Part shown: positions 1 to 64,000 of the stretch, in pieces | Layout of the letters: the number at the start of each line of letters is the position of its first letter | How positions within the stretch are numbered: position 1 is the stretch's first letter | Source: a bacterium | GTDB lineage: Bacteria > Zhuqueibacterota > Zhuqueibacteria > Residuimicrobiales > Krinioviventaceae | Length of the DNA: 64,000 bases | Direction: 5' to 3' | Assembly: GCA_029561455.1 (NCBI GenBank) | Contig: JAKQIY010000068.1 | Location: forward strand, 248,001-312,000 | Position numbers and translations under genes: made by a program | The notes under the pieces: model-generated | Databases searched by the model: none | The model's input: only the letters and a program-made list of their open reading frames with translations | Told to the model about the DNA's origin: nothing

Positions 1-326
1 TATACCTGTTTAACATTACTTCTTACTTTACGCGGCGCCCAATCGATTTCCCGTAATACATCCAGGATTGCGCCACGAATACGAAAAGTTGCAAAGGTGG
101 TAAATTTTATATTTCGCGAAATATCAAACCTTTGAATAGCTTCAATCAAGCCCAGAGTTCCGGCGCTGATCAAATCATCCCACTCCAATACACTGGAACC
201 AAAAGACTGGAATCCTTTGGCAACATATCCAACCAGTGATTGATAATGTAACACTAGTTGATCACGGGACTGGCGGCTTTTAGTTCTGGCAAATTCCTGC
301 CATATTTCATTTACATTTTCTTCCAA
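1..326 (-). CDS. fliA: Flagellar sigma factor FliA (sigma28), N-terminal part; C-terminus beyond window edge
   Basis: RNA polymerase sigma factor that directs late flagellar genes. The visible ~108 residues show sigma region 2: residues reading DDLISAGTLGLIEAIQRFD, then KFTTFATFRIRGAILDVLR and DWAPRKVR, which is the FliA/WhiG-type signature. The reading frame has no ATG; I choose the TTG at 324-326 because AGGAG lies 8 bases upstream, giving a protein that begins M-EENVNEIW. It is the last visible gene of the fliM-to-fliA transcript. A matching sigma28-type promoter lies in front of motA (13056-13082), so its target is visible in the same window. Family assignment is firm; regions 3 and 4 are outside the window. 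Confidence 0.93.
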   Translation of the reverse strand, partial: MEENVNEIWQEFARTKSRQSRDQLVLHYQSLVGYVAKGFQSFGSSVLEWDDLISAGTLGLIEAIQRFDISRNIKFTTFATFRIRGAILDVLREIDWAPRKVRSNVKQV

Positions 327-359
327 CCTTTATACTCCTGCACAAATCCACAAACTACC

Positions 360-602
360 TCAGGCTTTCAGTGGAGCTTCATTCGAATTTTCTTTATGTG
401 CCATATCTTCATCACTATTGGTATGTTTTTTATACATTGTAACAACAGCAACACCAAGTAAAGCAAGTCCTATTAAATTAGCAGCAATTAAACTGATCAG
501 GCTGCGAATAAGAGCGGACTCGATAGCAACACCATTGATAATGCAGGCAATAAAAACACACAAGGCAATTATCCCGCTTATTGCGCTGATGATATCTTTC
601 AT
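360..602 (-). CDS. Small two-helix membrane protein in the flagellar operon, unknown function
   Basis: An 80-residue protein with two hydrophobic segments (about residues 3-25 and 33-57) and a short charged C-terminal tail rich in Asp, Glu and Lys. I do not recognise a family. It lies between flhG and fliA, 12 bases downstream of flhG and 33 bases upstream of fliA, and has an AGGAG-like site just before its ATG, so it is probably translated as part of the flagellar transcript. Position suggests, but does not prove, a flagellum-related role. Confidence 0.7.
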   Translation of the reverse strand: MKDIISAISGIIALCVFIACIINGVAIESALIRSLISLIAANLIGLALLGVAVVTMYKKHTNSDEDMAHKENSNEAPLKA

Positions 603-614
603 GATCCACTCCTT

Positions 615-1439
615 TTATTTGTAGTTAATTCCATTCTGTTCAACCAGTTCATTTTCGAAAAGAATATCGGCGATATCATTGATATTTTTACCGGCGACCG
701 AATCCTTGTATAGTAAAATGAATGGTTCTTGTTGGTTTACAGCCTGGCGGACTTTGCCGTCCAGGATAACATAACCGGCTATACCGATACTGAAATCCAA
801 AAAATGATCCAGAACCAGTGTTAACCGCTGATAAACATCGGTAACTTCAGACGGCGATGTGACCATATTTAATAACAAATCAATGGGTATATTCTTTTTC
901 ATCGAATTTAATATTTTTATCATCGCATAGGTATCATTGATCGCGGTTGGCTCGGATGTCGTTACCAGTAACACTTTATTTGAATGCACAGCAATATCCA
1001 GGGAGAGACTCGCTAAACCACCGGCAGTATCAATAATAATGTATTCGAAATTCTTTTTTAATTTTATCAACAATTCCAAAATCCGGGAATGCATGGTATC
1101 GGTTAAATCCTGCCAGGTCTTATTTCCTGAACTATTGGGTATAATCGATAAACCGGCTTTGTAACTATATAAAATGTTATTTATCGGGATATTATCCAAA
1201 ATATAATTCAAAAAATTATATTTGGGGTTGATTCCTGTCAATATATCAATGTTTCCCATATTGGTGTCGGCATCGACAAGGACAACTTTTTTCCCTTTGA
1301 GCGATAAAGCCAGGGCCAGGTTCAAAGCAATATTCGATTTACCTACTCCACCCTTACCGCTGGTAATAGTGATGATATGGGAAGACTGAGTATTTTGTGA
1401 TTCAACTAGTTCTTTAATATGATTTAACTGCTCTTCCAT
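615..1439 (-). CDS. flhG: MinD-like ATPase FlhG (YlxH/FleN)
   Basis: A ParA/MinD-family ATPase that, with FlhF, sets flagellar number and position. The deviant Walker A motif SGKGGVGKS is at residues 27-35, followed by the VDADTNMGN segment and DTAGG. The N-terminal ~20 residues (MEEQLNHIKELVESQ) resemble the FlhG N-terminal segment that stimulates the FlhF GTPase in the known family. At 274 residues it is the usual length. The gene begins 3 bases after flhF stops, so the two are almost certainly co-translated. In other bacteria FlhG also restrains the sigma54 flagellar activator; that is relevant here because such an activator is encoded at 28688-30058. Confidence 0.93.
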   Translation of the reverse strand: MEEQLNHIKELVESQNTQSSHIITITSGKGGVGKSNIALNLALALSLKGKKVVLVDADTNMGNIDILTGINPKYNFLNYILDNIPINNILYSYKAGLSIIPNSSGNKTWQDLTDTMHSRILELLIKLKKNFEYIIIDTAGGLASLSLDIAVHSNKVLLVTTSEPTAINDTYAMIKILNSMKKNIPIDLLLNMVTSPSEVTDVYQRLTLVLDHFLDFSIGIAGYVILDGKVRQAVNQQEPFILLYKDSVAGKNINDIADILFENELVEQNGINYK

Positions 1440-1442
1440 AAT

Positions 1443-2909
1443 CTATCCTTTAAGAATCATATGTGTCAACTTGGTAGCATTGGCAATTTCTATATCATCC
1501 GGTATTGTTTGTCCGTTGCAAATAAAAGATAAGGGTTTGGAGAACTGTTGTAAAATCCCAACAACTCTACCAGGTTTTTTTACAGCATCAAACCGGGTTA
1601 AAATGATACTACAATAATTCAGTTTTTTATATAACTTGATAAATTTATCAATTTGCTCAATGTCGCTATCGGCCGGCAATACCAGATTGGTCTCAATGTT
1701 TTCGCTTATTGCCAAAAAGCGATTTACGAGGTCAATATTCTCAGGGGTGGTTATTGTTAATGCATAATCAATTACTATCAAATCCTTGTCTGCATGAACA
1801 TGTAGCAGTTTCGCCAATTCTTCCGGTTCCGATACTATTGCCAAAGGCAGTTTTGCAACCGAACTAAGCTTGCCTAAATGTTGTAATGTGGTACTTTCTG
1901 AATCGCTTATCAAAATAAGCGCTGTCTTTTTATCATTAATTATTGATGCCTGTAAAGCCAGTTTGATCGCGGTAGTTGTCTTACCGGCTTCAGGTGGTCC
2001 AAATACAGCGATTATTTTTTGCTTGTCGTTTCCGGCAGCACTGTGGAATACCGGAATCATTTTTTTAATTTCATTGCCAAGAATATTCTTTATGATTTGC
2101 ACATGCGCGGCATTGGAAAATTTAAGATCCAGGGATTCAATTCCGGTTTGTATCTGGTTGCACAACAACATGGCTTGTTCCCGCGAAAATCCCTTATCGG
2201 TTAAAGTTGCTTTAATTTTTTCAATAACTTGTTTACCGGATAAAGGTTTTTTTACTGTTGCAGGTTTAATTTTTTCAACGGCTTTATGCTTTTTCAAAGC
2301 GGCAGCCCGTTGCTGAAGTTCCCGTAATTCCTGGCGTAATAAAGATTCTTTAAGCTCCACCAACTCTTGTTTCATCGCATCCAATTTTTTTTCATGATCA
2401 AGCCACAATTTACGCTGCTCATCTTCATTTTTCATTTCCTGGTGCAATACCTGGGAAAAATCGGCGGCTTGTTGAGTAGCCTGCTCCAGCTGTTCTATGG
2501 TTAAATGCGATAAAGGCCGATCCGGTCGTTTTTTTTCTTTATCATCTGCCATTAAAATATCCCATCGCGCAGACTGTATATCTTTTTCGTCATAATTTTT
2601 TTGTTCCGGTTCGGTAGCTCGTTGCTGGCCGGTTCTGTTATATGTTAGCAAATCGGGTTTACTGTCTGTTTCAACCTTTGCAGTCATATCATTGGTTTTA
2701 CGTTCGGCCCGTAAATCCTTATCACGTTTTATAACTTCATCCAACCAGGTGTTTCCGGTTTTTATCTGTTCAGAATCTCTGGCGGCTATCACTTCTATAC
2801 CATCCTTTACACTTCGCGAATGCAATACCACTGCATCATCGCCTAATTTAATTCTAATTTTATTTAAAGCTTCACGCATTGTTGGAGCTTTAATTCTTTC
2901 CACTCTCAT
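1443..2909 (-). CDS. flhF: Flagellar SRP-like GTPase FlhF with degenerate G motifs
   Basis: FlhF of the SRP GTPase family, involved in placing the flagellum. The N-terminal basic domain starts RVERIKAPTMREALNKIRIKLGDDAVVLHSR, typical of FlhF (split here by the usual spacing). A long charged middle region (about residues 75-225) is followed by the N and G domains. The G1 loop GPPEAGKTTT is intact. Where the family has DTAGR (G3) this protein reads IDYALTIT, and the G4 motif TKLD is TRFD. The DTYR-type G2 segment is replaced by SDSEST. The fold is clear, but GTP hydrolysis may be altered or lost. It lies between flhA and flhG with only 1-3 bases between genes. Confidence 0.9.
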   Translation of the reverse strand: MRVERIKAPTMREALNKIRIKLGDDAVVLHSRSVKDGIEVIAARDSEQIKTGNTWLDEVIKRDKDLRAERKTNDMTAKVETDSKPDLLTYNRTGQQRATEPEQKNYDEKDIQSARWDILMADDKEKKRPDRPLSHLTIEQLEQATQQAADFSQVLHQEMKNEDEQRKLWLDHEKKLDAMKQELVELKESLLRQELRELQQRAAALKKHKAVEKIKPATVKKPLSGKQVIEKIKATLTDKGFSREQAMLLCNQIQTGIESLDLKFSNAAHVQIIKNILGNEIKKMIPVFHSAAGNDKQKIIAVFGPPEAGKTTTAIKLALQASIINDKKTALILISDSESTTLQHLGKLSSVAKLPLAIVSEPEELAKLLHVHADKDLIVIDYALTITTPENIDLVNRFLAISENIETNLVLPADSDIEQIDKFIKLYKKLNYCSIILTRFDAVKKPGRVVGILQQFSKPLSFICNGQTIPDDIEIANATKLTHMILKG

Positions 2910-2910
2910 T

Positions 2911-4980
2911 CTACAAGCTCACCGTTCCTAGTGACTGGATTTCCACATTTGCCGGTATTTCCGCAAATGATAACAACACCAACGATTTGAAGATTGGCTC
3001 TACCAGTTTACGGAAATAAGGCCGCAATGTCGGTGATAACATTAAGATAGGCTGCTGACCTTCACTTTCCAACTGACCGATTTTATTTGACAAGACCGAT
3101 AAAATACGTTGTAACACTTCTGTCGATAATGCAAAACCAAGACCCTGGGTATTCATTACCCCTGCCTTCTTTGCATCATTTATAGCATTGTTTAATGTCA
3201 TTTCCAGTTGCTGCGATAAGGTTAAAGCGTTTATTTTTCCTTCGGCATCAAGATACTGTGTTACAATGCTTCTGCCCAATGCCTGGCGAACATATTCGGT
3301 TAACAAATCCTGGTCTTTTATTGCGCCGATATGATCGGCAATGGTTACCAGAATAATTCCCAAATCCCGTATTGTGACCCGTTCGCTTAATAAATTCTTT
3401 AATATCCTTTCCAAAACTCCCATATTAACAATATTTGGGATTACCTCATCTACGAGAGCAGATTGCTCTTTTTTCAGATTTTGCACCAACTCATGAACAT
3501 CTTGCCGGGTTAATATCAAATCGGCATTTGTTTTAAGTACCTCTGCAAGATGCGTACCAAGAACTGCGCCAGGAGCTACTAAAGTATATCCTGCGACCTC
3601 GGCTTTTTCTTTTTCTTCGCCCCGTACCCATACGGCAGGTAAACCAAATGCCGGTTCTTTAACTTTGACGCCTTTTAAATCCTCAATATCGCCGCCGGGG
3701 TTCAAAGCCAGGTAATGACCCAGCTTTAAAGTATTGCTCGCTACCTGGTTGCCGCGAATCATGATCATATATTCATTGGGTTTTAATTGCATATTATCAC
3801 GGATACGGATCGGCGGAATAATTATACCCAATTCTATCGCACATTGCTTGCGAATTTGCGTAATTCGAGCTAACAAGTCGCCCTGCTGTTCCACATCAAC
3901 CAACGGAATTAAATTATAGCCTATTTCCAGTTCGACCGCATCTACTCGTAAGTAATCATGAATCTCTTCTTCTTTTTCTACTTCTTTTGGCGCAGTTTCA
4001 ACCGGGGCTACCGGGGCTTTGGCTTTGGAAGACATGACCCAACCAACAGTTCCCAAACCACCGGCCAGCATGGTAAAGGGTAAAAAGGGTAATCCGGGCG
4101 TTATACCCAGGAAAAAAAGTACACCTGCCGCGATAAAAGCGACCCGGGGATTAATAAACAATTGTTTGGAGATATCAACGCCCATACTGGCTTCAGATGC
4201 GGAACGGGTCACAATCATACCGGCTGCAGTGGAAATAATCAATGCCGGTAGTTGCGATACCAGACCATCGCCAACCGTTAACATGGTATAGGTTCGTAAT
4301 GACTCGGCAAGACTCATATCAAGCTGGACAACGCCGACAATAAAACCGCCGATGATATTTAACGCTGTAATGATTAACCCGGCAATGGCATCGCCACGCA
4401 CAAATTTACTGGCGCCATCCATTGCGCCATAAAAGTCTGCTTCCCGTGAAATATCTTCACGACGCCGTCTGGATTCAGCTTCATCAATAATTCCGGCATT
4501 CAAATCTGCATCTATGCTCATTTGTTTGCCCGGCATTGAATCAAGGGTAAAACGGGCGGCGACTTCGGCAACACGGCCGGCGCCTTTGGTAATAACAATG
4601 AAATTAATTAACACCAAAATCAGAAAAATTATAAAACCGACAACATAGTTACCTTTAACCACAAAATCGCCAAAAGCGCTGATCACTTTACCGGCATACC
4701 CATCACCCAGGATCAAACGGGTGGTTGCAACATTCAGAGCTAAACGGAATATGGTTACAATCAACAGTAAGCCCGGAAAAACAGAAAATTGTAACGGTCT
4801 GGTAATATACATGGATACGAGTAAAATGATCAATGCCAGCCCTATGTTCAATGCCAGCAGTAAATCCATAAATACTGTCGGGATGGGAATGATCATAACT
4901 ATTAAAATACCAATTACAGTTAATGCCATAGCAATATCACTGTGTTTGGCTAAAAATGTTAAATTTACTCCATTAGGCAT
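2911..4980 (-). CDS. flhA: Flagellar type III export gate protein FlhA
   Basis: The major inner-membrane component of the flagellar export gate, which couples proton flow to export. The N-terminal ~330 residues hold about eight membrane helices and the conserved FHIPEP-region signature (segments such as RVAEVAARFTLDSMPGKQM and DADLNAGIIDE). The C-terminal cytoplasmic domain (about 350-689) forms the docking platform. The length of 689 residues is normal. Its stop is followed one base later by the flhF start codon region, and its start overlaps the flhB stop, so flhB-flhA-flhF are tightly coupled. Confidence 0.97.
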   Translation of the reverse strand: MPNGVNLTFLAKHSDIAMALTVIGILIVMIIPIPTVFMDLLLALNIGLALIILLVSMYITRPLQFSVFPGLLLIVTIFRLALNVATTRLILGDGYAGKVISAFGDFVVKGNYVVGFIIFLILVLINFIVITKGAGRVAEVAARFTLDSMPGKQMSIDADLNAGIIDEAESRRRREDISREADFYGAMDGASKFVRGDAIAGLIITALNIIGGFIVGVVQLDMSLAESLRTYTMLTVGDGLVSQLPALIISTAAGMIVTRSASEASMGVDISKQLFINPRVAFIAAGVLFFLGITPGLPFLPFTMLAGGLGTVGWVMSSKAKAPVAPVETAPKEVEKEEEIHDYLRVDAVELEIGYNLIPLVDVEQQGDLLARITQIRKQCAIELGIIIPPIRIRDNMQLKPNEYMIMIRGNQVASNTLKLGHYLALNPGGDIEDLKGVKVKEPAFGLPAVWVRGEEKEKAEVAGYTLVAPGAVLGTHLAEVLKTNADLILTRQDVHELVQNLKKEQSALVDEVIPNIVNMGVLERILKNLLSERVTIRDLGIILVTIADHIGAIKDQDLLTEYVRQALGRSIVTQYLDAEGKINALTLSQQLEMTLNNAINDAKKAGVMNTQGLGFALSTEVLQRILSVLSNKIGQLESEGQQPILMLSPTLRPYFRKLVEPIFKSLVLLSFAEIPANVEIQSLGTVSL

Positions 4981-6059
4981 TAACTTTTAACTCCTGAAAC
5001 TTTATTTTTCATTTGATACACATAGGCCAGAATTTCGGCAACGACCTGGTACAATTCGACCGGTATTTCCCGGCCTACTTGTGCCGATTTAAATAATAAC
5101 CTCGCCACCAACGGTTTTTCAACAATGGGAACATTATTTTCCCTGGCAATTTCCTTGATTTTTTCGGCGACTTTGCGTAATCCTTTGGCAACCACAACCG
5201 GTGCGGTCATCTCATCGGAATTGAATTTAAGAGCTACAGCGACGTGAATCGGGTTGACGATAACGACATCGGCTTTGGGCACTTCGCTCATCATTCGTCT
5301 TCTCGCCGTCTCGCGCTGTATACTGCGTATCCGCGATTTTACCAGCGGATCGCCTTCGGACTGTTTGAATTCTTCCTTAATTTCCTGCTTGGTCATTTTC
5401 AGATTTTTTTCATATTCATATTTTTGATAAATAAAATCAAGCGCGGCTAACAGGATAAATACAACCCCTACCCGCAAGAATAACTTTAAGCTCAGACTGC
5501 CGATAAAAGCAATTATTTGACCGATATCCTGGTTTGTCAGATCATAAAATTCCGAATATTCACCTTTTATGGTCTTGTAGCCAACAATTAAAATGATAGC
5601 CATTTTAAGAATATTTTTTAACAATTCGACAAATGACCGCAGGGAAAATAAACGTTTAAAACCTGATAGCGGATTGATTTTTTCCAGTTTGGGTTCAATT
5701 GAATGGGCGCTAAGAGTAATTCCTGATTGTAAAACATTGGCAACAACACCGGCTACCATTACACTTAACATGAACGGACCAATAATATAAGCAAAAGTAA
5801 TTCCAGCGTTGAGCGAAATATTCTGTAAATTAGTTACCGAAACTTCCATGCTGGAAAAATTTGCAAAAATATTATGCGTCACTATTTTTAAACCGTTAAA
5901 CATGTGTTTACCGAACATAATAAAACATAAACTCGAAACCAGTAAAATAACCGCTGAATTCACCTCGTTACTGCGTGGTACATTACCCTTTTCTCTGGCC
6001 TCCTGCCGCTTTTTAGCAGTTGCCTTCTCTGACCTGTCTTGATATGATTCTTCGGGCAT
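4980..6059 (-). CDS. flhB: Flagellar export switch protein FlhB (NPIH variant)
   Basis: Export-gate protein that switches substrate class from rod/hook to filament proteins. The N-terminal half has four membrane helices preceded by the typical basic start (ERTE-type segment reading DRSEKATAKKRQEAREKG). The C-terminal cytoplasmic domain contains the self-cleavage site at residues 269-272, which here reads N-P-I-H instead of the usual N-P-T-H; the DNA codon is ATT. Asn and Pro, the residues that form the cleaved bond, are kept. An AGGAAAG site precedes the ATG. It lies 15 bases after fliR. Confidence 0.96.
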   Translation of the reverse strand: MPEESYQDRSEKATAKKRQEAREKGNVPRSNEVNSAVILLVSSLCFIMFGKHMFNGLKIVTHNIFANFSSMEVSVTNLQNISLNAGITFAYIIGPFMLSVMVAGVVANVLQSGITLSAHSIEPKLEKINPLSGFKRLFSLRSFVELLKNILKMAIILIVGYKTIKGEYSEFYDLTNQDIGQIIAFIGSLSLKLFLRVGVVFILLAALDFIYQKYEYEKNLKMTKQEIKEEFKQSEGDPLVKSRIRSIQRETARRRMMSEVPKADVVIVNPIHVAVALKFNSDEMTAPVVVAKGLRKVAEKIKEIARENNVPIVEKPLVARLLFKSAQVGREIPVELYQVVAEILAYVYQMKNKVSGVKS

Positions 6060-6074
6060 CGTTCTGCTTTCCTG

Positions 6075-6857
6075 TTAGCGACCTAATAATTGTAAAACCT
6101 GGAAAAAGTCATTTTGAAAATGAGTATATATTGAGCGAAATATATATGCAAACAAAGGCAATGAAAAAGCCAGTGCAATCAAACCCATACCAATATTCAA
6201 CGGCATACCAACAAAGAATACATTCATTTGCGGAACCGCCCGGGCGACTAAACCCAGCGCGACATTAGTCAATGTCAGGGTTACTATAATAGGAATACCA
6301 ATTTTAATTGCGGATATAAACAGACCGGAACTGATTCTGACAAACATTTCCGTCAGTGCGCTGGGGAAATGGGCCGTCGTCAGGGGTACTGCTGTAAAAC
6401 TTTTATTCAGGCCTTCAAGTAAAAACAAATGCCCGTCAATAGCCAGAAATATCATCAAAGCCAGTAACATATAAAATTGCCCGACTACCGGCACCTGCTG
6501 ATTCGATTCCGGATCATAAACATTCACTATTCCAAATCCCATTTGCATTGATATTAACTGACCGGCTATTTCAACCGCTATAAACAGTAATGAGGAAAGG
6601 AATCCCAAAATCAAACCGACCAGAACTTCACGGCTGATTAAAAATATTATATGAGTGATATCAGGCGGGGTTGCAATACTATTATGGTTAATTAACGGCA
6701 TTAACAACAAGGTTATAAACAATGCAGCGCCAACCTTGGCCTGTTGCGGAATCATGGCCGAATTAAATACAGGAAATATAACAAACGCGGTTGTTACACG
6801 GGTAAAAACCAGTAAAAAAAGAATAAATTCCTGTTGTGTAATACCTAAATTCATCAT
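6075..6857 (-). CDS. fliR: Flagellar export gate protein FliR
   Basis: Integral membrane component of the FliPQR export channel. The 260 residues are almost entirely hydrophobic, with about six predicted membrane helices, and include the recognisable segment QLISMQMGFGIVNVYDPES found in FliR. It sits in the canonical fliO-P-Q-R-flhB-flhA order, 6 bases after fliQ. No unusual features. Confidence 0.95.
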   Translation of the reverse strand: MMNLGITQQEFILFLLVFTRVTTAFVIFPVFNSAMIPQQAKVGAALFITLLLMPLINHNSIATPPDITHIIFLISREVLVGLILGFLSSLLFIAVEIAGQLISMQMGFGIVNVYDPESNQQVPVVGQFYMLLALMIFLAIDGHLFLLEGLNKSFTAVPLTTAHFPSALTEMFVRISSGLFISAIKIGIPIIVTLTLTNVALGLVARAVPQMNVFFVGMPLNIGMGLIALAFSLPLFAYIFRSIYTHFQNDFFQVLQLLGR

Positions 6858-6863
6858 TTACTT

Positions 6864-7133
6864 TCAGTTACTTATCGATGGTATGGATGTAAAAAGATTA
6901 GTTGTAAATGCCACCATTTTACCTATCATCCACGGCAACATTAACAATAAAGTGAAAATGATTGCCAATATTTTCGGTATAAAAGTCAATGTCATTTCAT
7001 GTATCTGCGTTACAGCCTGCAATATGGATATTACCAAACCGACTACCAAACCGGCCAATAATAAAGGCGCGGATATAATTAATGTCGTCATAATAGCACG
7101 ATTTGCCAATTCCAGTACAAATTCTTGGGTCAT
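6864..7133 (-). CDS. fliQ: Flagellar export gate protein FliQ
   Basis: An 89-residue protein with two membrane helices separated by the loop ISILQAVTQIHEMTLTF, which is the FliQ family hallmark. It forms the export channel with FliP and FliR. It is located between fliP (13 bases upstream) and fliR (6 bases downstream). Length and composition are normal. Confidence 0.95.
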   Translation of the reverse strand: MTQEFVLELANRAIMTTLIISAPLLLAGLVVGLVISILQAVTQIHEMTLTFIPKILAIIFTLLLMLPWMIGKMVAFTTNLFTSIPSISN

Positions 7134-7146
7134 TTGTTACTCCAGT

Positions 7147-7914
7147 TTACTTGAATCCGGTAATAATTGATTCTACTATCAGGTACCAGCCATCAACCAG
7201 TACAAATAACAACAATTTAAACGGTAATGAGATCATTACCGGGGGCAGCATCATCATACCCATCGACATGAGAACGCTTGCCACGATCATATCGAGCATT
7301 AAAAATGGAATATACAACAGGAAGCCAATTTGAAAAGCAATCCTGAATTCACTGATAATAAATGCCGGTATTAAAACATACGTAGGCACCTGGCTGATAT
7401 TTTCGGGTTTGGGAAGATTGGCCATTTTTAAAAATAGCCCCAAATCTTTTTCACGGGTCTGCCGGAACATAAAATCCCGTACCGGCGACATGGCATTTTG
7501 GAATGCCTGGCTTTGGGAGATTCGCTGATCAAGGTATGGCTGTAATGCAGTGCTGTTTACTTGCTGCCAGACCGGCGCCATTATAAATACTGTCAAAAAT
7601 ACCGCTAACCCAACCAGCACCTGGGTCGGCGGGGTTTGCTGTGTTCCCAGCGCATTACGCAGAAAGGAAAACACAATCATCACACGAGTGAATGAAGTGA
7701 CCATGATCAGTATTGCCGGCGCCAGTGATAATATCGTCAGTAATAAAATAATTTGCAAGGTAACCGCAACATCGCCGGGCTTTTGCGCCTGATCGATTCC
7801 GATAGTCACTTTGGGTAATGCCTGGCTGAATGACAATGCCGGGATAAGAAAAATCACTGCTAATATGCCAATAATTAGTGCTGTACGTTTATTTAAAATA
7901 CCTGATACTTTCAA
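7147..7914 (-). CDS. fliP: Flagellar export gate protein FliP
   Basis: Core subunit of the FliPQR export channel. The protein has an N-terminal signal-like helix (residues 12-30), then the family signatures ILIMVTSFTRVMIVFSFLRN and FRIAFQIGFLLYIPFLMLDM (shown as separate known FliP blocks). The 255-residue length is normal. Its start overlaps the fliO stop by four bases (ATGA-type coupling). Confidence 0.96.
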   Translation of the reverse strand: MKVSGILNKRTALIIGILAVIFLIPALSFSQALPKVTIGIDQAQKPGDVAVTLQIILLLTILSLAPAILIMVTSFTRVMIVFSFLRNALGTQQTPPTQVLVGLAVFLTVFIMAPVWQQVNSTALQPYLDQRISQSQAFQNAMSPVRDFMFRQTREKDLGLFLKMANLPKPENISQVPTYVLIPAFIISEFRIAFQIGFLLYIPFLMLDMIVASVLMSMGMMMLPPVMISLPFKLLLFVLVDGWYLIVESIITGFK

Positions 7915-8429
7915 CTTTTATGTGCTCCGCCTAATTTTGCAATCTGGTTTGCTAATGTTTTGGAAAACGAATGTTGATTGCCGCTTTTCTTTTCCTGTAA
8001 TTTTTGTTTTTCATCGTCAGTTAATTCAAGCAATAATGATATATTGTTTTCGGAGGACCCGACCAGCAGCATCCGGTCTACCACCTGGATAAGAAATAAT
8101 TGTTTTTTCGGGCCAAGACTGATACTGTCCTGAACACTCAAATTATGCATGCGGTTTACAGAGGCGCGTGTTTGATTTTGCAGCCATTTTAACCCAAACA
8201 AAAATACAACCAGAAACAATATAACCAGGAATAAAGAAAAGATTGTTCGTAAAAGTACTTTACCGAACTGTAGTTCACCGGCTTTTTGCATAACCGGCTG
8301 ACCGGTAGAATTTACACTACTGCTGTCGGCTCCTGCCGAAAAGACTGGGCAACTTGCTGCCATAACCAGGATTATCACCAGGATAATCGCGGCGTCAAAA
8401 CGTGATGAATGTAACCGGTAGTTTAGCAT
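7911..8429 (-). CDS. fliO: Flagellar biosynthesis protein FliO
   Basis: Assembly factor for the FliP ring. The 172 residues show a signal-like N-terminal helix (about 13-32), a second hydrophobic helix (about 60-84), and a cytoplasmic SpoA-like segment with LSVQDSISLGPKKQLFLIQV and DRMLLVGSSENNISLL, typical of FliO/FliZ. FliO is poorly conserved, so the call rests on these patterns plus its place directly upstream of fliP. It ends with a Lys-rich tail. Confidence 0.85.
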   Translation of the reverse strand: MLNYRLHSSRFDAAIILVIILVMAASCPVFSAGADSSSVNSTGQPVMQKAGELQFGKVLLRTIFSLFLVILFLVVFLFGLKWLQNQTRASVNRMHNLSVQDSISLGPKKQLFLIQVVDRMLLVGSSENNISLLLELTDDEKQKLQEKKSGNQHSFSKTLANQIAKLGGAHKS

Positions 8430-8450
8430 TTTAAAGATCCTTACTCAGCA

Positions 8451-9332
8451 TCAGGCGCGAAGCGATGCGAAACGATCGCGCTTGGCAACCAGTGAAGTAA
8501 TACGAACCGCAAAATTCTGGTCGATAACGACCACTTCACCTTCGGCAAACTTTTTATTATTGACATATACTTCCACCGGCTCACCGGCAAATTTGTTCAG
8601 TTCTACTATGCTTCCCGGGCCTAGCGCCAGCATATCCTTCAGTGTCATAGTAATACGACCAAGTTCAACGGTAACCAGCAATTCCAGATCATGAATAAAA
8701 TCAATGGATTGCTGCGCATCCACATTGGTCGGTGAGTCGCCAAATTCTTCAAACTCGCCTTTTTGGGCTTCAAATTGATCGTCACCTAAATCCACAACAT
8801 TAAAGTAATTATTGGATATCAGTTGCGGGGTTATGCGCAGGAAGGTAAAACTGGTTGTATTACCGATTTTTGCTGAATAATAAGTAACCAAACTATCATT
8901 AAAAGCCAGTTCGATTTTACCATTCCAAAGTAGAATATTGGGATTATTAAATTCGACCTTTTTATGTAATACTTCTTCAAAACACTGCTTTTTTATAACA
9001 TTAAGTTGCTCGGCAACATCCAAAAGTAATTGCATTGAATCTGGTACTTTGGATGCAGCCTTACCTTCACTGCGCAGGTAATTGGCAAGACCTGGTACTA
9101 ATGCCTCATTAGCCAAATAGACAAAACCCTTGTTTTTTTCAGTGATAATAAAATCAACCCGAATGGCCTGAGTACTGATAAAATTTCGAACTTCTTCCAT
9201 ATCAAATACTTTGGTCTCATCAACCGTTATGTGCACCGGTTCATTAAATATCGTTTCCAGCAGAGTAGAAGCCTGCTTTATCAGTAGTTGATCAAATTTA
9301 GCCAAACTTTTAGAAATTGCATCCTGTTTCAA
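8451..9332 (-). CDS. fliY: Flagellar motor switch protein FliN/FliY
   Basis: C-ring protein of the rotor switch. Residues ~210-290 form the SpoA (FliN) domain: LELLVTVELGRITMTLKDML, GSIVELNKFAGEPVEVYVN and a final KRDRFASL. The N-terminal ~200 residues resemble the CheC/FliY-like domain; the helix QLLLDVAEQLNVIKKQ keeps the E-x2-N pair of CheC phosphatase helices, but a full active motif is not obvious. There is no LSQ-x-EIDALL CheY-binding peptide at the N-terminus. The start is TTG at 9330-9332, with GGAG seven bases upstream. I prefer the name FliY because of its length (293 versus ~80-140 for plain FliN). Confidence 0.88.
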   Translation of the reverse strand: MKQDAISKSLAKFDQLLIKQASTLLETIFNEPVHITVDETKVFDMEEVRNFISTQAIRVDFIITEKNKGFVYLANEALVPGLANYLRSEGKAASKVPDSMQLLLDVAEQLNVIKKQCFEEVLHKKVEFNNPNILLWNGKIELAFNDSLVTYYSAKIGNTTSFTFLRITPQLISNNYFNVVDLGDDQFEAQKGEFEEFGDSPTNVDAQQSIDFIHDLELLVTVELGRITMTLKDMLALGPGSIVELNKFAGEPVEVYVNNKKFAEGEVVVIDQNFAVRITSLVAKRDRFASLRA

Positions 9333-9359
9333 AATATATCTCCTTAATTATCAATAATT

Positions 9360-10256
9360 TTACTGTGCAATGCTTTTTACAATCTGGGTAATTTTAATTG
9401 ATTTACGATTATTGCGTATTCCGGGAATGCCGCGGAATTTTACAGCATCATCAACGGCAATATCCAGTGGTTTTTGCACCCACTGGTTCAATAATAAAAC
9501 ATCACCCACTTCAAGGTCCAGCAATTCCTGTAATTTTAATTTTGCCTTGCCCAGTTTAACAACAAACGGGAACTCGGTACGTAAGACAGTTTCCTGCATT
9601 TGTTCACGTTGATAAATTGCCGCTTCCTGGGTTTTAATAGATATTGTCCACTCTTTTATTGCTTTAAAAAACGGCCCCATCATCGGGATTGGAAGACATA
9701 TATTAATTTGATAGCGGTCTTTTTGTAATGTAACATCATAAATGACCAGAATTGTTGGCTCACTTCTGCCAACTACCTGGGCCATATAAGGATTGGTTTC
9801 AAAAGATTTTACGGTTGATTCAACGGCCAGCATATTATACCATGCCCGATCAAGCATTTGCAGCATACGATCCAGTACACGGGTAATAATGTTTTTTTCA
9901 ATAGCGGTATTGGGCCGGTTGAGGAATTTTGGTAAGCTTTGACCGCCGAAAAGCCGGTCTATGATCAAAAATATAAATTCGGGTGGTAATTCAAATATAC
10001 CGGGTTGATCCGATTTGTTGGTAGTAAATATACACAAGCCATCCGGTTCGGTACGGGAACCAATGAAATCACCAAACATCGATTCATCAATTCGAACCAG
10101 TTGTACATCGGTCAATGTCCGCAGTAATGTCGTAAAATAAGCGCCCAGTAATTTAGCATAAGCTTCATACACAAGCGAAAGTGCGGAGCGTTGTTCTTTG
10201 GTTAAACGCCGGGGATGCCGGAAATCATATAAGGATACTTTGATGTTTTTACGCAT
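9360..10256 (-). CDS. fliM: Flagellar motor switch protein FliM lacking the N-terminal CheY-binding peptide
   Basis: Middle C-ring subunit. The FliM core begins at once with YDFRHPRRLTKEQ (residues 10-22), followed by the CheC-like middle domain and the C-terminal SpoA domain (ending near KFRGIPG). In the family, about 40 residues carrying the L-S-Q-x-E-I-D-x-L-L peptide that binds phosphorylated CheY come before this point. Here a TGA lies in the same frame seven codons upstream of the ATG, so the peptide is absent. No clear ribosome-binding site precedes the ATG. It is the first gene after the promoter at 10315-10331. Confidence 0.94.
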   Translation of the reverse strand: MRKNIKVSLYDFRHPRRLTKEQRSALSLVYEAYAKLLGAYFTTLLRTLTDVQLVRIDESMFGDFIGSRTEPDGLCIFTTNKSDQPGIFELPPEFIFLIIDRLFGGQSLPKFLNRPNTAIEKNIITRVLDRMLQMLDRAWYNMLAVESTVKSFETNPYMAQVVGRSEPTILVIYDVTLQKDRYQINICLPIPMMGPFFKAIKEWTISIKTQEAAIYQREQMQETVLRTEFPFVVKLGKAKLKLQELLDLEVGDVLLLNQWVQKPLDIAVDDAVKFRGIPGIRNNRKSIKITQIVKSIAQ

Positions 10257-10314
10257 GTCGACAATAGAGTTTGTTCATAGTATTTGTATAGAATTTATCA
10301 ATTCATACTAATCT

Positions 10315-10331
10315 AAACAAACCCTGTGCCA
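10315..10331 (-). promoter_or_regulatory. Candidate sigma54 promoter for the fliM-fliA operon
   Basis: On the minus strand the sequence reads TGGCACAGGGTTTGTTT. It has the TGGCAC -24 block and a TTTG(T) -12 block, with ten bases between the GG and the G-T pair, as sigma54 requires. The only deviation at a key position is GT instead of GC at -12. Predicted transcript start is near 10305, about 50 bases before fliM. It sits inside a hairpin (10320-10353). An NtrC-type activator is encoded at 28688-30058. Confidence 0.6.
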
Positions 10332-10353
10332 CATCAGCGCATTTGACAGGGTT
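10320..10353 (-). terminator. Hairpin overlapping the fliM promoter, possible terminator
   Basis: Eight-base perfect arms, AACCCTGT and ACAGGGTT, with an 18-base loop. On the minus strand the second arm is followed by the T-rich TGTTT. The downstream arm is part of the sigma54-like promoter. Whether it ends transcription arriving from fliL is inferred. Confidence 0.45.
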
Positions 10354-10413
10354 CTTAACTCCTTATTTTTCAAGTAAATCAAAAACCCGGCAGCAGGAAT
10401 TGGCAAATTATGG

Positions 10414-10438
10414 GTAAAAACTTCCCGGATTAGCGGGA
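10414..10438 (-). terminator. Short terminator-like hairpin downstream of fliL
   Basis: On the minus strand TCCCG, six-base loop, CGGGA, then AGTTTTT. The stem is only five base pairs, so strength is uncertain. Together with the hairpin at 10320-10353 it suggests that motA-motB-fliL transcripts end here and fliM is separately transcribed. The remaining ~300 bases between fliL and fliM hold nothing else I can identify. Confidence 0.45.
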
Positions 10439-10553
10439 TTTCTTTCCTATAAATTCACCTAAATAATGATTCATCAATATTTTAATTCATTATTCCGGAA
10501 TGTGTTGGCAATCCCCTAATAATATGTCTTTTTGTGACATTATTCATCCGGAA

Positions 10554-11195
10554 TTATTGGAAAATATACTTGGTAAAATACAAACGCAGTACTTTAGTAT
10601 CGCCAATAATCGTTTCAAGCAGTATTTTTATTTCTTCACGCAAGAATGGACGGTTATCAATGTCCGATAACCATAAAACAGTCTTTCTGGAAATTAATGT
10701 GTTTATTGCATCATTTATGGCTGGTCTTTTAGCCTCCAGCCTGGTTTCAAGGTTTTTTCCTTTCGCAATCACTGATAAGGACATTACCAAATAGCGCGTA
10801 CCCCGTGTTTCTGCCGGATTGACTATTATTTCTTCAATAGAAAAAGTATAAGCTCCTTCAAGTTCTTTTTCAGGTATTTGTTCTTCAAGATAATCTGTCA
10901 AACCATCAACCATGACAGATTCATCAAGAGCCGACGAATCTTGATCCGATTGCGTCGTGGTGGTGTCATTTTTGTCTTCCGATGATAATTTGTTTTTATT
11001 TTTTATACCAGAACTGTCATTACTACTTGTTACTGTAGCACTATCGTCAATTTGAGTAGTATCAAAGTTACTCAAATTAGTTGCATTATTTATTCTGCCG
11101 GGGGGGAGAATATAAGTTACTAGAACATAAGCCAGGACAATTTGTAATATTATTAATCCAATAAATATTAAAATTTTTTTCCAATTTTCACGCAT
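10554..11195 (-). CDS. fliL: Flagellar basal-body-associated protein FliL
   Basis: Stator-associated membrane protein. A single membrane helix (about residues 8-28) is followed by a low-complexity Ser/Asp/Asn/Thr-rich linker (about 35-90) and the periplasmic FliL domain (about 95-213) with EIIVNPAETRGTRYLVMSLS and the C-terminal VLRLYFTKYIFQ, which is the family pattern. At 213 residues it is longer than the typical 150-180, entirely because of the acidic linker. GGAG precedes the ATG. The 242 bases between motB and fliL (11196-11437) show no clear promoter or terminator. Confidence 0.88.
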   Translation of the reverse strand: MRENWKKILIFIGLIILQIVLAYVLVTYILPPGRINNATNLSNFDTTQIDDSATVTSSNDSSGIKNKNKLSSEDKNDTTTTQSDQDSSALDESVMVDGLTDYLEEQIPEKELEGAYTFSIEEIIVNPAETRGTRYLVMSLSVIAKGKNLETRLEAKRPAINDAINTLISRKTVLWLSDIDNRPFLREEIKILLETIIGDTKVLRLYFTKYIFQ

Positions 11196-11437
11196 AAACT
11201 TTCTCCGCGCCTTTCATTCCCGGCATAGGGGGTGGATTTAAACTTGATGTATATAATTAAAATATAAGTATTGATAATTGTAAACAATGCAAATTTACCA
11301 AGTATCCACTTTGATAAATCCTTGTTTTCAAAACTAATTCTAAAGTATTTTTACATGTTGTCGTTTATCTACATGCATCAACGGGATCCTTAAAAAATTC
11401 AAAATTACTTACTTGATGCTTATAAGCTTTCATAACA

Positions 11438-12217
11438 TCAATAATCATTTTTATTAAAATTCCTTGACTCTAACAGATCTTGGCCGGTTAAATAAACATA
11501 ATTTAGAAAAATTTCAACCCGACGATTTTTAGCACGGTTTTCTGGTGTGTCATTTGGAGCGAGTGGTTTAAATTCACCACGCCCAATTGCAATGATTGTA
11601 TTTGGATCGACGCCGGCAGTATCGGTAAAATATTTTAAAACACTCAATGCCCGTGCAGTAGACAAATCCCAATTCGATGGGAATTGTACCGAGTTAATTG
11701 GCACATTATCCGTATGTCCTTCAACAACAACACTATATTCATTTACTAAAATCATTTTGCTGATTTTTTCTAAAATATTATACGCTTCAAATTTTAACTG
11801 CGCCTGACCGGGTTCAAAGACAAGATGATCACCCAAACGGATTATTATACCATCTTCCACCTTTTCTACAGATAGATCATTATTTTTTATTTCATCCGTA
11901 TAACCGGCTTCTACTGCATCAAGAAACTCATCTAAATTATTACGTAATTTTATATTTGATTGCATATCAGGTCGTGTAATTGTTTTGAGAACCACACTGG
12001 AACCAGGGGCATCGGTCAACGCGCCGGTCGAGCCCTGCAGGGCGCCCATCGCCTGTCGAAATTTTATTAATTCAGTATTCGAAAAGGAGACAATTAATAC
12101 AAAAAAGCATAATAACAAGCCCATTAAATCGCTATAGGTATTTAACCAGAGATCAGTTCTTTCCTCTTCCCGATGCTTCTTTTCAGGCTGCTTGAGTCTT
12201 ACATCTTCGTCACTCAT
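11438..12217 (-). CDS. motB: Flagellar stator protein MotB
   Basis: Peptidoglycan-anchored stator subunit. The chosen ATG at 12217 (MSDEDVRLK) has GGAG six bases upstream and overlaps the motA stop by eight bases; an upstream in-frame start would run ~70 bases into motA with no ribosome site. The single membrane helix TYSDLMGLLLCFFVLIVSFS carries the proton-carrying Asp at residue 30. The OmpA-like peptidoglycan domain (about 120-240) has VVVEGHTDNVPI and NRRVEIFL. Preceded by motA under a sigma28-type promoter. Confidence 0.95.
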   Translation of the reverse strand: MSDEDVRLKQPEKKHREEERTDLWLNTYSDLMGLLLCFFVLIVSFSNTELIKFRQAMGALQGSTGALTDAPGSSVVLKTITRPDMQSNIKLRNNLDEFLDAVEAGYTDEIKNNDLSVEKVEDGIIIRLGDHLVFEPGQAQLKFEAYNILEKISKMILVNEYSVVVEGHTDNVPINSVQFPSNWDLSTARALSVLKYFTDTAGVDPNTIIAIGRGEFKPLAPNDTPENRAKNRRVEIFLNYVYLTGQDLLESRNFNKNDY

Positions 12218-13004
12218 CGAGGGCTCCGTCATTTGCGGTTGTGTTTTCCCGTAAACTGGGTGATAAAATGGACAATAACTTTTCATTCAACAAACGCGGG
12301 TTGTCGCCGGCCTGGATGGACCAGATCGCATTAATAATAAGTTGTTTTATCTGTAATTCCTGTTGCGACCTTCGTTCCAGTTTTGTTGCAAATGGTAAAA
12401 AAACTACATTAGCTAAAAAAGAACCGTATAAAGTTGTAATTAGAGCCACAGCCATACCGGAGCCAATTTTGGAGGGATCAGTTAATTGTGTAAGCATTTG
12501 AACCAAACCGATAAGTGTACCGATCATTCCAAAGGCAGGTGCATAAGTACCCATTACTTTTAATATTTTTTGACCAATAATATGACGTTCTTCAATATAA
12601 CTTAACTCCATTAATAATATTTCATTTATGACTTCTTTCTTAATTCCGTCAACCATTAATTGTATACCTTTACGGGTAAAACCATCATTGGTCGCATAAA
12701 TATCTTCTTCCAACGCCAGCAGGCCGTCTTTTCTGGCTTTGCGTGATAATACATACCAAAATTCAATTGTCTCCTGAACTGTATCAATTTTCACGGTAAA
12801 GGCATTTTTCATCACTTTAAGCAATTTTGACATATCTGATAATGGATAACATAATAAAGTTGAAGCTGCCGTTCCGCCCATAACAATAAGAACTGAAGGC
12901 AAATTAAAGAAAATTTGCCAACCCGGAGACATAAAAATTGCAACCATAATGATTAAAATTCCGGAAACCAGCCCAATTACTGTTGACTTGTCCATAACAC
13001 TCAA
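12210..13004 (-). CDS. motA: Flagellar stator protein MotA
   Basis: Ion-channel stator subunit with four membrane helices (about residues 7-25, 30-50, 150-172, 182-202) and a cytoplasmic loop that contacts FliG. The segments GTYAPAFGMIGTLIGLVQML and MAVALITTLYGSFLANVVFLP (each a standard MotA block) make the call secure. The length of 264 residues is normal. It is the first gene after the FlgE terminator and carries its own promoter at 13056-13082. Confidence 0.96.
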   Translation of the reverse strand: MSVMDKSTVIGLVSGILIIMVAIFMSPGWQIFFNLPSVLIVMGGTAASTLLCYPLSDMSKLLKVMKNAFTVKIDTVQETIEFWYVLSRKARKDGLLALEEDIYATNDGFTRKGIQLMVDGIKKEVINEILLMELSYIEERHIIGQKILKVMGTYAPAFGMIGTLIGLVQMLTQLTDPSKIGSGMAVALITTLYGSFLANVVFLPFATKLERRSQQELQIKQLIINAIWSIQAGDNPRLLNEKLLSILSPSLRENTTANDGALDE

Positions 13005-13055
13005 ACCAAAATCAATTCATATACAATACAGAAATCCTAGTTCATTACTTTATTA

Positions 13056-13082
13056 TTATCGGATTTCTTTAATTAAACTTGA
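13056..13082 (-). promoter_or_regulatory. Sigma28 (FliA)-type promoter for motA-motB
   Basis: On the minus strand: TCAAGTTT, 11-base spacer, TCCGATAA. The enterobacterial FliA consensus is TAAAGTTT-N11-GCCGATAA, so 14 of 16 positions agree with exact spacing. It lies 52 bases upstream of the motA ATG and downstream of the flgE terminator. Confidence 0.8.
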
Positions 13083-13105
13083 ATAAAATTACTACATAAA
13101 TCAAA

Positions 13106-13134
13106 TTTAAAAACGGGCGCTTGTCAGCGCCCGT
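13106..13134 (-). terminator. Rho-independent terminator after flgE
   Basis: Perfect eight-base stem ACGGGCGC / GCGCCCGT with a six-base loop, followed on the minus strand by TTTTTAAATT. It closes the flgB-flgE transcript. Confidence 0.9.
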
Positions 13135-13148
13135 CATGACTGCTATTA

Positions 13149-15176
13149 TTAACGTTTCAATTGTACAATTTCGTTTAACAGCGTATCGGCGGTTGTAATA
13201 ACCCGCGAATTAGCCTGGAATCCACGTTGTGAAATGATCATTTTGGCAAATTCCGATGCCAGATCAACATTCGACATTTCCAGAGTTTCCGGGGATATTT
13301 CCGTCTGAATTGTAGAGCCTGCCCAACCACGCACCGGCATACCGCTATTGGCGCCGACCTGGAACAAATTATCGCCAACTTGCTCAAAACCTTGCGGGTT
13401 ATTGACTGTCGCAACCGCGATTTGCGCAATTGCCTGACTTACACCATTGGTAAAATGACCGGTAATAGTTCCGGTTTCATCAAAGGAGTAATCATATAAT
13501 TCACCCATACCATAACCATCTTGCATATTGGGCACCGCTGAAGTGGTGCTGTTGAATTGCGTCAATCCGTTAAAGTAACCGGCCTGTCCGGGATCAAGGT
13601 TGATTTCCATCGTTGCGGAACCTTCACCCGGTTCAAAAGTCAGGGGCATTCCGTCTTCAATTTCAATGGCCGACAAACTACCGTCGGGATTGAATTTCAT
13701 ATAGCCGCGGTTTCCTGCGCTTGGTTCGATCGTACCATTATCAATTGTACATTCCCACCGCCACAGATCGGGGTCGGTCAGCGATGAAATATTGGTAAAA
13801 TTGATTTGCAGGGTATGCGGTTTACCTTTTGAATCATAGATTTGAATGCTGGTTTGGTGTTCACCGGCATCGCGTCCTTCAATCCTGGTATTAAAAGTTG
13901 GGGTAGCAATCGAATTATAATTAGCGTCGGTCAGGGTGATGGCACAGGTACGTTCCGAAACACCGGCTTCGGTATCGGTAACTGTTAAATTACCATTGTT
14001 ATCAACTGTAATTTCAGCGCCCGGAAATACACTATCAATAGCATTAATCAAATCACCAAGAGTACTGGGATTGCCGAGTCCATCGGCATCAGCCAGGAAT
14101 GTAAAACTACCGGTACGGCCGAAACCTGCTTTATCGGCGCCGCCGATCTTGATAATATCGCCATCGGTTAAATGACCTTCAAAAAAGGGAATTTCCGTTA
14201 AATAAGTACTAGCTGTTGTACCGGAGCCAGTTCCAGTAATATTCAGGGTTGTAGCAGCGCCGGAGAATGAACCACCTAATGTAATATGGGTATCGGCGCC
14301 GCCGGTATCGGTTGTACGAATGCGTAAATAATCATTACCCCCTGTTGTATACACTTCGGCAACAATTTCACCGCTTATTTCCCGGTTAGCATCAATCTGG
14401 TTATTAATTTCAGCAACAACTTCTTTTAACGTGCCATAAGTTCCGGCAGTTAAATTTATTGTAGTATTAATTGTACCATCAGCATCGTCGTCAATTTCCA
14501 GATCAATCTGATTATTGGTGGCATCTATGACCAAGCCGGCTGGGTTAGCCGTCAATACATCCGCCCAATTACCAACACTGGTCAAAGAGGCGGTTTTAGC
14601 ATAAGAAGCCGCCAATACTTTGGATACTTTATTGGTATTCGAATCCAGGTTACCGGTCAACTGTACATCCTCAGTCGCTTTAGCCGGAGCTTTTTGGCCA
14701 AACGGTAAGGCTATACTTTGAATCCTGGTTTGGTTGGAAATATCTCCTGTGGCATCGGCAACACGACCTTGTACGCGCAACCCTGTATTTCCATACACTA
14801 TATAACCATTACTATCAGTGGTAAAATTACCAACGCGGGTAAAATATTCCTGCTCACCATCGCTCAACAGGAAAAACGCATCGCCCTGGATTGCCAAATC
14901 CAGACGATTCCCGGTATTTTCAAGATCACCCTGGGTGAATACTTTATCAATACTGCCAATCGACATGCCTATACCTACATAAAGGGGGTTAATACCGCCC
15001 TTAGAGGTAGTCGGTTTGGTACCGACCGACAATGCCTGTGACAGGTTTTCTTTAAAATTAACTCGTTCGGCTTTATAGCCTTTGGTGTTTACATTAGCGA
15101 TATTATTACCAATAACATCTAATTCGGTTTGATGATTTTGTAAACCCGAAACCCCGGCAAACATAGAACGTAACAT
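13149..15176 (-). CDS. flgE: Flagellar hook protein FlgE, enlarged form
   Basis: Hook subunit. The N-terminal rod motif (SGLQNHQTELDVIGNNIANV...TKGYK, about residues 10-36) and the C-terminal block (VDLASEFAKMIISQRGFQAN, near residue 640) are the standard helical ends of axial proteins. At 675 residues it is much longer than the ~400 of enteric FlgE; the extra length is in the surface region (about residues 180-450), rich in Thr, Gly, Asp and Asn. AGGAGG lies just before the ATG. The 91-base gap upstream holds two hairpins. Confidence 0.95.
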   Translation of the reverse strand: MLRSMFAGVSGLQNHQTELDVIGNNIANVNTKGYKAERVNFKENLSQALSVGTKPTTSKGGINPLYVGIGMSIGSIDKVFTQGDLENTGNRLDLAIQGDAFFLLSDGEQEYFTRVGNFTTDSNGYIVYGNTGLRVQGRVADATGDISNQTRIQSIALPFGQKAPAKATEDVQLTGNLDSNTNKVSKVLAASYAKTASLTSVGNWADVLTANPAGLVIDATNNQIDLEIDDDADGTINTTINLTAGTYGTLKEVVAEINNQIDANREISGEIVAEVYTTGGNDYLRIRTTDTGGADTHITLGGSFSGAATTLNITGTGSGTTASTYLTEIPFFEGHLTDGDIIKIGGADKAGFGRTGSFTFLADADGLGNPSTLGDLINAIDSVFPGAEITVDNNGNLTVTDTEAGVSERTCAITLTDANYNSIATPTFNTRIEGRDAGEHQTSIQIYDSKGKPHTLQINFTNISSLTDPDLWRWECTIDNGTIEPSAGNRGYMKFNPDGSLSAIEIEDGMPLTFEPGEGSATMEINLDPGQAGYFNGLTQFNSTTSAVPNMQDGYGMGELYDYSFDETGTITGHFTNGVSQAIAQIAVATVNNPQGFEQVGDNLFQVGANSGMPVRGWAGSTIQTEISPETLEMSNVDLASEFAKMIISQRGFQANSRVITTADTLLNEIVQLKR

Positions 15177-15199
15177 TGTATACCTCCTAAAGAAGTTAC

Positions 15200-15251
15200 T
15201 TACCGCCTCTATCAGTCAGCGGTAATGGGCTTCCCTCAAGGGGTCCAGCCC
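15200..15251 (-). other. Two adjacent hairpins in the flgE leader
   Basis: On the minus strand, GGGCT...AGCCC with an inner CCC/GGG stem (15227-15251) is followed directly by TTACCGC, 12-base loop, GCGGTAA (15200-15225). Neither has a T-run, so they look like leader structure or mRNA-stability elements, not terminators. They lie between two co-oriented operon genes, about 24 bases before the flgE start. The role is unknown. Confidence 0.5.
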
Positions 15252-15267
15252 GTATTTAAAAAATTAA

Positions 15268-15663
15268 TTAACTAATTACCAGTGCGCTATCGATATTTGT
15301 AAATACATTTCCTTTTAAACCGTCATTTTCTATTGCTGTTATTACGGTACGGTTTTCCGCACTGACCAGAAATGCATTATTGTTCATAATTATCAGTGAT
15401 TCTCGACCACCTTTTTCTAATATTTGTTCAATTCCATTTTGTAATCTTTGCCGATCATCCATACTCAGTTCAATATTTCTTTCTATTAAACGATTTTGTG
15501 CATGAACGGAAAACTTTAATTCAGTGCCCTGCTGCGCCTGCTGTCGTTGTAATATCTCCTGAAACGACGTACCGGCATTCGGCTGGGCATTGATACTGCG
15601 TTTAATCCGCTCCGCACCGGATGGACCTCGAACACTACCAATATTGGGAATGTTTTCGGCCAT
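15268..15663 (-). CDS. Flagellar operon protein (TIGR02530 type)
   Basis: Small conserved protein found between flgD and flgE in many flagellated bacteria. The core FSVHAQNRLIERNIELS (about residues 50-66) and the end NVFTNIDSALVIS match the family as I know it; its molecular role is not established. I take the ATG at 15663 because AGGAGG sits eight bases ahead, while a GTG nine bases further upstream is too close to that site. The protein is ~131 residues and has a Gln-rich linker near the middle of the N-terminal half. Confidence 0.87.
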   Translation of the reverse strand: MAENIPNIGSVRGPSGAERIKRSINAQPNAGTSFQEILQRQQAQQGTELKFSVHAQNRLIERNIELSMDDRQRLQNGIEQILEKGGRESLIIMNNNAFLVSAENRTVITAIENDGLKGNVFTNIDSALVIS

Positions 15664-15701
15664 ACCATTCACCTCCTTTCAAACATATTTTGGTTATATA
15701 A

Positions 15702-16361
15702 TTAGATTTCATTTACTTCAATCACATCCTTTAAATTAACCTGGGCAGCACCGATCATCAGCACCGGCAAACCATCAATAAATTTTAAACCGGTTACCTT
15801 GCCCTTAATCATTGTATCAGCCTGTACAGCATTACCTGAAGCATCGGTTGCAACTACCTTGAAATAGTATGCACCCTCGCCCATAGCATTGCCGTTATTA
15901 TCCTTTCCATCCCATTCGTATTTTTGCACACCGGCATTTTGTTCGCCAAGATCAATTGTCCGCACCAGGTCGCCATCTTCCGAATATATCGAAACAACGG
16001 TACTGGCTTGAGCAGCAAGATTAAACATATAATCCGTTTTACCGGTAGAATCCAGGTTCAATGTCGATGAATAGCCCTGCAATTCCTTGCCGATAAGCGA
16101 CGAAACCACCGCATTGCTCATCGATTGTGTTACATACGCATTATCTTCCAGATTGGAATTGATATTATAAAGCTGTTCCAGCGAACTGAATTGTGACAAC
16201 TGGGCAACAAACTCGGTGTTATCCATAGGGTCCAGGGGGTCCTGGTTCTTTAATTGAGTTACTAACAAATTTAAAAAATCATCCTTATCCAGATTTGTGG
16301 CGCCAGTCAATGAAGACGTCAGGCTGGTTTGGGTACTGCTGCCTATGCTCGATACTGCCAT
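15702..16361 (-). CDS. flgD: Flagellar hook assembly scaffold FlgD
   Basis: Hook-cap protein needed for polymerising FlgE. The N-terminal signature LDKDDFLNLLVTQLKNQDPL followed by MDNTEFVAQLSQFS (about residues 24-60) is diagnostic. The C-terminal half carries the FlgD Ig-like region with YEWDGKDNNGNAMGEGAYYF. The length of 219 residues is normal. It lies 17 bases downstream of fliK. Confidence 0.95.
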   Translation of the reverse strand: MAVSSIGSSTQTSLTSSLTGATNLDKDDFLNLLVTQLKNQDPLDPMDNTEFVAQLSQFSSLEQLYNINSNLEDNAYVTQSMSNAVVSSLIGKELQGYSSTLNLDSTGKTDYMFNLAAQASTVVSIYSEDGDLVRTIDLGEQNAGVQKYEWDGKDNNGNAMGEGAYYFKVVATDASGNAVQADTMIKGKVTGLKFIDGLPVLMIGAAQVNLKDVIEVNEI

Positions 16362-16378
16362 ACATTACACTCCTGTTC

Positions 16379-19300
16379 TTACCCAATGGTCTCATACGTT
16401 GACCATTGTGATTTATATTTAACACTGCCCTGCACCTGAGATGTTGACAGCGTAGCTCCGGTAACGCTCTCTTCTTTACGCGACTCTTTACGATTTCGCG
16501 AGAACATCCGTTCGCGGTTACCGGTCTCCCTTCCCTGGTTTTCGCTGACAACAATCTGGATATGATTTGCCGAAACATCCTGTTTGGCAAGGGTTGCTTT
16601 TAAATCCGGCAAATTCTGTTCTAACGCCTGACGGGCAGTGTCCGACTGAACACGCAGAATCACCTGAATACGGTCATCTTGATTGGTTAATTCAATTCGC
16701 AGCGAACCCAAATCACTTATTTCTGTATGCAAGACCAGTTTTTCATTTTTACCCTGGCTTGCCAGTGTCAACAACCCTTCTTGTATCCGGTTTGTTACTA
16801 GAGCTAGTTCCGCCGGCTTAATCGGCGTCATCGGGGTTTGCTGGGTGGTAATACCGCCTGTAATTGTTTGCTCAAATTGCCGGATGAATGATGTTGATTC
16901 CGATTTTTGTATTTTTGCTTCATCACCCGGTTTGTTATACCCGGTATTTTTGAGCAGACCGGTATCAGCTTCATTATTATTCCGATTGTTCCCGTTCTTA
17001 TCCAGTATCGCACTGTTTTCATTTATACCGGAATGGGATGCTTCCAAGTTAGTAGTTGAGATACTCTGATTTTTATAACGGATCTCTGTTTCAACCGGAG
17101 TAACCACCGGCGGTATATCTGCTGAACGGTTAAATACTTCCGGCTTGGTTACCTGGGTTTTACCATTAAATCCGGGTAAATCCTGCGATTTGTTTCCGGG
17201 TGCAGTAATCTTTGCATGATTCCGGACAAATTCATCCGCAGCCGGGAGAACAAAATCCGTAACTTGAGACTCAACATTTGCAGCTTTATTTTCAGCGTTC
17301 GCAGAATGTATTTGCACGTTAATTTGTGATGATTGACTAGCATTTTTGGTTACTTCTTGGTTTTGAATTTTTTGTTTATTGCTTTTCACTGCGGTTCCGG
17401 GATTCTTATCGGCAACCAAATTCTGTAAAAACTTGTCATCATCACGTTTAACCTGTTCTGATCTCTGTCCGGTAGGGGCTATGGTCACCAAAGGTTCTGA
17501 TTTATCGTGTTGCAGTGATATTTTTATTTCTGTTTTTTCTGTAATTTGTACTGGTTTATTGGTTTGAATTATATTATTTTCTGATTTTATCGGTGTAACT
17601 TTTGTCGTTTCCTCGTTTAAATCATCCGGTCCCTGAATCGAGTTTAATTTCTGAGTACCGTTAATTATCATTTTTGAATTCAGGCCGGGTATGGTATTGA
17701 CATTTTTTGTTTCACTAATTATACTTTCATTTAATTCTGTCGGTCTATCAGTAACTACCGGTGCACTTTTTTGCGGTATTACAGATGATTCTTTTATTTT
17801 ACCTAAAGCATTTTTTGTGCCATATATAAGGTCATCAATCATTTTATTTGATTTTTTACCGGCAATGTTCATAATTGCTTGTACTGTTTTATCCACAGGT
17901 CGTGTATTACGGTTTGTTAATGCGGCAGCCTGTACATCCGCTTTAATTCTGGTTACTTCCTGTTCAATGACCGAATTTACAGGTTTTGCGCCGAAATTTT
18001 TATTTTTGGCGACCGTGTCCGGTTTTGTAACAATCACTTCGGGTAGCAATGCAGAAGGCCGGTTATCATTTAGCAGGGGCCTGGCAGCAACCTGATCAAC
18101 ATGAACAGAACTTTTGAATACAACCGGTTCACTTGAAGTAATTTCGTCCTGAGCAGCGGGTAAAATCGTATCAGCAGCCGAATTTGTTTTAGGCGATTCA
18201 AGTGGAGAGAGAATTGTGTTTTTACCGTTATCAGCGGCGGTTACTTTTACTGCCGGTTGAATGCTAATATTATGATCAACCTGCTTCATTTCAGAAATAT
18301 CAGATATTGCCTTTTGCTGTCCCGTATGCAAGATAGTGGAACCTGTTTTTATTCCAGTCGCGGTATTATCAGCCAACCGGCTAGTTTTTTCTAGTGGTTT
18401 TTCACCTTGTGTGGGTTTTTCCGAGCCGGATAGTGGCGCCGATTCATAGTTCACAACAACATTTTTCCAGGCTTCATGAACTGGCTCGCTAATGATTTTT
18501 CCATTGTTGGTGACTTGGTCTGTTACGGTAACTTTGGCGTTTACCTGGCTGGAAATTTTCGTATTTGTAAAAGCCGCTGCCTGTTTTTGGACTTTTATCG
18601 TGGAGCCAGTTTCGAGCGGAGTAGTTTGCCGAACCGAATTATCAGATATATTGGAGTGTGATTTTGCAATATTATTGTTTGTAGCATCGGTAGTAGTTTG
18701 CACATAATTTGATGTTTTAATACTTGTTGTGCCGGTAATATGTTGTTTTGCAGGTGATGAAGAGTATACTTGAGCATCACTATTATTTTGTATAGTATTT
18801 GATAATTTTGAACTAGTCGATCCTGTAAGTTGTTGTGCATTATTTACAGTGTTTGAATTTATGCTTTCGGCAACTCTTTTTACTGCATTGATTACACTAC
18901 CCTCATTTTTAGAAGTGTGCCGGCTGTTTTCATTCAGTACTTCGTTTACAGAGCCAGCCGGAGTTTTGACCGACTGCTTTGCTGTTTTCGATAAAATCCG
19001 GTTATCCACATCACTAGGCAGGTTTCTTGCAGTTGGTGCGTTGTTTTTTACCTTGACATTTTTGACAGGCACGTTAAGAGAATCGGCAGTCGATTTTTCA
19101 GCCTGGGGTAATACCGGCTTTTCACCATTGTTTTGCCGAATATTTTTTGTCCTAGTATTCACAGGTTCGTTTTGCCGATCATTAACGGATTGAGTTACAG
19201 TATTACTCAATACATTCACTATACCCTTATTTTCAACCTTGCCCGCCATGTGGGTGAGTTCGGCAGCAGGATTAGCAGCCTTGATGTTTTTTCCAATATC

Positions 19301-20944
19301 AAAAGCCGGCCCGCTAACCGAGTTTAGTATTAATTCCGGTTCAGGTTGGGTATTGCTGGAAAAAGTATCCCCGGAACTATTTATGGCATCGCTTACAGTG
19401 TGTTCAGGGTTAGTGAGGGAGCTATTTCCCGGTGTTGTCAGTTTTTCACTTCCACCAACAGGGATTTTTTCTGTGACCGGATTACTCCCAATACCTGAAT
19501 TCGTCTTGACGTTTAATTCTGATATTTGAATTTCTTGTCGGGTTGCTCTACTCCGGCTATTTCTGGTCTCCTGGGTTTGCAACGGCTTGCCATCTGTGCG
19601 ATTAAATTGCTTCTCCCCTGTTGCTGACGCTGCATCAGTTACTGCCGAAAAATTTGCAGCATTGGCAAAATTAACCTGCTTTTCGGTAGCAAGCGGAGCA
19701 GTCTTGGGTTGCACAAATGATTGAGCGATACCAGTCTTTTCTTTTTTCCCATTACTTGTTTCCGCAAAAGTGATTGCTTTATTAGCGGTATTAATAGGGA
19801 TTGTTTGTTTTTGCGGTATAGTTACTTTTTTATCCGTTACAGCGCCGGTTGAAACATTTATCGGTTCTGTTTTCCCGTCATTACCGTTAAATTCAGGGGG
19901 CGTTGTTTTTCCGGTGTTCCGGGTTATGGTAACAGGTTCTTGCCCCAGTATTTGTCCATAAAGCGCCGATATAAATTCAGGCTGCGGTTCGGATGCACCG
20001 GTAGTCTTGCGGGCCAGCGATTTGGTAACTGATATAGTTTTCAGTTCCAAAAACTGATCGGGAATTGAATTCGTTTTACCATCAAGTGTAACGGAGTTTT
20101 CATTTATCACAATATCGTTTTCGCCGTTAGTGTTCACAAATGATTGATATGAAACAACGGCATCAAGCGCATAATTGTCATCAGGTTTTGTTACACTCAA
20201 GAGCTGCGGATTAGTCATGTTCATTTTTACCGGTTGAGATACGCCGCCTGAAGGCACCGATGATTGTACATTATTTTTCGCCGCAGGAATTGTATCATTT
20301 CGCTTTACCTGGGCTGCTTTACCGGTTTCGACATTGCTCTCAGTCCGACCATGCAGGAAAAAACTGATCAGCTTTTTCAGTTTGCCAACTGGTTTGGTGA
20401 AATCGTCACCGGGGGCAGTTTGCACGGCAACGGCGTCAGATTTTTGTGAATTACCAGAGTGCTTGTCGCTAAATGTAAAAGTAGTTTCAGACCGCTCTGT
20501 AACAACAGGATTAGTATGACTTGATTGAACTTTAACTTCCGGGTGGCTCATATTAGTTATATTAGCAGGTTGATTAAAAACCTTTGTTCCCGATTTGTTG
20601 GGGGTGAGATTATCAGGTTGTATCACGGTATTAACATGATTACCTGGTACAGTCAAAGCTGAATCATTGTTTTGAATCCTGGCAGGCTCGGTTAACAATT
20701 GCTGTAAGGAGACACCGGAATTAGTGGTACTAGTCTGATTCTGTACCCCGGATGATCTATCATTAATAGTTTTCCCGACACTCTTTACCTGCTGATATTT
20801 TTCCTTATTAGAATCAAGGATCGTTTTAAATGCTGAAGCAGGCTCCGCTTTCATCGCCGCTTTATTACTGGAATTAAAGATATTCAGAATCCCGGCATTC
20901 CTGATCTTTCCCACCAGTTTGTCTATTCCCAATATATTCTTCAC
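16379..20944 (-). CDS. fliK: Giant hook-length control protein FliK
   Basis: Molecular ruler that sets hook length and triggers the FlhB switch. The C-terminal Flg_hook domain (about residues 1378-1462) is clear: LVLHTEISDLGSLRIELT, VILRVQSDTARQALEQNLP and LAKQDVSANHIQIVV. The preceding ~1370 residues are low-complexity, rich in Asn, Thr, Ser, Lys and Val, without recognisable domains and with loosely recurring words. FliK is usually 350-650 residues, so this is among the longest forms I can think of. The reading frame is open throughout. It lies 11 bases after the MotE-like gene. Confidence 0.9.
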   Translation of the reverse strand: MKNILGIDKLVGKIRNAGILNIFNSSNKAAMKAEPASAFKTILDSNKEKYQQVKSVGKTINDRSSGVQNQTSTTNSGVSLQQLLTEPARIQNNDSALTVPGNHVNTVIQPDNLTPNKSGTKVFNQPANITNMSHPEVKVQSSHTNPVVTERSETTFTFSDKHSGNSQKSDAVAVQTAPGDDFTKPVGKLKKLISFFLHGRTESNVETGKAAQVKRNDTIPAAKNNVQSSVPSGGVSQPVKMNMTNPQLLSVTKPDDNYALDAVVSYQSFVNTNGENDIVINENSVTLDGKTNSIPDQFLELKTISVTKSLARKTTGASEPQPEFISALYGQILGQEPVTITRNTGKTTPPEFNGNDGKTEPINVSTGAVTDKKVTIPQKQTIPINTANKAITFAETSNGKKEKTGIAQSFVQPKTAPLATEKQVNFANAANFSAVTDAASATGEKQFNRTDGKPLQTQETRNSRSRATRQEIQISELNVKTNSGIGSNPVTEKIPVGGSEKLTTPGNSSLTNPEHTVSDAINSSGDTFSSNTQPEPELILNSVSGPAFDIGKNIKAANPAAELTHMAGKVENKGIVNVLSNTVTQSVNDRQNEPVNTRTKNIRQNNGEKPVLPQAEKSTADSLNVPVKNVKVKNNAPTARNLPSDVDNRILSKTAKQSVKTPAGSVNEVLNENSRHTSKNEGSVINAVKRVAESINSNTVNNAQQLTGSTSSKLSNTIQNNSDAQVYSSSPAKQHITGTTSIKTSNYVQTTTDATNNNIAKSHSNISDNSVRQTTPLETGSTIKVQKQAAAFTNTKISSQVNAKVTVTDQVTNNGKIISEPVHEAWKNVVVNYESAPLSGSEKPTQGEKPLEKTSRLADNTATGIKTGSTILHTGQQKAISDISEMKQVDHNISIQPAVKVTAADNGKNTILSPLESPKTNSAADTILPAAQDEITSSEPVVFKSSVHVDQVAARPLLNDNRPSALLPEVIVTKPDTVAKNKNFGAKPVNSVIEQEVTRIKADVQAAALTNRNTRPVDKTVQAIMNIAGKKSNKMIDDLIYGTKNALGKIKESSVIPQKSAPVVTDRPTELNESIISETKNVNTIPGLNSKMIINGTQKLNSIQGPDDLNEETTKVTPIKSENNIIQTNKPVQITEKTEIKISLQHDKSEPLVTIAPTGQRSEQVKRDDDKFLQNLVADKNPGTAVKSNKQKIQNQEVTKNASQSSQINVQIHSANAENKAANVESQVTDFVLPAADEFVRNHAKITAPGNKSQDLPGFNGKTQVTKPEVFNRSADIPPVVTPVETEIRYKNQSISTTNLEASHSGINENSAILDKNGNNRNNNEADTGLLKNTGYNKPGDEAKIQKSESTSFIRQFEQTITGGITTQQTPMTPIKPAELALVTNRIQEGLLTLASQGKNEKLVLHTEISDLGSLRIELTNQDDRIQVILRVQSDTARQALEQNLPDLKATLAKQDVSANHIQIVVSENQGRETGNRERMFSRNRKESRKEESVTGATLSTSQVQGSVKYKSQWSTYETIG

Positions 20945-20954
20945 GTATATTTCC

Positions 20955-21773
20955 TTATTTTGCCAGTAACTTGCAAATTTCGATTGCTTTGGCCTGGTTC
21001 ATTTCTTTTAATATTTTTGCAGCCTGACGTTCACGGAGTTTTTTCAACATACTGGCCACCATTTCATTATCGAACTCGTTTAAAATCGTAGCAGCTTGCT
21101 TTGGGGTCATGCTGCTATAGAGCTTGGCATTGGTGGCAATTATTTGCTCCTGGCGTTGTTGTTCTGCAGCTTTGGCTGCCTGTCGTTCTTTTTCCTGTTG
21201 GTCCTTTTCCAGTTGCTTTTGCCGTAATACCGCAAAACTGGGAGTCGTATCTTGCTTTACAACCGGCTTAGTTACAATAATTGGCGTCGTATCGACTTGA
21301 GTAGCTTTTTCCGCTATTTCCAGGGTTTGCTTTTTTAAATTGCGCATTTCATTCCACAAGTAATCAATTTCGCGCTTGCGACGGCCATTTTCCAGTTGCA
21401 AAATTTGCATTTCATCTTCCACTGTTAAAAATCCTTCCGAGGGCGATAGTGCTTTGCCTTTTTTTACTGTATCTGGTTCAGCTTTTTGTACTGCCGAATC
21501 CATTTGCGCAGTTTGCGTGGAATCATTTATGGCAACAGAATCGGTTGCAACCGAATCTTGAAGGGCTTGTGAATTTGCCAGATTTTTCTGCATTTCAGTT
21601 TTTTGACTGCGATATACTAAAAAATACATGAAAATAAAAACCAGAAAAAATGACCACAATAGCGCTATGCCATAGAGTAAATAGTTTTTTTTCGAAGACC
21701 TGGGTGTTTCAGTCTCTTCTATAGGAGTATCAGGTGGTGTTTCCTGAAAATTGCTGTCTTCCATTTCCTGCAT
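20955..21773 (-). CDS. MotE-like / MgtE-N-domain flagellar protein
   Basis: A 272-residue protein with an acidic cytoplasmic N-terminus, one membrane helix (about residues 31-52), a long coiled coil (about 115-215, rich in Lys, Glu, Gln, Arg) and a C-terminal MgtE-N-like helical domain (YSSMTPKQAATILNEF and MLKKLRERQAAKILKEM). The arrangement matches the MotE chaperone-type proteins encoded between fliJ and fliK, which in the known case help MotC folding. Gene order supports a flagellar role; the exact partner here is unknown. AAAGG precedes the ATG. Confidence 0.78.
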   Translation of the reverse strand: MQEMEDSNFQETPPDTPIEETETPRSSKKNYLLYGIALLWSFFLVFIFMYFLVYRSQKTEMQKNLANSQALQDSVATDSVAINDSTQTAQMDSAVQKAEPDTVKKGKALSPSEGFLTVEDEMQILQLENGRRKREIDYLWNEMRNLKKQTLEIAEKATQVDTTPIIVTKPVVKQDTTPSFAVLRQKQLEKDQQEKERQAAKAAEQQRQEQIIATNAKLYSSMTPKQAATILNEFDNEMVASMLKKLRERQAAKILKEMNQAKAIEICKLLAK

Positions 21774-21782
21774 AATAAACCT

Positions 21783-22235
21783 TTAGTAATTCAGAACTTT
21801 TCTTCCGGCTTTGATAATAACTGTTTCGTCAATAAATTTCTGTTCTTCTTTTTCACGGATATAGAGGTATTTTTGATATTGTTTTTCTTTTAATTTTTCC
21901 ATTATCTTTCGTTTTCGTTGCGCTTCTATTAACACAGCCCGTTTTTCATTCAACTTGCGTAGCGCTAATTCTACCTTTTCCTTTTGCAATTCCTGTATTC
22001 GCTGCTGGCCAACGAGATTGTTATACGCCAGAGTTATAGCAATGGGATCAAGGCGCCCGGCTTGCAAGCGGGTAATGTTTTGCCAGGACTTTTTGGTTTG
22101 TTGATCAAAAAGTATATATTTATGATTTTCCGCTTCATATATTTCCAGCGCCTGGGCAAAAACTCGTTGCGCTTCTTTTTCTCGCGAACGCCGTACCATT
22201 AATACTTTTTCCAGTTTAAAATTAAACTTTTTCAA
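21783..22235 (-). CDS. fliJ: Flagellar export chaperone FliJ
   Basis: A 150-residue, highly charged coiled-coil protein beginning KKFNFKLEKVLMVRRSREKEAQRVF (first ~25 residues, shown in part), the typical FliJ N-terminus. It acts with the FliI ATPase in loading export substrates. It follows fliI after a ~100-base gap (22236-22334) that contains no clear terminator, and precedes the MotE-like gene by nine bases. Confidence 0.88.
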   Translation of the reverse strand: MKKFNFKLEKVLMVRRSREKEAQRVFAQALEIYEAENHKYILFDQQTKKSWQNITRLQAGRLDPIAITLAYNNLVGQQRIQELQKEKVELALRKLNEKRAVLIEAQRKRKIMEKLKEKQYQKYLYIREKEEQKFIDETVIIKAGRKVLNY

Positions 22236-22334
22236 AACTCTTCCGATATTCTTTATGACCGATATGGGCTATTCTGTATTTAAAACATTTAAAAAGAACA
22301 AACCGGCTTTTCTTTTACTGCCGTATAGTAATAA

Positions 22335-23666
22335 TTATAGCTGAAAAATACTTTTTAACATAGTGACTGTTTGTTTATAATCAGCTCTTTCGTATTGCTT
22401 CTGACGTAAAAATGTCCGTACTTTTTCAATATGATTTATAGCAAAATCGATTTTGGGATTGTTGCCTTTGACATAAGCACCAATATTTATTAAATCTTCG
22501 GCTTCCTGATATGTTGCCAGTACATCACGGGTTTTAACGGATGCCGCCAGGTGCTTTTCATCAATAATATCATTCATCACTCTGCTGACGCTTTGTAAAA
22601 TATCAACCGCCGGATAATGATTTTGTTCTGCCAGCCGTCGCGCCAGCACCATATGTCCATCTAGTATTGAGCGCACAGTATCGGCAACCGGATCGTTCAT
22701 ATCATCACTCTCAACCAGAACTGTGTAAAATCCGGTAATACTGCCTTTACTTGCCATCCCGGCTCTTTCTAAAAGGCGCGGTAATAAAGCATAAACCGAG
22801 GGTGTGTATCCTTTGGTCGTCGGCGGTTCACCAATTGCTAAACCAATTTCACGCTGCGCCATAGCGACGCGGGTCACGGAATCCATCATTAAAATCACTT
22901 TTTTACCTTGATCCCGGAAATATTCTGCAATAGTGGTTGCGGTTTGAGCGCCGCGCACACGCAGTACAGCGGCCTGATCCGAAGTTACAACCACAACAAC
23001 GGAACGGCGCAGCCCGGCTTCTCCTAAAATACCATCAATAAATTCTTTAACTTCACGTCCGCGTTCTCCGATCAGGGCAATAACATTTACATCGGCTTCA
23101 CTGTTACGGGCAATCATACCCAGCAACACACTTTTACCAACACCGCTGCCGGCGAAAATTCCGACCCGCTGCCCTTCACCGGCGGTAATCATACTGTCTA
23201 TGGAACGAATTCCCGTTGCCAGTGGGCGTGTTATCCGTGGACGGGATAATGCCGGAGGCGGCACATTATGTAAATAGCCGGTAGTATCTGCTTTAATTGG
23301 CCCCTTACCGTCAAGCGGACGACCGAACCCATCAACGACTCGGCCCAGTAAACCCATGCCTACCGGCACCTGCAACATCTCGCCGGCGGTTTCCACAATA
23401 CAGCCAATCCCTATACCGTTGGTATCTTCGAACGGCATTAACAGAATTTTATTTTCATTAATACCTACTACTTCGGCGGCTTTTTCAAGTCCGGGATAGC
23501 GGGTCTTAATAATACATATATTACCAACCGATACATTGGGACCAAGTGATTCTACCAGTAATCCGGTCACTCGCGTAACGACACCCGTCTGCACTATTGG
23601 ATTGCAGGCATTGATCGTTTCTATAAGGGAATTTAAAATTCCTGTATTTTGATTAACGTTGCTCAT
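22335..23666 (-). CDS. fliI: Flagellum-specific ATPase FliI
   Basis: Export ATPase related to F1-beta. Walker A GIFAGSGVGKSVLLG, the arginine-rich GERGREV block and Walker B region VILMMDSVTRVAMAQREIG are all present. The length of 443 residues is normal. The start overlaps the end of fliH by 14 bases. Confidence 0.97.
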   Translation of the reverse strand: MSNVNQNTGILNSLIETINACNPIVQTGVVTRVTGLLVESLGPNVSVGNICIIKTRYPGLEKAAEVVGINENKILLMPFEDTNGIGIGCIVETAGEMLQVPVGMGLLGRVVDGFGRPLDGKGPIKADTTGYLHNVPPPALSRPRITRPLATGIRSIDSMITAGEGQRVGIFAGSGVGKSVLLGMIARNSEADVNVIALIGERGREVKEFIDGILGEAGLRRSVVVVVTSDQAAVLRVRGAQTATTIAEYFRDQGKKVILMMDSVTRVAMAQREIGLAIGEPPTTKGYTPSVYALLPRLLERAGMASKGSITGFYTVLVESDDMNDPVADTVRSILDGHMVLARRLAEQNHYPAVDILQSVSRVMNDIIDEKHLAASVKTRDVLATYQEAEDLINIGAYVKGNNPKIDFAINHIEKVRTFLRQKQYERADYKQTVTMLKSIFQL

Positions 23667-24282
23667 ACACTAAACCGGAATACTTTTGCATAATTGCTTC
23701 TTCAAGAATAGCTAATTGGCTTTCAATTTGCGCGTCGATGGTGCCATTCGGGGTTTTTATTACACACCCTCCACGTTTAACAGCGACACTTTCTTCAATT
23801 GCCAGTTTTGATAAATTATTATTTTCTTTTAAAATCTCTTTCCAATATTTTTCCAGATTTTCTTTATCTTCCGGATTGATCTGGATAACAAAATATTGTT
23901 CATTATTGGTCGACTTTAAGGTATTATTCACAATTTGTGCTATAAAAGATTGATCAACCTCGGCTTTTGTAAATATTATCTTGTTGGCGATAGCCATTGC
24001 CAGAGTTGCAATACTGTTATGGACTTGATTTAAATAATTCAATTCCTGTTCAGAATGGTTTTTAATCTCTGAATATATTTTATTGACCAGCTGCTGTAAT
24101 TGCCTGAGTTCCCCGAGCTCTTTTTGCCTTGCAGCCAGCAGTTGTATTTTCAGTAACTTTTCCTCTTTATCCATATTACCGATGCCGGACATATTAATGT
24201 CTTTATTATTTGCAGAAAGGGCATCGCGTTGCCCGGATGCCACTCGTACCACATCAGGCAATTTTACATGTAAATTATACAT
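23653..24282 (-). CDS. fliH: Flagellar export regulator FliH
   Basis: Negative regulator and stalk partner of FliI. I start it at the ATG at 24282 (MYNLHVKLPDVVRV), which has AGAGAGG three bases ahead and overlaps the fliG stop by eight bases; a longer open frame upstream lies wholly inside fliG. The protein (~209 residues) has a coiled-coil centre (about 40-100) and a V-ATPase E-subunit-like C-terminal domain with INPEDKENLEKYW and KRGGCVIKTPNGTIDAQIES. The latter pattern is typical of FliH. Confidence 0.88.
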   Translation of the reverse strand: MYNLHVKLPDVVRVASGQRDALSANNKDINMSGIGNMDKEEKLLKIQLLAARQKELGELRQLQQLVNKIYSEIKNHSEQELNYLNQVHNSIATLAMAIANKIIFTKAEVDQSFIAQIVNNTLKSTNNEQYFVIQINPEDKENLEKYWKEILKENNNLSKLAIEESVAVKRGGCVIKTPNGTIDAQIESQLAILEEAIMQKYSGLVYEQR

Positions 24283-25306
24283 AAACCTCTCTATCGGATG
24301 TCGGTAAGGCAATTTCACCGGCTTCAACCAGCTTTTTAATCTGCATGGCGATTTGTTGTTGAACAGTCTCAACCTCAGACAAGCGGACCTTACCAAGATA
24401 TTCAACTTCTTCATTCAGAATATTTCTGGCGCGTTCCGACATATTGCTGAATATTCGTTGTTTTAATTCATCACTGGAAACCTTTAATGCCAGCGCGAGA
24501 TCTTTCATTTCAATATCGCGCATCAGCCGCTGAATAGCATTATCATCGAGTGCAACAATGATATCGAATACAAACATACGCTTTTCAACTTCTTTGGCTA
24601 GTTCTTCATCATAATCTTCAAGGGCTTTCAAAGCGCTCTTTTCCGCTTTTTGACCGATAAAGTTAAGGATTGCCGCTACTTTATCGGCGCCACCTGCTTT
24701 TTCATGACGGATTCGTAAATCCATACTCGATGACAGGGCATGTTCAACTTCACCGACAAGACTGCTGTCAATCGATTTCATCAAAGTAAGCCGGATAATA
24801 ATTTCATTGCGTAAATCTTCATCAAATTTCGACAGAATGTTTCCGGCTTGCTCGGAATCAAGCTGCGATATAATAAAAGCAACGGTCTGTGGATGTTCTT
24901 CCGAGAGCATTTGGATAAACTGCTCGGGATGCAATTTACCAATAACGCCCATATCATGAACATCATTCGTGCGGCGCAATTTATCAATGATTTTCATAGC
25001 CCGCCCGGAATCCAGGGCTTCAACAAGCACATCGCGGGCATAATCAATACCGCCGGCTACCATATATTTTTGACCCATGATCAGGTTCTGGAACTCTTCG
25101 ATCACCTTTTCAAATTGTTCCGAAGGTATATGCTCCAGAATGGCCATTTCACGGGTAATAAGCTCAATTTCCTGGTCATTTAATTCGCGAAAAACTGCTG
25201 CGGCAGCTTTGGAACCAAGTCCGATAAGTAATGTGGCTACTTTACGTACACCACTGCCATGACTGCGCTGTCCCGATTCGTTTTCCATCATCCCTCCGTC
25301 AACCAT
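24275..25306 (-). CDS. fliG: Flagellar motor switch protein FliG
   Basis: Rotor protein that contacts FliF, FliM and MotA. The middle-domain EHPQ motif is intact in LSEEHPQTVAFIISQL, and the C-terminal torque helix region (EDIVALDDNAIQRLMRDIEM-like, then MSERARNILNEEVEYLG) is present. The length of 343 residues is normal. The start overlaps fliF by 19 bases. Confidence 0.97.
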   Translation of the reverse strand: MVDGGMMENESGQRSHGSGVRKVATLLIGLGSKAAAAVFRELNDQEIELITREMAILEHIPSEQFEKVIEEFQNLIMGQKYMVAGGIDYARDVLVEALDSGRAMKIIDKLRRTNDVHDMGVIGKLHPEQFIQMLSEEHPQTVAFIISQLDSEQAGNILSKFDEDLRNEIIIRLTLMKSIDSSLVGEVEHALSSSMDLRIRHEKAGGADKVAAILNFIGQKAEKSALKALEDYDEELAKEVEKRMFVFDIIVALDDNAIQRLMRDIEMKDLALALKVSSDELKQRIFSNMSERARNILNEEVEYLGKVRLSEVETVQQQIAMQIKKLVEAGEIALPTSDREVYV

Positions 25307-26856
25307 GCGCGAATTAATTGAGCTGTCATACTGGGATTATTCTGAATGTAGCTGGAAATATCTTCATTGCGCTGCATTGGGCCGGCAGTTGCTTTTTCAA
25401 TTTCCTCCAGAAAATCCACTTCTGGTTCTGCTACAACCGAAGCTTTACCGTTAGTAATATGTCCTCCGGTCGGCGCGACGCCATCAAGCTGCGGCATTGT
25501 TTCGTTAAACAGACTCTTTTTTGCTTTATTGAATTTTGAACGTATCATAAAGTAACCTATTAGTATTAACAAGCCGATCACAACTTTTTGGATAATTGAA
25601 CCCCACTGCTCCCAAAAATTATTTTCCTGCGGCAACGAATCCATTGTAACCCAGGATTCGCCTTCAAAGGCCAGATTCTGAACGACAAGTTCATCGCCCC
25701 GTTCAGTATTAAAACCGATGGCATTCTTTGCCAGGGTCTCAATCCGCAGCAATTCATCGGCAGTGCGGGGATTGTATTCGATAACAGTGTTACCGTCAGT
25801 ATCAGTGTTTTTAACCTGGCGATCATTGACCAAAATCGCTACCGTTAAACGTTTTATGCTGCCGGTATCCTCAAATATATGCTCCATTGTTTTGGTGATT
25901 TGATAATTGGTTATTGTATGTTCCGAGTTCATCTCACCATAGTTGGAAGAGTCCATACCGGTTTGGGTTGAGGTTTCTTCACTTAAAACAGCGGCGTTAT
26001 CAGGATCATATATTTCATTGGTTTTTTCAATTCGCCGGAAATCAAGATCGGCGGTTGTTTTTACAACCGAATTTCCGGGTCCTAAAAAACGATCCAAAAT
26101 AATTTGCGCTTTTTCTTCCAAGTATCTTTCCAACTGCAGTTGCAGTTCCAATTGTGTTTCATTCATTGCCGCCAGGGAATCGGTTTTACGGTTACGGGTC
26201 AATACCTTGCCATGGCTATCAACTATCGTTACCTGGTTAATATCCAAACCCTCAATGCTACCGGCAACAAGTTGCGCGATACCGTTAATTTGTTCTTCAC
26301 GTAGTTGCGCCCGACCTTTTAATGAAAGAAAAATTGAAGCCGACGCCTGTTCCTGGTCTTCCTTGAACACCCGCTCTTTGGGGAACACAATATGCACACG
26401 GGCTTTATCAATTTCTGCCATGCTTTGGATCGTGCGGCTGAGTTCGCCTTCCAGGGCGCGACGGTAATTTAATTGCTGAACAAATTCCGAAACACCAATA
26501 TCAGTTTTATCAAAAATCTCATAACCCAATCCGGAAGTTGCCGGTAAATTTTTCGATGCCAAATTTATACGGCTTTGATATAATTGCTTACTTGGAACCA
26601 TAATAGCGCGGCCGTTTTGGGTAATTTTATATGGAACATTTTGCGCTTCCAGTTCATCAATAATCGGCTGCGTATCTGCCGGATCAACATCAGAGACCAA
26701 TATCACATAATCGGGTTGTACTGCCCATTTTACAATTGCAACTGTCCCTAAAATGGCAATTAAAAAAACCATCAGCATCGTAATGCGCTGCGCCAGCATT
26801 AAATTTTGAAATGGCAGGAAAAAGCGTTCCCGCAGAATTTTTAACATTTCACCCAT
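25288..26856 (-). CDS. fliF: Flagellar MS-ring protein FliF
   Basis: Forms the MS ring in the inner membrane. N-terminal helix (about 20-42), the periplasmic YscJ-like segment with VPYKITQNGRAIMVPS and STSGLGYEIFD-like LPATSGLGYEIFDKTDIG, then the MS-ring C domain and a second helix (about 430-450). The C-terminal ~25 residues (MTAQLIRAWLTEG) form the FliG-binding tail. The length of 522 residues is normal. Confidence 0.96.
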   Translation of the reverse strand: MGEMLKILRERFFLPFQNLMLAQRITMLMVFLIAILGTVAIVKWAVQPDYVILVSDVDPADTQPIIDELEAQNVPYKITQNGRAIMVPSKQLYQSRINLASKNLPATSGLGYEIFDKTDIGVSEFVQQLNYRRALEGELSRTIQSMAEIDKARVHIVFPKERVFKEDQEQASASIFLSLKGRAQLREEQINGIAQLVAGSIEGLDINQVTIVDSHGKVLTRNRKTDSLAAMNETQLELQLQLERYLEEKAQIILDRFLGPGNSVVKTTADLDFRRIEKTNEIYDPDNAAVLSEETSTQTGMDSSNYGEMNSEHTITNYQITKTMEHIFEDTGSIKRLTVAILVNDRQVKNTDTDGNTVIEYNPRTADELLRIETLAKNAIGFNTERGDELVVQNLAFEGESWVTMDSLPQENNFWEQWGSIIQKVVIGLLILIGYFMIRSKFNKAKKSLFNETMPQLDGVAPTGGHITNGKASVVAEPEVDFLEEIEKATAGPMQRNEDISSYIQNNPSMTAQLIRAWLTEG

Positions 26857-26912
26857 AAAATATCCATATCCTGTTTTACATCATATCTTGCTAAATTAAC
26901 ATTATAATATTA

Positions 26913-27212
26913 TTACATCTGCATTCTGGAAATTTCCCGGTACGCATCAATCAACCGGTTGCGTACCTGCAAGACCAGTTCAAGTCCAACACTGGCCTTT
27001 TCCGCGGCAATCATCACATCATGAATATCTTCAACTTCACCCTTGGCGAACTGATCTGCAACTTTTCCGGCATCTAATTGCATATTATTAACATCGCCAA
27101 GTAATTCTTTAACCCGGTCGCCAAAACTTGTATCTTTTTTATCAGTACTGCCGGGTCTTATATTCACTTCCGGTAAATAATTTTGTCCGGTTATTGAGGG
27201 TATTGAACTCAT
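26913..27212 (-). CDS. fliE: Flagellar rod/MS-ring junction protein FliE
   Basis: A 99-residue rod protein with the FliE core: SFGDRVKELLGDVNNMQLDA and the C-terminal EDIHDVMIAAEKASVGLELV with RNRLIDAYREISRMQM. It connects the MS ring and the rod. It follows the unknown 117-aa gene by 10 bases and is followed by fliF after 56 bases. Confidence 0.95.
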   Translation of the reverse strand: MSSIPSITGQNYLPEVNIRPGSTDKKDTSFGDRVKELLGDVNNMQLDAGKVADQFAKGEVEDIHDVMIAAEKASVGLELVLQVRNRLIDAYREISRMQM

Positions 27213-27222
27213 ATTGATCTCT

Positions 27223-27576
27223 TTATGTTGTCAGGTCCAGTTTTTTGCCAATCACATTGCTGCTGCTAACCAGGGTCGACATTTTATAAGCATCAACTCC
27301 CCAGCGGTTTCCATTGCCAGAAAACAATTCCTGCAGCATGGCTTTTTCTTCAGGTATTAATACATCTTCCAGCTTTTGTGGTAAATTATTTAAATTGAAT
27401 GCTACTGCGCCGACCTGGTTCGAACCGGTGGTAATACTTTTACGACCAATAGTTTGATTTGAATCGATAACAGTTTTTTGCTGCTGCGAACCAACGTCGT
27501 CAGGTTTCTGATTCGGACGCTGCTGCGGCAAATTATTGATCATATTACGCGAATAAACACTCGACTCAATTTTCAT
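27223..27576 (-). CDS. Unknown flagellar-cluster protein between flgC and fliE
   Basis: A 117-residue hydrophilic protein with no signal peptide or membrane segment. The first ~60 residues are low complexity (Gln, Asn, Ser). The C-terminal half has a compact-looking segment: LPQKLEDVLIPEEKAMLQEL, then GNRWGVDAYK. I do not recognise the family. Both neighbours are rod genes, with 23 bases to flgC and 10 to fliE, so it is in the same transcript. It could be an export-related or rod-associated factor, but this is inference from position. Confidence 0.75.
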   Translation of the reverse strand: MKIESSVYSRNMINNLPQQRPNQKPDDVGSQQQKTVIDSNQTIGRKSITTGSNQVGAVAFNLNNLPQKLEDVLIPEEKAMLQELFSGNGNRWGVDAYKMSTLVSSSNVIGKKLDLTT

Positions 27577-27599
27577 CTCTGGTATACCTCAATTATAAA

Positions 27600-28097
27600 C
27601 TAGATTTCAAGAGCTTTTTTAAACATATCTTTTGCCGAATTTAAAACTGTTGCATTTGCTTCATACGCCCGAGCGGCGGTCATTAATTTTACCATTTCAT
27701 CGATCATATTTACATCGGCAACCTCGACGTAACCTTCTGCATTGGCGTGAGGATGATCGGGGGCATAGATCAATTTAGTATCGCTATTCTTTAATACCTG
27801 TTCATCTGCCGAAACTCCAGCCTGGCGGGAATTATCATTAAAATGACCGGCGATACCTTTCATGTGCTGGGAAAAATTTCGCAATAATGATGTGCGTGTA
27901 TTACTGTCACTATTTTGTAACGATTTATCATCAACTGCATAAAACTCAATTTCTTTTGGTTTATAAGGCTCACCGGTTTTGCGGTCAAAACTTTCCGCAT
28001 TGGCAATATTCTCGGCGCGAACCTCAAGATTCTTACGCTGGGCGGAAAGCCCGCTGCCGCTGATGCCAAAAACTCCAAATATTCTTCCGATAGCCAT
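27600..28097 (-). CDS. flgC: Flagellar basal-body rod protein FlgC
   Basis: Proximal rod protein. N-terminal rod motif GLSAQRKNLEVRAENIANAES, then the DHPHANAEGYV and NVDMIDEMVKLMTAARAYEAN-type blocks near the C-terminus (here VNMIDEMVKLMTAARAYEAN). The length of 165 residues is slightly over the usual ~135-150. It lies 16 bases after flgB. Confidence 0.96.
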   Translation of the reverse strand: MAIGRIFGVFGISGSGLSAQRKNLEVRAENIANAESFDRKTGEPYKPKEIEFYAVDDKSLQNSDSNTRTSLLRNFSQHMKGIAGHFNDNSRQAGVSADEQVLKNSDTKLIYAPDHPHANAEGYVEVADVNMIDEMVKLMTAARAYEANATVLNSAKDMFKKALEI

Positions 28098-28113
28098 AAT
28101 TACTCTCTCCCGC

Positions 28114-28521
28114 TTACTGACTGGTTATACTTGTGTGTAATGATTTGAATTTGGCAGCGGTAATTTTTGAAGCGGCAGAATAATATAACTGGTTCTCAGC
28201 AGCTTTAACCATTTCCTTGTCAATATCTACATTATTTATACCGCTCAGGGGCTCGGACAAACTATCTTTATCTTCTTCAATCAACTGTTCATTACCATTA
28301 TCTGTAAGCGCAATATGACGGGAATCGCTGCGTAAGACTGAAACCGAATTACCCGAACCCGTAGAATTCAACAACTCTGCAAAATTCACATCTTTGGTCT
28401 TGTATCCCGGTGTATTGACATTAGCAATATTATCGGCAATTGCCCTTTGCCTGGCGGATGAACCGTCAAGTAAACGAGCAAAAATCGGGATATTCATTTT
28501 TTCAAAAACTGCTTTAAACAT
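28114..28521 (-). CDS. flgB: Flagellar basal-body rod protein FlgB
   Basis: Proximal rod protein and first gene of the large flagellar operon. The motif RQRAIADNIANVNTPGYKTK (about residues 24-43) and the C-terminal VDIDKEMVKAAENQLYYSA are standard. The length of 135 residues is normal. AAGGA precedes the ATG, and a consensus sigma54 promoter lies ~45 bases upstream. Confidence 0.96.
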   Translation of the reverse strand: MFKAVFEKMNIPIFARLLDGSSARQRAIADNIANVNTPGYKTKDVNFAELLNSTGSGNSVSVLRSDSRHIALTDNGNEQLIEEDKDSLSEPLSGINNVDIDKEMVKAAENQLYYSAASKITAAKFKSLHTSITSQ

Positions 28522-28560
28522 AACTCGGTCCTTGTAAAAATATTTTATTCAGCACTAATA

Positions 28561-28579
28561 AAGCAAGGCCCGTGCCAAA
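28561..28579 (-). promoter_or_regulatory. Sigma54 promoter for the flgB operon
   Basis: On the minus strand TTTGGCACGGGCCTTGCTT. This matches the sigma54 consensus TTGGCACG-N4-TTGCT at every conserved position, with ten bases between the -24 GG and -12 GC. The predicted start is near 28551, 30 bases before the flgB ATG. Its activator is probably the NtrC-type protein encoded immediately upstream. Confidence 0.9.
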
Positions 28580-28593
28580 CAAATGGCAACGGG
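28569..28593 (-). terminator. Hairpin terminator of the activator operon, nested in the flgB sigma54 promoter
   Basis: On the minus strand CCCGT-T-GCCA, six-base loop, TGGC-ACGGG: a nine-pair stem with one bulged T. The downstream arm is the -24 half of the sigma54 promoter, and the following CCTTGCTTTATT is T-rich. The double use of the same bases is seen directly; terminator activity is inferred. Confidence 0.6.
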
Positions 28594-28687
28594 ACTTGGG
28601 GTTAACTAGATTGATTTTGTTATAATTAAAAGACTTTACAGGGAAGGATATGGCACGGCCACAAGAGGTTGCAGGTAAAAGTTACAG

Positions 28688-30058
28688 TTATTGGGAATTT
28701 TCTTCCCAAAAATCACCGCCATAGCTCTTTAATTTATTACGCAGGGTTTTAACCGTAATACCCAGCGCCTGGGCAGCTTTGGTTTTGTTGTTGCTGACCT
28801 TTTTTAGCGTTTTCATAATGAGACGCTTCTCTGCTTCATATATCGTCAAATCATCGTCAGAGTTAAATAAATATTCAAATAAATCTCCATAATCATCAAT
28901 AAATTCTAAATCCGCAGCCTTGATTTCTTTATCAAGGGCGATTACGGCTACTTTTTCTATGGTATTTTGTAATTCACGAATATTACCCGGCCAGTCATAA
29001 TCGCATAATTTTTTCATAGCATCTTCTGAAATTGTCTTGATTAGACCATGCTCGGCGTTGACTTTTTTAATAAAATATTCAGCAAGTAACGGGATGTCAC
29101 CTTTGCGTTGACGTAAAGCCGGTACATTAATTTTGATGACGTTCAACCGGAAGTATAAATCCTTACGGAAACGGCCTTCCTTCACTTCCTCACGCAAGTC
29201 CCGGTTGGTTGTAGCAATCACACGGGTATTGACTTTGATGCTTTTGGTATCGCCCAATCGTTCAAATTGTTTGGTTTGTAATACCCGTAATAACTTGGCC
29301 TGCATTGAAAGCGGTAGTTCGCCAATTTCATCCAGTAAAATTGTACCGCCATCAGCTTGCTCAAATCTCCCCTTGCGGCGCATGTGCGCACCGGTAAAAG
29401 CGCCTTTTTCATAACCAAACAATTCGCTCTCGATCAGGGTTTCCGGTAATGCGGCGCAGTTTACCTTAATATATGGATTTTCGCGGCAGTTACTACATAA
29501 ATGAATGGCATCGGCCACTACTTCTTTACCAACGCCGGTTTCTCCTTCTATTAATATACTGGCATTGGTAGGTGCAATACGATTTACCAGGTTGATTATA
29601 TCTTCAATTTGAGTAGATTTGCCGATCAAAATAGAACTGATCTCCAGCCGATCGGAAGGATCAGTTTGTGGAATTACAGTTGTTACATTACGGTGTTTTA
29701 ATACCCGGCGGATGAGTTGCTGAATGTCTTTTTTAGAATAGGGTTTGGTTAAATAATCAAAGGCGCCTTTGCGCATTGCTTCAACTGCATTTTCAATAGA
29801 ACCATAAGCAGTACCTATTACTACATCAATTTCCGGTTTAACTTTTTTAATATATTCGAGGACCTTGATACCACTTAATTCAGGAATTCGTAAATCTGTA
29901 AATACAATATCATAATCATTATTATCAATTGCATTTATTGCCGCTTTTCCATCACCTACACTCGTTGTTACACAATCAATATCTTTAATTACAACTTCAA
30001 GAAATTGGCGCACTGTCGGATCGTCTTCAACCACAAGTACACTGGGATTTTCTGACAT
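28688..30058 (-). CDS. NtrC-type sigma54 activator of flagellar genes (FlgR/FleR-like)
   Basis: A response regulator with a receiver (residues 1-120; phospho-acceptor Asp55 in FTDLRIP, Lys105), an AAA+ sigma54-interaction domain (about 145-380; Walker A GETGVGKE at 172-179, GAFTGA at 219-224, both intact) and a C-terminal Fis-type helix-turn-helix (about 410-450). It activates sigma54 promoters after phosphorylation. Located between the kinase-like gene and the flgB sigma54 promoter, it is the obvious candidate for driving flagellar class II genes. The name FlgR/FleR is by function, not by proven orthology. Confidence 0.93.
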   Translation of the reverse strand: MSENPSVLVVEDDPTVRQFLEVVIKDIDCVTTSVGDGKAAINAIDNNDYDIVFTDLRIPELSGIKVLEYIKKVKPEIDVVIGTAYGSIENAVEAMRKGAFDYLTKPYSKKDIQQLIRRVLKHRNVTTVIPQTDPSDRLEISSILIGKSTQIEDIINLVNRIAPTNASILIEGETGVGKEVVADAIHLCSNCRENPYIKVNCAALPETLIESELFGYEKGAFTGAHMRRKGRFEQADGGTILLDEIGELPLSMQAKLLRVLQTKQFERLGDTKSIKVNTRVIATTNRDLREEVKEGRFRKDLYFRLNVIKINVPALRQRKGDIPLLAEYFIKKVNAEHGLIKTISEDAMKKLCDYDWPGNIRELQNTIEKVAVIALDKEIKAADLEFIDDYGDLFEYLFNSDDDLTIYEAEKRLIMKTLKKVSNNKTKAAQALGITVKTLRNKLKSYGGDFWEENSQ

Positions 30059-30790
30059 TTATTCTCTCCCTGGTAGTTTTGGTAATATAATATTCACTTT
30101 TGTCCCGGCATTAACCTGGCTTTTAATTTCAATTTGCCCCCGGTGCAGCATTATGTAATTTCTCGCCATTACCAGTCCCAAACCACGTCCATTATGTTTA
30201 GTGGTATAAAAGGGGGTAAACAACTTTTCCATTATTTTTTTATCAATGCCTACACCAGTATCTTCAATAATCAATGCTATTGCCGGTTTGTTATCCAGTT
30301 TGGTATATTCATAATCAATAAAAATTTCGCCATCATGTTGTGTAGCATCAACAGCATTTTGTAATATGTTAACCAGGGCATTTTGTAATAAAATTAAATC
30401 TGCCCAGACAAAAATTTCCTCATCACTAGTTTCAAAATGATAAACAGTATTTTTGTTCAAAAAAAATTGTTTGACGACCTGGTCGACAAATGAATGAAAA
30501 TGGATTTTGATAAATGAAGGATTAAGAGGCCGCGTTAACAGGTACAAATCTTCTATAAAACTGTCGATTCTCTGAATACAACTATCAATTGTTTGTAATT
30601 TGGAAGAATCAATATGATCTTTGATCTCTTCCTTCAACATAGAAATAGTTGCGGCTATGCCGGCCAGGGGATTTCGTATCTCATCGGCGATGGAATCGGC
30701 CATTTGTGATAAGAAATTAAAAAAAGCCGGATTCAATTGATTGACTTTTTCGGAATGTATCGATTCTTCAATAAATTCAATTTTCGACAT
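30059..30790 (-). CDS. Sensor-kinase-like protein with Asp at the H-box
   Basis: A small soluble kinase (243 residues, no membrane helix). The dimerisation H-box reads SIADEIRNPLAGI with Asp36 (codon GAT) where NtrB/FlgS-type kinases have the phospho-accepting His in HEIRNPL. The ATP-binding domain looks whole: N-box LVNILQNAVDAT, G1 DTGVGI, F-box LFTPFYTT and G2 GRGLGL. It could not autophosphorylate in the usual way, so it may act as an allosteric regulator or phosphatase, or may pair with another kinase. It ends where the sigma54 activator gene begins. Confidence 0.9.
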   Translation of the reverse strand: MSKIEFIEESIHSEKVNQLNPAFFNFLSQMADSIADEIRNPLAGIAATISMLKEEIKDHIDSSKLQTIDSCIQRIDSFIEDLYLLTRPLNPSFIKIHFHSFVDQVVKQFFLNKNTVYHFETSDEEIFVWADLILLQNALVNILQNAVDATQHDGEIFIDYEYTKLDNKPAIALIIEDTGVGIDKKIMEKLFTPFYTTKHNGRGLGLVMARNYIMLHRGQIEIKSQVNAGTKVNIILPKLPGRE

Positions 30791-30821
30791 ATTTAATTAT
30801 TCAATTCAAATCTATTATAAA

Positions 30822-31139
30822 CTAGCTTTTAACAAAAGTTTCACCACTTTCAGGATCATATTCAAAATGTACATGGATCAACTCACCGCAAACACAGGTA
30901 ATTTTTAATCCTGTAACAATGCCATCCTTCTCATCCAATTCTATGTGAGGTTGATGTGAAAAAGTGGAGTTCATAGTCTCAGTTCCGGTTTTATCAGGCC
31001 GGGTATTCTTTGGGTCAACAGCTATCTGATTTTGCTTGATAACTTTTGACAATCCTTTGGAAGAAATATGGGGCAGATCGTCATGTTTTAACCAGTCGGA
31101 AAAATTTTCAAAACCGGTATTTCGCTCTTTTTTCATCAC
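30822..31139 (-). CDS. Unknown 105-residue protein, first gene of the flagellar regulator operon
   Basis: A hydrophilic protein with a basic N-terminal half and a C-terminal segment HIELDEKDGIVTGLKITCVC followed by GELIHVHFEYDP. The Cys-Val-Cys plus two close His could bind metal; this is a guess from spacing. No membrane or signal segment is seen. I do not recognise the family. It is the promoter-proximal gene ahead of the kinase-like and activator genes, which is a likely place for a cofactor of that pair. Confidence 0.75.
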   Translation of the reverse strand: MMKKERNTGFENFSDWLKHDDLPHISSKGLSKVIKQNQIAVDPKNTRPDKTGTETMNSTFSHQPHIELDEKDGIVTGLKITCVCGELIHVHFEYDPESGETFVKS

Positions 31140-31191
31140 GTATTATTCATAGATTATTTACAGCGCTTATTGTTGCTTCCATATTAAAAAA

Positions 31192-31220
31192 AGTATACAA
31201 CATTATATTGAAATTGTCAA
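31192..31220 (-). promoter_or_regulatory. Sigma70 promoter of the flagellar regulator operon
   Basis: On the minus strand TTGACA, 17-base spacer, TATACT, then a T-rich start region: a near-perfect housekeeping promoter, ~50 bases upstream of the 105-residue gene. It provides the top tier of the flagellar cascade. Confidence 0.88.
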
Positions 31221-31234
31221 GAATCAAAATTTGA

Positions 31235-31263
31235 TAAAAAAAAACCGCGCTTTTTAATCGCGG
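31235..31263 (-). terminator. Strong terminator with no obvious upstream gene
   Basis: On the minus strand CCGCG, nine-base loop, CGCGG, then a run of ten T. It points away from the plus-strand sixA gene and lies directly before the regulator promoter. It may only insulate that promoter, or end a short transcript from 31264-31600. Confidence 0.85.
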
Positions 31264-31611
31264 CAGTATATATAATATAATTATTTATACCTGTTATTGT
31301 ATATATAAATCCTGATTTCTCCATCCCGGCCAGCTTCATCTATTCTTCGGTTCAGTGTTTTATAAATATAATTTATTTTTTCATCTTTTGCAAACAAAAA
31401 TCAAACTATACTGTTAATATTACTCTATTTGGCATGATCTGAATTATTATCTCAAAATTTGAAAATTGTTCAAATTTTGGGAATACATGATGACTATTTT
31501 ATGTAAAATAAAGCAGACTAGTAAAATACACATCCTTAACAAATGCGAAAAAATCTTTATTTCCTGCAAAACTTTTTTATCTGAACCACAAATTAGTTTA
31601 ACAGGTGGATT
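31264..31611. other. Non-coding spacer between flagellar region and sixA
   Basis: About 350 AT-rich bases. On the minus strand a 38-codon open frame (31281-31397, TTG start, no ribosome site) ends just before the terminator at 31235-31263; I do not consider it a reliable gene. Nothing else was found; the transcription start of sixA must lie here but I see no convincing promoter. Confidence 0.5.
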
Positions 31612-32100
31612 ATGAAAAATTTATTATTGATACGTCATGCAAAATCAAGCCGGGATGAGTCCAATCTGCATGATTGGGAACGTCCCCTTAATGATCGTGG
31701 TTTAACGGATGCTCCGGTAATGGGTAAAAGACTGCATGACCGGGGAATTGCGGCCGATCTGTTCCTCGCCAGCCCGGCAAACCGGGCCCGGCAAACTGCG
31801 CAAATCATTGCCCGTGAAACAGGCTATCCGGTGGATGCTATTAAAATATGCAACGAAATTTATCTTGATGGCGTAGAATCCATTTTTAGATTAATCACAA
31901 ACCAGCCTGAAAGTTGTCACACATTATTTCTCTGCGGCCATAACCCGGACATATCAATGTTAGCTACGCAGTTTGTTCCCGGTTTCGTATCCAGCATCCC
32001 CACTTGCGGTATTATTCACATTTCTTTTAATATTAACTCCTGGAAACAAGTAAAACCTGCTGGCGGTAAGTTGGTCCTTTTTGATTTTCCCAAAAAATAG
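31612..32100 (+). CDS. sixA: SixA-like phosphohistidine phosphatase
   Basis: Histidine phosphatase of the branch-1 (RHG) superfamily. The catalytic RHA motif appears at the N-terminus in LLLIRHAKSSRD, the second conserved Arg in SPANRARQTAQII, and the second catalytic His in LFLCGHNPDISML. It would remove phosphate from phosphohistidine proteins. The length of 162 residues matches the family. It stands alone on the plus strand between the flagellar region and arsR. Confidence 0.88.
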   Translation: MKNLLLIRHAKSSRDESNLHDWERPLNDRGLTDAPVMGKRLHDRGIAADLFLASPANRARQTAQIIARETGYPVDAIKICNEIYLDGVESIFRLITNQPESCHTLFLCGHNPDISMLATQFVPGFVSSIPTCGIIHISFNINSWKQVKPAGGKLVLFDFPKK

Positions 32101-32116
32101 ATCCTGAAAATAATTA

Positions 32117-32145
32117 TTGAATTCTTTACTCATTTATCGTATATT
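32117..32145 (+). promoter_or_regulatory. Promoter of arsR-arsM
   Basis: TTGAAT, 17-base spacer, TATATT. The -10 hexamer overlaps the palindromic operator at 32135-32159, which fits autorepression by ArsR. Confidence 0.65.
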
Positions 32146-32159
32146 TACGATATACGATA
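32135..32159 (+). promoter_or_regulatory. Palindromic ArsR operator
   Basis: Perfect nine-base arms TATCGTATA and TATACGATA around a seven-base centre. It covers the -10 region and ends 14 bases before the arsR start. Binding by ArsR is inferred from position and the usual autoregulation of the family. Confidence 0.75.
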
Positions 32160-32172
32160 ACAGGAGTATTTT

Positions 32173-32484
32173 ATGCAATCATCCTTTCATTCTTTTGACA
32201 ATGAATATGTGGAATTAGCTGATTTTGCCAAAGCCATTTCCCATCCGGTACGGATTCAAATATTAAAAACATTGTTCGATAAAAAATGCTGTATCTGCGG
32301 AGAATTGGTCGATATGTTGCCGCTCTCCCAATCTACAGTTTCGCAACACCTGAAAGAGCTAAAAAGAGTCGGTTTAATTAAAGGGACAATAGATGGGCCA
32401 CGAAGTTGTTATTGCATTGATGAGAAAAAATTCGCTAACGTTATTAATAAATTTTGTACTTTTTTTTGTTCTATTTGCAAATAA
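32173..32484 (+). CDS. arsR: ArsR/SmtB-family repressor
   Basis: Winged-helix metal(loid) sensor, 103 residues. The recognition helix is LPLSQSTVSQHLKELKRVG, typical of ArsR. It has Cys pairs in KKCCICGELV before that helix and three more Cys at the C-terminus (FCTFFCSICK), any of which could bind arsenite; the exact site differs from the classic CVC motif. It precedes arsM and has a palindrome over its own promoter, so it most likely senses As(III). Confidence 0.87.
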   Translation: MQSSFHSFDNEYVELADFAKAISHPVRIQILKTLFDKKCCICGELVDMLPLSQSTVSQHLKELKRVGLIKGTIDGPRSCYCIDEKKFANVINKFCTFFCSICK

Positions 32485-32580
32485 AAATACCCATTAATAA
32501 TAATACCAATACAATGAATAACTATTTAAATAAATGTCTGATATAAAAAGTCAGTTAAATTAAATAATAATGGAGTTACT

Positions 32581-33396
32581 ATGAAAAATGATGATGCATT
32601 GAAACAGGTGGTTAAAGAAAAGTACGGAAGAATTGCCACCCAAAAAGAAAATTCCTGTGGTTGCGGTTGTGGATGCAATAATGCCGAAAGTACACAAATG
32701 TTTGATTATTCCAGTTTCAGTTCGGATTATAATTCAATTCCCGGTTATGTTCCGGAAGCTGATCTGGGGCTTGGTTGTGGAATTCCGCTCGAATTTGCCG
32801 GGATTAAATCGGGCGATACAGTGGTAGATTTGGGTTGTGGCACCGGCAATGATGTGTTTATCGCCCGAAAATTAGTTGGCGATACAGGACATGTGATTGG
32901 TATCGATATGACCGAAGAAATGATTACCAAAGCAAATTATTTTAAAACAAAATTTGGTTTTCAAAATGTTGATTTTCATTTGGCTGAAATTGAAAAAATG
33001 CCGCTTGATAATAATTCTGCAGATCTGATAGTAAGTAATTGTGTACTAAATCTTGTGCCGGATAAACGAAAAGCATTTACTGAAATTTATCGTATTTTAA
33101 AGCCTGGCGCGCATTTTTGTATTTCGGATATTGTTTTAAAAGGGAAATTACCCGAAAACTTGAAAAAACAAGCTGAATTATATGCGGGTTGTGTTGCCGG
33201 GGCCTTAACTCAGGAAGAATATCTGGAAATTATTAAAGCAACCGGGTTTGAAAAAATTGTAATTCATGTATCGAGACAAATACAATTATCACCTTCAATT
33301 TTGAAAAAATTTCTATCCGCTCAGGAGTTACAGGATTACCAAAAATCGGATAATGGAATTTTTAGTATTACGCTCTCTGGGTATAAAAAAAGTTGA
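32581..33396 (+). CDS. arsM: Arsenite S-adenosylmethionine methyltransferase ArsM
   Basis: Methylates arsenite using SAM. The Cys-rich N-terminus (NSCGCGCGCNNAES), SAM motif I VVDLGCGTGNDV and the conserved Cys in SNCVLNL and AGCVAGAL match ArsM. The length of 271 residues is typical. It is preceded by arsR (97-base gap), so it is probably induced by arsenite. Confidence 0.9.
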   Translation: MKNDDALKQVVKEKYGRIATQKENSCGCGCGCNNAESTQMFDYSSFSSDYNSIPGYVPEADLGLGCGIPLEFAGIKSGDTVVDLGCGTGNDVFIARKLVGDTGHVIGIDMTEEMITKANYFKTKFGFQNVDFHLAEIEKMPLDNNSADLIVSNCVLNLVPDKRKAFTEIYRILKPGAHFCISDIVLKGKLPENLKKQAELYAGCVAGALTQEEYLEIIKATGFEKIVIHVSRQIQLSPSILKKFLSAQELQDYQKSDNGIFSITLSGYKKS

Positions 33397-33464
33397 AATT
33401 GATTGTAATAATAATTATTATACATATAATAAAACATTCAAGTTTAAAAATACAGGAAAGCGTA

Positions 33465-34025
33465 ATGAACACCCCGGATCGTGAGCAGGCATTGCAATTA
33501 TTGCAAAAATATAACTCCAGCGAATCATTAATTAATCACGCGCTGGCGGTTGAAGCGGTGATGAGGTACATAGCAAAGAAAAAAGGGCAAGATGAAGACA
33601 AATGGGGCATTGTCGGTTTGATCCATGATCTGGACTATGAAAGATACCCGGATGAACATTGTACAAAGACCCGGCAAATTCTGGAAGAAAACCACTGGCC
33701 GGATGAGTATATCCGGGCTGTGGTTGCACATGGCTGGGGAATATGTTCCGATGTTGAACCGTTATCAGAAATGGAAAAGACCTTGTTTGCAATTGATGAA
33801 CTGACCGGTTTGGTTGCCGCAACGGCTCTGGTACGGCCATCCAAAAGTGTTATGGATATGGAACCGAAATCAGTGCTGAAAAAATGGAATCAGAAATCGT
33901 TTGCCGCCGGCGCCAACCGCGCAATCATTGAAAAAGGCGCGTTGATGCTTGAAGTAGAGTTAACAGAATTGATCAAAGACACTATTTACGGTATGCGGGA
34001 AATTGCCGGAGATATTGGTTTATAA
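33465..34025 (+). CDS. HD-domain hydrolase-like protein
   Basis: The HD-superfamily pattern is clear: NHALAVEAVM, the HD pair in GLIHDLDYERYPDEH and a later His/Asp-bearing VAHGWGI and AIDELTGLVAAT. I start it at the ATG at 33465 (MNTPDREQA), preceded by AGGAAAG; the longer open frame adds only an unlikely Ile-rich stretch. About 186 residues. Substrate is unknown. It follows arsM closely, and co-transcription is possible, but no link to arsenic is evident. Confidence 0.85.
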   Translation: MNTPDREQALQLLQKYNSSESLINHALAVEAVMRYIAKKKGQDEDKWGIVGLIHDLDYERYPDEHCTKTRQILEENHWPDEYIRAVVAHGWGICSDVEPLSEMEKTLFAIDELTGLVAATALVRPSKSVMDMEPKSVLKKWNQKSFAAGANRAIIEKGALMLEVELTELIKDTIYGMREIAGDIGL

Positions 34026-34168
34026 GAGTCAATTTTTATCCTTGAAATTACAATTTTTTTACGTAAATTTAAATTATAATTTTATCATTTAAACTCAAGT
34101 TAACAATAGATTGTACCGAATATAATTCGTGATAATAATAGTGCTTGCAGGAAAAAAGGACTCATGTA

Positions 34169-34606
34169 ATGAAAACAACCGTATATAATGCATCAACACC
34201 GAATATTGTAGATGCGGAATATGATGAAGATATTAAGAGTATTATTGTTACCTGGCACACAATGATAGCTATCAATGATCTTGAACCGTGTATACGCGCC
34301 CAATCCAAAGTTGCCAAAGAAAAAAATGCCAAAAGTGTGATTATGAATACCAGTTACGCTAAAAATTCAATCCGTAAGGATGACATGGATTGGATCGAGG
34401 CGTTTTATTTCCCCCGTTTGGTTCATGCCGGGGTTGAGGCTATTATAATTATTCCGCCAATAAGTGCTATTACCAGCAAAGCTCTGGGAGAATATAAAGT
34501 AAAAGCGCAAAAAGCAGGTTTACATATATATGAAACCCCGGATATGATCAATGCTTTAGAAACGGCAAAACTGATCAGAGATAATAAAATGCAAGACCCT
34601 GCCTGA
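34169..34606 (+). CDS. Uncharacterised 145-residue protein, STAS/SpoIIAA-like in pattern
   Basis: A soluble protein with alternating strands and helices (YDEDIKSIIVTWHTM, AKSVIMNTSYA, VEAIIIIPP), reminiscent of SpoIIAA-like STAS proteins that have no clear enzymatic motif. The start at 34169 has AGGA about ten bases upstream. I do not recognise a specific family. It stands between the HD gene and a terminator at 34690-34716, so it is probably a single-gene unit. Confidence 0.7.
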   Translation: MKTTVYNASTPNIVDAEYDEDIKSIIVTWHTMIAINDLEPCIRAQSKVAKEKNAKSVIMNTSYAKNSIRKDDMDWIEAFYFPRLVHAGVEAIIIIPPISAITSKALGEYKVKAQKAGLHIYETPDMINALETAKLIRDNKMQDPA

Positions 34607-34689
34607 TGAGTATTGAACGATACGTTCAGGGAAACCGATGAATTTTCCAACTCATCCTTTCCGTTTTTTTACATATTAAAGAAATATCA

Positions 34690-34716
34690 CAGGAATAAGG
34701 ACTGCATTCCTGCTTT
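34690..34716 (+). terminator. Terminator-like hairpin after the 145-residue gene
   Basis: CAGGAAT, nine-base loop, ATTCCTG, followed by CTTTT. The T-run is short, so strength is modest. Confidence 0.5.
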
Positions 34717-35000
34717 TCCCTATTATTTGAAAAAACGGCATGATATTTGAAATTAGTTATTTACAAAAAAATCATTCAAAAAGTTCAAAGTTAAAAAATA
34801 TTGGTACTGATATTTTTGGGAATAAACTGCATAAAAAAAAGATTCAAGGTATCAACAACACCAGTTTATTTATCAGGATCAAATATTAAATAAGGAAATC
34901 CTACTTTTAATCGATCAGGAATTTATCTGTAAACTGAACAATTCATACGAGTTAAAAACATTAATATATAATTAATGCAATATTTGTAAAGGATATTAAA
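34717..35000. other. AT-rich spacer before the lipoprotein gene
   Basis: About 280 bases without a convincing gene, promoter or RNA element. Several A and T runs are present. Confidence 0.5.
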
Positions 35001-35690
35001 ATGAACTACAAGATGGGGTTATTAATTTTATTTGTATTATCTCTAAATTGTCAGAAAGATGCCAACCAAAATATTGAGACCCAAAATATTAACAAAACAA
35101 CAGATAATATTATTCAGGTTGTAGATTCAACAATCCAGCAGGAAAATACTGCAATAACTTCCGATACGATTATGAGTGCGACTAAAACCGATACCCCCAA
35201 AGTAGAAAAAAATCCGCGGATCAAACCGGCCGATTATTCGCCCATAACCAGTACTGATGAATTATGGAACGAATATGAACAATTGAAAAAAGATATTACT
35301 TTTAACAAGGATAACTGGAATTATCCCGAACTTGTGAAATCATTGAATAAAACCGCTGAAATCGCGCAAAAACTACAGCGGCCGGAAATTGCAGCATGGC
35401 AATTTAACAATATTGGCTATTATTCAATACAGGAATTTAAAAACAGAACCGATTATACCAATCGTATGGAAGATATTCGAGTCATGCCGTCCGGCGCCGA
35501 ACGCGATCAATATATACAGGAAACTAGAGACGTTCTGCGCTCCGAAATTGAATTGCTCAACAACGCGGAGCAAAGTCTGTATGACGCTATTGAACTGGAT
35601 AACCAGCAACCGGATAAAAACCGTCAGGATATTATCAATAATAATCTAGGTTTTATTTCTACAGTTAAAAGCTTTATACAAAATGACTAA
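35001..35690 (+). CDS. Putative lipoprotein, unknown function
   Basis: A 229-residue protein with a lipoprotein signal: MNYKMGLLILFVLSLNC, with the lipid-acceptor Cys at residue 17. After a low-complexity linker (about 18-75; Thr, Asp, Asn, Ile) comes a helical domain with LWNEYEQLKKDI, AWQFNNIGYYSIQEF and a C-terminal TPR-like pattern. No family recognised. It is likely anchored to the outer or inner membrane. It precedes the DUF2179-type gene by 32 bases and may be co-transcribed. Confidence 0.75.
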   Translation: MNYKMGLLILFVLSLNCQKDANQNIETQNINKTTDNIIQVVDSTIQQENTAITSDTIMSATKTDTPKVEKNPRIKPADYSPITSTDELWNEYEQLKKDITFNKDNWNYPELVKSLNKTAEIAQKLQRPEIAAWQFNNIGYYSIQEFKNRTDYTNRMEDIRVMPSGAERDQYIQETRDVLRSEIELLNNAEQSLYDAIELDNQQPDKNRQDIINNNLGFISTVKSFIQND

Positions 35691-35722
35691 ATAATTGGTA
35701 TTCTTTACAGAATCTGGAACTT

Positions 35723-36295
35723 ATGAATTCACATTTCGAAAGTGCTATACTGATAACCGGTATTTTGGTTTTTTGTTCTCGTGTTATTGACGTTACATTA
35801 GGGACGTTGAGAACTATAAACATCGTTCAGGGTAGAACAAAAATTGCATTTATCCTCGGTTTTTTTGAAATCAGTATGTGGCTTGTCGTTCTGTCAACCG
35901 TGCTGCCACAGGTCGTTGCCAAACCTATTCTGGGTTTGTTTTATGCTCTGGGTTTTTCTACCGGTAATGTTGTTGGTATTATCATTGAACGTAAAATAGC
36001 CCTGGGACATACAATCTTTCGTGTTATCACAGCCGAACATGGTGAAATTATGGCTACCGCGCTCCGTAATGCAGGTTATGCAGTTACAACATTTGAAGGA
36101 ACCGGGTTGAAAGGCAAAGTCATTGAATTATATGTGGTCTGTGATCGTAAAAATCTGCGGGAGATTATTCCAATCATCAATTCGATTGACCCCAATGCAT
36201 TTTATATTACGGAACAAGCCGGCGACGTCAGCAAAGTATACCGCCCTACAATGGTTCCTAAAACCGGTTGGCGGGCAATTATTAAAAAAAAATAA
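35723..36295 (+). CDS. DUF2179/UPF0316 membrane protein
   Basis: A 190-residue protein with three N-terminal membrane helices (about residues 8-27, 42-62, 66-84), including the conserved SRVIDVTLGTLRTINIVQGR segment of UPF0316, and a C-terminal cytoplasmic DUF2179 ferredoxin-like domain (about 100-170). The family is widespread but uncharacterised. It sits just downstream of the lipoprotein gene. Confidence 0.87.
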   Translation: MNSHFESAILITGILVFCSRVIDVTLGTLRTINIVQGRTKIAFILGFFEISMWLVVLSTVLPQVVAKPILGLFYALGFSTGNVVGIIIERKIALGHTIFRVITAEHGEIMATALRNAGYAVTTFEGTGLKGKVIELYVVCDRKNLREIIPIINSIDPNAFYITEQAGDVSKVYRPTMVPKTGWRAIIKKK

Positions 36296-36721
36296 CTCTC
36301 CGGCAATCAGCGACAGGCTATTGTTTTATTGCAGACATTAGTTCCTTCGGTATCAACTTTTATCAATGCAGATTTTAAGGGTGGGGTAAAGATATATAAA
36401 GATGGTTCATTGTGTTTTTCATGGGGTAATTTTACCGATGGTACCACTATTTTAATCAGACATTTTACATACTGTTATATTTTATTATATACCTGGTCAT
36501 CCATTTTATTCTTCCGATTCTATAAAGTATTACCACTAGTTATATCAAAGAATCCAACGACAAAAAGTTCAAACCAAATCGGATATAAAATAATTTATAA
36601 CCTGGCACATATTGCATTTCTGGAAATATTTCCGTCTAGTCCTTGTGTTCTACTGTTTGAAAAATTAAATCATCATTCTGGAAACAAATAATACAGTTTG
36701 TATTATCGTGAAAGGTAAATT
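36296..36721. other. Long leader/spacer upstream of metE
   Basis: About 425 bases. A 120-codon open frame here (36329-36691) lacks a ribosome site and has no protein-like pattern, so I reject it. I looked for SAM, cobalamin or other riboswitch signatures and found none. AAAGG precedes the metE start. Confidence 0.55.
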
Positions 36722-39031
36722 ATGCCCACAAAATCAATGACCAATATTCTTGGTTATCCCCGCATCGGGTTACAGCGGGAACTGAAAAAAGCTACTGAAG
36801 CGTACTGGAACCAAAAAATTTCCGCGGACGATCTGATAAAAACAGCTACTGCCCTCCGTATGTCGAACTGGCACACACAAAAGCAGGCCGGAATTGATTT
36901 AATTCCATCAAACGATTTCAGCTTTTATGATCACATGCTTGATATGAGTTGTCTGCTGGGCGCTATACCTCCCCGTTTTCAAACCGGCATACAACATGTT
37001 TCCATGGATTTATATTTCAGTATTGCCAGAGGTGTAAACAGTTCACAAACCACTTCTGTTACCCATGCCAGTGAAATGACCAAATGGTTCGATACCAATT
37101 ACCATTATATTGTTCCAGAACTTCATCATGATATGGAATTTAAAATTTCAACCACTAAAGTATTTGATGAATTTAGTCAAGCATTACAAGCTGGTATTAA
37201 AACCAAACCGGTTCTGGTCGGTCCGGTCACCTGGCTCATGCTTGGTAAAATCCATGATGATATATATCCCAATTTTAATAAATTTGATCTTTTAAGCAAA
37301 TTACTACCGGTCTATAAACAGATTTTGCTAAAGTTGGAAACATTAGGCGTGGAATGGGTGCAACTTGATGAACCGGTATTTGCACTGGACTTGACCGGTG
37401 AGGAATTGCAGGCGCTGAAAAATACTTATACCGAACTAGCCGGCAGCGTAAAAAAGCTGCGCCTGATGGTAGCAACCTATTTTGGCGAATTACGCGATAA
37501 CCTGACAACCTTTGTATCACTACCGGTATCTGCTCTGCACTATGACGCGGTGCGGGGCGGCGATGAGATCGACCGCCTGCTGACTGCCTGGCCGGAAAAA
37601 ACTATTCTGTCGCTCGGTGTTGTGGACGGACGGAATATCTGGAAAACTGATTTTGAAAAATCATTAAATCTGCTCAATAAAGCCAAAACCAAACTTGGCG
37701 CAGAACGCCTTATGGTAGCTCCCTCCTGCTCCATGCTGCACAGTCCGGTATCATTAAAATCCGAAAAAACAATGGATGAACAGGTCAAAAACTGGTTATC
37801 TTTTGCCGAAGAAAAACTGGCCGAAGTTGTTACCCTGGCCAAAACAAGTAATGGAGATGACGTTAGCGTGGAACTGGCAGCAAACCGGGTGGCAAATAAA
37901 TCTCGACGTACGAGCGCCAGGATTCACAATCCTGCTGTGCAGCAGCGCTGCGCCGCTGTAAAGAAAAGTGATTTGAATCGGCATTCTGCTTATTCGCAAA
38001 GGCGAAACGTGCAAAGAACGGCAATTCCGTTGCCTGAATTTCCCACTACTACTATCGGTTCCTTTCCGCAAACAACTGAAGTCAGGGCAATGCGCGCTAG
38101 ATATAAAAAGTCCGAACTGACTCTGCAGGAATATGAAAACTATTTACAAAATGAAATCGAACAGGCCGTGCGTAAACAGGAGCAACTGGACATCGATATG
38201 CTGGTGCACGGCGAGTTTGAGCGTAACGATATGGTCGAGTATTTTGGCGAACAACTGGCCGGGTTTACTTTTTCCGGAAACGGCTGGGTGCAGAGTTTCG
38301 GCAGCCGCTATGTAAAGCCGCCCATCATTTTCGGAGATGTGTCGCGTCCTGAACCGATGACGGTACGCTGGTCACACTTTGCCCAATCGTTGACCAAACG
38401 GCCGATGAAGGGCATGCTCACCGGGCCGGTAACAATTCTGCAATGGAGTTTTGTGCGCGACGATCAACCGCGTAGTGAAACCGCCAAACAAATAGCGCTG
38501 GCATTACGCGACGAAGTGCTTGACCTGGAAAAAGTCGGCATCAGGGCCATACAGATCGACGAACCGGCGATCCGTGAAGGGCTGCCGCTGCGTAAAGCCG
38601 ATTGGCCTGCATACCTGGAATGGGCAGTTAACAGCTTTAAACTGTGCGCATCGGGCGTCCACGATGAAACGCAAATCCACACTCACATGTGTTACAGTGA
38701 ATTCAATGATATTATCGACTCGATTGCGGCTTTGGATGCGGATGTTATATCTATAGAAACTTCACGTTCCAATATGGAATTGCTGGATGCCTTTGTCGAG
38801 TTCCATTACCCCAACGAAATCGGCCCCGGCGTTTACGATATCCACTCACCCCGTGTGCCGGAAACCCGGGAAATGGTCGATCTGTTGCTCCGGGCCAAAA
38901 AAGTCCTGCCCCCAGAAAATATTTGGGTTAACCCGGATTGCGGCTTGAAAACCAGGCAATGGCCGGAGGTCATGCTAGCGCTGCAAAATATGGTCGAGGC
39001 GGCTAAACAATTACGCAATCAATCCAAATAG
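36722..39031 (+). CDS. metE: Cobalamin-independent methionine synthase MetE
   Basis: Transfers a methyl group from 5-methyl-tetrahydrofolate (triglutamate) to homocysteine. Two-barrel MetE: the N-terminal half begins LGYPRIGLQRELKKATEAYW, and the C-terminal half has FPTTTIGSFPQT. Zinc ligands are present in QIHTHMCYSEF and VNPDCGLKTRQWPE. The length of 769 residues is normal. No B12 or SAM riboswitch is visible upstream. A strong terminator follows at 39049-39081. By eye the 3' half is somewhat more GC-rich than its neighbours. Confidence 0.97.
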   Translation: MPTKSMTNILGYPRIGLQRELKKATEAYWNQKISADDLIKTATALRMSNWHTQKQAGIDLIPSNDFSFYDHMLDMSCLLGAIPPRFQTGIQHVSMDLYFSIARGVNSSQTTSVTHASEMTKWFDTNYHYIVPELHHDMEFKISTTKVFDEFSQALQAGIKTKPVLVGPVTWLMLGKIHDDIYPNFNKFDLLSKLLPVYKQILLKLETLGVEWVQLDEPVFALDLTGEELQALKNTYTELAGSVKKLRLMVATYFGELRDNLTTFVSLPVSALHYDAVRGGDEIDRLLTAWPEKTILSLGVVDGRNIWKTDFEKSLNLLNKAKTKLGAERLMVAPSCSMLHSPVSLKSEKTMDEQVKNWLSFAEEKLAEVVTLAKTSNGDDVSVELAANRVANKSRRTSARIHNPAVQQRCAAVKKSDLNRHSAYSQRRNVQRTAIPLPEFPTTTIGSFPQTTEVRAMRARYKKSELTLQEYENYLQNEIEQAVRKQEQLDIDMLVHGEFERNDMVEYFGEQLAGFTFSGNGWVQSFGSRYVKPPIIFGDVSRPEPMTVRWSHFAQSLTKRPMKGMLTGPVTILQWSFVRDDQPRSETAKQIALALRDEVLDLEKVGIRAIQIDEPAIREGLPLRKADWPAYLEWAVNSFKLCASGVHDETQIHTHMCYSEFNDIIDSIAALDADVISIETSRSNMELLDAFVEFHYPNEIGPGVYDIHSPRVPETREMVDLLLRAKKVLPPENIWVNPDCGLKTRQWPEVMLALQNMVEAAKQLRNQSK

Positions 39032-39048
39032 ATTATCAATAATCGTAG

Positions 39049-39081
39049 AGCCGGATTCTTTATTAAAATCCGGCTTTTTTT
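39049..39081 (+). terminator. Terminator after metE
   Basis: Nine-base perfect stem AGCCGGATT / AATCCGGCT with a nine-base loop and a T-run. Confidence 0.9.
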
Positions 39082-39221
39082 ATTAATGAATATAATTATT
39101 ACCATATTAAAAATAATCCTGTACGGGAAGAATTTTCCTGTTTTAGGATATAATAATTAACTATCTTGTTTATAATAATTTTGTAACAAATTTTACCATT
39201 TACGTATAGCTAGAGTGAAAC

Positions 39222-39602
39222 ATGAATGATCTGCTGGTAACCGGGAGCGTTATTGTTACGCTGGCTCTAATTGCGTATTCAATTGGCATCCGGATTGAAC
39301 AAAAATGGAAATTACTGAACAATAAAGTAATTATTTTTTTAACAACAGGCTTGATTCTCGATATTACGGCAACCTGTTTCATGATTATCGGCTCCGGTAA
39401 TTCTCCATTTACGGTTCATGGCGTACTCGGCTACTCTGCGCTACTGGCGATGTTCATTGAAACAATACTGGTTTGGCGTTATGTTTTAAACCACGGATTG
39501 CATCAACAGGTAACACAACGACTTCACCTTTACTCGCGCTACGCATATTTATGGTGGGTGGTTGTTTATTTTTCAGGTGGAATTATTGCAATGGTTCGGT
39601 AA
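39222..39602 (+). CDS. Four-helix membrane protein, possibly TIGR03987-like
   Basis: A 126-residue protein with four hydrophobic helices (about 5-24, 36-57, 63-87, 103-123). The pattern YSIGIRIEQK near the first loop and HGVLGYSALLAMFIETILVW in helix 3 resemble the small uncharacterised TIGR03987 family, which I recall but cannot check. It lies 19 bases upstream of the next small membrane gene. Confidence 0.75.
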   Translation: MNDLLVTGSVIVTLALIAYSIGIRIEQKWKLLNNKVIIFLTTGLILDITATCFMIIGSGNSPFTVHGVLGYSALLAMFIETILVWRYVLNHGLHQQVTQRLHLYSRYAYLWWVVVYFSGGIIAMVR

Positions 39603-39621
39603 ATAATAAGGAGATCGGATA

Positions 39622-39975
39622 ATGGAAAAACACATTAATTTAATCGGAATTTTATATATTGCATTCAGCGTCATGGGATTAATAGCGGCATCGTTGGTTT
39701 TTATTATCATTGCCGGTGGCGGATTTATTTCCGGCGATGAAGAAGCTATGTACATTACCGGTATAGTCGCAACTGTATTGTCAGGTCTAATTACCTTTTT
39801 TTCAATCCCCGGTATTATTGGCGGTTGGGGATTGCTCAAAAAGAAAAAATGGGCCCGCATCGTTCTGCTCATTCTTGGTGCGCTCAATTTACTCAACATC
39901 CCGTTCGGTACTGTCCTTGGCGGTTATACTTTGTGGGCGCTTTTGCAAGATGAAAGTATGAAATGGTTCGAGTAA
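39622..39975 (+). CDS. Small three-helix membrane protein, unknown function
   Basis: A 117-residue protein with hydrophobic segments at about 7-33, 42-68 and 78-105, and the typical ending GGYTLWALLQDESMKWF. Such proteins are common in environmental genomes but uncharacterised. A strong ribosome site (AAGGAG) precedes the ATG. A bidirectional terminator follows. Confidence 0.78.
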   Translation: MEKHINLIGILYIAFSVMGLIAASLVFIIIAGGGFISGDEEAMYITGIVATVLSGLITFFSIPGIIGGWGLLKKKKWARIVLLILGALNLLNIPFGTVLGGYTLWALLQDESMKWFE

Positions 39976-40040
39976 ACGTTTCTTTCTTTATTCACTAGTA
40001 AACCAGAGAACACTGATTATCATCGGGTAAATCTTGAAAA

Positions 40041-40070
40041 AATCCTCCTGAACGATCAGGAGGATTTTTT
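40041..40070 (+). terminator. Bidirectional terminator between the membrane gene and blaR1
   Basis: Eleven-base perfect stem AATCCTCCTGA / TCAGGAGGATT with a four-base loop, A-tract on one side and T-tract on the other, so it can serve both converging genes. Confidence 0.92.
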
Positions 40071-40123
40071 AATGTATTCACTTGCATCTCTTTCTACTTC
40101 CCCCTTTTTTACTTTACAGCTTA

Positions 40124-42226
40124 CTACTTTACTTTTTCACGTTCCATTTTGTTCAGTTCCTGTTCCATCATTTGCAATTTCTTTTCCAGCAGTTCTTTTT
40201 GTTTTAATTGTTCATCCAAACTTTCCTGCCCGGGTTGATTAGCGCCGGCATGCTGGCGAGTCTTTTGACTTTTCTCAATTTCCCGGCTCAACTTTTCGAG
40301 TTGCTTTTCCAGCAATTCTTTTTGTTTTTGCTGGTCTTGAAGTGATTGTTGACTGCGGAACTCTGATTTCTTTTGTTCCTTTTCAATGTCCCGGTGCAGT
40401 TTTTCTATCTGTTTGTCCAGCAATTCGCGCTGCTTTTCCATCTGCTCCAACTGTTGTTGACGCATTTCCTGTGAATCAAATTGTAGTTTGCCTAACTTTT
40501 GCAAGGTTTCAAACAATTGTGCAGTATCGACTTGCACAGTAAATTGCTGTATTTGTTTCTGCATTTCAGCCACTTTGGTTGAATCAAAATAGATTCTAAT
40601 ATTATTTGCCATATCCATTAATTTTTGTAGTTGCAGAGAATCAGTTTTAAAATTAAAATTTTTAAAATATTCCGGTGTCAAAATTTTAAATTGGCTGGTA
40701 TCAAAATTTAATTTAAAATTTTGGAAATTTTCCATTGCTTTTTGAAATTGTGTACTGTCAAAGTTGCCGATGGATAAATCCCAAAAGGGTAAATCTGCGG
40801 GTAACATAAAATTCTCCGGTAAAGGGGGGATCACTACCAGTGAGGAATCAAATAGCCATGGCATTCCGGGTAATGTTAAAGAATCAAGCGCCAGAATTTT
40901 ATCATTGATAAATATATGGTTGGCAATAGATAATGAACTGTCAACTAGTGGTTTTAACGACTCCAGGTATAAACTAAATGGCAACGACGAATCATAAATG
41001 AAAATATCACCGGGAGCCTTTACAGAATCAGGTTGATTAGACGCATCAGGAGCAGATAACACCGGCGCTGGTGGATAAGCAGGGTTAGTAACTGCTAAAG
41101 GCGCCATAGCCGGATCACTATTAATTACCAGCGGATCGACTGGCGCAATCGCCGGGGCAGGCACAGGCGGCGCATCATTGCTTTGGGTAAACTGCGCCCG
41201 CGCATTTACAAAAACGATCAGCGCGCCAATAATGATCAAAAAACTGACTAGCGCTCCGCCCAGAGGATTTATTTCCGGTGTTGATTTACGGGTTATCCTT
41301 TTTATACGGTTGAGCAAGCCTTTTTTATGTTGGAAGAATGCCATAGCTGTTGCCGGAGTTAATTGTTTTTCATAGACGGTTGACAGGGCGCGCGCCATGG
41401 TAATTTGATCACCAGTGAGCGCTATAGCTAAATCATCACAACAATTTTCCCGTTCCCGTCGTATTATAGCAGTTATCCACCAGATTACCGGATGGTAAAA
41501 GAATAATATGGTGATCATTGAATAAATAATATTGACCAGATAATCTTTACGGCTAATATGGGCAAGTTCGTGAGCCAGTATTGCTTCGACCTGGTTTTGG
41601 GGCAGACCGGTCAAATAACCCAGCGGCAATAAAATAACCGGTTTGATATAACCTATAACCAGCGGTATTTTAACTTTGGCTGATTGTAGTAACATTATAC
41701 TTTGACGAACAGATATTTTCGCAGCCAGTTGATTGACACGTTCCTGCCAATGCGCCGGTGAAGGGATCAGAGCATGACTTTTCAATCGTTGTGCATAGAT
41801 CAATCCTCCGGTAAACCTGATTGATAATAACAATACACCAACCCCCCAGAAAAAGACAATCAAAGGTAAATACCGCTGTAAAACAATAAAATTTGCATAC
41901 CATGGTTGAATTTCTTGTAGGGAATTGCTATTTCCTGGAACCAGAACTACCGGTGATATAATATCATTACTGGTTACCGCTATTATCGTCGGCTGCCCTG
42001 GGGCATAGTTATGATATAAAAACCCAAATGTACACACCGAAATTAAAGTAAACACCAGCGCAATCAGTAATGTGCAATTGTATTTGAATTTTGGGGATTG
42101 ATCCTGTAACAATAATAAGATAACCACCAGCGCTAATCCGCAGACAACACCCTGCCACAACGAATGAAGTATTGTCCAGCCTAAAATCGTGACAAGTTTT
42201 TCAATAAATAATTGATTGATAATCAT
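40124..42226 (-). CDS. blaR1: BlaR1/MecR1-type M56 metallopeptidase with an unusual C-terminal coiled coil
   Basis: Membrane peptidase that inactivates BlaI. N-terminal membrane helices, then the M56 zinc site HELAH in ILAHELAHISRKD and a later CCDD segment (RENCCDDLAIAL). A final membrane helix (about residue 320-340) leads outside the conserved domain. Instead of a penicillin-binding sensor, the C-terminal ~350 residues have a Pro-rich stretch, repeats of the type F-D-S/T-x-Q-F, and a Glu/Lys/Gln coiled coil (about 580-700). So the signal is unlikely to be a beta-lactam. It overlaps blaI by four bases. Confidence 0.92.
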   Translation of the reverse strand: MIINQLFIEKLVTILGWTILHSLWQGVVCGLALVVILLLLQDQSPKFKYNCTLLIALVFTLISVCTFGFLYHNYAPGQPTIIAVTSNDIISPVVLVPGNSNSLQEIQPWYANFIVLQRYLPLIVFFWGVGVLLLSIRFTGGLIYAQRLKSHALIPSPAHWQERVNQLAAKISVRQSIMLLQSAKVKIPLVIGYIKPVILLPLGYLTGLPQNQVEAILAHELAHISRKDYLVNIIYSMITILFFYHPVIWWITAIIRRERENCCDDLAIALTGDQITMARALSTVYEKQLTPATAMAFFQHKKGLLNRIKRITRKSTPEINPLGGALVSFLIIIGALIVFVNARAQFTQSNDAPPVPAPAIAPVDPLVINSDPAMAPLAVTNPAYPPAPVLSAPDASNQPDSVKAPGDIFIYDSSLPFSLYLESLKPLVDSSLSIANHIFINDKILALDSLTLPGMPWLFDSSLVVIPPLPENFMLPADLPFWDLSIGNFDSTQFQKAMENFQNFKLNFDTSQFKILTPEYFKNFNFKTDSLQLQKLMDMANNIRIYFDSTKVAEMQKQIQQFTVQVDTAQLFETLQKLGKLQFDSQEMRQQQLEQMEKQRELLDKQIEKLHRDIEKEQKKSEFRSQQSLQDQQKQKELLEKQLEKLSREIEKSQKTRQHAGANQPGQESLDEQLKQKELLEKKLQMMEQELNKMEREKVK

Positions 42227-42606
42227 TTTTGTTCTCCTTGCAAATGATCCAGAAATTCTTTGATTTGTTCAATTTCTTCATTTGAGGTTTTACGATTGCC
42301 AAGAGCCTGCATAACCAGGTTCAGAGCGGAACCACCGAAGGCGGTTTCCAGTAATTTATTTATTAGTGCATTTTGAGTTTCATGCTCTTGCAGTACAGGT
42401 ATATACAGGTGGCTCTTGCCGGTTTTTTCCCGCTTTAATATCCCCTTTTGAGTCATGATCTGCATTATTTTCAAAGTAGTCGTGTACCCCACCGGTTTTT
42501 TTGCCTGTAATGTATCATTAACAAATTTCACTGATGCCGGCCCCGTTTGCCACAGAATGTGCAATATCTCCAGTTCCGCTTCAGTCGGCTTAATTTGTTT
42601 TTCCAT
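42223..42606 (-). CDS. blaI: BlaI/MecI-family repressor
   Basis: A 127-residue winged-helix repressor. The segment TEAELEILHILWQTGPASVKFV and GYTTTLKIMQIMTQKGILKREKTG (helix-turn-helix, shown as family blocks) are diagnostic. It represses its own operon until cleaved by BlaR1. Two palindromic operators flank its promoter, consistent with autoregulation. Overlaps blaR1 by the ATGA arrangement. Confidence 0.93.
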   Translation of the reverse strand: MEKQIKPTEAELEILHILWQTGPASVKFVNDTLQAKKPVGYTTTLKIMQIMTQKGILKREKTGKSHLYIPVLQEHETQNALINKLLETAFGGSALNLVMQALGNRKTSNEEIEQIKEFLDHLQGEQK

Positions 42607-42627
42607 GTACTCATCTCCCTGGTTTTG

Positions 42628-42645
42628 TTACGAATTCTTTCGTAA
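42628..42645 (-). promoter_or_regulatory. BlaI-type operator 1
   Basis: Perfect palindrome TTACGAA-TTCT-TTCGTAA, just downstream of the -10 of the blaI promoter and overlapping the start of transcription. Confidence 0.8.
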
Positions 42646-42647
42646 TA

Positions 42648-42676
42648 AATATAAAACAAAAATCGATTCTTGTCAA
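42648..42676 (-). promoter_or_regulatory. Promoter of blaI-blaR1
   Basis: On the minus strand TTGACA, 17-base spacer, TATATT. Framed by operators at 42628-42645 and 42683-42700. Confidence 0.88.
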
Positions 42677-42682
42677 GTATTA

Positions 42683-42700
42683 TTACGAATACTTTCGTAT
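42683..42700 (-). promoter_or_regulatory. BlaI-type operator 2
   Basis: Near-palindrome TTACGAA-TACT-TTCGTAT, upstream of the -35, same core (TACGAA/TTCGTA) as operator 1 and 55 bases from it (centre to centre), about five helical turns. Confidence 0.78.
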
Positions 42701-42800
42701 CAAGTTACATTTTTTCGGCTTGGTAATAAAAAAATATTTTTTTACATTTCTCATGATAAACAATCAATAATAATTTCAATTACTAAAGCAAGGTATAGAT

Positions 42801-43313
42801 ATGAAAAAATATAAATTATTCGCATTGGTACTGATATTTTTACTGGTAAATTGTAAAACAGAAAAAAAGGACATTTCCACACTTACTAGAATCGGAGAAA
42901 AGCTGCCTGACTTTACGGTGGAAACCCTCTCCGGGGAAATAATATCTACGCAGTCCCTGGCGGGCAATGTATCAGTCATCAACTTTTTTGCTACCTGGTG
43001 CCCCCCATGTCAGGAAGAATTACCACATTTGCAGGAAATGTGGCAAGCCCGTAAAAGTGATAATTTTAAATTGCTGGTAATAGGCCGTGAGCACAGCCGC
43101 AGTGAACTGGAAACTTTTGCCCTGACTGGAAATTTCACTTTTCCAATCGCGCCGGACCCGGATCGGTCAATCTATAAAAAATTTGCATCCCAATATATTC
43201 CGCGTACCTATCTCTTAGATACAAATGGTATTATTGTGATGCAAACAGTAGGTTTTACCGAAAAGGAATTTCAATCACTTTTAAACAAAATTGATGAATT
43301 ATTGAACAACTAA
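42801..43313 (+). CDS. TlpA/ResA-like thioredoxin-fold lipoprotein
   Basis: A 170-residue protein with a lipoprotein signal (Cys at residue 18, LLVNC) and a thioredoxin fold. The redox motif is C-P-P-C in FFATWCPPCQEELP, typical of TlpA/ResA reductases. It probably reduces disulfides on the outer face of a membrane, for example in cytochrome c maturation; the target is not shown here. It precedes the GPP34 gene by 24 bases. Confidence 0.87.
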   Translation: MKKYKLFALVLIFLLVNCKTEKKDISTLTRIGEKLPDFTVETLSGEIISTQSLAGNVSVINFFATWCPPCQEELPHLQEMWQARKSDNFKLLVIGREHSRSELETFALTGNFTFPIAPDPDRSIYKKFASQYIPRTYLLDTNGIIVMQTVGFTEKEFQSLLNKIDELLNN

Positions 43314-43337
43314 GGTAATGTAAAAATGGAGGGATAA

Positions 43338-44015
43338 ATGCTACTCTATGAAGAACTCTTGTTATTAGCTCTTGATAACCAGAAAGGGTCTATCCATTTT
43401 TCAGCTTCTTCTGCCCTGCCCTTTTCCCTGGCTGGGGCAATTCTAACCGAACTTTATTTGCAAGGAAGAATAAGTATTGTTGAAAAAAAACTGGTTGTGA
43501 TCGATAAAAGAGTGATCGGTATTCTACTGCTCGACGAGGCGCTGCATTTATTGATTGAACAATCAAAAGATAAAAGTATGGAATACTGGATCGAAAGCCT
43601 GGTCAACAAGATCAATAATCTTCAGGATAAATGTATAACCGGACTGCTGGAATTGGGAATTTTACAAAAAGAAGAACATAAATTCATATTTATACCATAT
43701 TATCGCTATCCTGAATATAATCCCCGGCCGGAAATCGATCTTAGAGATAAATTAAACCAAACAGTTTTGGAACACAGTTGGCCGGAAGAACATTTGTACC
43801 TGCTACTGGTTTTAATCAAAGCCTGCAACCTGGTAAATGTTGTTTTTACCAGGGAAAATAAAAAAATTGCGCAAAACCGTCTCAAACAATTAGTGGCTGC
43901 CTCGGCAGCCGGAACGGTGAACTCTCTTTTCGCAGCAGAATTGTATAAAGCGATAAATAATGCACTAGCCGCCAGTACTGCTGCGGCGACATCGTCGATA
44001 TCCTGTCGTTTATGA
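43338..44015 (+). CDS. GPP34-domain protein (Golgi phosphoprotein 3-like)
   Basis: A 225-residue protein of the GPP34 (GOLPH3) superfamily: LLYEELLLLALDNQKGSI, LAGAILTELYLQGRISI, IGILLLDEALHLL and KNRLKQLVAA-like NRLKQLVAAS all fit. The eukaryotic protein binds PI4P; the bacterial role is not known. A good GGAGGG ribosome site precedes the ATG. It is 24 bases after the TlpA-like gene. Confidence 0.83.
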   Translation: MLLYEELLLLALDNQKGSIHFSASSALPFSLAGAILTELYLQGRISIVEKKLVVIDKRVIGILLLDEALHLLIEQSKDKSMEYWIESLVNKINNLQDKCITGLLELGILQKEEHKFIFIPYYRYPEYNPRPEIDLRDKLNQTVLEHSWPEEHLYLLLVLIKACNLVNVVFTRENKKIAQNRLKQLVAASAAGTVNSLFAAELYKAINNALAASTAAATSSISCRL

Positions 44016-44106
44016 GTAAACACCAGGCAATGATTTAGAGTATTTCTTTATATTAAAAATAATCGTATATTTGAAAAACACCGTACACCACAATCTGGAG
44101 AATGAC

Positions 44107-44832
44107 GTGCATCTGCGCTCTATATATATTCACCCTGAAAAATTTCCTACTGTCGATCATTATCCTTTTAATCTGGAAATATTTCATCAAACCAAATCAT
44201 TGGCTCTAAATACGCCGATCACTTTTTTAATAGGTGAAAACGGCACCGGTAAAACAACCCTGCTTAAAGCCATTGCCTATAAATGCGGTATTTATATATG
44301 GAAAGGCATGGAACGTACCCGCTCCATCAATAACCCTTATGAAGAAGATCTTTACAAGGCCATTTCAATAGAATGGGCAAACGAGTTAATTCCCGGTTCC
44401 TTTTTTTCATCCCAGCACTTTCGCAATTTTTCACAAATAGTGGATGAGTGGACAGCGCTCGATCCTGGTATTATCAATTATTTTGGTGGCAAATCGCTCA
44501 TTACTCAATCTCACGGTCAATCGCTCATGTCCTATTTCCGTTCCCGTTATAAAATAAAGGGTATCTATTTTCTGGATGAACCGGAAACCGCGCTTTCACC
44601 TAAAAGCCAGATTGAATTACTCCAGGTTCTTACCCAAATGAGCCGACAAGGACATGCCCAGTTCATTATTGCTACCCACTCGCCAATCCTGATGGCATGC
44701 CCCGACTCAGATATCTATAGTTTTGATAAAAAGCCGGTGGAAAAAATTGACTATGAAAAAACCGATTATTTTTTAACCTATAGAGATTTTATTCTGAATA
44801 AAGAAAAATACCGGGCGGAATTATTGAAATAA
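44107..44832 (+). CDS. COG3910-like AAA/ABC-type ATPase
   Basis: A soluble ATPase with Walker A LIGENGTGKTTLLKA, a signature-like LSPKS region and Walker B GIYFLDEPETALSPKS, then the D-loop/H-loop segment FIIATHSPILMA. It resembles the single-domain ATPases of COG3910. I take the GTG at 44107 because GGAG lies six bases ahead; an upstream TTG at 44071 is also possible. About 241 residues. Its partner is unknown; the neighbours do not reveal it. Confidence 0.85.
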   Translation: MHLRSIYIHPEKFPTVDHYPFNLEIFHQTKSLALNTPITFLIGENGTGKTTLLKAIAYKCGIYIWKGMERTRSINNPYEEDLYKAISIEWANELIPGSFFSSQHFRNFSQIVDEWTALDPGIINYFGGKSLITQSHGQSLMSYFRSRYKIKGIYFLDEPETALSPKSQIELLQVLTQMSRQGHAQFIIATHSPILMACPDSDIYSFDKKPVEKIDYEKTDYFLTYRDFILNKEKYRAELLK

Positions 44833-44922
44833 ACTATAATGTGCTTTTTTGAATACAACCAACCTTGTTAATGTTATTATTTTAAAACCACCCGGAATAG
44901 TGCCGATAAAGGAGAAATAATA

Positions 44923-45360
44923 ATGAAACATACCTATATACTACAGGAAGGAATTTGGCATGCGTCCGGCCGGTTTTATGATGAATTTGAGAACTGCTTC
45001 ACACTGGAAGCAGTAACTCAAACAACCCATACTGAAGATGAATGGATACATGAAGGAACCATGATTATTCACAGTCCTCAACCCCTGGAAATTTCTAATA
45101 AATATGAAATAATCCCCTTGATGAAAAATAATAACTTTACCAACTGGGTTCAATTCAACCCGACATTGGGGATCATTACCGGGAAATTCATGATTCTGGA
45201 AAACACTATCCTCTCCAGCTATCGGTCGGAAACCGGCGAATATACCGGAACCGAAGTTTTGATCCAGATGAACAGCGAAAAGTATATCAACCGGGGTTTT
45301 GCGTTTCGCGGTAATGAAAGGTTGTCATGCTGGACAGCAGAATTGCACAAACAAAACTGA
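44923..45360 (+). CDS. Uncharacterised 145-residue protein
   Basis: A soluble protein predicted as mainly beta strands, with IWHASGRFYDEF, THTEDEWIHEGTMIIHS and WVQFNPTLGIITGKFMI. I do not recognise it with confidence. A good AGGAG ribosome site is present. A sigma28-like motif overlaps the ribosome site (44883-44909) but is badly placed for use. Confidence 0.75.
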   Translation: MKHTYILQEGIWHASGRFYDEFENCFTLEAVTQTTHTEDEWIHEGTMIIHSPQPLEISNKYEIIPLMKNNNFTNWVQFNPTLGIITGKFMILENTILSSYRSETGEYTGTEVLIQMNSEKYINRGFAFRGNERLSCWTAELHKQN

Positions 45361-45423
45361 CCTTGATCCATAATTTAAATTTGAATTATTGATTTTGAAC
45401 AGTAGTTGTCAAGCTCTCGTAGA

Positions 45424-45876
45424 TTACAAAAGATGTAAATAATTGAACAGGAGCAGGGCAAGTCTTACCAGCAATGTTAACAGACAGAGCGATAACAACG
45501 TATTGACCAATCCGTTAGCGCCAATAAAAATAACGATCAAGGCGGGAATAAAATAGCCGATAGAATCCATAATAAATGGAAGTGGAAAACCAAGATTATA
45601 TACCATAGTTTCCAGTAAATAGACAAAAATAAAACTGCCCAGAATATCCAGCGCCATCAACCTTTTTCCATAAAGTATAGTCAATCGGGACACCAATCGC
45701 TCCAGAATATAGGTATAGAGTGTTGCCAAAATTATAATAACAATATGCAGCGGCTGGTTAAGATAATAGGCCAGATAGCCGGGGACAATTAATCCGGCGG
45801 CTGACAAACCAAATATTTCCGATAAGAAAATACTAAAAATAACGCCAATCCCAATTGACTCAATAAGTAGTGTCAT
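45424..45876 (-). CDS. PgsC/CapC-like membrane protein
   Basis: A 150-residue protein with four to five membrane helices, matching poly-gamma-glutamate synthase subunit PgsC: start LLIESIGIGVIFSIFLSEIFG, then GLIVPGYLAYYLNQP and ILERLVSRLTILYGKR. No pgsB or pgsA is next to it, so the function here may differ, and the call is to family only. Confidence 0.8.
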   Translation of the reverse strand: MTLLIESIGIGVIFSIFLSEIFGLSAAGLIVPGYLAYYLNQPLHIVIIILATLYTYILERLVSRLTILYGKRLMALDILGSFIFVYLLETMVYNLGFPLPFIMDSIGYFIPALIVIFIGANGLVNTLLSLCLLTLLVRLALLLFNYLHLL

Positions 45877-46310
45877 AATTTAACTCAGCAGTGTCCGGTT
45901 AAAACAACTAAATATTATCTACAAGTCGAATAAATACAGTTTATTAATTTAACAAAAATATTAGGGTCGATATAAATTAATTAATAAATTTCAGAATCTA
46001 TATGATAATGAATTTTGTTTATTATACGAATTATATTTAGTTAGGTTTTACAAATATTGAAATTGATTTTATAAAGGCTGTTCATTTTTCACGCAAATAG
46101 GAAATAATAATTAAGTTTATTAGCTATACATCCAGCCAGGTGAACATTATTAGATAAATTGACAACACAAAAAAGCCAAGAGCGCCTAACAATGTAAATC
46201 ATTCCTTGCTTAATTCATATATTTTTTTTATATTTAGTAGAGAATAAAAAAACCAGTTTATCGGACTGTAAAATTTTAATAATAAAATACAACATTTCAA
46301 AGGACAAAAT
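45877..46310. other. AT-rich spacer between the PgsC-like and zinc-ribbon genes
   Basis: About 430 bases without a gene. Near its left end (45889-45905) it has CAGTGTCCGGTTAAAAC, which resembles the end of some insertion sequences, but no matching second end is visible. No promoter with good spacing was found. A GGA-containing ribosome site leads into the next gene. Confidence 0.45.
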
Positions 46311-46796
46311 ATGGCTGCGTTGAAAATCTATTCAGTTGGCATGGAAATTGAATCAATGTGCTCCAAGTGTAAAGATGCCACTGTACATATGATTGAAGTA
46401 ATTAAAAACGATATTCCAACCCGTGTTTTGTGCAAAAGTTGCCATAGTTCACATCGATATCGCGCACCGGAAACCGCGGCTGTTGCTGCGACCGTTACAA
46501 GGAAAAAAGTATCTGCCAAATCAACCGGAGTTAAAAAAACCCTTACTAAAACTGTTGTTACACGTACCAGAAAAACCGTATCGACCAAAACCCCGGAACA
46601 AAGGAAATGGTCCAGATTATGTAATAAATTTAATATTGAAAATCCTAAAGAATATGTTATGAATGAAAAATTCCTCGAACATGATGCTATTCAGCACAAA
46701 AAATTCGGACTTGGAGTGGTTGTTGAGATTCTCGATCCTAACAAGATGAGTGTGGCATTTGAGGAAGGTATCAAAACACTGGTTCATAACCGCTAA
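46311..46796 (+). CDS. Zinc-ribbon protein with basic linker and KOW-like C-terminal domain
   Basis: A 161-residue protein: N-terminal zinc ribbon (CSKCKDAT and LCKSCHSSH, about residues 18-46), a low-complexity Lys/Thr/Arg linker (about 55-100) and a C-terminal domain with VMNEKFLEHDAIQHKKFGLG and VVVEILDPNKMSVAFEEGIK. The C-terminal pattern resembles small SH3-like proteins of unclear function seen in several proteobacteria. DNA or RNA binding is a reasonable guess from the linker. Confidence 0.78.
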   Translation: MAALKIYSVGMEIESMCSKCKDATVHMIEVIKNDIPTRVLCKSCHSSHRYRAPETAAVAATVTRKKVSAKSTGVKKTLTKTVVTRTRKTVSTKTPEQRKWSRLCNKFNIENPKEYVMNEKFLEHDAIQHKKFGLGVVVEILDPNKMSVAFEEGIKTLVHNR

Positions 46797-46801
46797 TATC
46801 T

Positions 46802-46836
46802 AAAAAAAAAGCCACTTTTACAGTGGCTTTTTTTTT
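46802..46836 (+). terminator. Bidirectional terminator
   Basis: Stem AAGCCACT / AGTGGCTT with a five-base loop, A-tract before and T-tract after. It separates the zinc-ribbon gene from the converging acyl-CoA synthetase gene. Confidence 0.9.
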
Positions 46837-46847
46837 GTTTTGTCTTG

Positions 46848-48512
46848 TTAATTTGTATAAAGATATCTCTTGATCTTTTTCGTCGGGGTTTTCTCAAATT
46901 CTTCCCGCTGCGGGAATAACTGATGAATGCGTGAATAAGCTGCAACTTTGGTATTTACCTCCTTGCGGATGTCTTCCAAAATCTTGTTAAGAATTTTGGC
47001 AGCAGCAGCTTCATCTTTTTCATAATAATTGTAACTTTTATCTATAGCATCGAAATCAAGAAAAACTTTGGCTACAACACGGCTGTCTTTTTCATAGACA
47101 AGAGATTCAAGCACTAATGGTTGTTGGGACAAATAAAATTCTATTTCTTCAGGATAAATGTTTTCACCGCTTGGTCCTACTATTAAATTTTTAGAACGTC
47201 CCTTGATGAACAAATAGCCGTCTTTATCAAAATAACCTTTATCACCGGTGATCAACCAACCGTCGGCGGTAAATACTTTTTTAGTCGTTTCTTCATTGCG
47301 GTAATAACCCTGCATGATATTCGGCCCTTTGGCAACTATTTCTCCAATACCCGTAGCCGGATCAACATCATCAATCCGTACTTGAACCTCAGGAACAATT
47401 ATACCGGCAGAATTATGACGTACCTTTCCAATCGGATTTACTGTTAATATCGGCGATGTTTCAGTTAGGCCATAACCGGTTGTGTAGGGAAACCCACCTT
47501 CGGTCAGGAACTGTTCAACTTCAATGGGGGTTGCGGCGCCGCCAAACACCATAAAACGTAAATTTCCGCCAAAAGCTTTGTATAACTTTTTGCCGGCGAT
47601 TTTATGGATCAGCTTTTTCATTGCCGGAATTTGGTACAATGCTCCGGTAACTTTTTTAGCATTGATTTCGGACAAAACTTTTTTCTTATAAATTTTATCC
47701 ATGATCAAAGGTACGGATAAAATAATGGTCGGTTTAATAACTTGAACCGCTGGTAATAAAGTTTGGGCGGTCGGTAATCCTTTTATATAGTATATTTTTG
47801 CGCCTGCCGCAAAAGGAGCGATAAATCCACAGGTACACTCATAAGAATGAGACATTGGCAGAATGGACAAGAATTTGTCTTTGTCATTAATATCAATCAT
47901 TTTGAGCGCAGAATAGGCATTTGAAATGATATTTTTGTTAGTCAACATAACACCCTTGGAATGACCAGTCGTACCGGAGGTATAGAGTATTTCCAGCAGA
48001 TCGTCTTCCTTCAGTTCGATATCTTTAATATCAATTTTTTTATGAACCGGTAAGGATAGTAAGTCGGAAAAACGTAAAACTTTGTAACCCTTGAGATCTA
48101 ATTCATAATCATCTATACAAACGATCAGTTGCAAGTCCTTAAAATCCGTTTCCGAAATTTTATGCACCAGCTTGCTGGAAACAAACAGCGCCTTGGAACC
48201 GGAATTGCGGATAATATGGTGAACTTCATTTTTATGAAAATCAGGCAAGATCGGAACATTCACGGCTCCGCATAAAGCAATGGAAAAATAAGCAACTCCC
48301 CAACGGGGTGAGTTTTCGCTCAAGATTGCAACCCGGTCCCCTCTTTTTATACCGCTGCTGATCAAAGCTTTGGCAATAGAATTGACCTGCATACCAATTT
48401 CACCGTATGTCAGCGGCGCTTCATCGACAAACCCAAGAGCGATATCTTTAGCATATAAATGAATGCTATTTTCGAATAATGCTTTTAATGTTTTCTTGGC
48501 AGGCAACAGCAT
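46848..48512 (-). CDS. AMP-dependent long-chain acyl-CoA synthetase-like protein
   Basis: Activates fatty acids as acyl-adenylates and then CoA thioesters. A-motif LEILYTSGTTGHSKGVMLTN, Y/F-G-L-T-E in TTGYGLTETSPI, GWLITGDKGYFDKDGYLFI and the C-terminal KTPTKKIKRY lysine are present. The length of 554 residues is close to FadD. Substrate is not certain. It is a single-gene unit between two terminators. Confidence 0.92.
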   Translation of the reverse strand: MLLPAKKTLKALFENSIHLYAKDIALGFVDEAPLTYGEIGMQVNSIAKALISSGIKRGDRVAILSENSPRWGVAYFSIALCGAVNVPILPDFHKNEVHHIIRNSGSKALFVSSKLVHKISETDFKDLQLIVCIDDYELDLKGYKVLRFSDLLSLPVHKKIDIKDIELKEDDLLEILYTSGTTGHSKGVMLTNKNIISNAYSALKMIDINDKDKFLSILPMSHSYECTCGFIAPFAAGAKIYYIKGLPTAQTLLPAVQVIKPTIILSVPLIMDKIYKKKVLSEINAKKVTGALYQIPAMKKLIHKIAGKKLYKAFGGNLRFMVFGGAATPIEVEQFLTEGGFPYTTGYGLTETSPILTVNPIGKVRHNSAGIIVPEVQVRIDDVDPATGIGEIVAKGPNIMQGYYRNEETTKKVFTADGWLITGDKGYFDKDGYLFIKGRSKNLIVGPSGENIYPEEIEFYLSQQPLVLESLVYEKDSRVVAKVFLDFDAIDKSYNYYEKDEAAAAKILNKILEDIRKEVNTKVAAYSRIHQLFPQREEFEKTPTKKIKRYLYTN

Positions 48513-48632
48513 TTCAGTCTCCTTATTTTTATAGGCAAAGCAGAACTTTTAATGCGCAGGTAATTAATGACACAATAATTCATTACTATAATATATAAAA
48601 ATATGAATTAAATTCAATATTTATTAATAAAA

Positions 48633-48662
48633 AAAACCGATATTTTTTTTATCGGTTTTTTT
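48633..48662 (-). terminator. Terminator after rplS
   Basis: AACCGAT / ATCGGTT stem with an eight-base T/A loop and T-tracts on both sides; active for the rplS side on the minus strand. Confidence 0.85.
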
Positions 48663-48690
48663 ATTTTCAGGATATTAATATCAGCTTTAA

Positions 48691-49038
48691 CTACTGAACA
48701 CGCTTTTCTTCAATCCTGGATGCCTTACCGCGTAGTTCACGCAAATAATACAATTTTGCCCGACGAACTTTACCTTCCTTCAAACGCTCAATTTTCGACA
48801 GATTAGGTGAATGCAACGGGAAAATTCTTTCAACACCTACACCATTGGAAATTTTACGTACTGTAAAAGTTTCATTGATACCGGCGCCTTTACGGTTGAT
48901 AACTACGCCCTGAAATACCTGAATTCTTTCCTTATCGCCTTCAACAACTTTAACATGCACGTTAACGGTATCGCCAGGTTTGAATTCCGGGATATCGGTT
49001 TTCATTTGCGAGGCTGAAACAGCATCTAATTTATTCAT
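48691..49038 (-). CDS. rplS: 50S ribosomal protein L19
   Basis: A 115-residue ribosomal protein with [21 protein letters not shown] and [11 protein letters not shown], typical of L19. Last gene of the ffh-rpsP-rimM-trmD-rplS operon, with a terminator after it. Confidence 0.97.
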
Positions 49039-49072
49039 TTTAGAGCCTCCTAATTAAAGAGGGTTATTTTAT

Positions 49073-49771
49073 TTATTCGGAATTTACGTATTTATGGTAC
49101 AAATCAGGTCGTTTAGTTTTAGTAACTTGTAACGACTGTAATAATTGCCATTCTTTAATCTTTTCATGGTGCCCGGATAATAATACATCAGGAACACGCA
49201 TGTTTTCATATACAACCGGACGAGTATAATGCGGATAATCAAGTAAACCGGTCTGGAATGAATCGGTATCGGCAGAATCAAAATCGCCTATTGCGCCCGG
49301 CAATAGCCGGACTATGGCATCAATCACGCACATGGCTGGTAATTCACCGCCGGTTAACACAAAATCGCCAATAGATATTTCTTCAGTCACATATCGGTCG
49401 ATTATGCGTTGATCTATTCCTTTATAATGCCCGCATAATAAAATCATTTTTTGCCGCAGTGAAAACTCGTTAGCGGTTATTTGCTCAAATATCTTACCTG
49501 CCGGTGTTAACAGGGTTACAGGCACACCGTCGAGACCAAATTTATCATTGATATCATCAAGACAGCGAAAAACCGGTTCGGGTTTTAAAATCATTCCTGC
49601 GCCACCGCCATAAGGATAATCGTCTATTTGCTTATGCTTATCCATTGCGTATTCACGAATATTATGAATATAAAATTCAACGATATTCTTGAGTCTGGCT
49701 TTTTCCAGGATACTTTCATTCAGAGGTCCCTGAAAAAGCTCCGGTAGTCCTGTTAATATGTGAAATTGCAA
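49073..49771 (-). CDS. trmD: tRNA (guanine-N1)-methyltransferase TrmD
   Basis: Methylates G37 in tRNA. The knot region shows LTPAGKIFEQITANEFS, LLCGHYKGIDQRII and EISIGDFVLTGGELPAM, all diagnostic. The length of 232 residues is normal. It is 34 bases upstream of rplS in the standard order. Confidence 0.96.
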   Translation of the reverse strand: MQFHILTGLPELFQGPLNESILEKARLKNIVEFYIHNIREYAMDKHKQIDDYPYGGGAGMILKPEPVFRCLDDINDKFGLDGVPVTLLTPAGKIFEQITANEFSLRQKMILLCGHYKGIDQRIIDRYVTEEISIGDFVLTGGELPAMCVIDAIVRLLPGAIGDFDSADTDSFQTGLLDYPHYTRPVVYENMRVPDVLLSGHHEKIKEWQLLQSLQVTKTKRPDLYHKYVNSE

Positions 49772-49788
49772 ATATCCGGGCTCCTCTG

Positions 49789-50331
49789 TTAATCCAGCAA
49801 TCCTTCGACAGGATTTATGGTTAAAACACCTGTTTCCAGGTCGACTTTATCAATAAATTCTTTAACTACCGGGACCAGTATTTCTTTTTGTTGATTGCGG
49901 ATGACAAACATATCACCGGCGGGAAAAGTCTCTATATCAAAAACTTGCCCAACCGGGACATTTAGTTTTGTTTGTACTTTCAGGCCAATCAATTCAAAAT
50001 AATAATATCGTCCTTCAGGTAATGGAATACATTCCTGTCGTGGAATTTCAATATAAGAATTCCGCAACATTTCGGCATCATCACGAGAGGTTACTTCTTT
50101 AAACTGAAGGATAATATAACCATTGCCAATTTGCACATGATCCGGAGTATATTCAGTTCTGGAATCATTACCAGGGTTGATAAATACCCTGGTTAATAAT
50201 TTGAACCGTTGTGGATCATCCGTCAGTGGTTCGACGCGTACAGCGCCTTTAACGCCATGCGGACGGGTGATTTTCCCTATATATATATAATCCGGATAAG
50301 TAACCCGATCGGACCCGGTTCCAGGCTGCAT
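49789..50331 (-). CDS. rimM: Ribosome maturation factor RimM
   Basis: Maturation factor for the 30S head. N-terminal barrel GKITRPHGVKGAVRVEPLTD and C-terminal PRC-like barrel ending EILVPVVKEFIDKVDLETG are present. The length of 180 residues is normal. It is between rpsP and trmD. Confidence 0.94.
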   Translation of the reverse strand: MQPGTGSDRVTYPDYIYIGKITRPHGVKGAVRVEPLTDDPQRFKLLTRVFINPGNDSRTEYTPDHVQIGNGYIILQFKEVTSRDDAEMLRNSYIEIPRQECIPLPEGRYYYFELIGLKVQTKLNVPVGQVFDIETFPAGDMFVIRNQQKEILVPVVKEFIDKVDLETGVLTINPVEGLLD

Positions 50332-50392
50332 GATAACCTCAAATCTTTACAGTTGTCAATGAACCAATCGAACAGAAATGATTGAAAATGAA

Positions 50393-50881
50393 CTATTCGC
50401 TAACAGCCGGAGTTGCATCATCAGCAGCTTGAACTTCAGGTTCGGCGACTTGTTCAACAACAATTTCGGCTGCTTTTTCTTCTTTTGCTTTTTCCGTTTC
50501 TTTTTTACCGGTTTTGCGCTGTTCCATAGCTTTCATGGCTTCCAGACGCTTAACACGTTCCAGTTGCAAATCCTGCCATTTTTGTAATTCCAGGGCAATC
50601 TTTTCCGGTTCCAAACCGCGTTTCTTTAAATCCCATTCCAGTATGATACCTTTTTTCTTTAATAAACTTTTCACAGTATCGGAAGGGATTGCGCCCAAAT
50701 CCAGCCATTTCATTGCTTTTTCTTTATCAACAACAATTTCGGCGGGAGATGTTAAGGGATTATAATGACCTAATTTTTCCAGGTATTTACCATCCCGGCG
50801 GGTTTTAGAGTCAATTGCTACGATTCGGTAATAAGGCAGTTTCTTCCTGCCTAAACGGGTTAATCTTAGTTTTACAGACAA
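50393..50881 (-). CDS. rpsP: 30S ribosomal protein S16 with long C-terminal tail
   Basis: The S16 core [34 protein letters not shown] and [18 protein letters not shown] is clear. The usual S16 is 80-95 residues; here ~65 more residues follow, rich in Glu, Lys and Ala, as seen in some Bacteroidetes-type S16 proteins. Confidence 0.95.
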
Positions 50882-50899
50882 GTTATAAATCCTCCTTAC

Positions 50900-52231
50900 T
50901 TAAAAACCTGACGGCATTCCGGGTATTCCCAGCTTCATTTTGCCGCCTTTTTTCATCATTTTCATCATTTTTCGCATCATTTCAAACTGATTTAACACTT
51001 TATTCACGTCCTGTACACTCGTTCCGCTGCCCTGCGCCACTCGTTTTCTCCGGCTGGCGTTCATGACATTGGGCAAACGTCGTTCTTTCAATGTCATTGA
51101 ATTTATTATCGCTTCAACCCTGATCAGGGCATTATCATCAACCTGTATTCCTTTCATAGCCCGGTTTTGCATACCGGGTATCATTGCCAATAAATCCTGC
51201 AATGGGCCCATCTTTTTAATCTGTTGGAGTTGCTCCAGGAAATCTGCCAAAGTGAAATCCTGGTGAAATATCTTTTGCTCCAGCCTGGCCGCTTTTTCAG
51301 CATCAAAGGATTCCTGGGCTTTTTCTACAAAACTAACCACATCCCCCATACCCAAAATCCGGGAAGCCATACGATCCGGGTAAAAAATTTCCAATTGATC
51401 GAGTTTTTCTCCAACACTGAGAAACTTGATCGGTTTATGGGTTACGGCGCGAATGGATAACGCTGCACCACCACGCGCATCTCCATCCATTTTGGTCAGC
51501 ACAATGCCGGTAAAATCCAGCCGCTCAACAAACGCTTTGGCAGTATTTACTGCATCCTGGCCGGTCATGCCATCGGCAACAAATAAAATTTCATCCGGAT
51601 TAACAACCGCCTTGATATTCTCCAACTCGTGCATCAATTCATCATCAATATGCAGCCGACCGGCAGTATCGAGGATGATCGTGTCTTTCATATTTTGACG
51701 CGCATACTGTACGGCATTTTTACATATCGTAACCGGATCTTGGCTCTCTTCAGAATAGGTAGCAATATTTATTGACTTGCCGACAACTTTTAACTGTTCA
51801 ATAGCTGCCGGGCGATATATATCTGCAGCAACCAATAAAGGATTACGCCCTTTTTTGCGCAAGTGCAACGCCAGCTTACCGGCGAATGTCGTTTTACCGG
51901 ACCCCTGCAAACCGGTGAGCATGATCGCGCCGGGTATACGGTTGGAGAAATTTAACCGACTATCTTTATCCCCCATCAACTTTTTCAGTTCGTCATGAAT
52001 TATCTTGACGACTAGTTGACCGGGAGTGATACTTTTTAAAACTTCCTGTCCGATTGCGCGCTGCTGCACATCCGCAATAAAATTTTTTGCTACCAAATAA
52101 TTGACATCCGCTTCAAGCAATACACGGCGAATTTCCCGCATGCTATCGGCAATATTTTTATCCGACAGCTTTCCATATCCCTTGAGCGTTCGGATAACAG
52201 CATCAAATTTTTCAGTCAATTCCTGAAACAT
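50900..52231 (-). CDS. ffh: Signal recognition particle protein Ffh
   Basis: SRP54 GTPase that targets membrane proteins. N-terminal NG domain with GLQGSGKTTFAGKL, DTAGRLHIDDE and LTKMDGDARGG; C-terminal M domain rich in Met with a Lys/Met tail ending in LGIPGMPSG. I start it at the ATG at 52231 (MFQELTEKFDAV), the conserved beginning; upstream frame residues look like shadow sequence. Intact G motifs contrast with FlhF in this window. Confidence 0.97.
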   Translation of the reverse strand: MFQELTEKFDAVIRTLKGYGKLSDKNIADSMREIRRVLLEADVNYLVAKNFIADVQQRAIGQEVLKSITPGQLVVKIIHDELKKLMGDKDSRLNFSNRIPGAIMLTGLQGSGKTTFAGKLALHLRKKGRNPLLVAADIYRPAAIEQLKVVGKSINIATYSEESQDPVTICKNAVQYARQNMKDTIILDTAGRLHIDDELMHELENIKAVVNPDEILFVADGMTGQDAVNTAKAFVERLDFTGIVLTKMDGDARGGAALSIRAVTHKPIKFLSVGEKLDQLEIFYPDRMASRILGMGDVVSFVEKAQESFDAEKAARLEQKIFHQDFTLADFLEQLQQIKKMGPLQDLLAMIPGMQNRAMKGIQVDDNALIRVEAIINSMTLKERRLPNVMNASRRKRVAQGSGTSVQDVNKVLNQFEMMRKMMKMMKKGGKMKLGIPGMPSGF

Positions 52232-52275
52232 TAAAACAGGTTTCCAATTTGATTTCAAAACCAAAAAAGCTAAGA

Positions 52276-52304
52276 AATTTAACAAAAAATATGCTTTTTT
52301 GCAA
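52276..52304 (-). promoter_or_regulatory. Candidate promoter for the ffh-rplS operon
   Basis: On the minus strand TTGCAA, 17-base spacer, TAAATT, ~45 bases upstream of ffh. The spacing is good, the hexamers moderate. Confidence 0.5.
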
Positions 52305-52408
52305 GCAATTTTTAATCATAAAGGCTTTTATTAAAATAATTTACAACCCGGATACAGTTACTTGAAATGAGCAATAAGAGAAAAGTAAACCAATAAAAAC
52401 CGGATAAT

Positions 52409-52450
52409 AAAAAAAGAGCACAATCGCAGCAAAGAACTGTAATTGTGCTC
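52409..52450 (-). terminator. Terminator after the TPR gene
   Basis: Stem GAGCACAAT / ATTGTGCTC with a 17-base loop and T-tract on the minus strand (TTTTTTT). It closes the TPR gene. Confidence 0.82.
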
Positions 52451-52491
52451 CTTTTATATAACACATACACCGCACTAAGCGGCTAGTTCAA

Positions 52492-53787
52492 TCAGTATTC
52501 AAGGGGACTCGTAGTCTGGCTTGCTGAAGGCTGAATTTTTTCGATCTGCCGGGTTGCGTCTTTGGCCTTTTTATGATTGGGATATTTCTTTAAAAACAAT
52601 TCATAGTATTCTTTGGCTCGGGGTAGATCTTTTAATTCTTTTTCACATAGCGATGCAGCTTCAAACAAATAATCCGGAGATTTTTCAAAGGTCGGGTGTA
52701 ATTCGGAAATTTGCACTAATGCCTTAACCGCATTGGGTATATCACGTAAGGTTTTTTCATAAATATCGGCAATTTCTTCCAGTGCATTAACACCGGTCAC
52801 GAAAGTATTATATTTAGTAACTACTTCATTATAAGCTGAAATAGCCAGGTTATAATCCTTAAGGTTTTTATGATAGATTTGGGCTATATTCCACAGTGCC
52901 TCCATTACTTTATCATGTGCCGGATATAAATTGATAAATTGGCGATAGTCTGCAATTGCTCCATTATAATCCTTTAATTTATCCTTTTTTAAGGTGGCTG
53001 ACTGCAATAAAGCATTTGCAGCATAATCGGATTGCGGGTATTTCTCCACCAGTGCAGTCATTGCCGCTACAGCAGCTTCAGGATTATTTAACTTATCATT
53101 ATATAATAAGCCGCGTTCATACATAACCTGCGGTAAAAGTAAACTTTTAGGATAGAATATGGTAATTTTTAAATATGTATCAACCGCTTCATTTTTATTA
53201 CCGCTCAATCCATATAATTCAGCGCTCCAGGCCAGTATCTGGTCAAGACGGGTATCTGCAGGAAATAATTGCACAAAATTTTGTATTTCAGTTTGCGTCC
53301 ATTCATAGAGTTTTTCCATCTTTAATCCATGTAACAGATGCAGATAGTTATAATATCGATTCTGGCGCAGCACATCTGTTGGCCCTGTGAGTAATGAGTT
53401 GGTTATCAGTTCTTTTTTTTCCAGAATATTTTTGTCCGTTAAATAGAGCTTTTGTAAGTTGGCATTGCAATTGGCGCACAAAGGCGATTGTGGATAGAGG
53501 AACAACATTTTTAATGTGCAAGCAAAACTTTCGTTCTTTTTACCATTCCGTTCAAATAGGGTATCCTGCATGGCAAGAACCCGGGCAGCGTTTGTATCCT
53601 CAGGATACATGCGCAAAAAACAATTCATTTCGGTAATTATAAAATTGGTTACTTGTTTGTCGTTACGCTTGTATAATTCCTGTAGATAGGTAAAGTAACT
53701 TTGAGCATCGACCTGAGCGTAAAGTGACGAGATGGTGGAGATAACAATGAACATCAACAATGCTGAAAAATTGATTTTCATTTTCAT
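52492..53787 (-). CDS. Exported TPR-repeat protein
   Basis: A ~431-residue protein with a cleavable signal peptide (about residues 1-24, SSLYAQ) and multiple tetratricopeptide repeats through to the C-terminus (for example YPQSDYAANALLQSATLKK and AIADYRQFINLYPAHDKVME). It resembles YbgF/BamD-type repeat scaffolds in outline. I take the ATG at 53787, eight bases after AGGA, rather than 53793. Upstream is the caspase-like gene, 173 bases away. Confidence 0.82.
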   Translation of the reverse strand: MKMKINFSALLMFIVISTISSLYAQVDAQSYFTYLQELYKRNDKQVTNFIITEMNCFLRMYPEDTNAARVLAMQDTLFERNGKKNESFACTLKMLFLYPQSPLCANCNANLQKLYLTDKNILEKKELITNSLLTGPTDVLRQNRYYNYLHLLHGLKMEKLYEWTQTEIQNFVQLFPADTRLDQILAWSAELYGLSGNKNEAVDTYLKITIFYPKSLLLPQVMYERGLLYNDKLNNPEAAVAAMTALVEKYPQSDYAANALLQSATLKKDKLKDYNGAIADYRQFINLYPAHDKVMEALWNIAQIYHKNLKDYNLAISAYNEVVTKYNTFVTGVNALEEIADIYEKTLRDIPNAVKALVQISELHPTFEKSPDYLFEAASLCEKELKDLPRAKEYYELFLKKYPNHKKAKDATRQIEKIQPSASQTTSPLEY

Positions 53788-53966
53788 AATCATATTCCTT
53801 TATATTCACATAGGTTTATGAATGAAAAAACTAATTATTTACATTTACTTTTGTCCAGGTAACTTTTACTTTTATCCAATCACGCCACTAGCAAATTCGG
53901 CAAGCGCCATGAAGTATTTTTCTATTTCCACTATAAATTATTTAACAATTTACGGTTAACAAATAT

Positions 53967-55436
53967 TTATTTTTTTCGTTCTGACTGGAATTTATTCAAC
54001 TGCCGGGTCCAATCAATTATTGTTTCGGTACAATCGCGAAATACATCACTGATATGCCTGATAATCGTTTCCGTCGTAAACATATTGGAAGGACGCAGGG
54101 CCAGGTAATTAATTTTCATTGGATTAGTTGGCAGGAAATCTCCGTACATACGCAACGTTTCAAAAGGCAGGCAATACCACAACCAGTAGTGACTGGAAAA
54201 ATTAACAAAATTGATATACAGCGAACTGACTGGAGCATTACTTTCAATATTCTTGAAAAAGATCTGCACAGCAATCGATTCGGTTGCAGTCAAGCCATTA
54301 TTGTGTTCACGAAGATATTTCTCATACTCCTGGTTTATAAAATAGGATAATATTTTGAGTTCAACAGGTTCAGTGCGGTATATTGTTATAAAGGGATGCG
54401 AAAAATCACGAATATATGAATCAATGCTTTTTAATAACCGCAGCCAGGTGTTTTCAAAACTGAAATTTTCTACCGGGACAGGAGCCTTGCGGATAAAAGT
54501 TCTCTTGTTATAAAAACTGGTTATCTCCTGAGGTGGAAGAGGAGCGGCGCTATCGCCGGCATCGGCTTCAGGAGCTGTGTCCGGCGTTGCTTGCATTTGA
54601 TTAACCGGATTATTAATAAACCTGTATTTGTAAGGCATCATATCAGAAGCCGGTTCTTTACCCGAATTGATACTTAAAATCATAGAATCGGGTAAATTAG
54701 CATTAAAAACGGGGGTTTGTTTTAATTTTCGCTTATAGGTCCATTCCATTACATTGTTTTGAACATAATCAACAATTTGATCGAGCGTCAGGTTCCTGTC
54801 GTTTAAACCAACGCCATTTTCCAAGGCATTATTCAGATAATAGCTAAAGATACCCTGTTTATATTCGGGAGATTCATTTGCATATTCATTTTGGGAACAA
54901 CTGCAAAATGTTGCATAACCGTTCTCTGAAGGCATAATTATATTCAGGAAATTTGCAGACATTCGTGAAATCAACTGCCGGCCTGGCGCAAAATGCGAAC
55001 GGCATATATCGTACAATTGTAACTTGAGCCTGGCGCGGGACATGCTTAATAATTTCATCAATTCACTCAAATCCACCGAAGTACTTAACAGGTAGTCCAG
55101 TTGCGTATCCTGAGCCAGAAGATAGGGCCGGTTAAAAATATCCACGCCATAACTGGCAATATACACTAAAACCAGGTCTTCAGCTTTTGATTCATTGGCA
55201 ATTTTATTAAAAACATTTAAAATATTCGTCCGCGTAGGAATTGTGAATAGAGCATTTTTTTCACCCGGAGGAGTGGCTAATAAATGGATTTTACTTTCAG
55301 AATAGCCGCACTTTTTTAATGCATTGTATAAACGCATGGCATCATTTGCGGCATTGGGCAAATTTTTTATATCATCCTGGTATTCTGAAATACCAATAAT
55401 TACAGTAAAGTGATTATGAAAATATACTTTATCCAC
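53967..55436 (-). CDS. Caspase-like (peptidase C14) protein lacking the catalytic His
   Basis: N-terminal caspase fold: IGISEYQDDIKNLPNAANDA at residues 15-34, then EDLVLVYIASYGVDI where the family has F-x-G-H-G; the catalytic His is Tyr96 (codon TAT). The catalytic Cys is kept as Cys145 in LYDICRSHF. The C-terminal ~250 residues have no recognised domain. The fold is clear, but with no His the protein is probably non-proteolytic, or uses another residue. No signal peptide, so it is cytoplasmic. It is followed by the TPR gene and preceded by a lone receiver gene. Confidence 0.83.
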   Translation of the reverse strand: MDKVYFHNHFTVIIGISEYQDDIKNLPNAANDAMRLYNALKKCGYSESKIHLLATPPGEKNALFTIPTRTNILNVFNKIANESKAEDLVLVYIASYGVDIFNRPYLLAQDTQLDYLLSTSVDLSELMKLLSMSRARLKLQLYDICRSHFAPGRQLISRMSANFLNIIMPSENGYATFCSCSQNEYANESPEYKQGIFSYYLNNALENGVGLNDRNLTLDQIVDYVQNNVMEWTYKRKLKQTPVFNANLPDSMILSINSGKEPASDMMPYKYRFINNPVNQMQATPDTAPEADAGDSAAPLPPQEITSFYNKRTFIRKAPVPVENFSFENTWLRLLKSIDSYIRDFSHPFITIYRTEPVELKILSYFINQEYEKYLREHNNGLTATESIAVQIFFKNIESNAPVSSLYINFVNFSSHYWLWYCLPFETLRMYGDFLPTNPMKINYLALRPSNMFTTETIIRHISDVFRDCTETIIDWTRQLNKFQSERKK

Positions 55437-55480
55437 GTATTCTTCTTAAAAAAATATTCTTTTACATATTTCCGGTTTAG

Positions 55481-55864
55481 TTATACCTTCTTCCACCACT
55501 CAATTTTCTCCAGGGCGTCTCTGGCAAGCTGCATTAATAAATTAAATTTAAACGGTTTGGGGAAATAGTAATCAAATCCGGATTCCATACATTTATTCTG
55601 GTTAAAAAGATCGGTATATCCGGTCATTGCCACTATATATGCTTGGGGTTTTAATCTTTTCATTTCAGAGCATATATCAAAACCACTCAAGCCCGGCAGC
55701 TTGACATCTAAAAAAACAATAACATAATCTTCATTTTTAAACAATTCAATTGCCTCTTCCCCGCTGCCGGCGCAGCGAACAAAAAAACCGGCATCCTTGA
55801 ATGTTAATTCCAGAATATCGCGTATCTGTTTTTCATCATCAACAACGAGTATTTGTTTTCTCAT
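55481..55864 (-). CDS. Stand-alone response-regulator receiver
   Basis: A 127-residue CheY-like receiver with acidic pair in VVDDEKQIRDI, the phospho-acceptor Asp in VFLDVKLPGLSG and Lys in PKPFKF. No output domain. It lies upstream of the caspase-like gene with a 44-base gap, and could be part of the same unit. Kinase partner is unknown. Confidence 0.9.
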   Translation of the reverse strand: MRKQILVVDDEKQIRDILELTFKDAGFFVRCAGSGEEAIELFKNEDYVIVFLDVKLPGLSGFDICSEMKRLKPQAYIVAMTGYTDLFNQNKCMESGFDYYFPKPFKFNLLMQLARDALEKIEWWKKV

Positions 55865-55985
55865 TATTAATATACCCTCATTCTGAATATTGTGAACTAG
55901 TTTTCAGGAATATAAGTATAACAATTTTTTCTTAAAATTCAAGCATAATTCCTTAAATTTGTATAAATAATGCAATTTTTAAATC

Positions 55986-56014
55986 TTGCAATTCATTTGA
56001 GCAATTATTATATT
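55986..56014 (+). promoter_or_regulatory. Candidate promoter for rnfB-nifU-like
   Basis: TTGCAA, 17-base spacer, TATATT, ending 37 bases before the rnfB ATG. Confidence 0.5.
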
Positions 56015-56051
56015 ATTAATAAATTTAGCAAGAGAGAAACCTGAGCAAAGT

Positions 56052-56891
56052 ATGGATCCTTTATTTATACCTTCGATAATAGCCCTTGGCGGCATGGGAT
56101 TGCTGTTTGGCGCCGGTCTGGCATTTGCCGCAAAAAAATTTGCCGTAGAAGTAGATCCACGAGTTGCGCAAATCATAGAAATTTTACCTGGCGCTAATTG
56201 TGGTTCATGCGGGCGCCCAGGTTGCAGCGCCTATGCCGAAGCCGTTTCCAGCGGCGCATTACCGCCCAACCGTTGTACACCGGGTGGTAAAAATGTTGCC
56301 GAACGAATTTCATCCATTCTGGGACTGGTCGGCGTTGAGATGGAAGAACCTAAAGTAGCAGTTGTTCAGTGCCAGGGCGGTAAAAATGAAGCCGTTGAAA
56401 AATATCTTTATGAAGGGATCCATGATTGCAATGCTGCCGTTTTAATCGGCGGCGGGCTGAAGGGCTGTCAATATGGCTGTCTGGGATTAGGCTCTTGCGT
56501 CAAAGCCTGTCCTTTTGATGCGATGTATATGAACGATAACGGTCTGCCGGTGGTAATTGAGGATAAATGCACAGCTTGTGGTATATGTGTATCCACCTGT
56601 CCCCGTGGCATTATGCGGCTCATCAGCCGGAATCAAAATGTCTTTTTGGGTTGTGTTTCCCAGGAAAAATTAAAAGCGGTAAAATCGGTATGTACAGTCG
56701 GTTGTTTTGCCTGTAAAATTTGTGTAACACCCAAAGTAACCCCATCGGAAGCAATTGTGATGGAAGGTAATTTACCTGTTATTAAAGATATTCAAAATAG
56801 TGAATTATACGAGGCCGTGAAAAAATGTCCGGCCGGTAGTTATGTGATTCGAGAAAAAAGTAAAATCCCTGTAGAACCTGAACAAGTATAA
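56052..56891 (+). CDS. rnfB: RnfB-like iron-sulfur electron-transfer protein
   Basis: An RnfB-family protein: one N-terminal membrane helix (about residues 7-28), the characteristic Fe-S cluster domain GANCGSCGRPGCSAYAEAV (about 48-66), and a ferredoxin pair of 4Fe-4S motifs (SCVKACPFDAM and CTACGICVSTCPRG), with further Cys motifs near the C-terminus. It normally works with RnfCDGEA in the ferredoxin:NAD+ ion pump. None of these lie in the window, so it may be an orphan form or may serve another reductase. Precedes a NifU-like gene by 13 bases. Confidence 0.88.
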   Translation: MDPLFIPSIIALGGMGLLFGAGLAFAAKKFAVEVDPRVAQIIEILPGANCGSCGRPGCSAYAEAVSSGALPPNRCTPGGKNVAERISSILGLVGVEMEEPKVAVVQCQGGKNEAVEKYLYEGIHDCNAAVLIGGGLKGCQYGCLGLGSCVKACPFDAMYMNDNGLPVVIEDKCTACGICVSTCPRGIMRLISRNQNVFLGCVSQEKLKAVKSVCTVGCFACKICVTPKVTPSEAIVMEGNLPVIKDIQNSELYEAVKKCPAGSYVIREKSKIPVEPEQV

Positions 56892-56904
56892 TAAAGGATA
56901 AAAA

Positions 56905-57135
56905 ATGGCTGAAGAGACCTATAATAAAGTAGCAAAGATCATAGATAGCATACGCCCGGCGCTGATAGCCGACGGCGGTAATGTTGAGTTGATTGATGTA
57001 GCAAATGGAATTGTAAAAGTTAAATTGCAGGGCGCGTGTGGCAGCTGCCCGATGGCACAAATGACCCTGAAAATGGGTATTGAAAGAGAAATTAAAAGAC
57101 ATTTGCCCGAGATCAAAGAAGTTGTATCGATATAA
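56905..57135 (+). CDS. NifU C-terminal-domain protein (Nfu-type scaffold)
   Basis: A 76-residue Fe-S scaffold: IRPALIADGGNVELIDV, CGSCPMAQMTLKMGIERE with the C-x2-C cluster site. It probably delivers 4Fe-4S clusters, perhaps to the RnfB-like protein encoded just before it. A terminator follows at 57157-57194. Confidence 0.92.
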   Translation: MAEETYNKVAKIIDSIRPALIADGGNVELIDVANGIVKVKLQGACGSCPMAQMTLKMGIEREIKRHLPEIKEVVSI

Positions 57136-57156
57136 AAATCAGGCTAAATAAAATTT

Positions 57157-57194
57157 AAAAAAAGGTAATCATGATTTTCTGGTTACCTTTTTTT
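57157..57194 (+). terminator. Bidirectional terminator after the NifU-like gene
   Basis: Stem AAAAGGTAA / TTACCTTTT with a run of T on the plus strand and a run of A before it. Confidence 0.85.
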
Positions 57195-57280
57195 ATAACT
57201 CGAAAGAATCATCAGAGGGGAGAAAAAATCCAGGTGTGATAAATTCTTTAAAACCTGCTCAATCTTTTATAGTCAGTCTG

Positions 57281-59188
57281 TTAATTTTCGACAACATCCT
57301 TCAGAGTCTTGCACAATTCAACTATCCGGTAAGGTTTGGCAATTACACCGGATATTCCATACTCTTTATAATTCGCCATGATCGGATCATTGGAATAACC
57401 GCTTGAAACAATAGCTTTGACTTGCGGATCAATCTCTTTTAATCGTTGCACAGTTTCTTTACCTCCCATACCACCGGGAACTGTGAGATCGAGTAATACC
57501 ACATCAAAGGGATTGCCGGCCTGCTTGGCGCCTTTATATTGTTCCAATACCACACTACCGTCGGTAGCCAATTCAATTTCGTAGCCTACACCTTTAAGAA
57601 TATCCCCTACCATTTGCAAAACTAGTTCTTCATCATCCATCACCAGAATTTTTCCGGCGCCCCGAAAAGCTTTTTCTTTTTCTTTTTCCGCCTCTTTTAC
57701 CTTTTCCTCAACAGCCGGTATATATATAATAAAAGTCGATCCTATACCCTGTTCCGATTCTACAGTAATAATGCCGCCATGTTTGCGAACAATTGAATAG
57801 GCAACGGATAAACCCAGACCACTGCCCTTTTGCTTGGTGGTAAAATAGGGATCAAATATTTTATTCAGTTTATCCGGCGGGATCCCGATTCCCTGGTCGA
57901 TAATCTCAATTTTAACATAATTTCCCGGTGTTAAAGAGCGAAGCGCCGAATCACCATCAATGCGGATATTTTCAGCATTGATAAAAATATCGCCGCCATC
58001 GGGCATTGCCTGATCGGCATTTAAAACAATATTGTTAATTACCTGGCTGATCTGGCCCTTGTCTACATTGACCGGATGCAGGTTAAAGGCAATATTAAAG
58101 AGACAACGTTCATTTGCGCCGCTCAGGGATAAATTGGCGGTTTCACGAATCAGGTCTTTTATATCGCACACTTTTTTAACCGGCTCGCCGCCTTTGGAAA
58201 ATGTCAGAAGTTGCTGGGTGAGAGTTGCCGCCAGGTCGGTACTTTTTTCAATATTTTCCAGGTATTTGGAAATATCCTTACCCTTTTCATAATTTAATTT
58301 AGCAAGCTGTGCATTACCTAAAATTACCGACAAACGGTTATTAAAATCATGAGCTATACCTCCGGCTAATAAACCAATGGATTCAATTTTCTGGTTTTTC
58401 TGAACGTCTTCTTCCATTTGTTTGCGCTGGGTAATATCACGAAACACTAAAACAATCCCGTTCACTTCACCCTTGGCGTCATTATGGATCGGCGCCCAGG
58501 TATCATCAATATGAATTTCATTGCCAAATTTGGAAATTAAAATTTTAGGATTATTATAATTAAAAACCGCATTGCGGCTGATGACGGAATTGATAGGACT
58601 AGTCAGGCGTTTACGGGTCACCCCGCAAATGATCGTAATAACGTCATCAATATGTTTTCCCCGCACTTCTTCCAAAGTCCAGCCGGTTAAAGCTTCGGCC
58701 ACCGGGTTTAAAAAAGTAATTTGCCCGGCTTTATTGGTACTGATCACCGCATCGCCAATACTTTTCAGGGTTGTCGAAAACCACGCTTCCCTATCGCGTA
58801 ATTTTTTTTCAATCTTGTATTTATATAAAGCCATCTCAATGGCGATCTGTAATTCTTTGGTTTCAAAGGGTTTTAAAATATAACCGTAGGGTTCGGTACG
58901 TTTAACTTTATCGAGGGTTTCCTTGTCCGAATAAGCGGTTACATAGACAACCGGTATATCGAATTTCAAACGCATAAAATCGGCAGTTTCAATACCGGTC
59001 ATTTTACCACCCAGCCGGATGTCCATCAACACCAGGTCGGGGCGGGTTTCACGGGCTTTTTTTAAAGCTTCTTCCCCGGAAAGGACAATATCAATAACAG
59101 TATATTGCAGTTTTCTTAAATTACGCCATAATAAATCGGCAAGTACCTGGTCGTCCTCTACGACCAATAAACTTTCTTTACCACTCAT
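57281..59188 (-). CDS. Hybrid sensor kinase: receiver-PAS-kinase-receiver
   Basis: A cytoplasmic hybrid kinase. Receiver 1 (Asp56 in VLMDIRLGG), a PAS domain (about 130-245; AWFSTTLKSIGDAVISTNKA), a HisKA domain with intact His in GGIAHDFNNRLSVILGNAQL (about residue 290), an HATPase domain (DQGIGIPPDKLNKIFDPYF, GSGLGLSVAYS) and a C-terminal receiver with LLDLTVPGG. I start at 59188 (MSGKESLL), with AGGGA ahead; 59206 has none. No membrane helix, so the signal is cytoplasmic. Target unknown. Confidence 0.93.
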   Translation of the reverse strand: MSGKESLLVVEDDQVLADLLWRNLRKLQYTVIDIVLSGEEALKKARETRPDLVLMDIRLGGKMTGIETADFMRLKFDIPVVYVTAYSDKETLDKVKRTEPYGYILKPFETKELQIAIEMALYKYKIEKKLRDREAWFSTTLKSIGDAVISTNKAGQITFLNPVAEALTGWTLEEVRGKHIDDVITIICGVTRKRLTSPINSVISRNAVFNYNNPKILISKFGNEIHIDDTWAPIHNDAKGEVNGIVLVFRDITQRKQMEEDVQKNQKIESIGLLAGGIAHDFNNRLSVILGNAQLAKLNYEKGKDISKYLENIEKSTDLAATLTQQLLTFSKGGEPVKKVCDIKDLIRETANLSLSGANERCLFNIAFNLHPVNVDKGQISQVINNIVLNADQAMPDGGDIFINAENIRIDGDSALRSLTPGNYVKIEIIDQGIGIPPDKLNKIFDPYFTTKQKGSGLGLSVAYSIVRKHGGIITVESEQGIGSTFIIYIPAVEEKVKEAEKEKEKAFRGAGKILVMDDEELVLQMVGDILKGVGYEIELATDGSVVLEQYKGAKQAGNPFDVVLLDLTVPGGMGGKETVQRLKEIDPQVKAIVSSGYSNDPIMANYKEYGISGVIAKPYRIVELCKTLKDVVEN

Positions 59189-59299
59189 CACGGTTCCCTT
59201 TTTCATTATGCATTTAATGCATAATTAGTATTGTATTGCCTGCAATTCCCAATGATTTTCAAATATATAATTTAAAATTTTTTTACATGAAAAAAAGGA

Positions 59300-60064
59300 C
59301 TATTTTACTTTTTCAAAAATTTTTTTCAATCCTTCCAATGTTAAAAACGGTTCCAGGGTATAACCTGAACCCAGTTTGTTTATTATCAATCTGGCCAGCC
59401 CACCGGTTAATACCACTTTAACTTCCTGACCCATTTCCTGGTTTATACGATTAATAAATCCTTTTACCATTTCTACAGTTCCGTACATCAAGCCGGATTG
59501 CATGCTGGTTTCGGTTGATTGACCGATAACGCTCTCCGGAAAATGCAATTCCACCCGCGGTAACTTGGCTGCCCGCTGATGCAGGATCATTGCCGACATT
59601 TCTATGCCGGGAGCGATGATACCGCCCAGGTATTCTCCATTTTTGGTTATTACATCAAAAGTGGTTGCAGTTCCTAAATCGACAATGACCAGCGGCCCGC
59701 CAAACTTTTCATAACCGGCAACGGCATTGCAAATGCGGTCGGCGCCAACATTGGCCGGATTATCATACATTATTTTTAAGCCGGTTTTTATCTTGCTGCT
59801 CACCACAACCGGTTCCAAGCCAAGATATTTTACAGCAACTTTTTCAAATGTTGCCGTGACATTGGGAACTACCGAGGATATTGAGACGCCCTTAACTGCC
59901 GATATATCATAGCCATGTTCACTGCAGATGTATTTCATGAGAATCCAGGTTTCATCTTCAGTTCTATCGATAGCGCTGGAAAGCCGCCAATGGACTACAA
60001 GTTCGTCCCCAACAAATACACCTGTAGCTATTTGTGTGTTCCCGATATCTATGGCTAATAACAT
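59300..60064 (-). CDS. coaX: Type III pantothenate kinase
   Basis: First step of CoA synthesis. Start LLAIDIGNTQIATGVF is the CoaX motif 1; later motifs include NVGADRICNAVAGYEKF and VDLGTATTFDVI. The length of 254 residues is normal. It is four bases after birA and likely the last gene of the unit that begins near 62216. Confidence 0.96.
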   Translation of the reverse strand: MLLAIDIGNTQIATGVFVGDELVVHWRLSSAIDRTEDETWILMKYICSEHGYDISAVKGVSISSVVPNVTATFEKVAVKYLGLEPVVVSSKIKTGLKIMYDNPANVGADRICNAVAGYEKFGGPLVIVDLGTATTFDVITKNGEYLGGIIAPGIEMSAMILHQRAAKLPRVELHFPESVIGQSTETSMQSGLMYGTVEMVKGFINRINQEMGQEVKVVLTGGLARLIINKLGSGYTLEPFLTLEGLKKIFEKVK

Positions 60065-60068
60065 TCAA

Positions 60069-60851
60069 TCACCGCAAGCTAAATTCATTAATATTTACAA
60101 GTTTTAAAACTTCATTTCCTGTATCTATAACCGCTGCTCCGGTTTCGGAAATACCCCTGAAAATCCCGTCAATCTGTCGATTACGGGCAAAAACAGTAAC
60201 TTTAGAATTGTAATGATAACATAACGAATTCCATTCACCGGCAATCTCTGTCTCCCAACGGGCCGGAAAATCATGCACTATTTCTGTTAATCGGAATAAA
60301 AACTTACACAAAAAAATTCGTTTATCAAAATGTTTTTTTTGTAAAATCGACAATGAAATGGCAGAATTTTGCAATTCAGCCAAATCATTTGTTTCCTGGC
60401 AGATATTTATACCATAACCGATAATAAAGTATTTGATCCGTTTGGCATAGCTGGCGCTTTCGCACAATATACCGGCCAGTTTTTTCCCCTGCACATAAAT
60501 ATCATTTGGCCATTTGACCCATGCCGGTACCTGATATTCATCACGTAAAAACCGGGCAAGCACTATCGCAGGTATATATGAATAGATCAGAGCTTGTTGT
60601 ACAGTGATGTGGGGGCGTAGCAAAATTGAAAAGGTCAATCCTTTACCGGCCGCATTATGCCATTTACGGCCATTGCGACCGCGGCCATGGGTTTGCTGTT
60701 CGGCACACACCACTGTTCCGGCAGCATATTCTTTTTCCGCCAGGTCTTTCAGGTAATCATTAGTTGAAGTTACTGAGTCAAGGTAGATAATATTAAATCC
60801 GGCCAGTTCTTCCGTATGTAAACTATTACAGCTTACTTTTTCAGTGTCCAT
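60069..60851 (-). CDS. birA: Biotin--[acetyl-CoA-carboxylase] ligase (BirA)
   Basis: Attaches biotin to carboxylases. Core motifs GRGRNGRKWHN and WVKWPNDIYVQGKKLAGIL are present. There is no N-terminal DNA-binding domain, so it is the monofunctional type. Length 260. It overlaps the xerD stop by 19 bases. Confidence 0.95.
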   Translation of the reverse strand: MDTEKVSCNSLHTEELAGFNIIYLDSVTSTNDYLKDLAEKEYAAGTVVCAEQQTHGRGRNGRKWHNAAGKGLTFSILLRPHITVQQALIYSYIPAIVLARFLRDEYQVPAWVKWPNDIYVQGKKLAGILCESASYAKRIKYFIIGYGINICQETNDLAELQNSAISLSILQKKHFDKRIFLCKFLFRLTEIVHDFPARWETEIAGEWNSLCYHYNSKVTVFARNRQIDGIFRGISETGAAVIDTGNEVLKLVNINEFSLR

Positions 60852-61756
60852 AACTTTCCCGATTCCAGGGGATGGAATGATTTGATGACCTCTTTCAACA
60901 TCGCTCTGTCCAGATGAGTATAGATCTGGGTAGTGATAATATCGGCATGACCAAGCATTTCCTGAACTGCGCGCAGATCCGCCCCGCCTTCCAGTAAATG
61001 CGTGGCAAAAGAATGGCGTAATGAGTGGGGACTAATGAACTTTTGAATACCGGCCAGCAAAGCATATTCCTTCAACAGTTTCCAAATACTTTGCCGGCTC
61101 AGTTTTTTTCCAAAACGGTTCAAAAAAACCCGGTCTCCGGATTTACCCAAAGCGGCCAGCGCTCTCCGGCTGGTTTGTTCATAGTTCCGCACCCATTTGA
61201 GTGCTGATTTACCAACCGGTACATAACGGATTTTATTTCCCTTGCCAAGTATCCGCACAAATTCATCATCCCAGATTATATCCGGTACTTTAAGGTTGAC
61301 CAGTTCCGAGACCCTGACGCCGGTGGCATACATAAATTCCAGGATGGCGCGATCACGAAGGCCCTTGTCGGTTGTAATATCCGGTTGCAAGATCAGCTTT
61401 TCAACATCTATCTGATCCAGCACTTCGGGTAATTTCATCCAGGGTTTGGGCACATTGATATTGGCGGTGGGATCGCTATCGGCAACACCTTCGCCCAGTA
61501 AAAAGCGGTGAAATGAGCGAACCGCCGAAAGATTGCGTGAAATTGAAGTTGAGGAAAGATGCAGATCGTGCAATAATTCGAGAAATGTTTCAATGTCCGG
61601 TTGTTTAATCGTATGAGGTGATGCGCCCCCCCGGTTTTGTAAAAAAAACAGATACCTTTCTATATCGCGCTCGTAGGCTTCAATAGTGTTCAGGGCTACC
61701 TGCCGCTCGATGCGCAGGTAATCGATATAGTTCTTGAAATGATCAAATAAATCCAT
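60833..61756 (-). CDS. xerD: Tyrosine recombinase XerC/XerD
   Basis: Site-specific recombinase that resolves chromosome dimers. Catalytic residues are seen in EFMYATGVRVSELVNL (Arg), LRHSFATHLLEGGADLRAVQ (His-x-x-Arg) and MLGHADIITTQIYTH (His and Tyr). The length of 307 residues is normal. XerC versus XerD cannot be decided from one copy. Surrounded by housekeeping genes, so a cellular Xer is more likely than a mobile-element integrase. Confidence 0.93.
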   Translation of the reverse strand: MDLFDHFKNYIDYLRIERQVALNTIEAYERDIERYLFFLQNRGGASPHTIKQPDIETFLELLHDLHLSSTSISRNLSAVRSFHRFLLGEGVADSDPTANINVPKPWMKLPEVLDQIDVEKLILQPDITTDKGLRDRAILEFMYATGVRVSELVNLKVPDIIWDDEFVRILGKGNKIRYVPVGKSALKWVRNYEQTSRRALAALGKSGDRVFLNRFGKKLSRQSIWKLLKEYALLAGIQKFISPHSLRHSFATHLLEGGADLRAVQEMLGHADIITTQIYTHLDRAMLKEVIKSFHPLESGKLWTLKK

Positions 61757-61775
61757 TACTATATGTAAAGCACTC

Positions 61776-62216
61776 TTACTTTTTTGTATCGGGAAGTATT
61801 TCTTCCGCTAACGACAAAGCCACACCCGACAGCATAATTTCCGGTCCCAGAGTTGTAAAATCTCCCGATAATATTTCTTTATCTACATTACAAAAAAGTG
61901 AACAACCGGCGCCTTTTTCAATAATTAAACCGGATAATTTTCCGCCGCATTCGCCGATAAACGTCACTTCGCCGAGTAACTCACTGACGACATAACCGGT
62001 GCAAAAATGCAATTGCAGATGAGCGCAGGGTGAATAGACGGAAATAAGGTTTCCGGTTTCCTTCCCTATCGGAATATCAGGATAGATCTCAAAGGATATA
62101 TGCATATCTGATTCATTATTGATCAAAACGAACCGGTAATTATTACCCTTGAATTTTGGTTCCGTTCCCAAAACCCGGGCAATTTTATCAATATCTTTCT
62201 GGGTAAATACTTTCAT
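61776..62216 (-). CDS. Uncharacterised 146-residue protein
   Basis: A soluble protein with predicted beta strands, conserved-looking Cys at FIGECGGKLS and GAGCSLFC, and an acidic C-terminus. I do not recognise a family. It starts the xerD-birA-coaX unit (gap of 19 bases to xerD), so it is probably co-transcribed. Confidence 0.7.
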   Translation of the reverse strand: MKVFTQKDIDKIARVLGTEPKFKGNNYRFVLINNESDMHISFEIYPDIPIGKETGNLISVYSPCAHLQLHFCTGYVVSELLGEVTFIGECGGKLSGLIIEKGAGCSLFCNVDKEILSGDFTTLGPEIMLSGVALSLAEEILPDTKK

Positions 62217-62375
62217 TTTAATCCTGAGGATTTTTTAATTTTTAATACCAAAATCTAGTCAACAATGTTTCAAGTAAAATAGTGAATTTAAAATAATTTA
62301 CAAATAGTTTATTTTAAAATAAAACGCATTTCCTTCGCTTTAGTTCTTTCTAATGTTTTAAAATCCAAACAACAG

Positions 62376-63059
62376 TTATTTACCTTTATTACGGATTGCT
62401 ATTGCTTTATTGGCAACATCACGTAATGTATATACTGCCGTTTCAATATCTTTAGTATTAAAAATAGCATTACCGGCTACCAGAACATTGGCGCCGGCTT
62501 CAACAACCAAAGGAGTTGTTTCTGCATCAATACCGCCGTCAACCTCGATATGATAATTTAAATTATTATTCAGTTTATACTGATAAAGCCAGTTTATTTT
62601 TTTTACCATCTCGGGAATAAATTTTTGGCCACCAAATCCCGGTTCAACGGTCATAACTAGTACCAAATCGACCATGTTCAGCACTGGTTCCAACAATGTA
62701 ACTGGTGTAGCCGGGTTAAGGGTAACACCGGCCTGAATACCCAATTCATGAATTTTTTCAATCACATTCCATAAATGAGGACAGGCTTCATAATGTACAG
62801 TGAGATTATTAACCCCGGCGGATACAAAGTCCTTGATATATCTGTCGGCATTTTCAATCATCAAATGGGCATCAAGCGGCAGTTGGGTCAGATTACGTAT
62901 ACCCTCAATGATCAAAGGGCCAAATGTAATATTGGGAACATAATGTCCGTCCATCACATCCAGATGAATCCAGTCGGCGCCGGCTTTTTCTACCAGGTTG
63001 ATCTGGTTTTTCAATTGTGAAAAATCGGCGCTCAAGACCGATGGAGCTATCTTTACCAT
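62376..63059 (-). CDS. rpe: Ribulose-phosphate 3-epimerase
   Basis: Interconverts ribulose 5-phosphate and xylulose 5-phosphate. IAPSVLSADFSQLKNQINLV, WIHLDVMDGHYVPNITFGP and MTVEPGFGGQKFIPEMVKKI are diagnostic. The length of 227 residues is normal. It overlaps the PASTA gene end by seven bases, in the common order rsmB-PASTA-rpe. Confidence 0.96.
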   Translation of the reverse strand: MVKIAPSVLSADFSQLKNQINLVEKAGADWIHLDVMDGHYVPNITFGPLIIEGIRNLTQLPLDAHLMIENADRYIKDFVSAGVNNLTVHYEACPHLWNVIEKIHELGIQAGVTLNPATPVTLLEPVLNMVDLVLVMTVEPGFGGQKFIPEMVKKINWLYQYKLNNNLNYHIEVDGGIDAETTPLVVEAGANVLVAGNAIFNTKDIETAVYTLRDVANKAIAIRNKGK

Positions 63060-63838
63060 TGCAAATTATCCTCATCTTTGCCCAGCAACTTGCTTAAAAC
63101 AAAACCTAACGTGTCATCTTTACTGACACGTGTGCCGGAGGCAATCGTCTGGCTGACTACAGTGTTGGGCAATATTTTATCGGTAAGCTGAAATTGTACA
63201 AGTCCTAACGTCAAACCTGCCTTTTTAATACTGATGACTGCTTCTTCGCGGGATTTTCCAACCAGTGAGGGAACCAGTATATTATCCGGTTCCAAACCCA
63301 GGCTAAGGGTAAAATCAACCATTTCATCAACTTCAATTTGCCGTCCGGCAGGGACAGATTGTTCGATGACTACTCCAACCGGAACCTGATCATCGTTCTG
63401 GTAGGAAATTTTACGTATCTGCAACTGATTTTGCTGCAAAATGAACCTGGCATCACGTTCGGAAATACCTTTAATATCGGGCATTTCAATTATCTGTTTA
63501 CCCTTGCCAATTGTCAAGTAGATGCGGCGTCCCTTTTTTACCAAAGTTTGTGCGCCCGGATTTTGAAATATTACAAAACCAGGCGGATAATTACTATCAT
63601 ATTTTTCTTCGCCAACTACAGCATCAAGTCCTTTTTTATTCAATATAGCCTGCGCCGTTTGCATGCTGGTAAAGGATACATCCGGCACTTGAACATTTTG
63701 CCATTGCCGGGTATAAGCAGGTAAAATGAAAATATCCAATATAAAAGATAGAACTATTATAATAAAAGCGTCAAGAAATATAAAAGCAATGATTCTGGTT
63801 TTCCGGTCTTTTTTTGTTAAATCATTAATAAGGTCCAT
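63053..63838 (-). CDS. PASTA-domain membrane protein
   Basis: One N-terminal membrane helix (about residues 17-40) followed by three PASTA domains outside (about 45-110, 112-180, 182-250; for example VPDVSFTSMQTAQAILNKKG and VPSLVGKSREEAVISIKKAG). No kinase domain, so it is a PASTA-only protein that may bind cell-wall fragments. ATG at 63838 chosen; a TTG two codons upstream is an alternative. Confidence 0.87.
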   Translation of the reverse strand: MDLINDLTKKDRKTRIIAFIFLDAFIIIVLSFILDIFILPAYTRQWQNVQVPDVSFTSMQTAQAILNKKGLDAVVGEEKYDSNYPPGFVIFQNPGAQTLVKKGRRIYLTIGKGKQIIEMPDIKGISERDARFILQQNQLQIRKISYQNDDQVPVGVVIEQSVPAGRQIEVDEMVDFTLSLGLEPDNILVPSLVGKSREEAVISIKKAGLTLGLVQFQLTDKILPNTVVSQTIASGTRVSKDDTLGFVLSKLLGKDEDNLQW

Positions 63839-63840
63839 AT

Positions 63841-64000
63841 TCAAAATCCAATTTTTTGTAATTTCACTGCAAAACTACCATCCATTTTATGCCGATGTGG
63901 CCAGGTGCGAATATACTTGTCATCAATAATAAAACCGGCGGGTATTCGCTCCGAATCCGGTCTACAAAACGTAAATTGCGGATTATCTTTAATAAACCGC
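63841..64000 (-). CDS. rsmB: 16S rRNA (cytosine-967-C5)-methyltransferase RsmB, C-terminal fragment
   Basis: Only the last ~52 residues are in the window. The tail FIIDDKYIRTWPHRHKMDGS and FAVKLQKIGF matches the RsmB/Sun C-terminus (L-P-H-x-H-x-x-D-G). The stop TGA at 63841-63843 overlaps the region of the PASTA gene start, fitting the usual fmt/rsmB-PASTA-rpe order. Confidence 0.8.
   Translation of the reverse strand, partial: RFIKDNPQFTFCRPDSERIPAGFIIDDKYIRTWPHRHKMDGSFAVKLQKIGF

Follow-up and report, generated by a model that had tools for sequence, protein, structure and literature searches.

The flagellar locus described here raises the question of how an NtrC-type activator is controlled when the protein encoded beside it is built like a histidine kinase and lacks the phospho-accepting histidine. 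In the window, meaning the whole 64-kb stretch of DNA that was analyzed, the minus-strand ORF at 30059..30790 (ATG start, 243 aa) encodes a HisKA/HATPase protein with no sensor domain, as judged from its Pfam domains and an alignment with 23 homologues. Its H-box, MADSIADEIRNPLAGI, reads M-A-D-S-I-A-D36-E-I-R-N-P-L-A-G, and codon 36, at the phospho-acceptor position, is GAT (30683..30685, minus strand), confirming the claim of the first-pass annotation that Asp stands in place of the H-box His. The ATP-binding domain had also been described as intact, and so it is: the Pfam models for HisKA (45.1 bits, residues 27-87) and HATPase_c (78.4 bits, residues 131-238; 30077..30400, minus strand) both match above their curated cut-offs, and the N, G1, F, and G2 boxes are all present. 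Codon 40 (AAT; 30671..30673, minus strand) places Asn at His+4, the position at which HisKA phosphatases carry Asn or Thr, its role being assigned from residue N375 of CrdS (PMC3510030). The label of "sensor" kinase, in contrast, had to be corrected, since only ~25 residues precede the DHp domain and they contain no PAS or other input domain. In the alignment of 24 homologues, relatives from outside the order have roughly 60-280 residues ahead of the H-box, and those of families f6, f9, f14, f16, f21, f22, and f23 have ~200 or more ahead of the DHp domain (the G077 sequence is cut by a contig end). The Asp36 protein and its orthologues in genomes G002 and G012 lack the acceptor His of a HisKA sensor kinase, and autophosphorylation or phosphotransfer on a histidine at this site is predicted to be absent from the Asp36 protein.

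The genomic setting is that of a flagellar two-component system. Reading along the minus strand, the gene order is a 105-aa gene (30822..31139), the Asp36 gene, an NtrC-type sigma54 activator (28688..30058), flgB (28114..28521), flgC (27600..28097), a 117-aa gene (27223-27576), fliE (26913..27212), fliF for the MS ring (25288..26856), and fliG for the rotor/switch (24275..25306); the five named flagellar genes match TIGR01396, TIGR01395, TIGR00205, TIGR00206, and TIGR00207, respectively, above cut-off. The Asp36 gene therefore adjoins both an NtrC-type activator and a flagellar operon, as do the genes for FlgS, FleS, and FlrB. The activator contains Response_reg, Sigma54_activat, and HTH_8 domains (Pfam), with a GAFTGA motif and a Fis-type HTH; its receiver has the normal Asp55 previously attributed to it, and the other receiver residues are intact as well. 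A pattern scan located a perfect -24/-12 sigma54 promoter, TGGCACGGGCCTTGCT (28562..28577, minus strand), between the activator and flgB, ~40 bp upstream of the latter, which is the first structural gene behind it. This is the only zero-mismatch sigma54 match within the window; similar sites lie upstream of flgB in relatives, and sigma54 itself is encoded in the window's genome. A palindrome, TGGCCGTGCCA (28651-28661, minus strand), lies between the activator stop codon and this promoter and is a candidate activator-binding site. The 117-aa gene between flgC and fliE has no NCBIfam match, and its position is kept in G002, G007, G012, G033, and G076. As listed, the ORFs of fliG and of the fliH-like gene behind it share ~140 bases (24275-24414, minus strand), which means that fliH probably starts further downstream.

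Is the substitution real and maintained, or is it an error or a step toward decay? Two close orthologues, the only ones found in the order of the window's genome, encode proteins 58% (G002, another genus) and 52% (G012, another family) identical to the Asp36 protein, and both have Asp, specified by GAT and GAC, respectively. Both also share the operon: 105-aa protein, kinase, activator, flgB, flgC, 117-aa gene, fliE, fliF, and fliG. In G007, from the genus of G002, the flanks are the same and the kinase falls in an assembly gap, the flgB contig stopping inside the activator and the 105-aa homologue being cut by the end of another contig; a relative from the same genus as the window's genome (G001) and most of the order lack flgB. 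A sequencing error at codon 36, which would have made the substitution a one-off, was rejected because Asp occurs in three assemblies and is written with two codons. The earlier view that this is not simple decay also stands: among the three Asp proteins, 21 of 23 residues in the ATP-binding and H-box motifs are invariant, versus 94 of 224 aligned residues overall (hypergeometric p = 3e-7), on branches as long as 0.33-0.42 changes per site. The Asp lineage has private residues in both partners, namely His199 in the ATP lid, Tyr83, and Cys71 of the kinase, and Gly82 (directly before the conserved Thr) and Asp111 of the activator. By comparative evidence, then, the Asp36 protein is a conserved His-less protein rather than a pseudogene, an error, or an isolated case. 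Protein scans of GTDB contigs and viral contigs returned only remote His-bearing kinases, or nothing.

The substitution is rare among kinases of the same genome (5.85 Mb, 98.8% complete). A census of 45 HisKA domain rows from fetched loci gave 43 with His at the acceptor position, one with Asn, and one, the Asp36 gene, with Asp; in a sample of 32 other kinases from the phylum, the residue is His in 31 and Arg in one. The Arg-bearing kinase lies elsewhere in the phylum (L026 1381-3639, minus strand; GSIARELRNPLGAI). The Asn-bearing protein, the second His-less HisKA protein of the window's assembly (L138 1396-2349, minus strand, contig C22; SNIRNEINNPLAV), is encoded in a chemotaxis operon, flanked by apparent cheB and cheD genes and after a cheR-like gene, these names having been assigned by eye. 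A His-bearing duplicate or a second FlgS-like kinase hidden in the genome was sought and not found, given that the Asp36 gene is itself the best DHp-CA match in its own genome for the flagellar kinases of f10, f22, and f23.

Across the phylum, loss of kinase competence turned out to be recurrent. A sample of 82 genomes yielded 24 kinase homologues adjoining this type of NtrC-type activator, of which three have Asp at the acceptor site (the window's genome, G002, and G012), two have Asn (G031 and G074), and the remainder have His. The comparison of orthologues that had been proposed as a check shows Asp to be conserved in the closest ones, so that the refuting case of orthologues with His does not arise among them; distant ones mostly have His, with two having Asn and others lacking the ATP-binding domain. 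Within f10, G031 has Asn while its relatives G039, G042, G045, and G048 have His. In G074 (f21), the Asn-bearing kinase and the activator are kept (L173 1660-4270, plus strand), and no flgB was found in this genome (94% complete); the pair is possibly a relic or has possibly been re-used. Four kinases of f9 have eroded ATP-binding domains (L054 10876-12225, minus strand; L059 2327-3790, L168 1701-2957, and L170 1374-2633, plus strand). In G055 and G035, the N, G1, and G2 boxes are lost and Lys occupies His+1, and in G047 and G059, the N-box Asn, the last G1 Gly, and the G2 box are lost; in genus g20, sister to these lineages, the ATP-binding boxes are intact. These f9 kinases, in which the His is kept and the ATP-binding domain has eroded, represent the opposite kind of kinase loss. 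The His+1 Glu is replaced by Ser in G060 and by Gln in G063.

On a tree of kinase and activator together, calculated without the His column, the acceptor position must have changed three times, and kinase competence, scored at either the acceptor or the ATP site, must have been lost five times. There were thus at least five losses (His to Asp once, His to Asn twice, and the ATP-binding domain twice), and two further lineages are added if the His+1 changes are counted. Throughout, the Asn at His+4 is unchanged in 24/24 homologues, and the acidic pair, phospho-acceptor Asp, Thr, and Lys of the receiver are kept in 24/24 activators (three of them cut by contig ends beyond the receiver). Relatives without the ATP-binding domain or without His retain the DHp domain and the operon position.

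The 105-aa protein had been suggested as a possible third member of the system, and synteny across the phylum supports this. A profile built from six relatives detected the family in 20 genomes from 10 families, with a C-terminal CxCG motif as its invariant core. The homologue is directly upstream of the kinase homologue in f1, f4, f6, f9, and G063, separated from it by one receiver-domain gene in f22 and f23, and ~1.6 kb upstream in G060 and G064. In G046, it is directly upstream of flgB, and in G066, no kinase was seen near it in the short stretch that was read; the profile search detected no copy in f10. Because relatives in so many genomes and families mostly lie just upstream of the kinase homologue, the triad of 105-aa protein, kinase, and activator is, on gene order, a real and phylum-wide unit. 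No Pfam or NCBIfam model and no credible PDB entry matches the family. Two f9 genomes have a sigma54-like site just upstream of the 105-aa homologue, and in f22 and f23, two extra receiver-domain proteins flank it in the same operon (L164 4653-5363 and 5608-6441; L163 230-1120 and 1422-2117).

What, then, might a conserved kinase homologue without its acceptor do? The preferred explanation, given about an even chance of being correct, is that the Asp36 protein acts as a sensorless, kinase-dead, nucleotide-responsive phosphatase, or gatekeeper, of a flagellar sigma54 activator whose phosphate comes from another donor. The gene would descend from a His-bearing FlgS/FleS-like kinase that lost histidine autophosphorylation while keeping the DHp dimer that docks the activator receiver, the Asn that places the water for hydrolysis, and the ATP-binding domain. 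The activator would be phosphorylated from elsewhere, by acetyl phosphate or a non-cognate kinase, and held off by the Asp36 protein as its dedicated phosphatase; relief of this action, in which the 105-aa protein and the status of the FliF/FliG ring may take part, would switch on the sigma54 promoter of flgB, the signal being a guess. The first-pass annotation had offered a phosphatase, an allosteric partner, or a decoy, combined with a different donor, and these are the right options to weigh, with the invariant His+4 Asn favoring the phosphatase.

Several lines of evidence bear on this explanation. The changes found across the phylum, at His, at His+1, and in the ATP-binding domain, all strike the kinase function, and the residue equivalent to the phosphatase Asn of CrdS never changes, which favors a phosphatase or gatekeeper. 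Asp36, Glu37, and Asn40 align with H371, E372, and N375 of CrdS from Myxococcus, in which the H371A variant still lowers the half-life of CrdA~P from 53.5 to 2.6 min, substitution of E372 abolishes kinase but not phosphatase activity, and N375 is required for phosphatase activity only (PMC3510030). In NtrB or EnvZ, the DHp domain is sufficient for phosphatase activity, which the ATP-binding domain raises (PMC3510030). Acetyl phosphate is a possible donor, since acetate kinase and phosphotransacetylase are present in the window's genome. In Campylobacter FlgR, the C-terminal domain is said to block phosphorylation by acetyl phosphate (PMC3930126), suggesting that activators of this type can be open to this donor. 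With respect to the signal, the flagellar two-component systems of Campylobacter, Vibrio, and Pseudomonas need the FliF ring, FliG, and the export apparatus (PMC7064773).

Other observations weigh against a phosphatase. The His+4 Asn may also be invariant for structural reasons, because it sits in the RNP motif, a structural element that is conserved in general. In HisKA enzymes, dephosphorylation is assisted by the phospho-acceptor His (PMC7005713), PleC H610A loses phosphatase activity (PMC3510030), and the charge of Asp36 near the phospho-Asp could be repulsive. Furthermore, Glu37 is kept in all three Asp orthologues, and a pure phosphatase leaves this unexplained because CrdS needs the corresponding Glu for its kinase activity and not for its phosphatase activity.

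Retention of Glu37 is easier to explain under the main rival, in which the Asp36 protein is a pseudokinase of the DivL type that binds the activator receiver, perhaps in one phosphorylation state, leaves phosphorylation unchanged, and passes on the state of assembly or nucleotide through its conformation, in the manner of FliX with FlbD. There are precedents for both halves of this scheme, in that DivL, with Tyr in place of His, senses DivK~P without kinase or phosphatase activity (PMC4211667), and FlbD, which lacks a cognate kinase, is under the control of FliX (PMC7064773); the relatives that lost the ATP-binding domain or His and still keep the DHp domain and operon position fit it too. DivL, however, binds ATP weakly, whereas the Asp36 protein keeps every ATP-binding motif, and the phosphatase Asn of all 24 homologues and the intact phosphorylation site of all receivers also count against this alternative, which is held to be clearly less likely than the phosphatase. 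An intact ATP-binding domain with the acceptor gone would also suit a heterodimer with, or an adaptor for, another histidine kinase, whose His would be phosphorylated in trans and the phosphoryl group passed to the activator. In Corynebacterium, the ChrS pseudokinase needs a paralogous kinase to cross-phosphorylate its regulator, and native ChrS forms heterodimers with HrrS (PMC9491836); the >40 HisKA kinases of the window's genome supply potential partners. The genome nonetheless encodes no close paralogue of the Asp36 protein, and the scheme is impossible for lineages with a dead ATP-binding domain, so that it is distinctly unlikely.

It is improbable that the gene is simply relaxed, its kinase activity no longer mattering and the protein being on its way out. 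Such decay would agree with the eroded ATP-binding domains of some related lineages and with the many species of the order that lack flgB, but over the long branches noted above the Asp lineages have preserved an open frame, the Asp, the catalytic motifs, and the operon. Least credible, with a very slight chance, is a direct catalytic or mimetic role for the substituted residue, whereby Asp36 is phosphorylated by ATP to an acyl phosphate that is passed to the activator Asp, or serves as a permanent mimic of phospho-His. The fixation of Asp rather than a neutral residue and the retention of Glu37 and all ATP-binding motifs are compatible with it, and DesK H188E has been taken to represent the phosphotransfer-state conformation (PMC7005713); against this, no precedent was found, and the two independent relatives with Asn could not form an acyl phosphate.

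A broader proposal built on the phosphatase explanation, held tentatively and with less than even expectation, is that the flagellar checkpoint of this phylum has been repeatedly rewired from kinase-on to phosphatase-off, such that natural kinase-dead, ATP-binding phosphatases gate a sigma54 activator charged by a general donor (e.g., acetyl phosphate), with the small CxCG protein as signal input. A few pseudo-histidine kinases are on record, among them DivL. His-less HisKA proteins as such are thus already known; a literature search of open-license papers returned none that serves a flagellar NtrC-type activator as its own partner, and no system of this kind in which the kinase was lost repeatedly. 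In this phylum, independent losses of kinase competence have struck a flagellar two-component system several times, with the regulator's receiver and the phosphatase residue being kept. The resulting natural series can be used to ask which half of a bifunctional sensor kinase matters in flagellar assembly checkpoints, and how a kinase turns into a pure phosphatase or an allosteric sensor.

Compared with known systems, the locus resembles FlgS/FleS/FlrB with FlgR/FleR/FlrC of Campylobacter, Pseudomonas, and Vibrio in having a cytoplasmic HisKA-HATPase protein beside an NtrC-type activator and flagellar basal genes, with an exact sigma54 promoter at flgB. FlgS, FleS, and FlrB are active kinases that phosphorylate their activators, whereas the Asp36 protein, having no acceptor His, is not expected to do so; it also lacks a PAS or long coiled-coil input, and is preceded by the CxCG protein. 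With Caulobacter DivL it shares a HisKA domain with a replaced acceptor His, a retained DHp domain, and an intact partner receiver, but DivL has Tyr, PAS domains, and weak ATP binding, while the Asp36 protein has Asp, no PAS, and full ATP-binding motifs, and is paired with its own adjacent activator. As in Myxococcus CrdS and the kinase-minus, phosphatase-plus HisKA mutants, the H-box has the phosphatase Asn at +4, and CrdS H371A keeps most of its phosphatase activity; in CrdS, the wild-type residue is His and the change was engineered, whereas in the Asp36 protein it is natural and fixed. Finally, FliX-FlbD of Caulobacter likewise comprises an NtrC-type flagellar activator that has no active cognate kinase and is coupled to early basal-body assembly, with the difference that FliX is not a kinase homologue, while the helper in the present system is a kinase that has lost its histidine.
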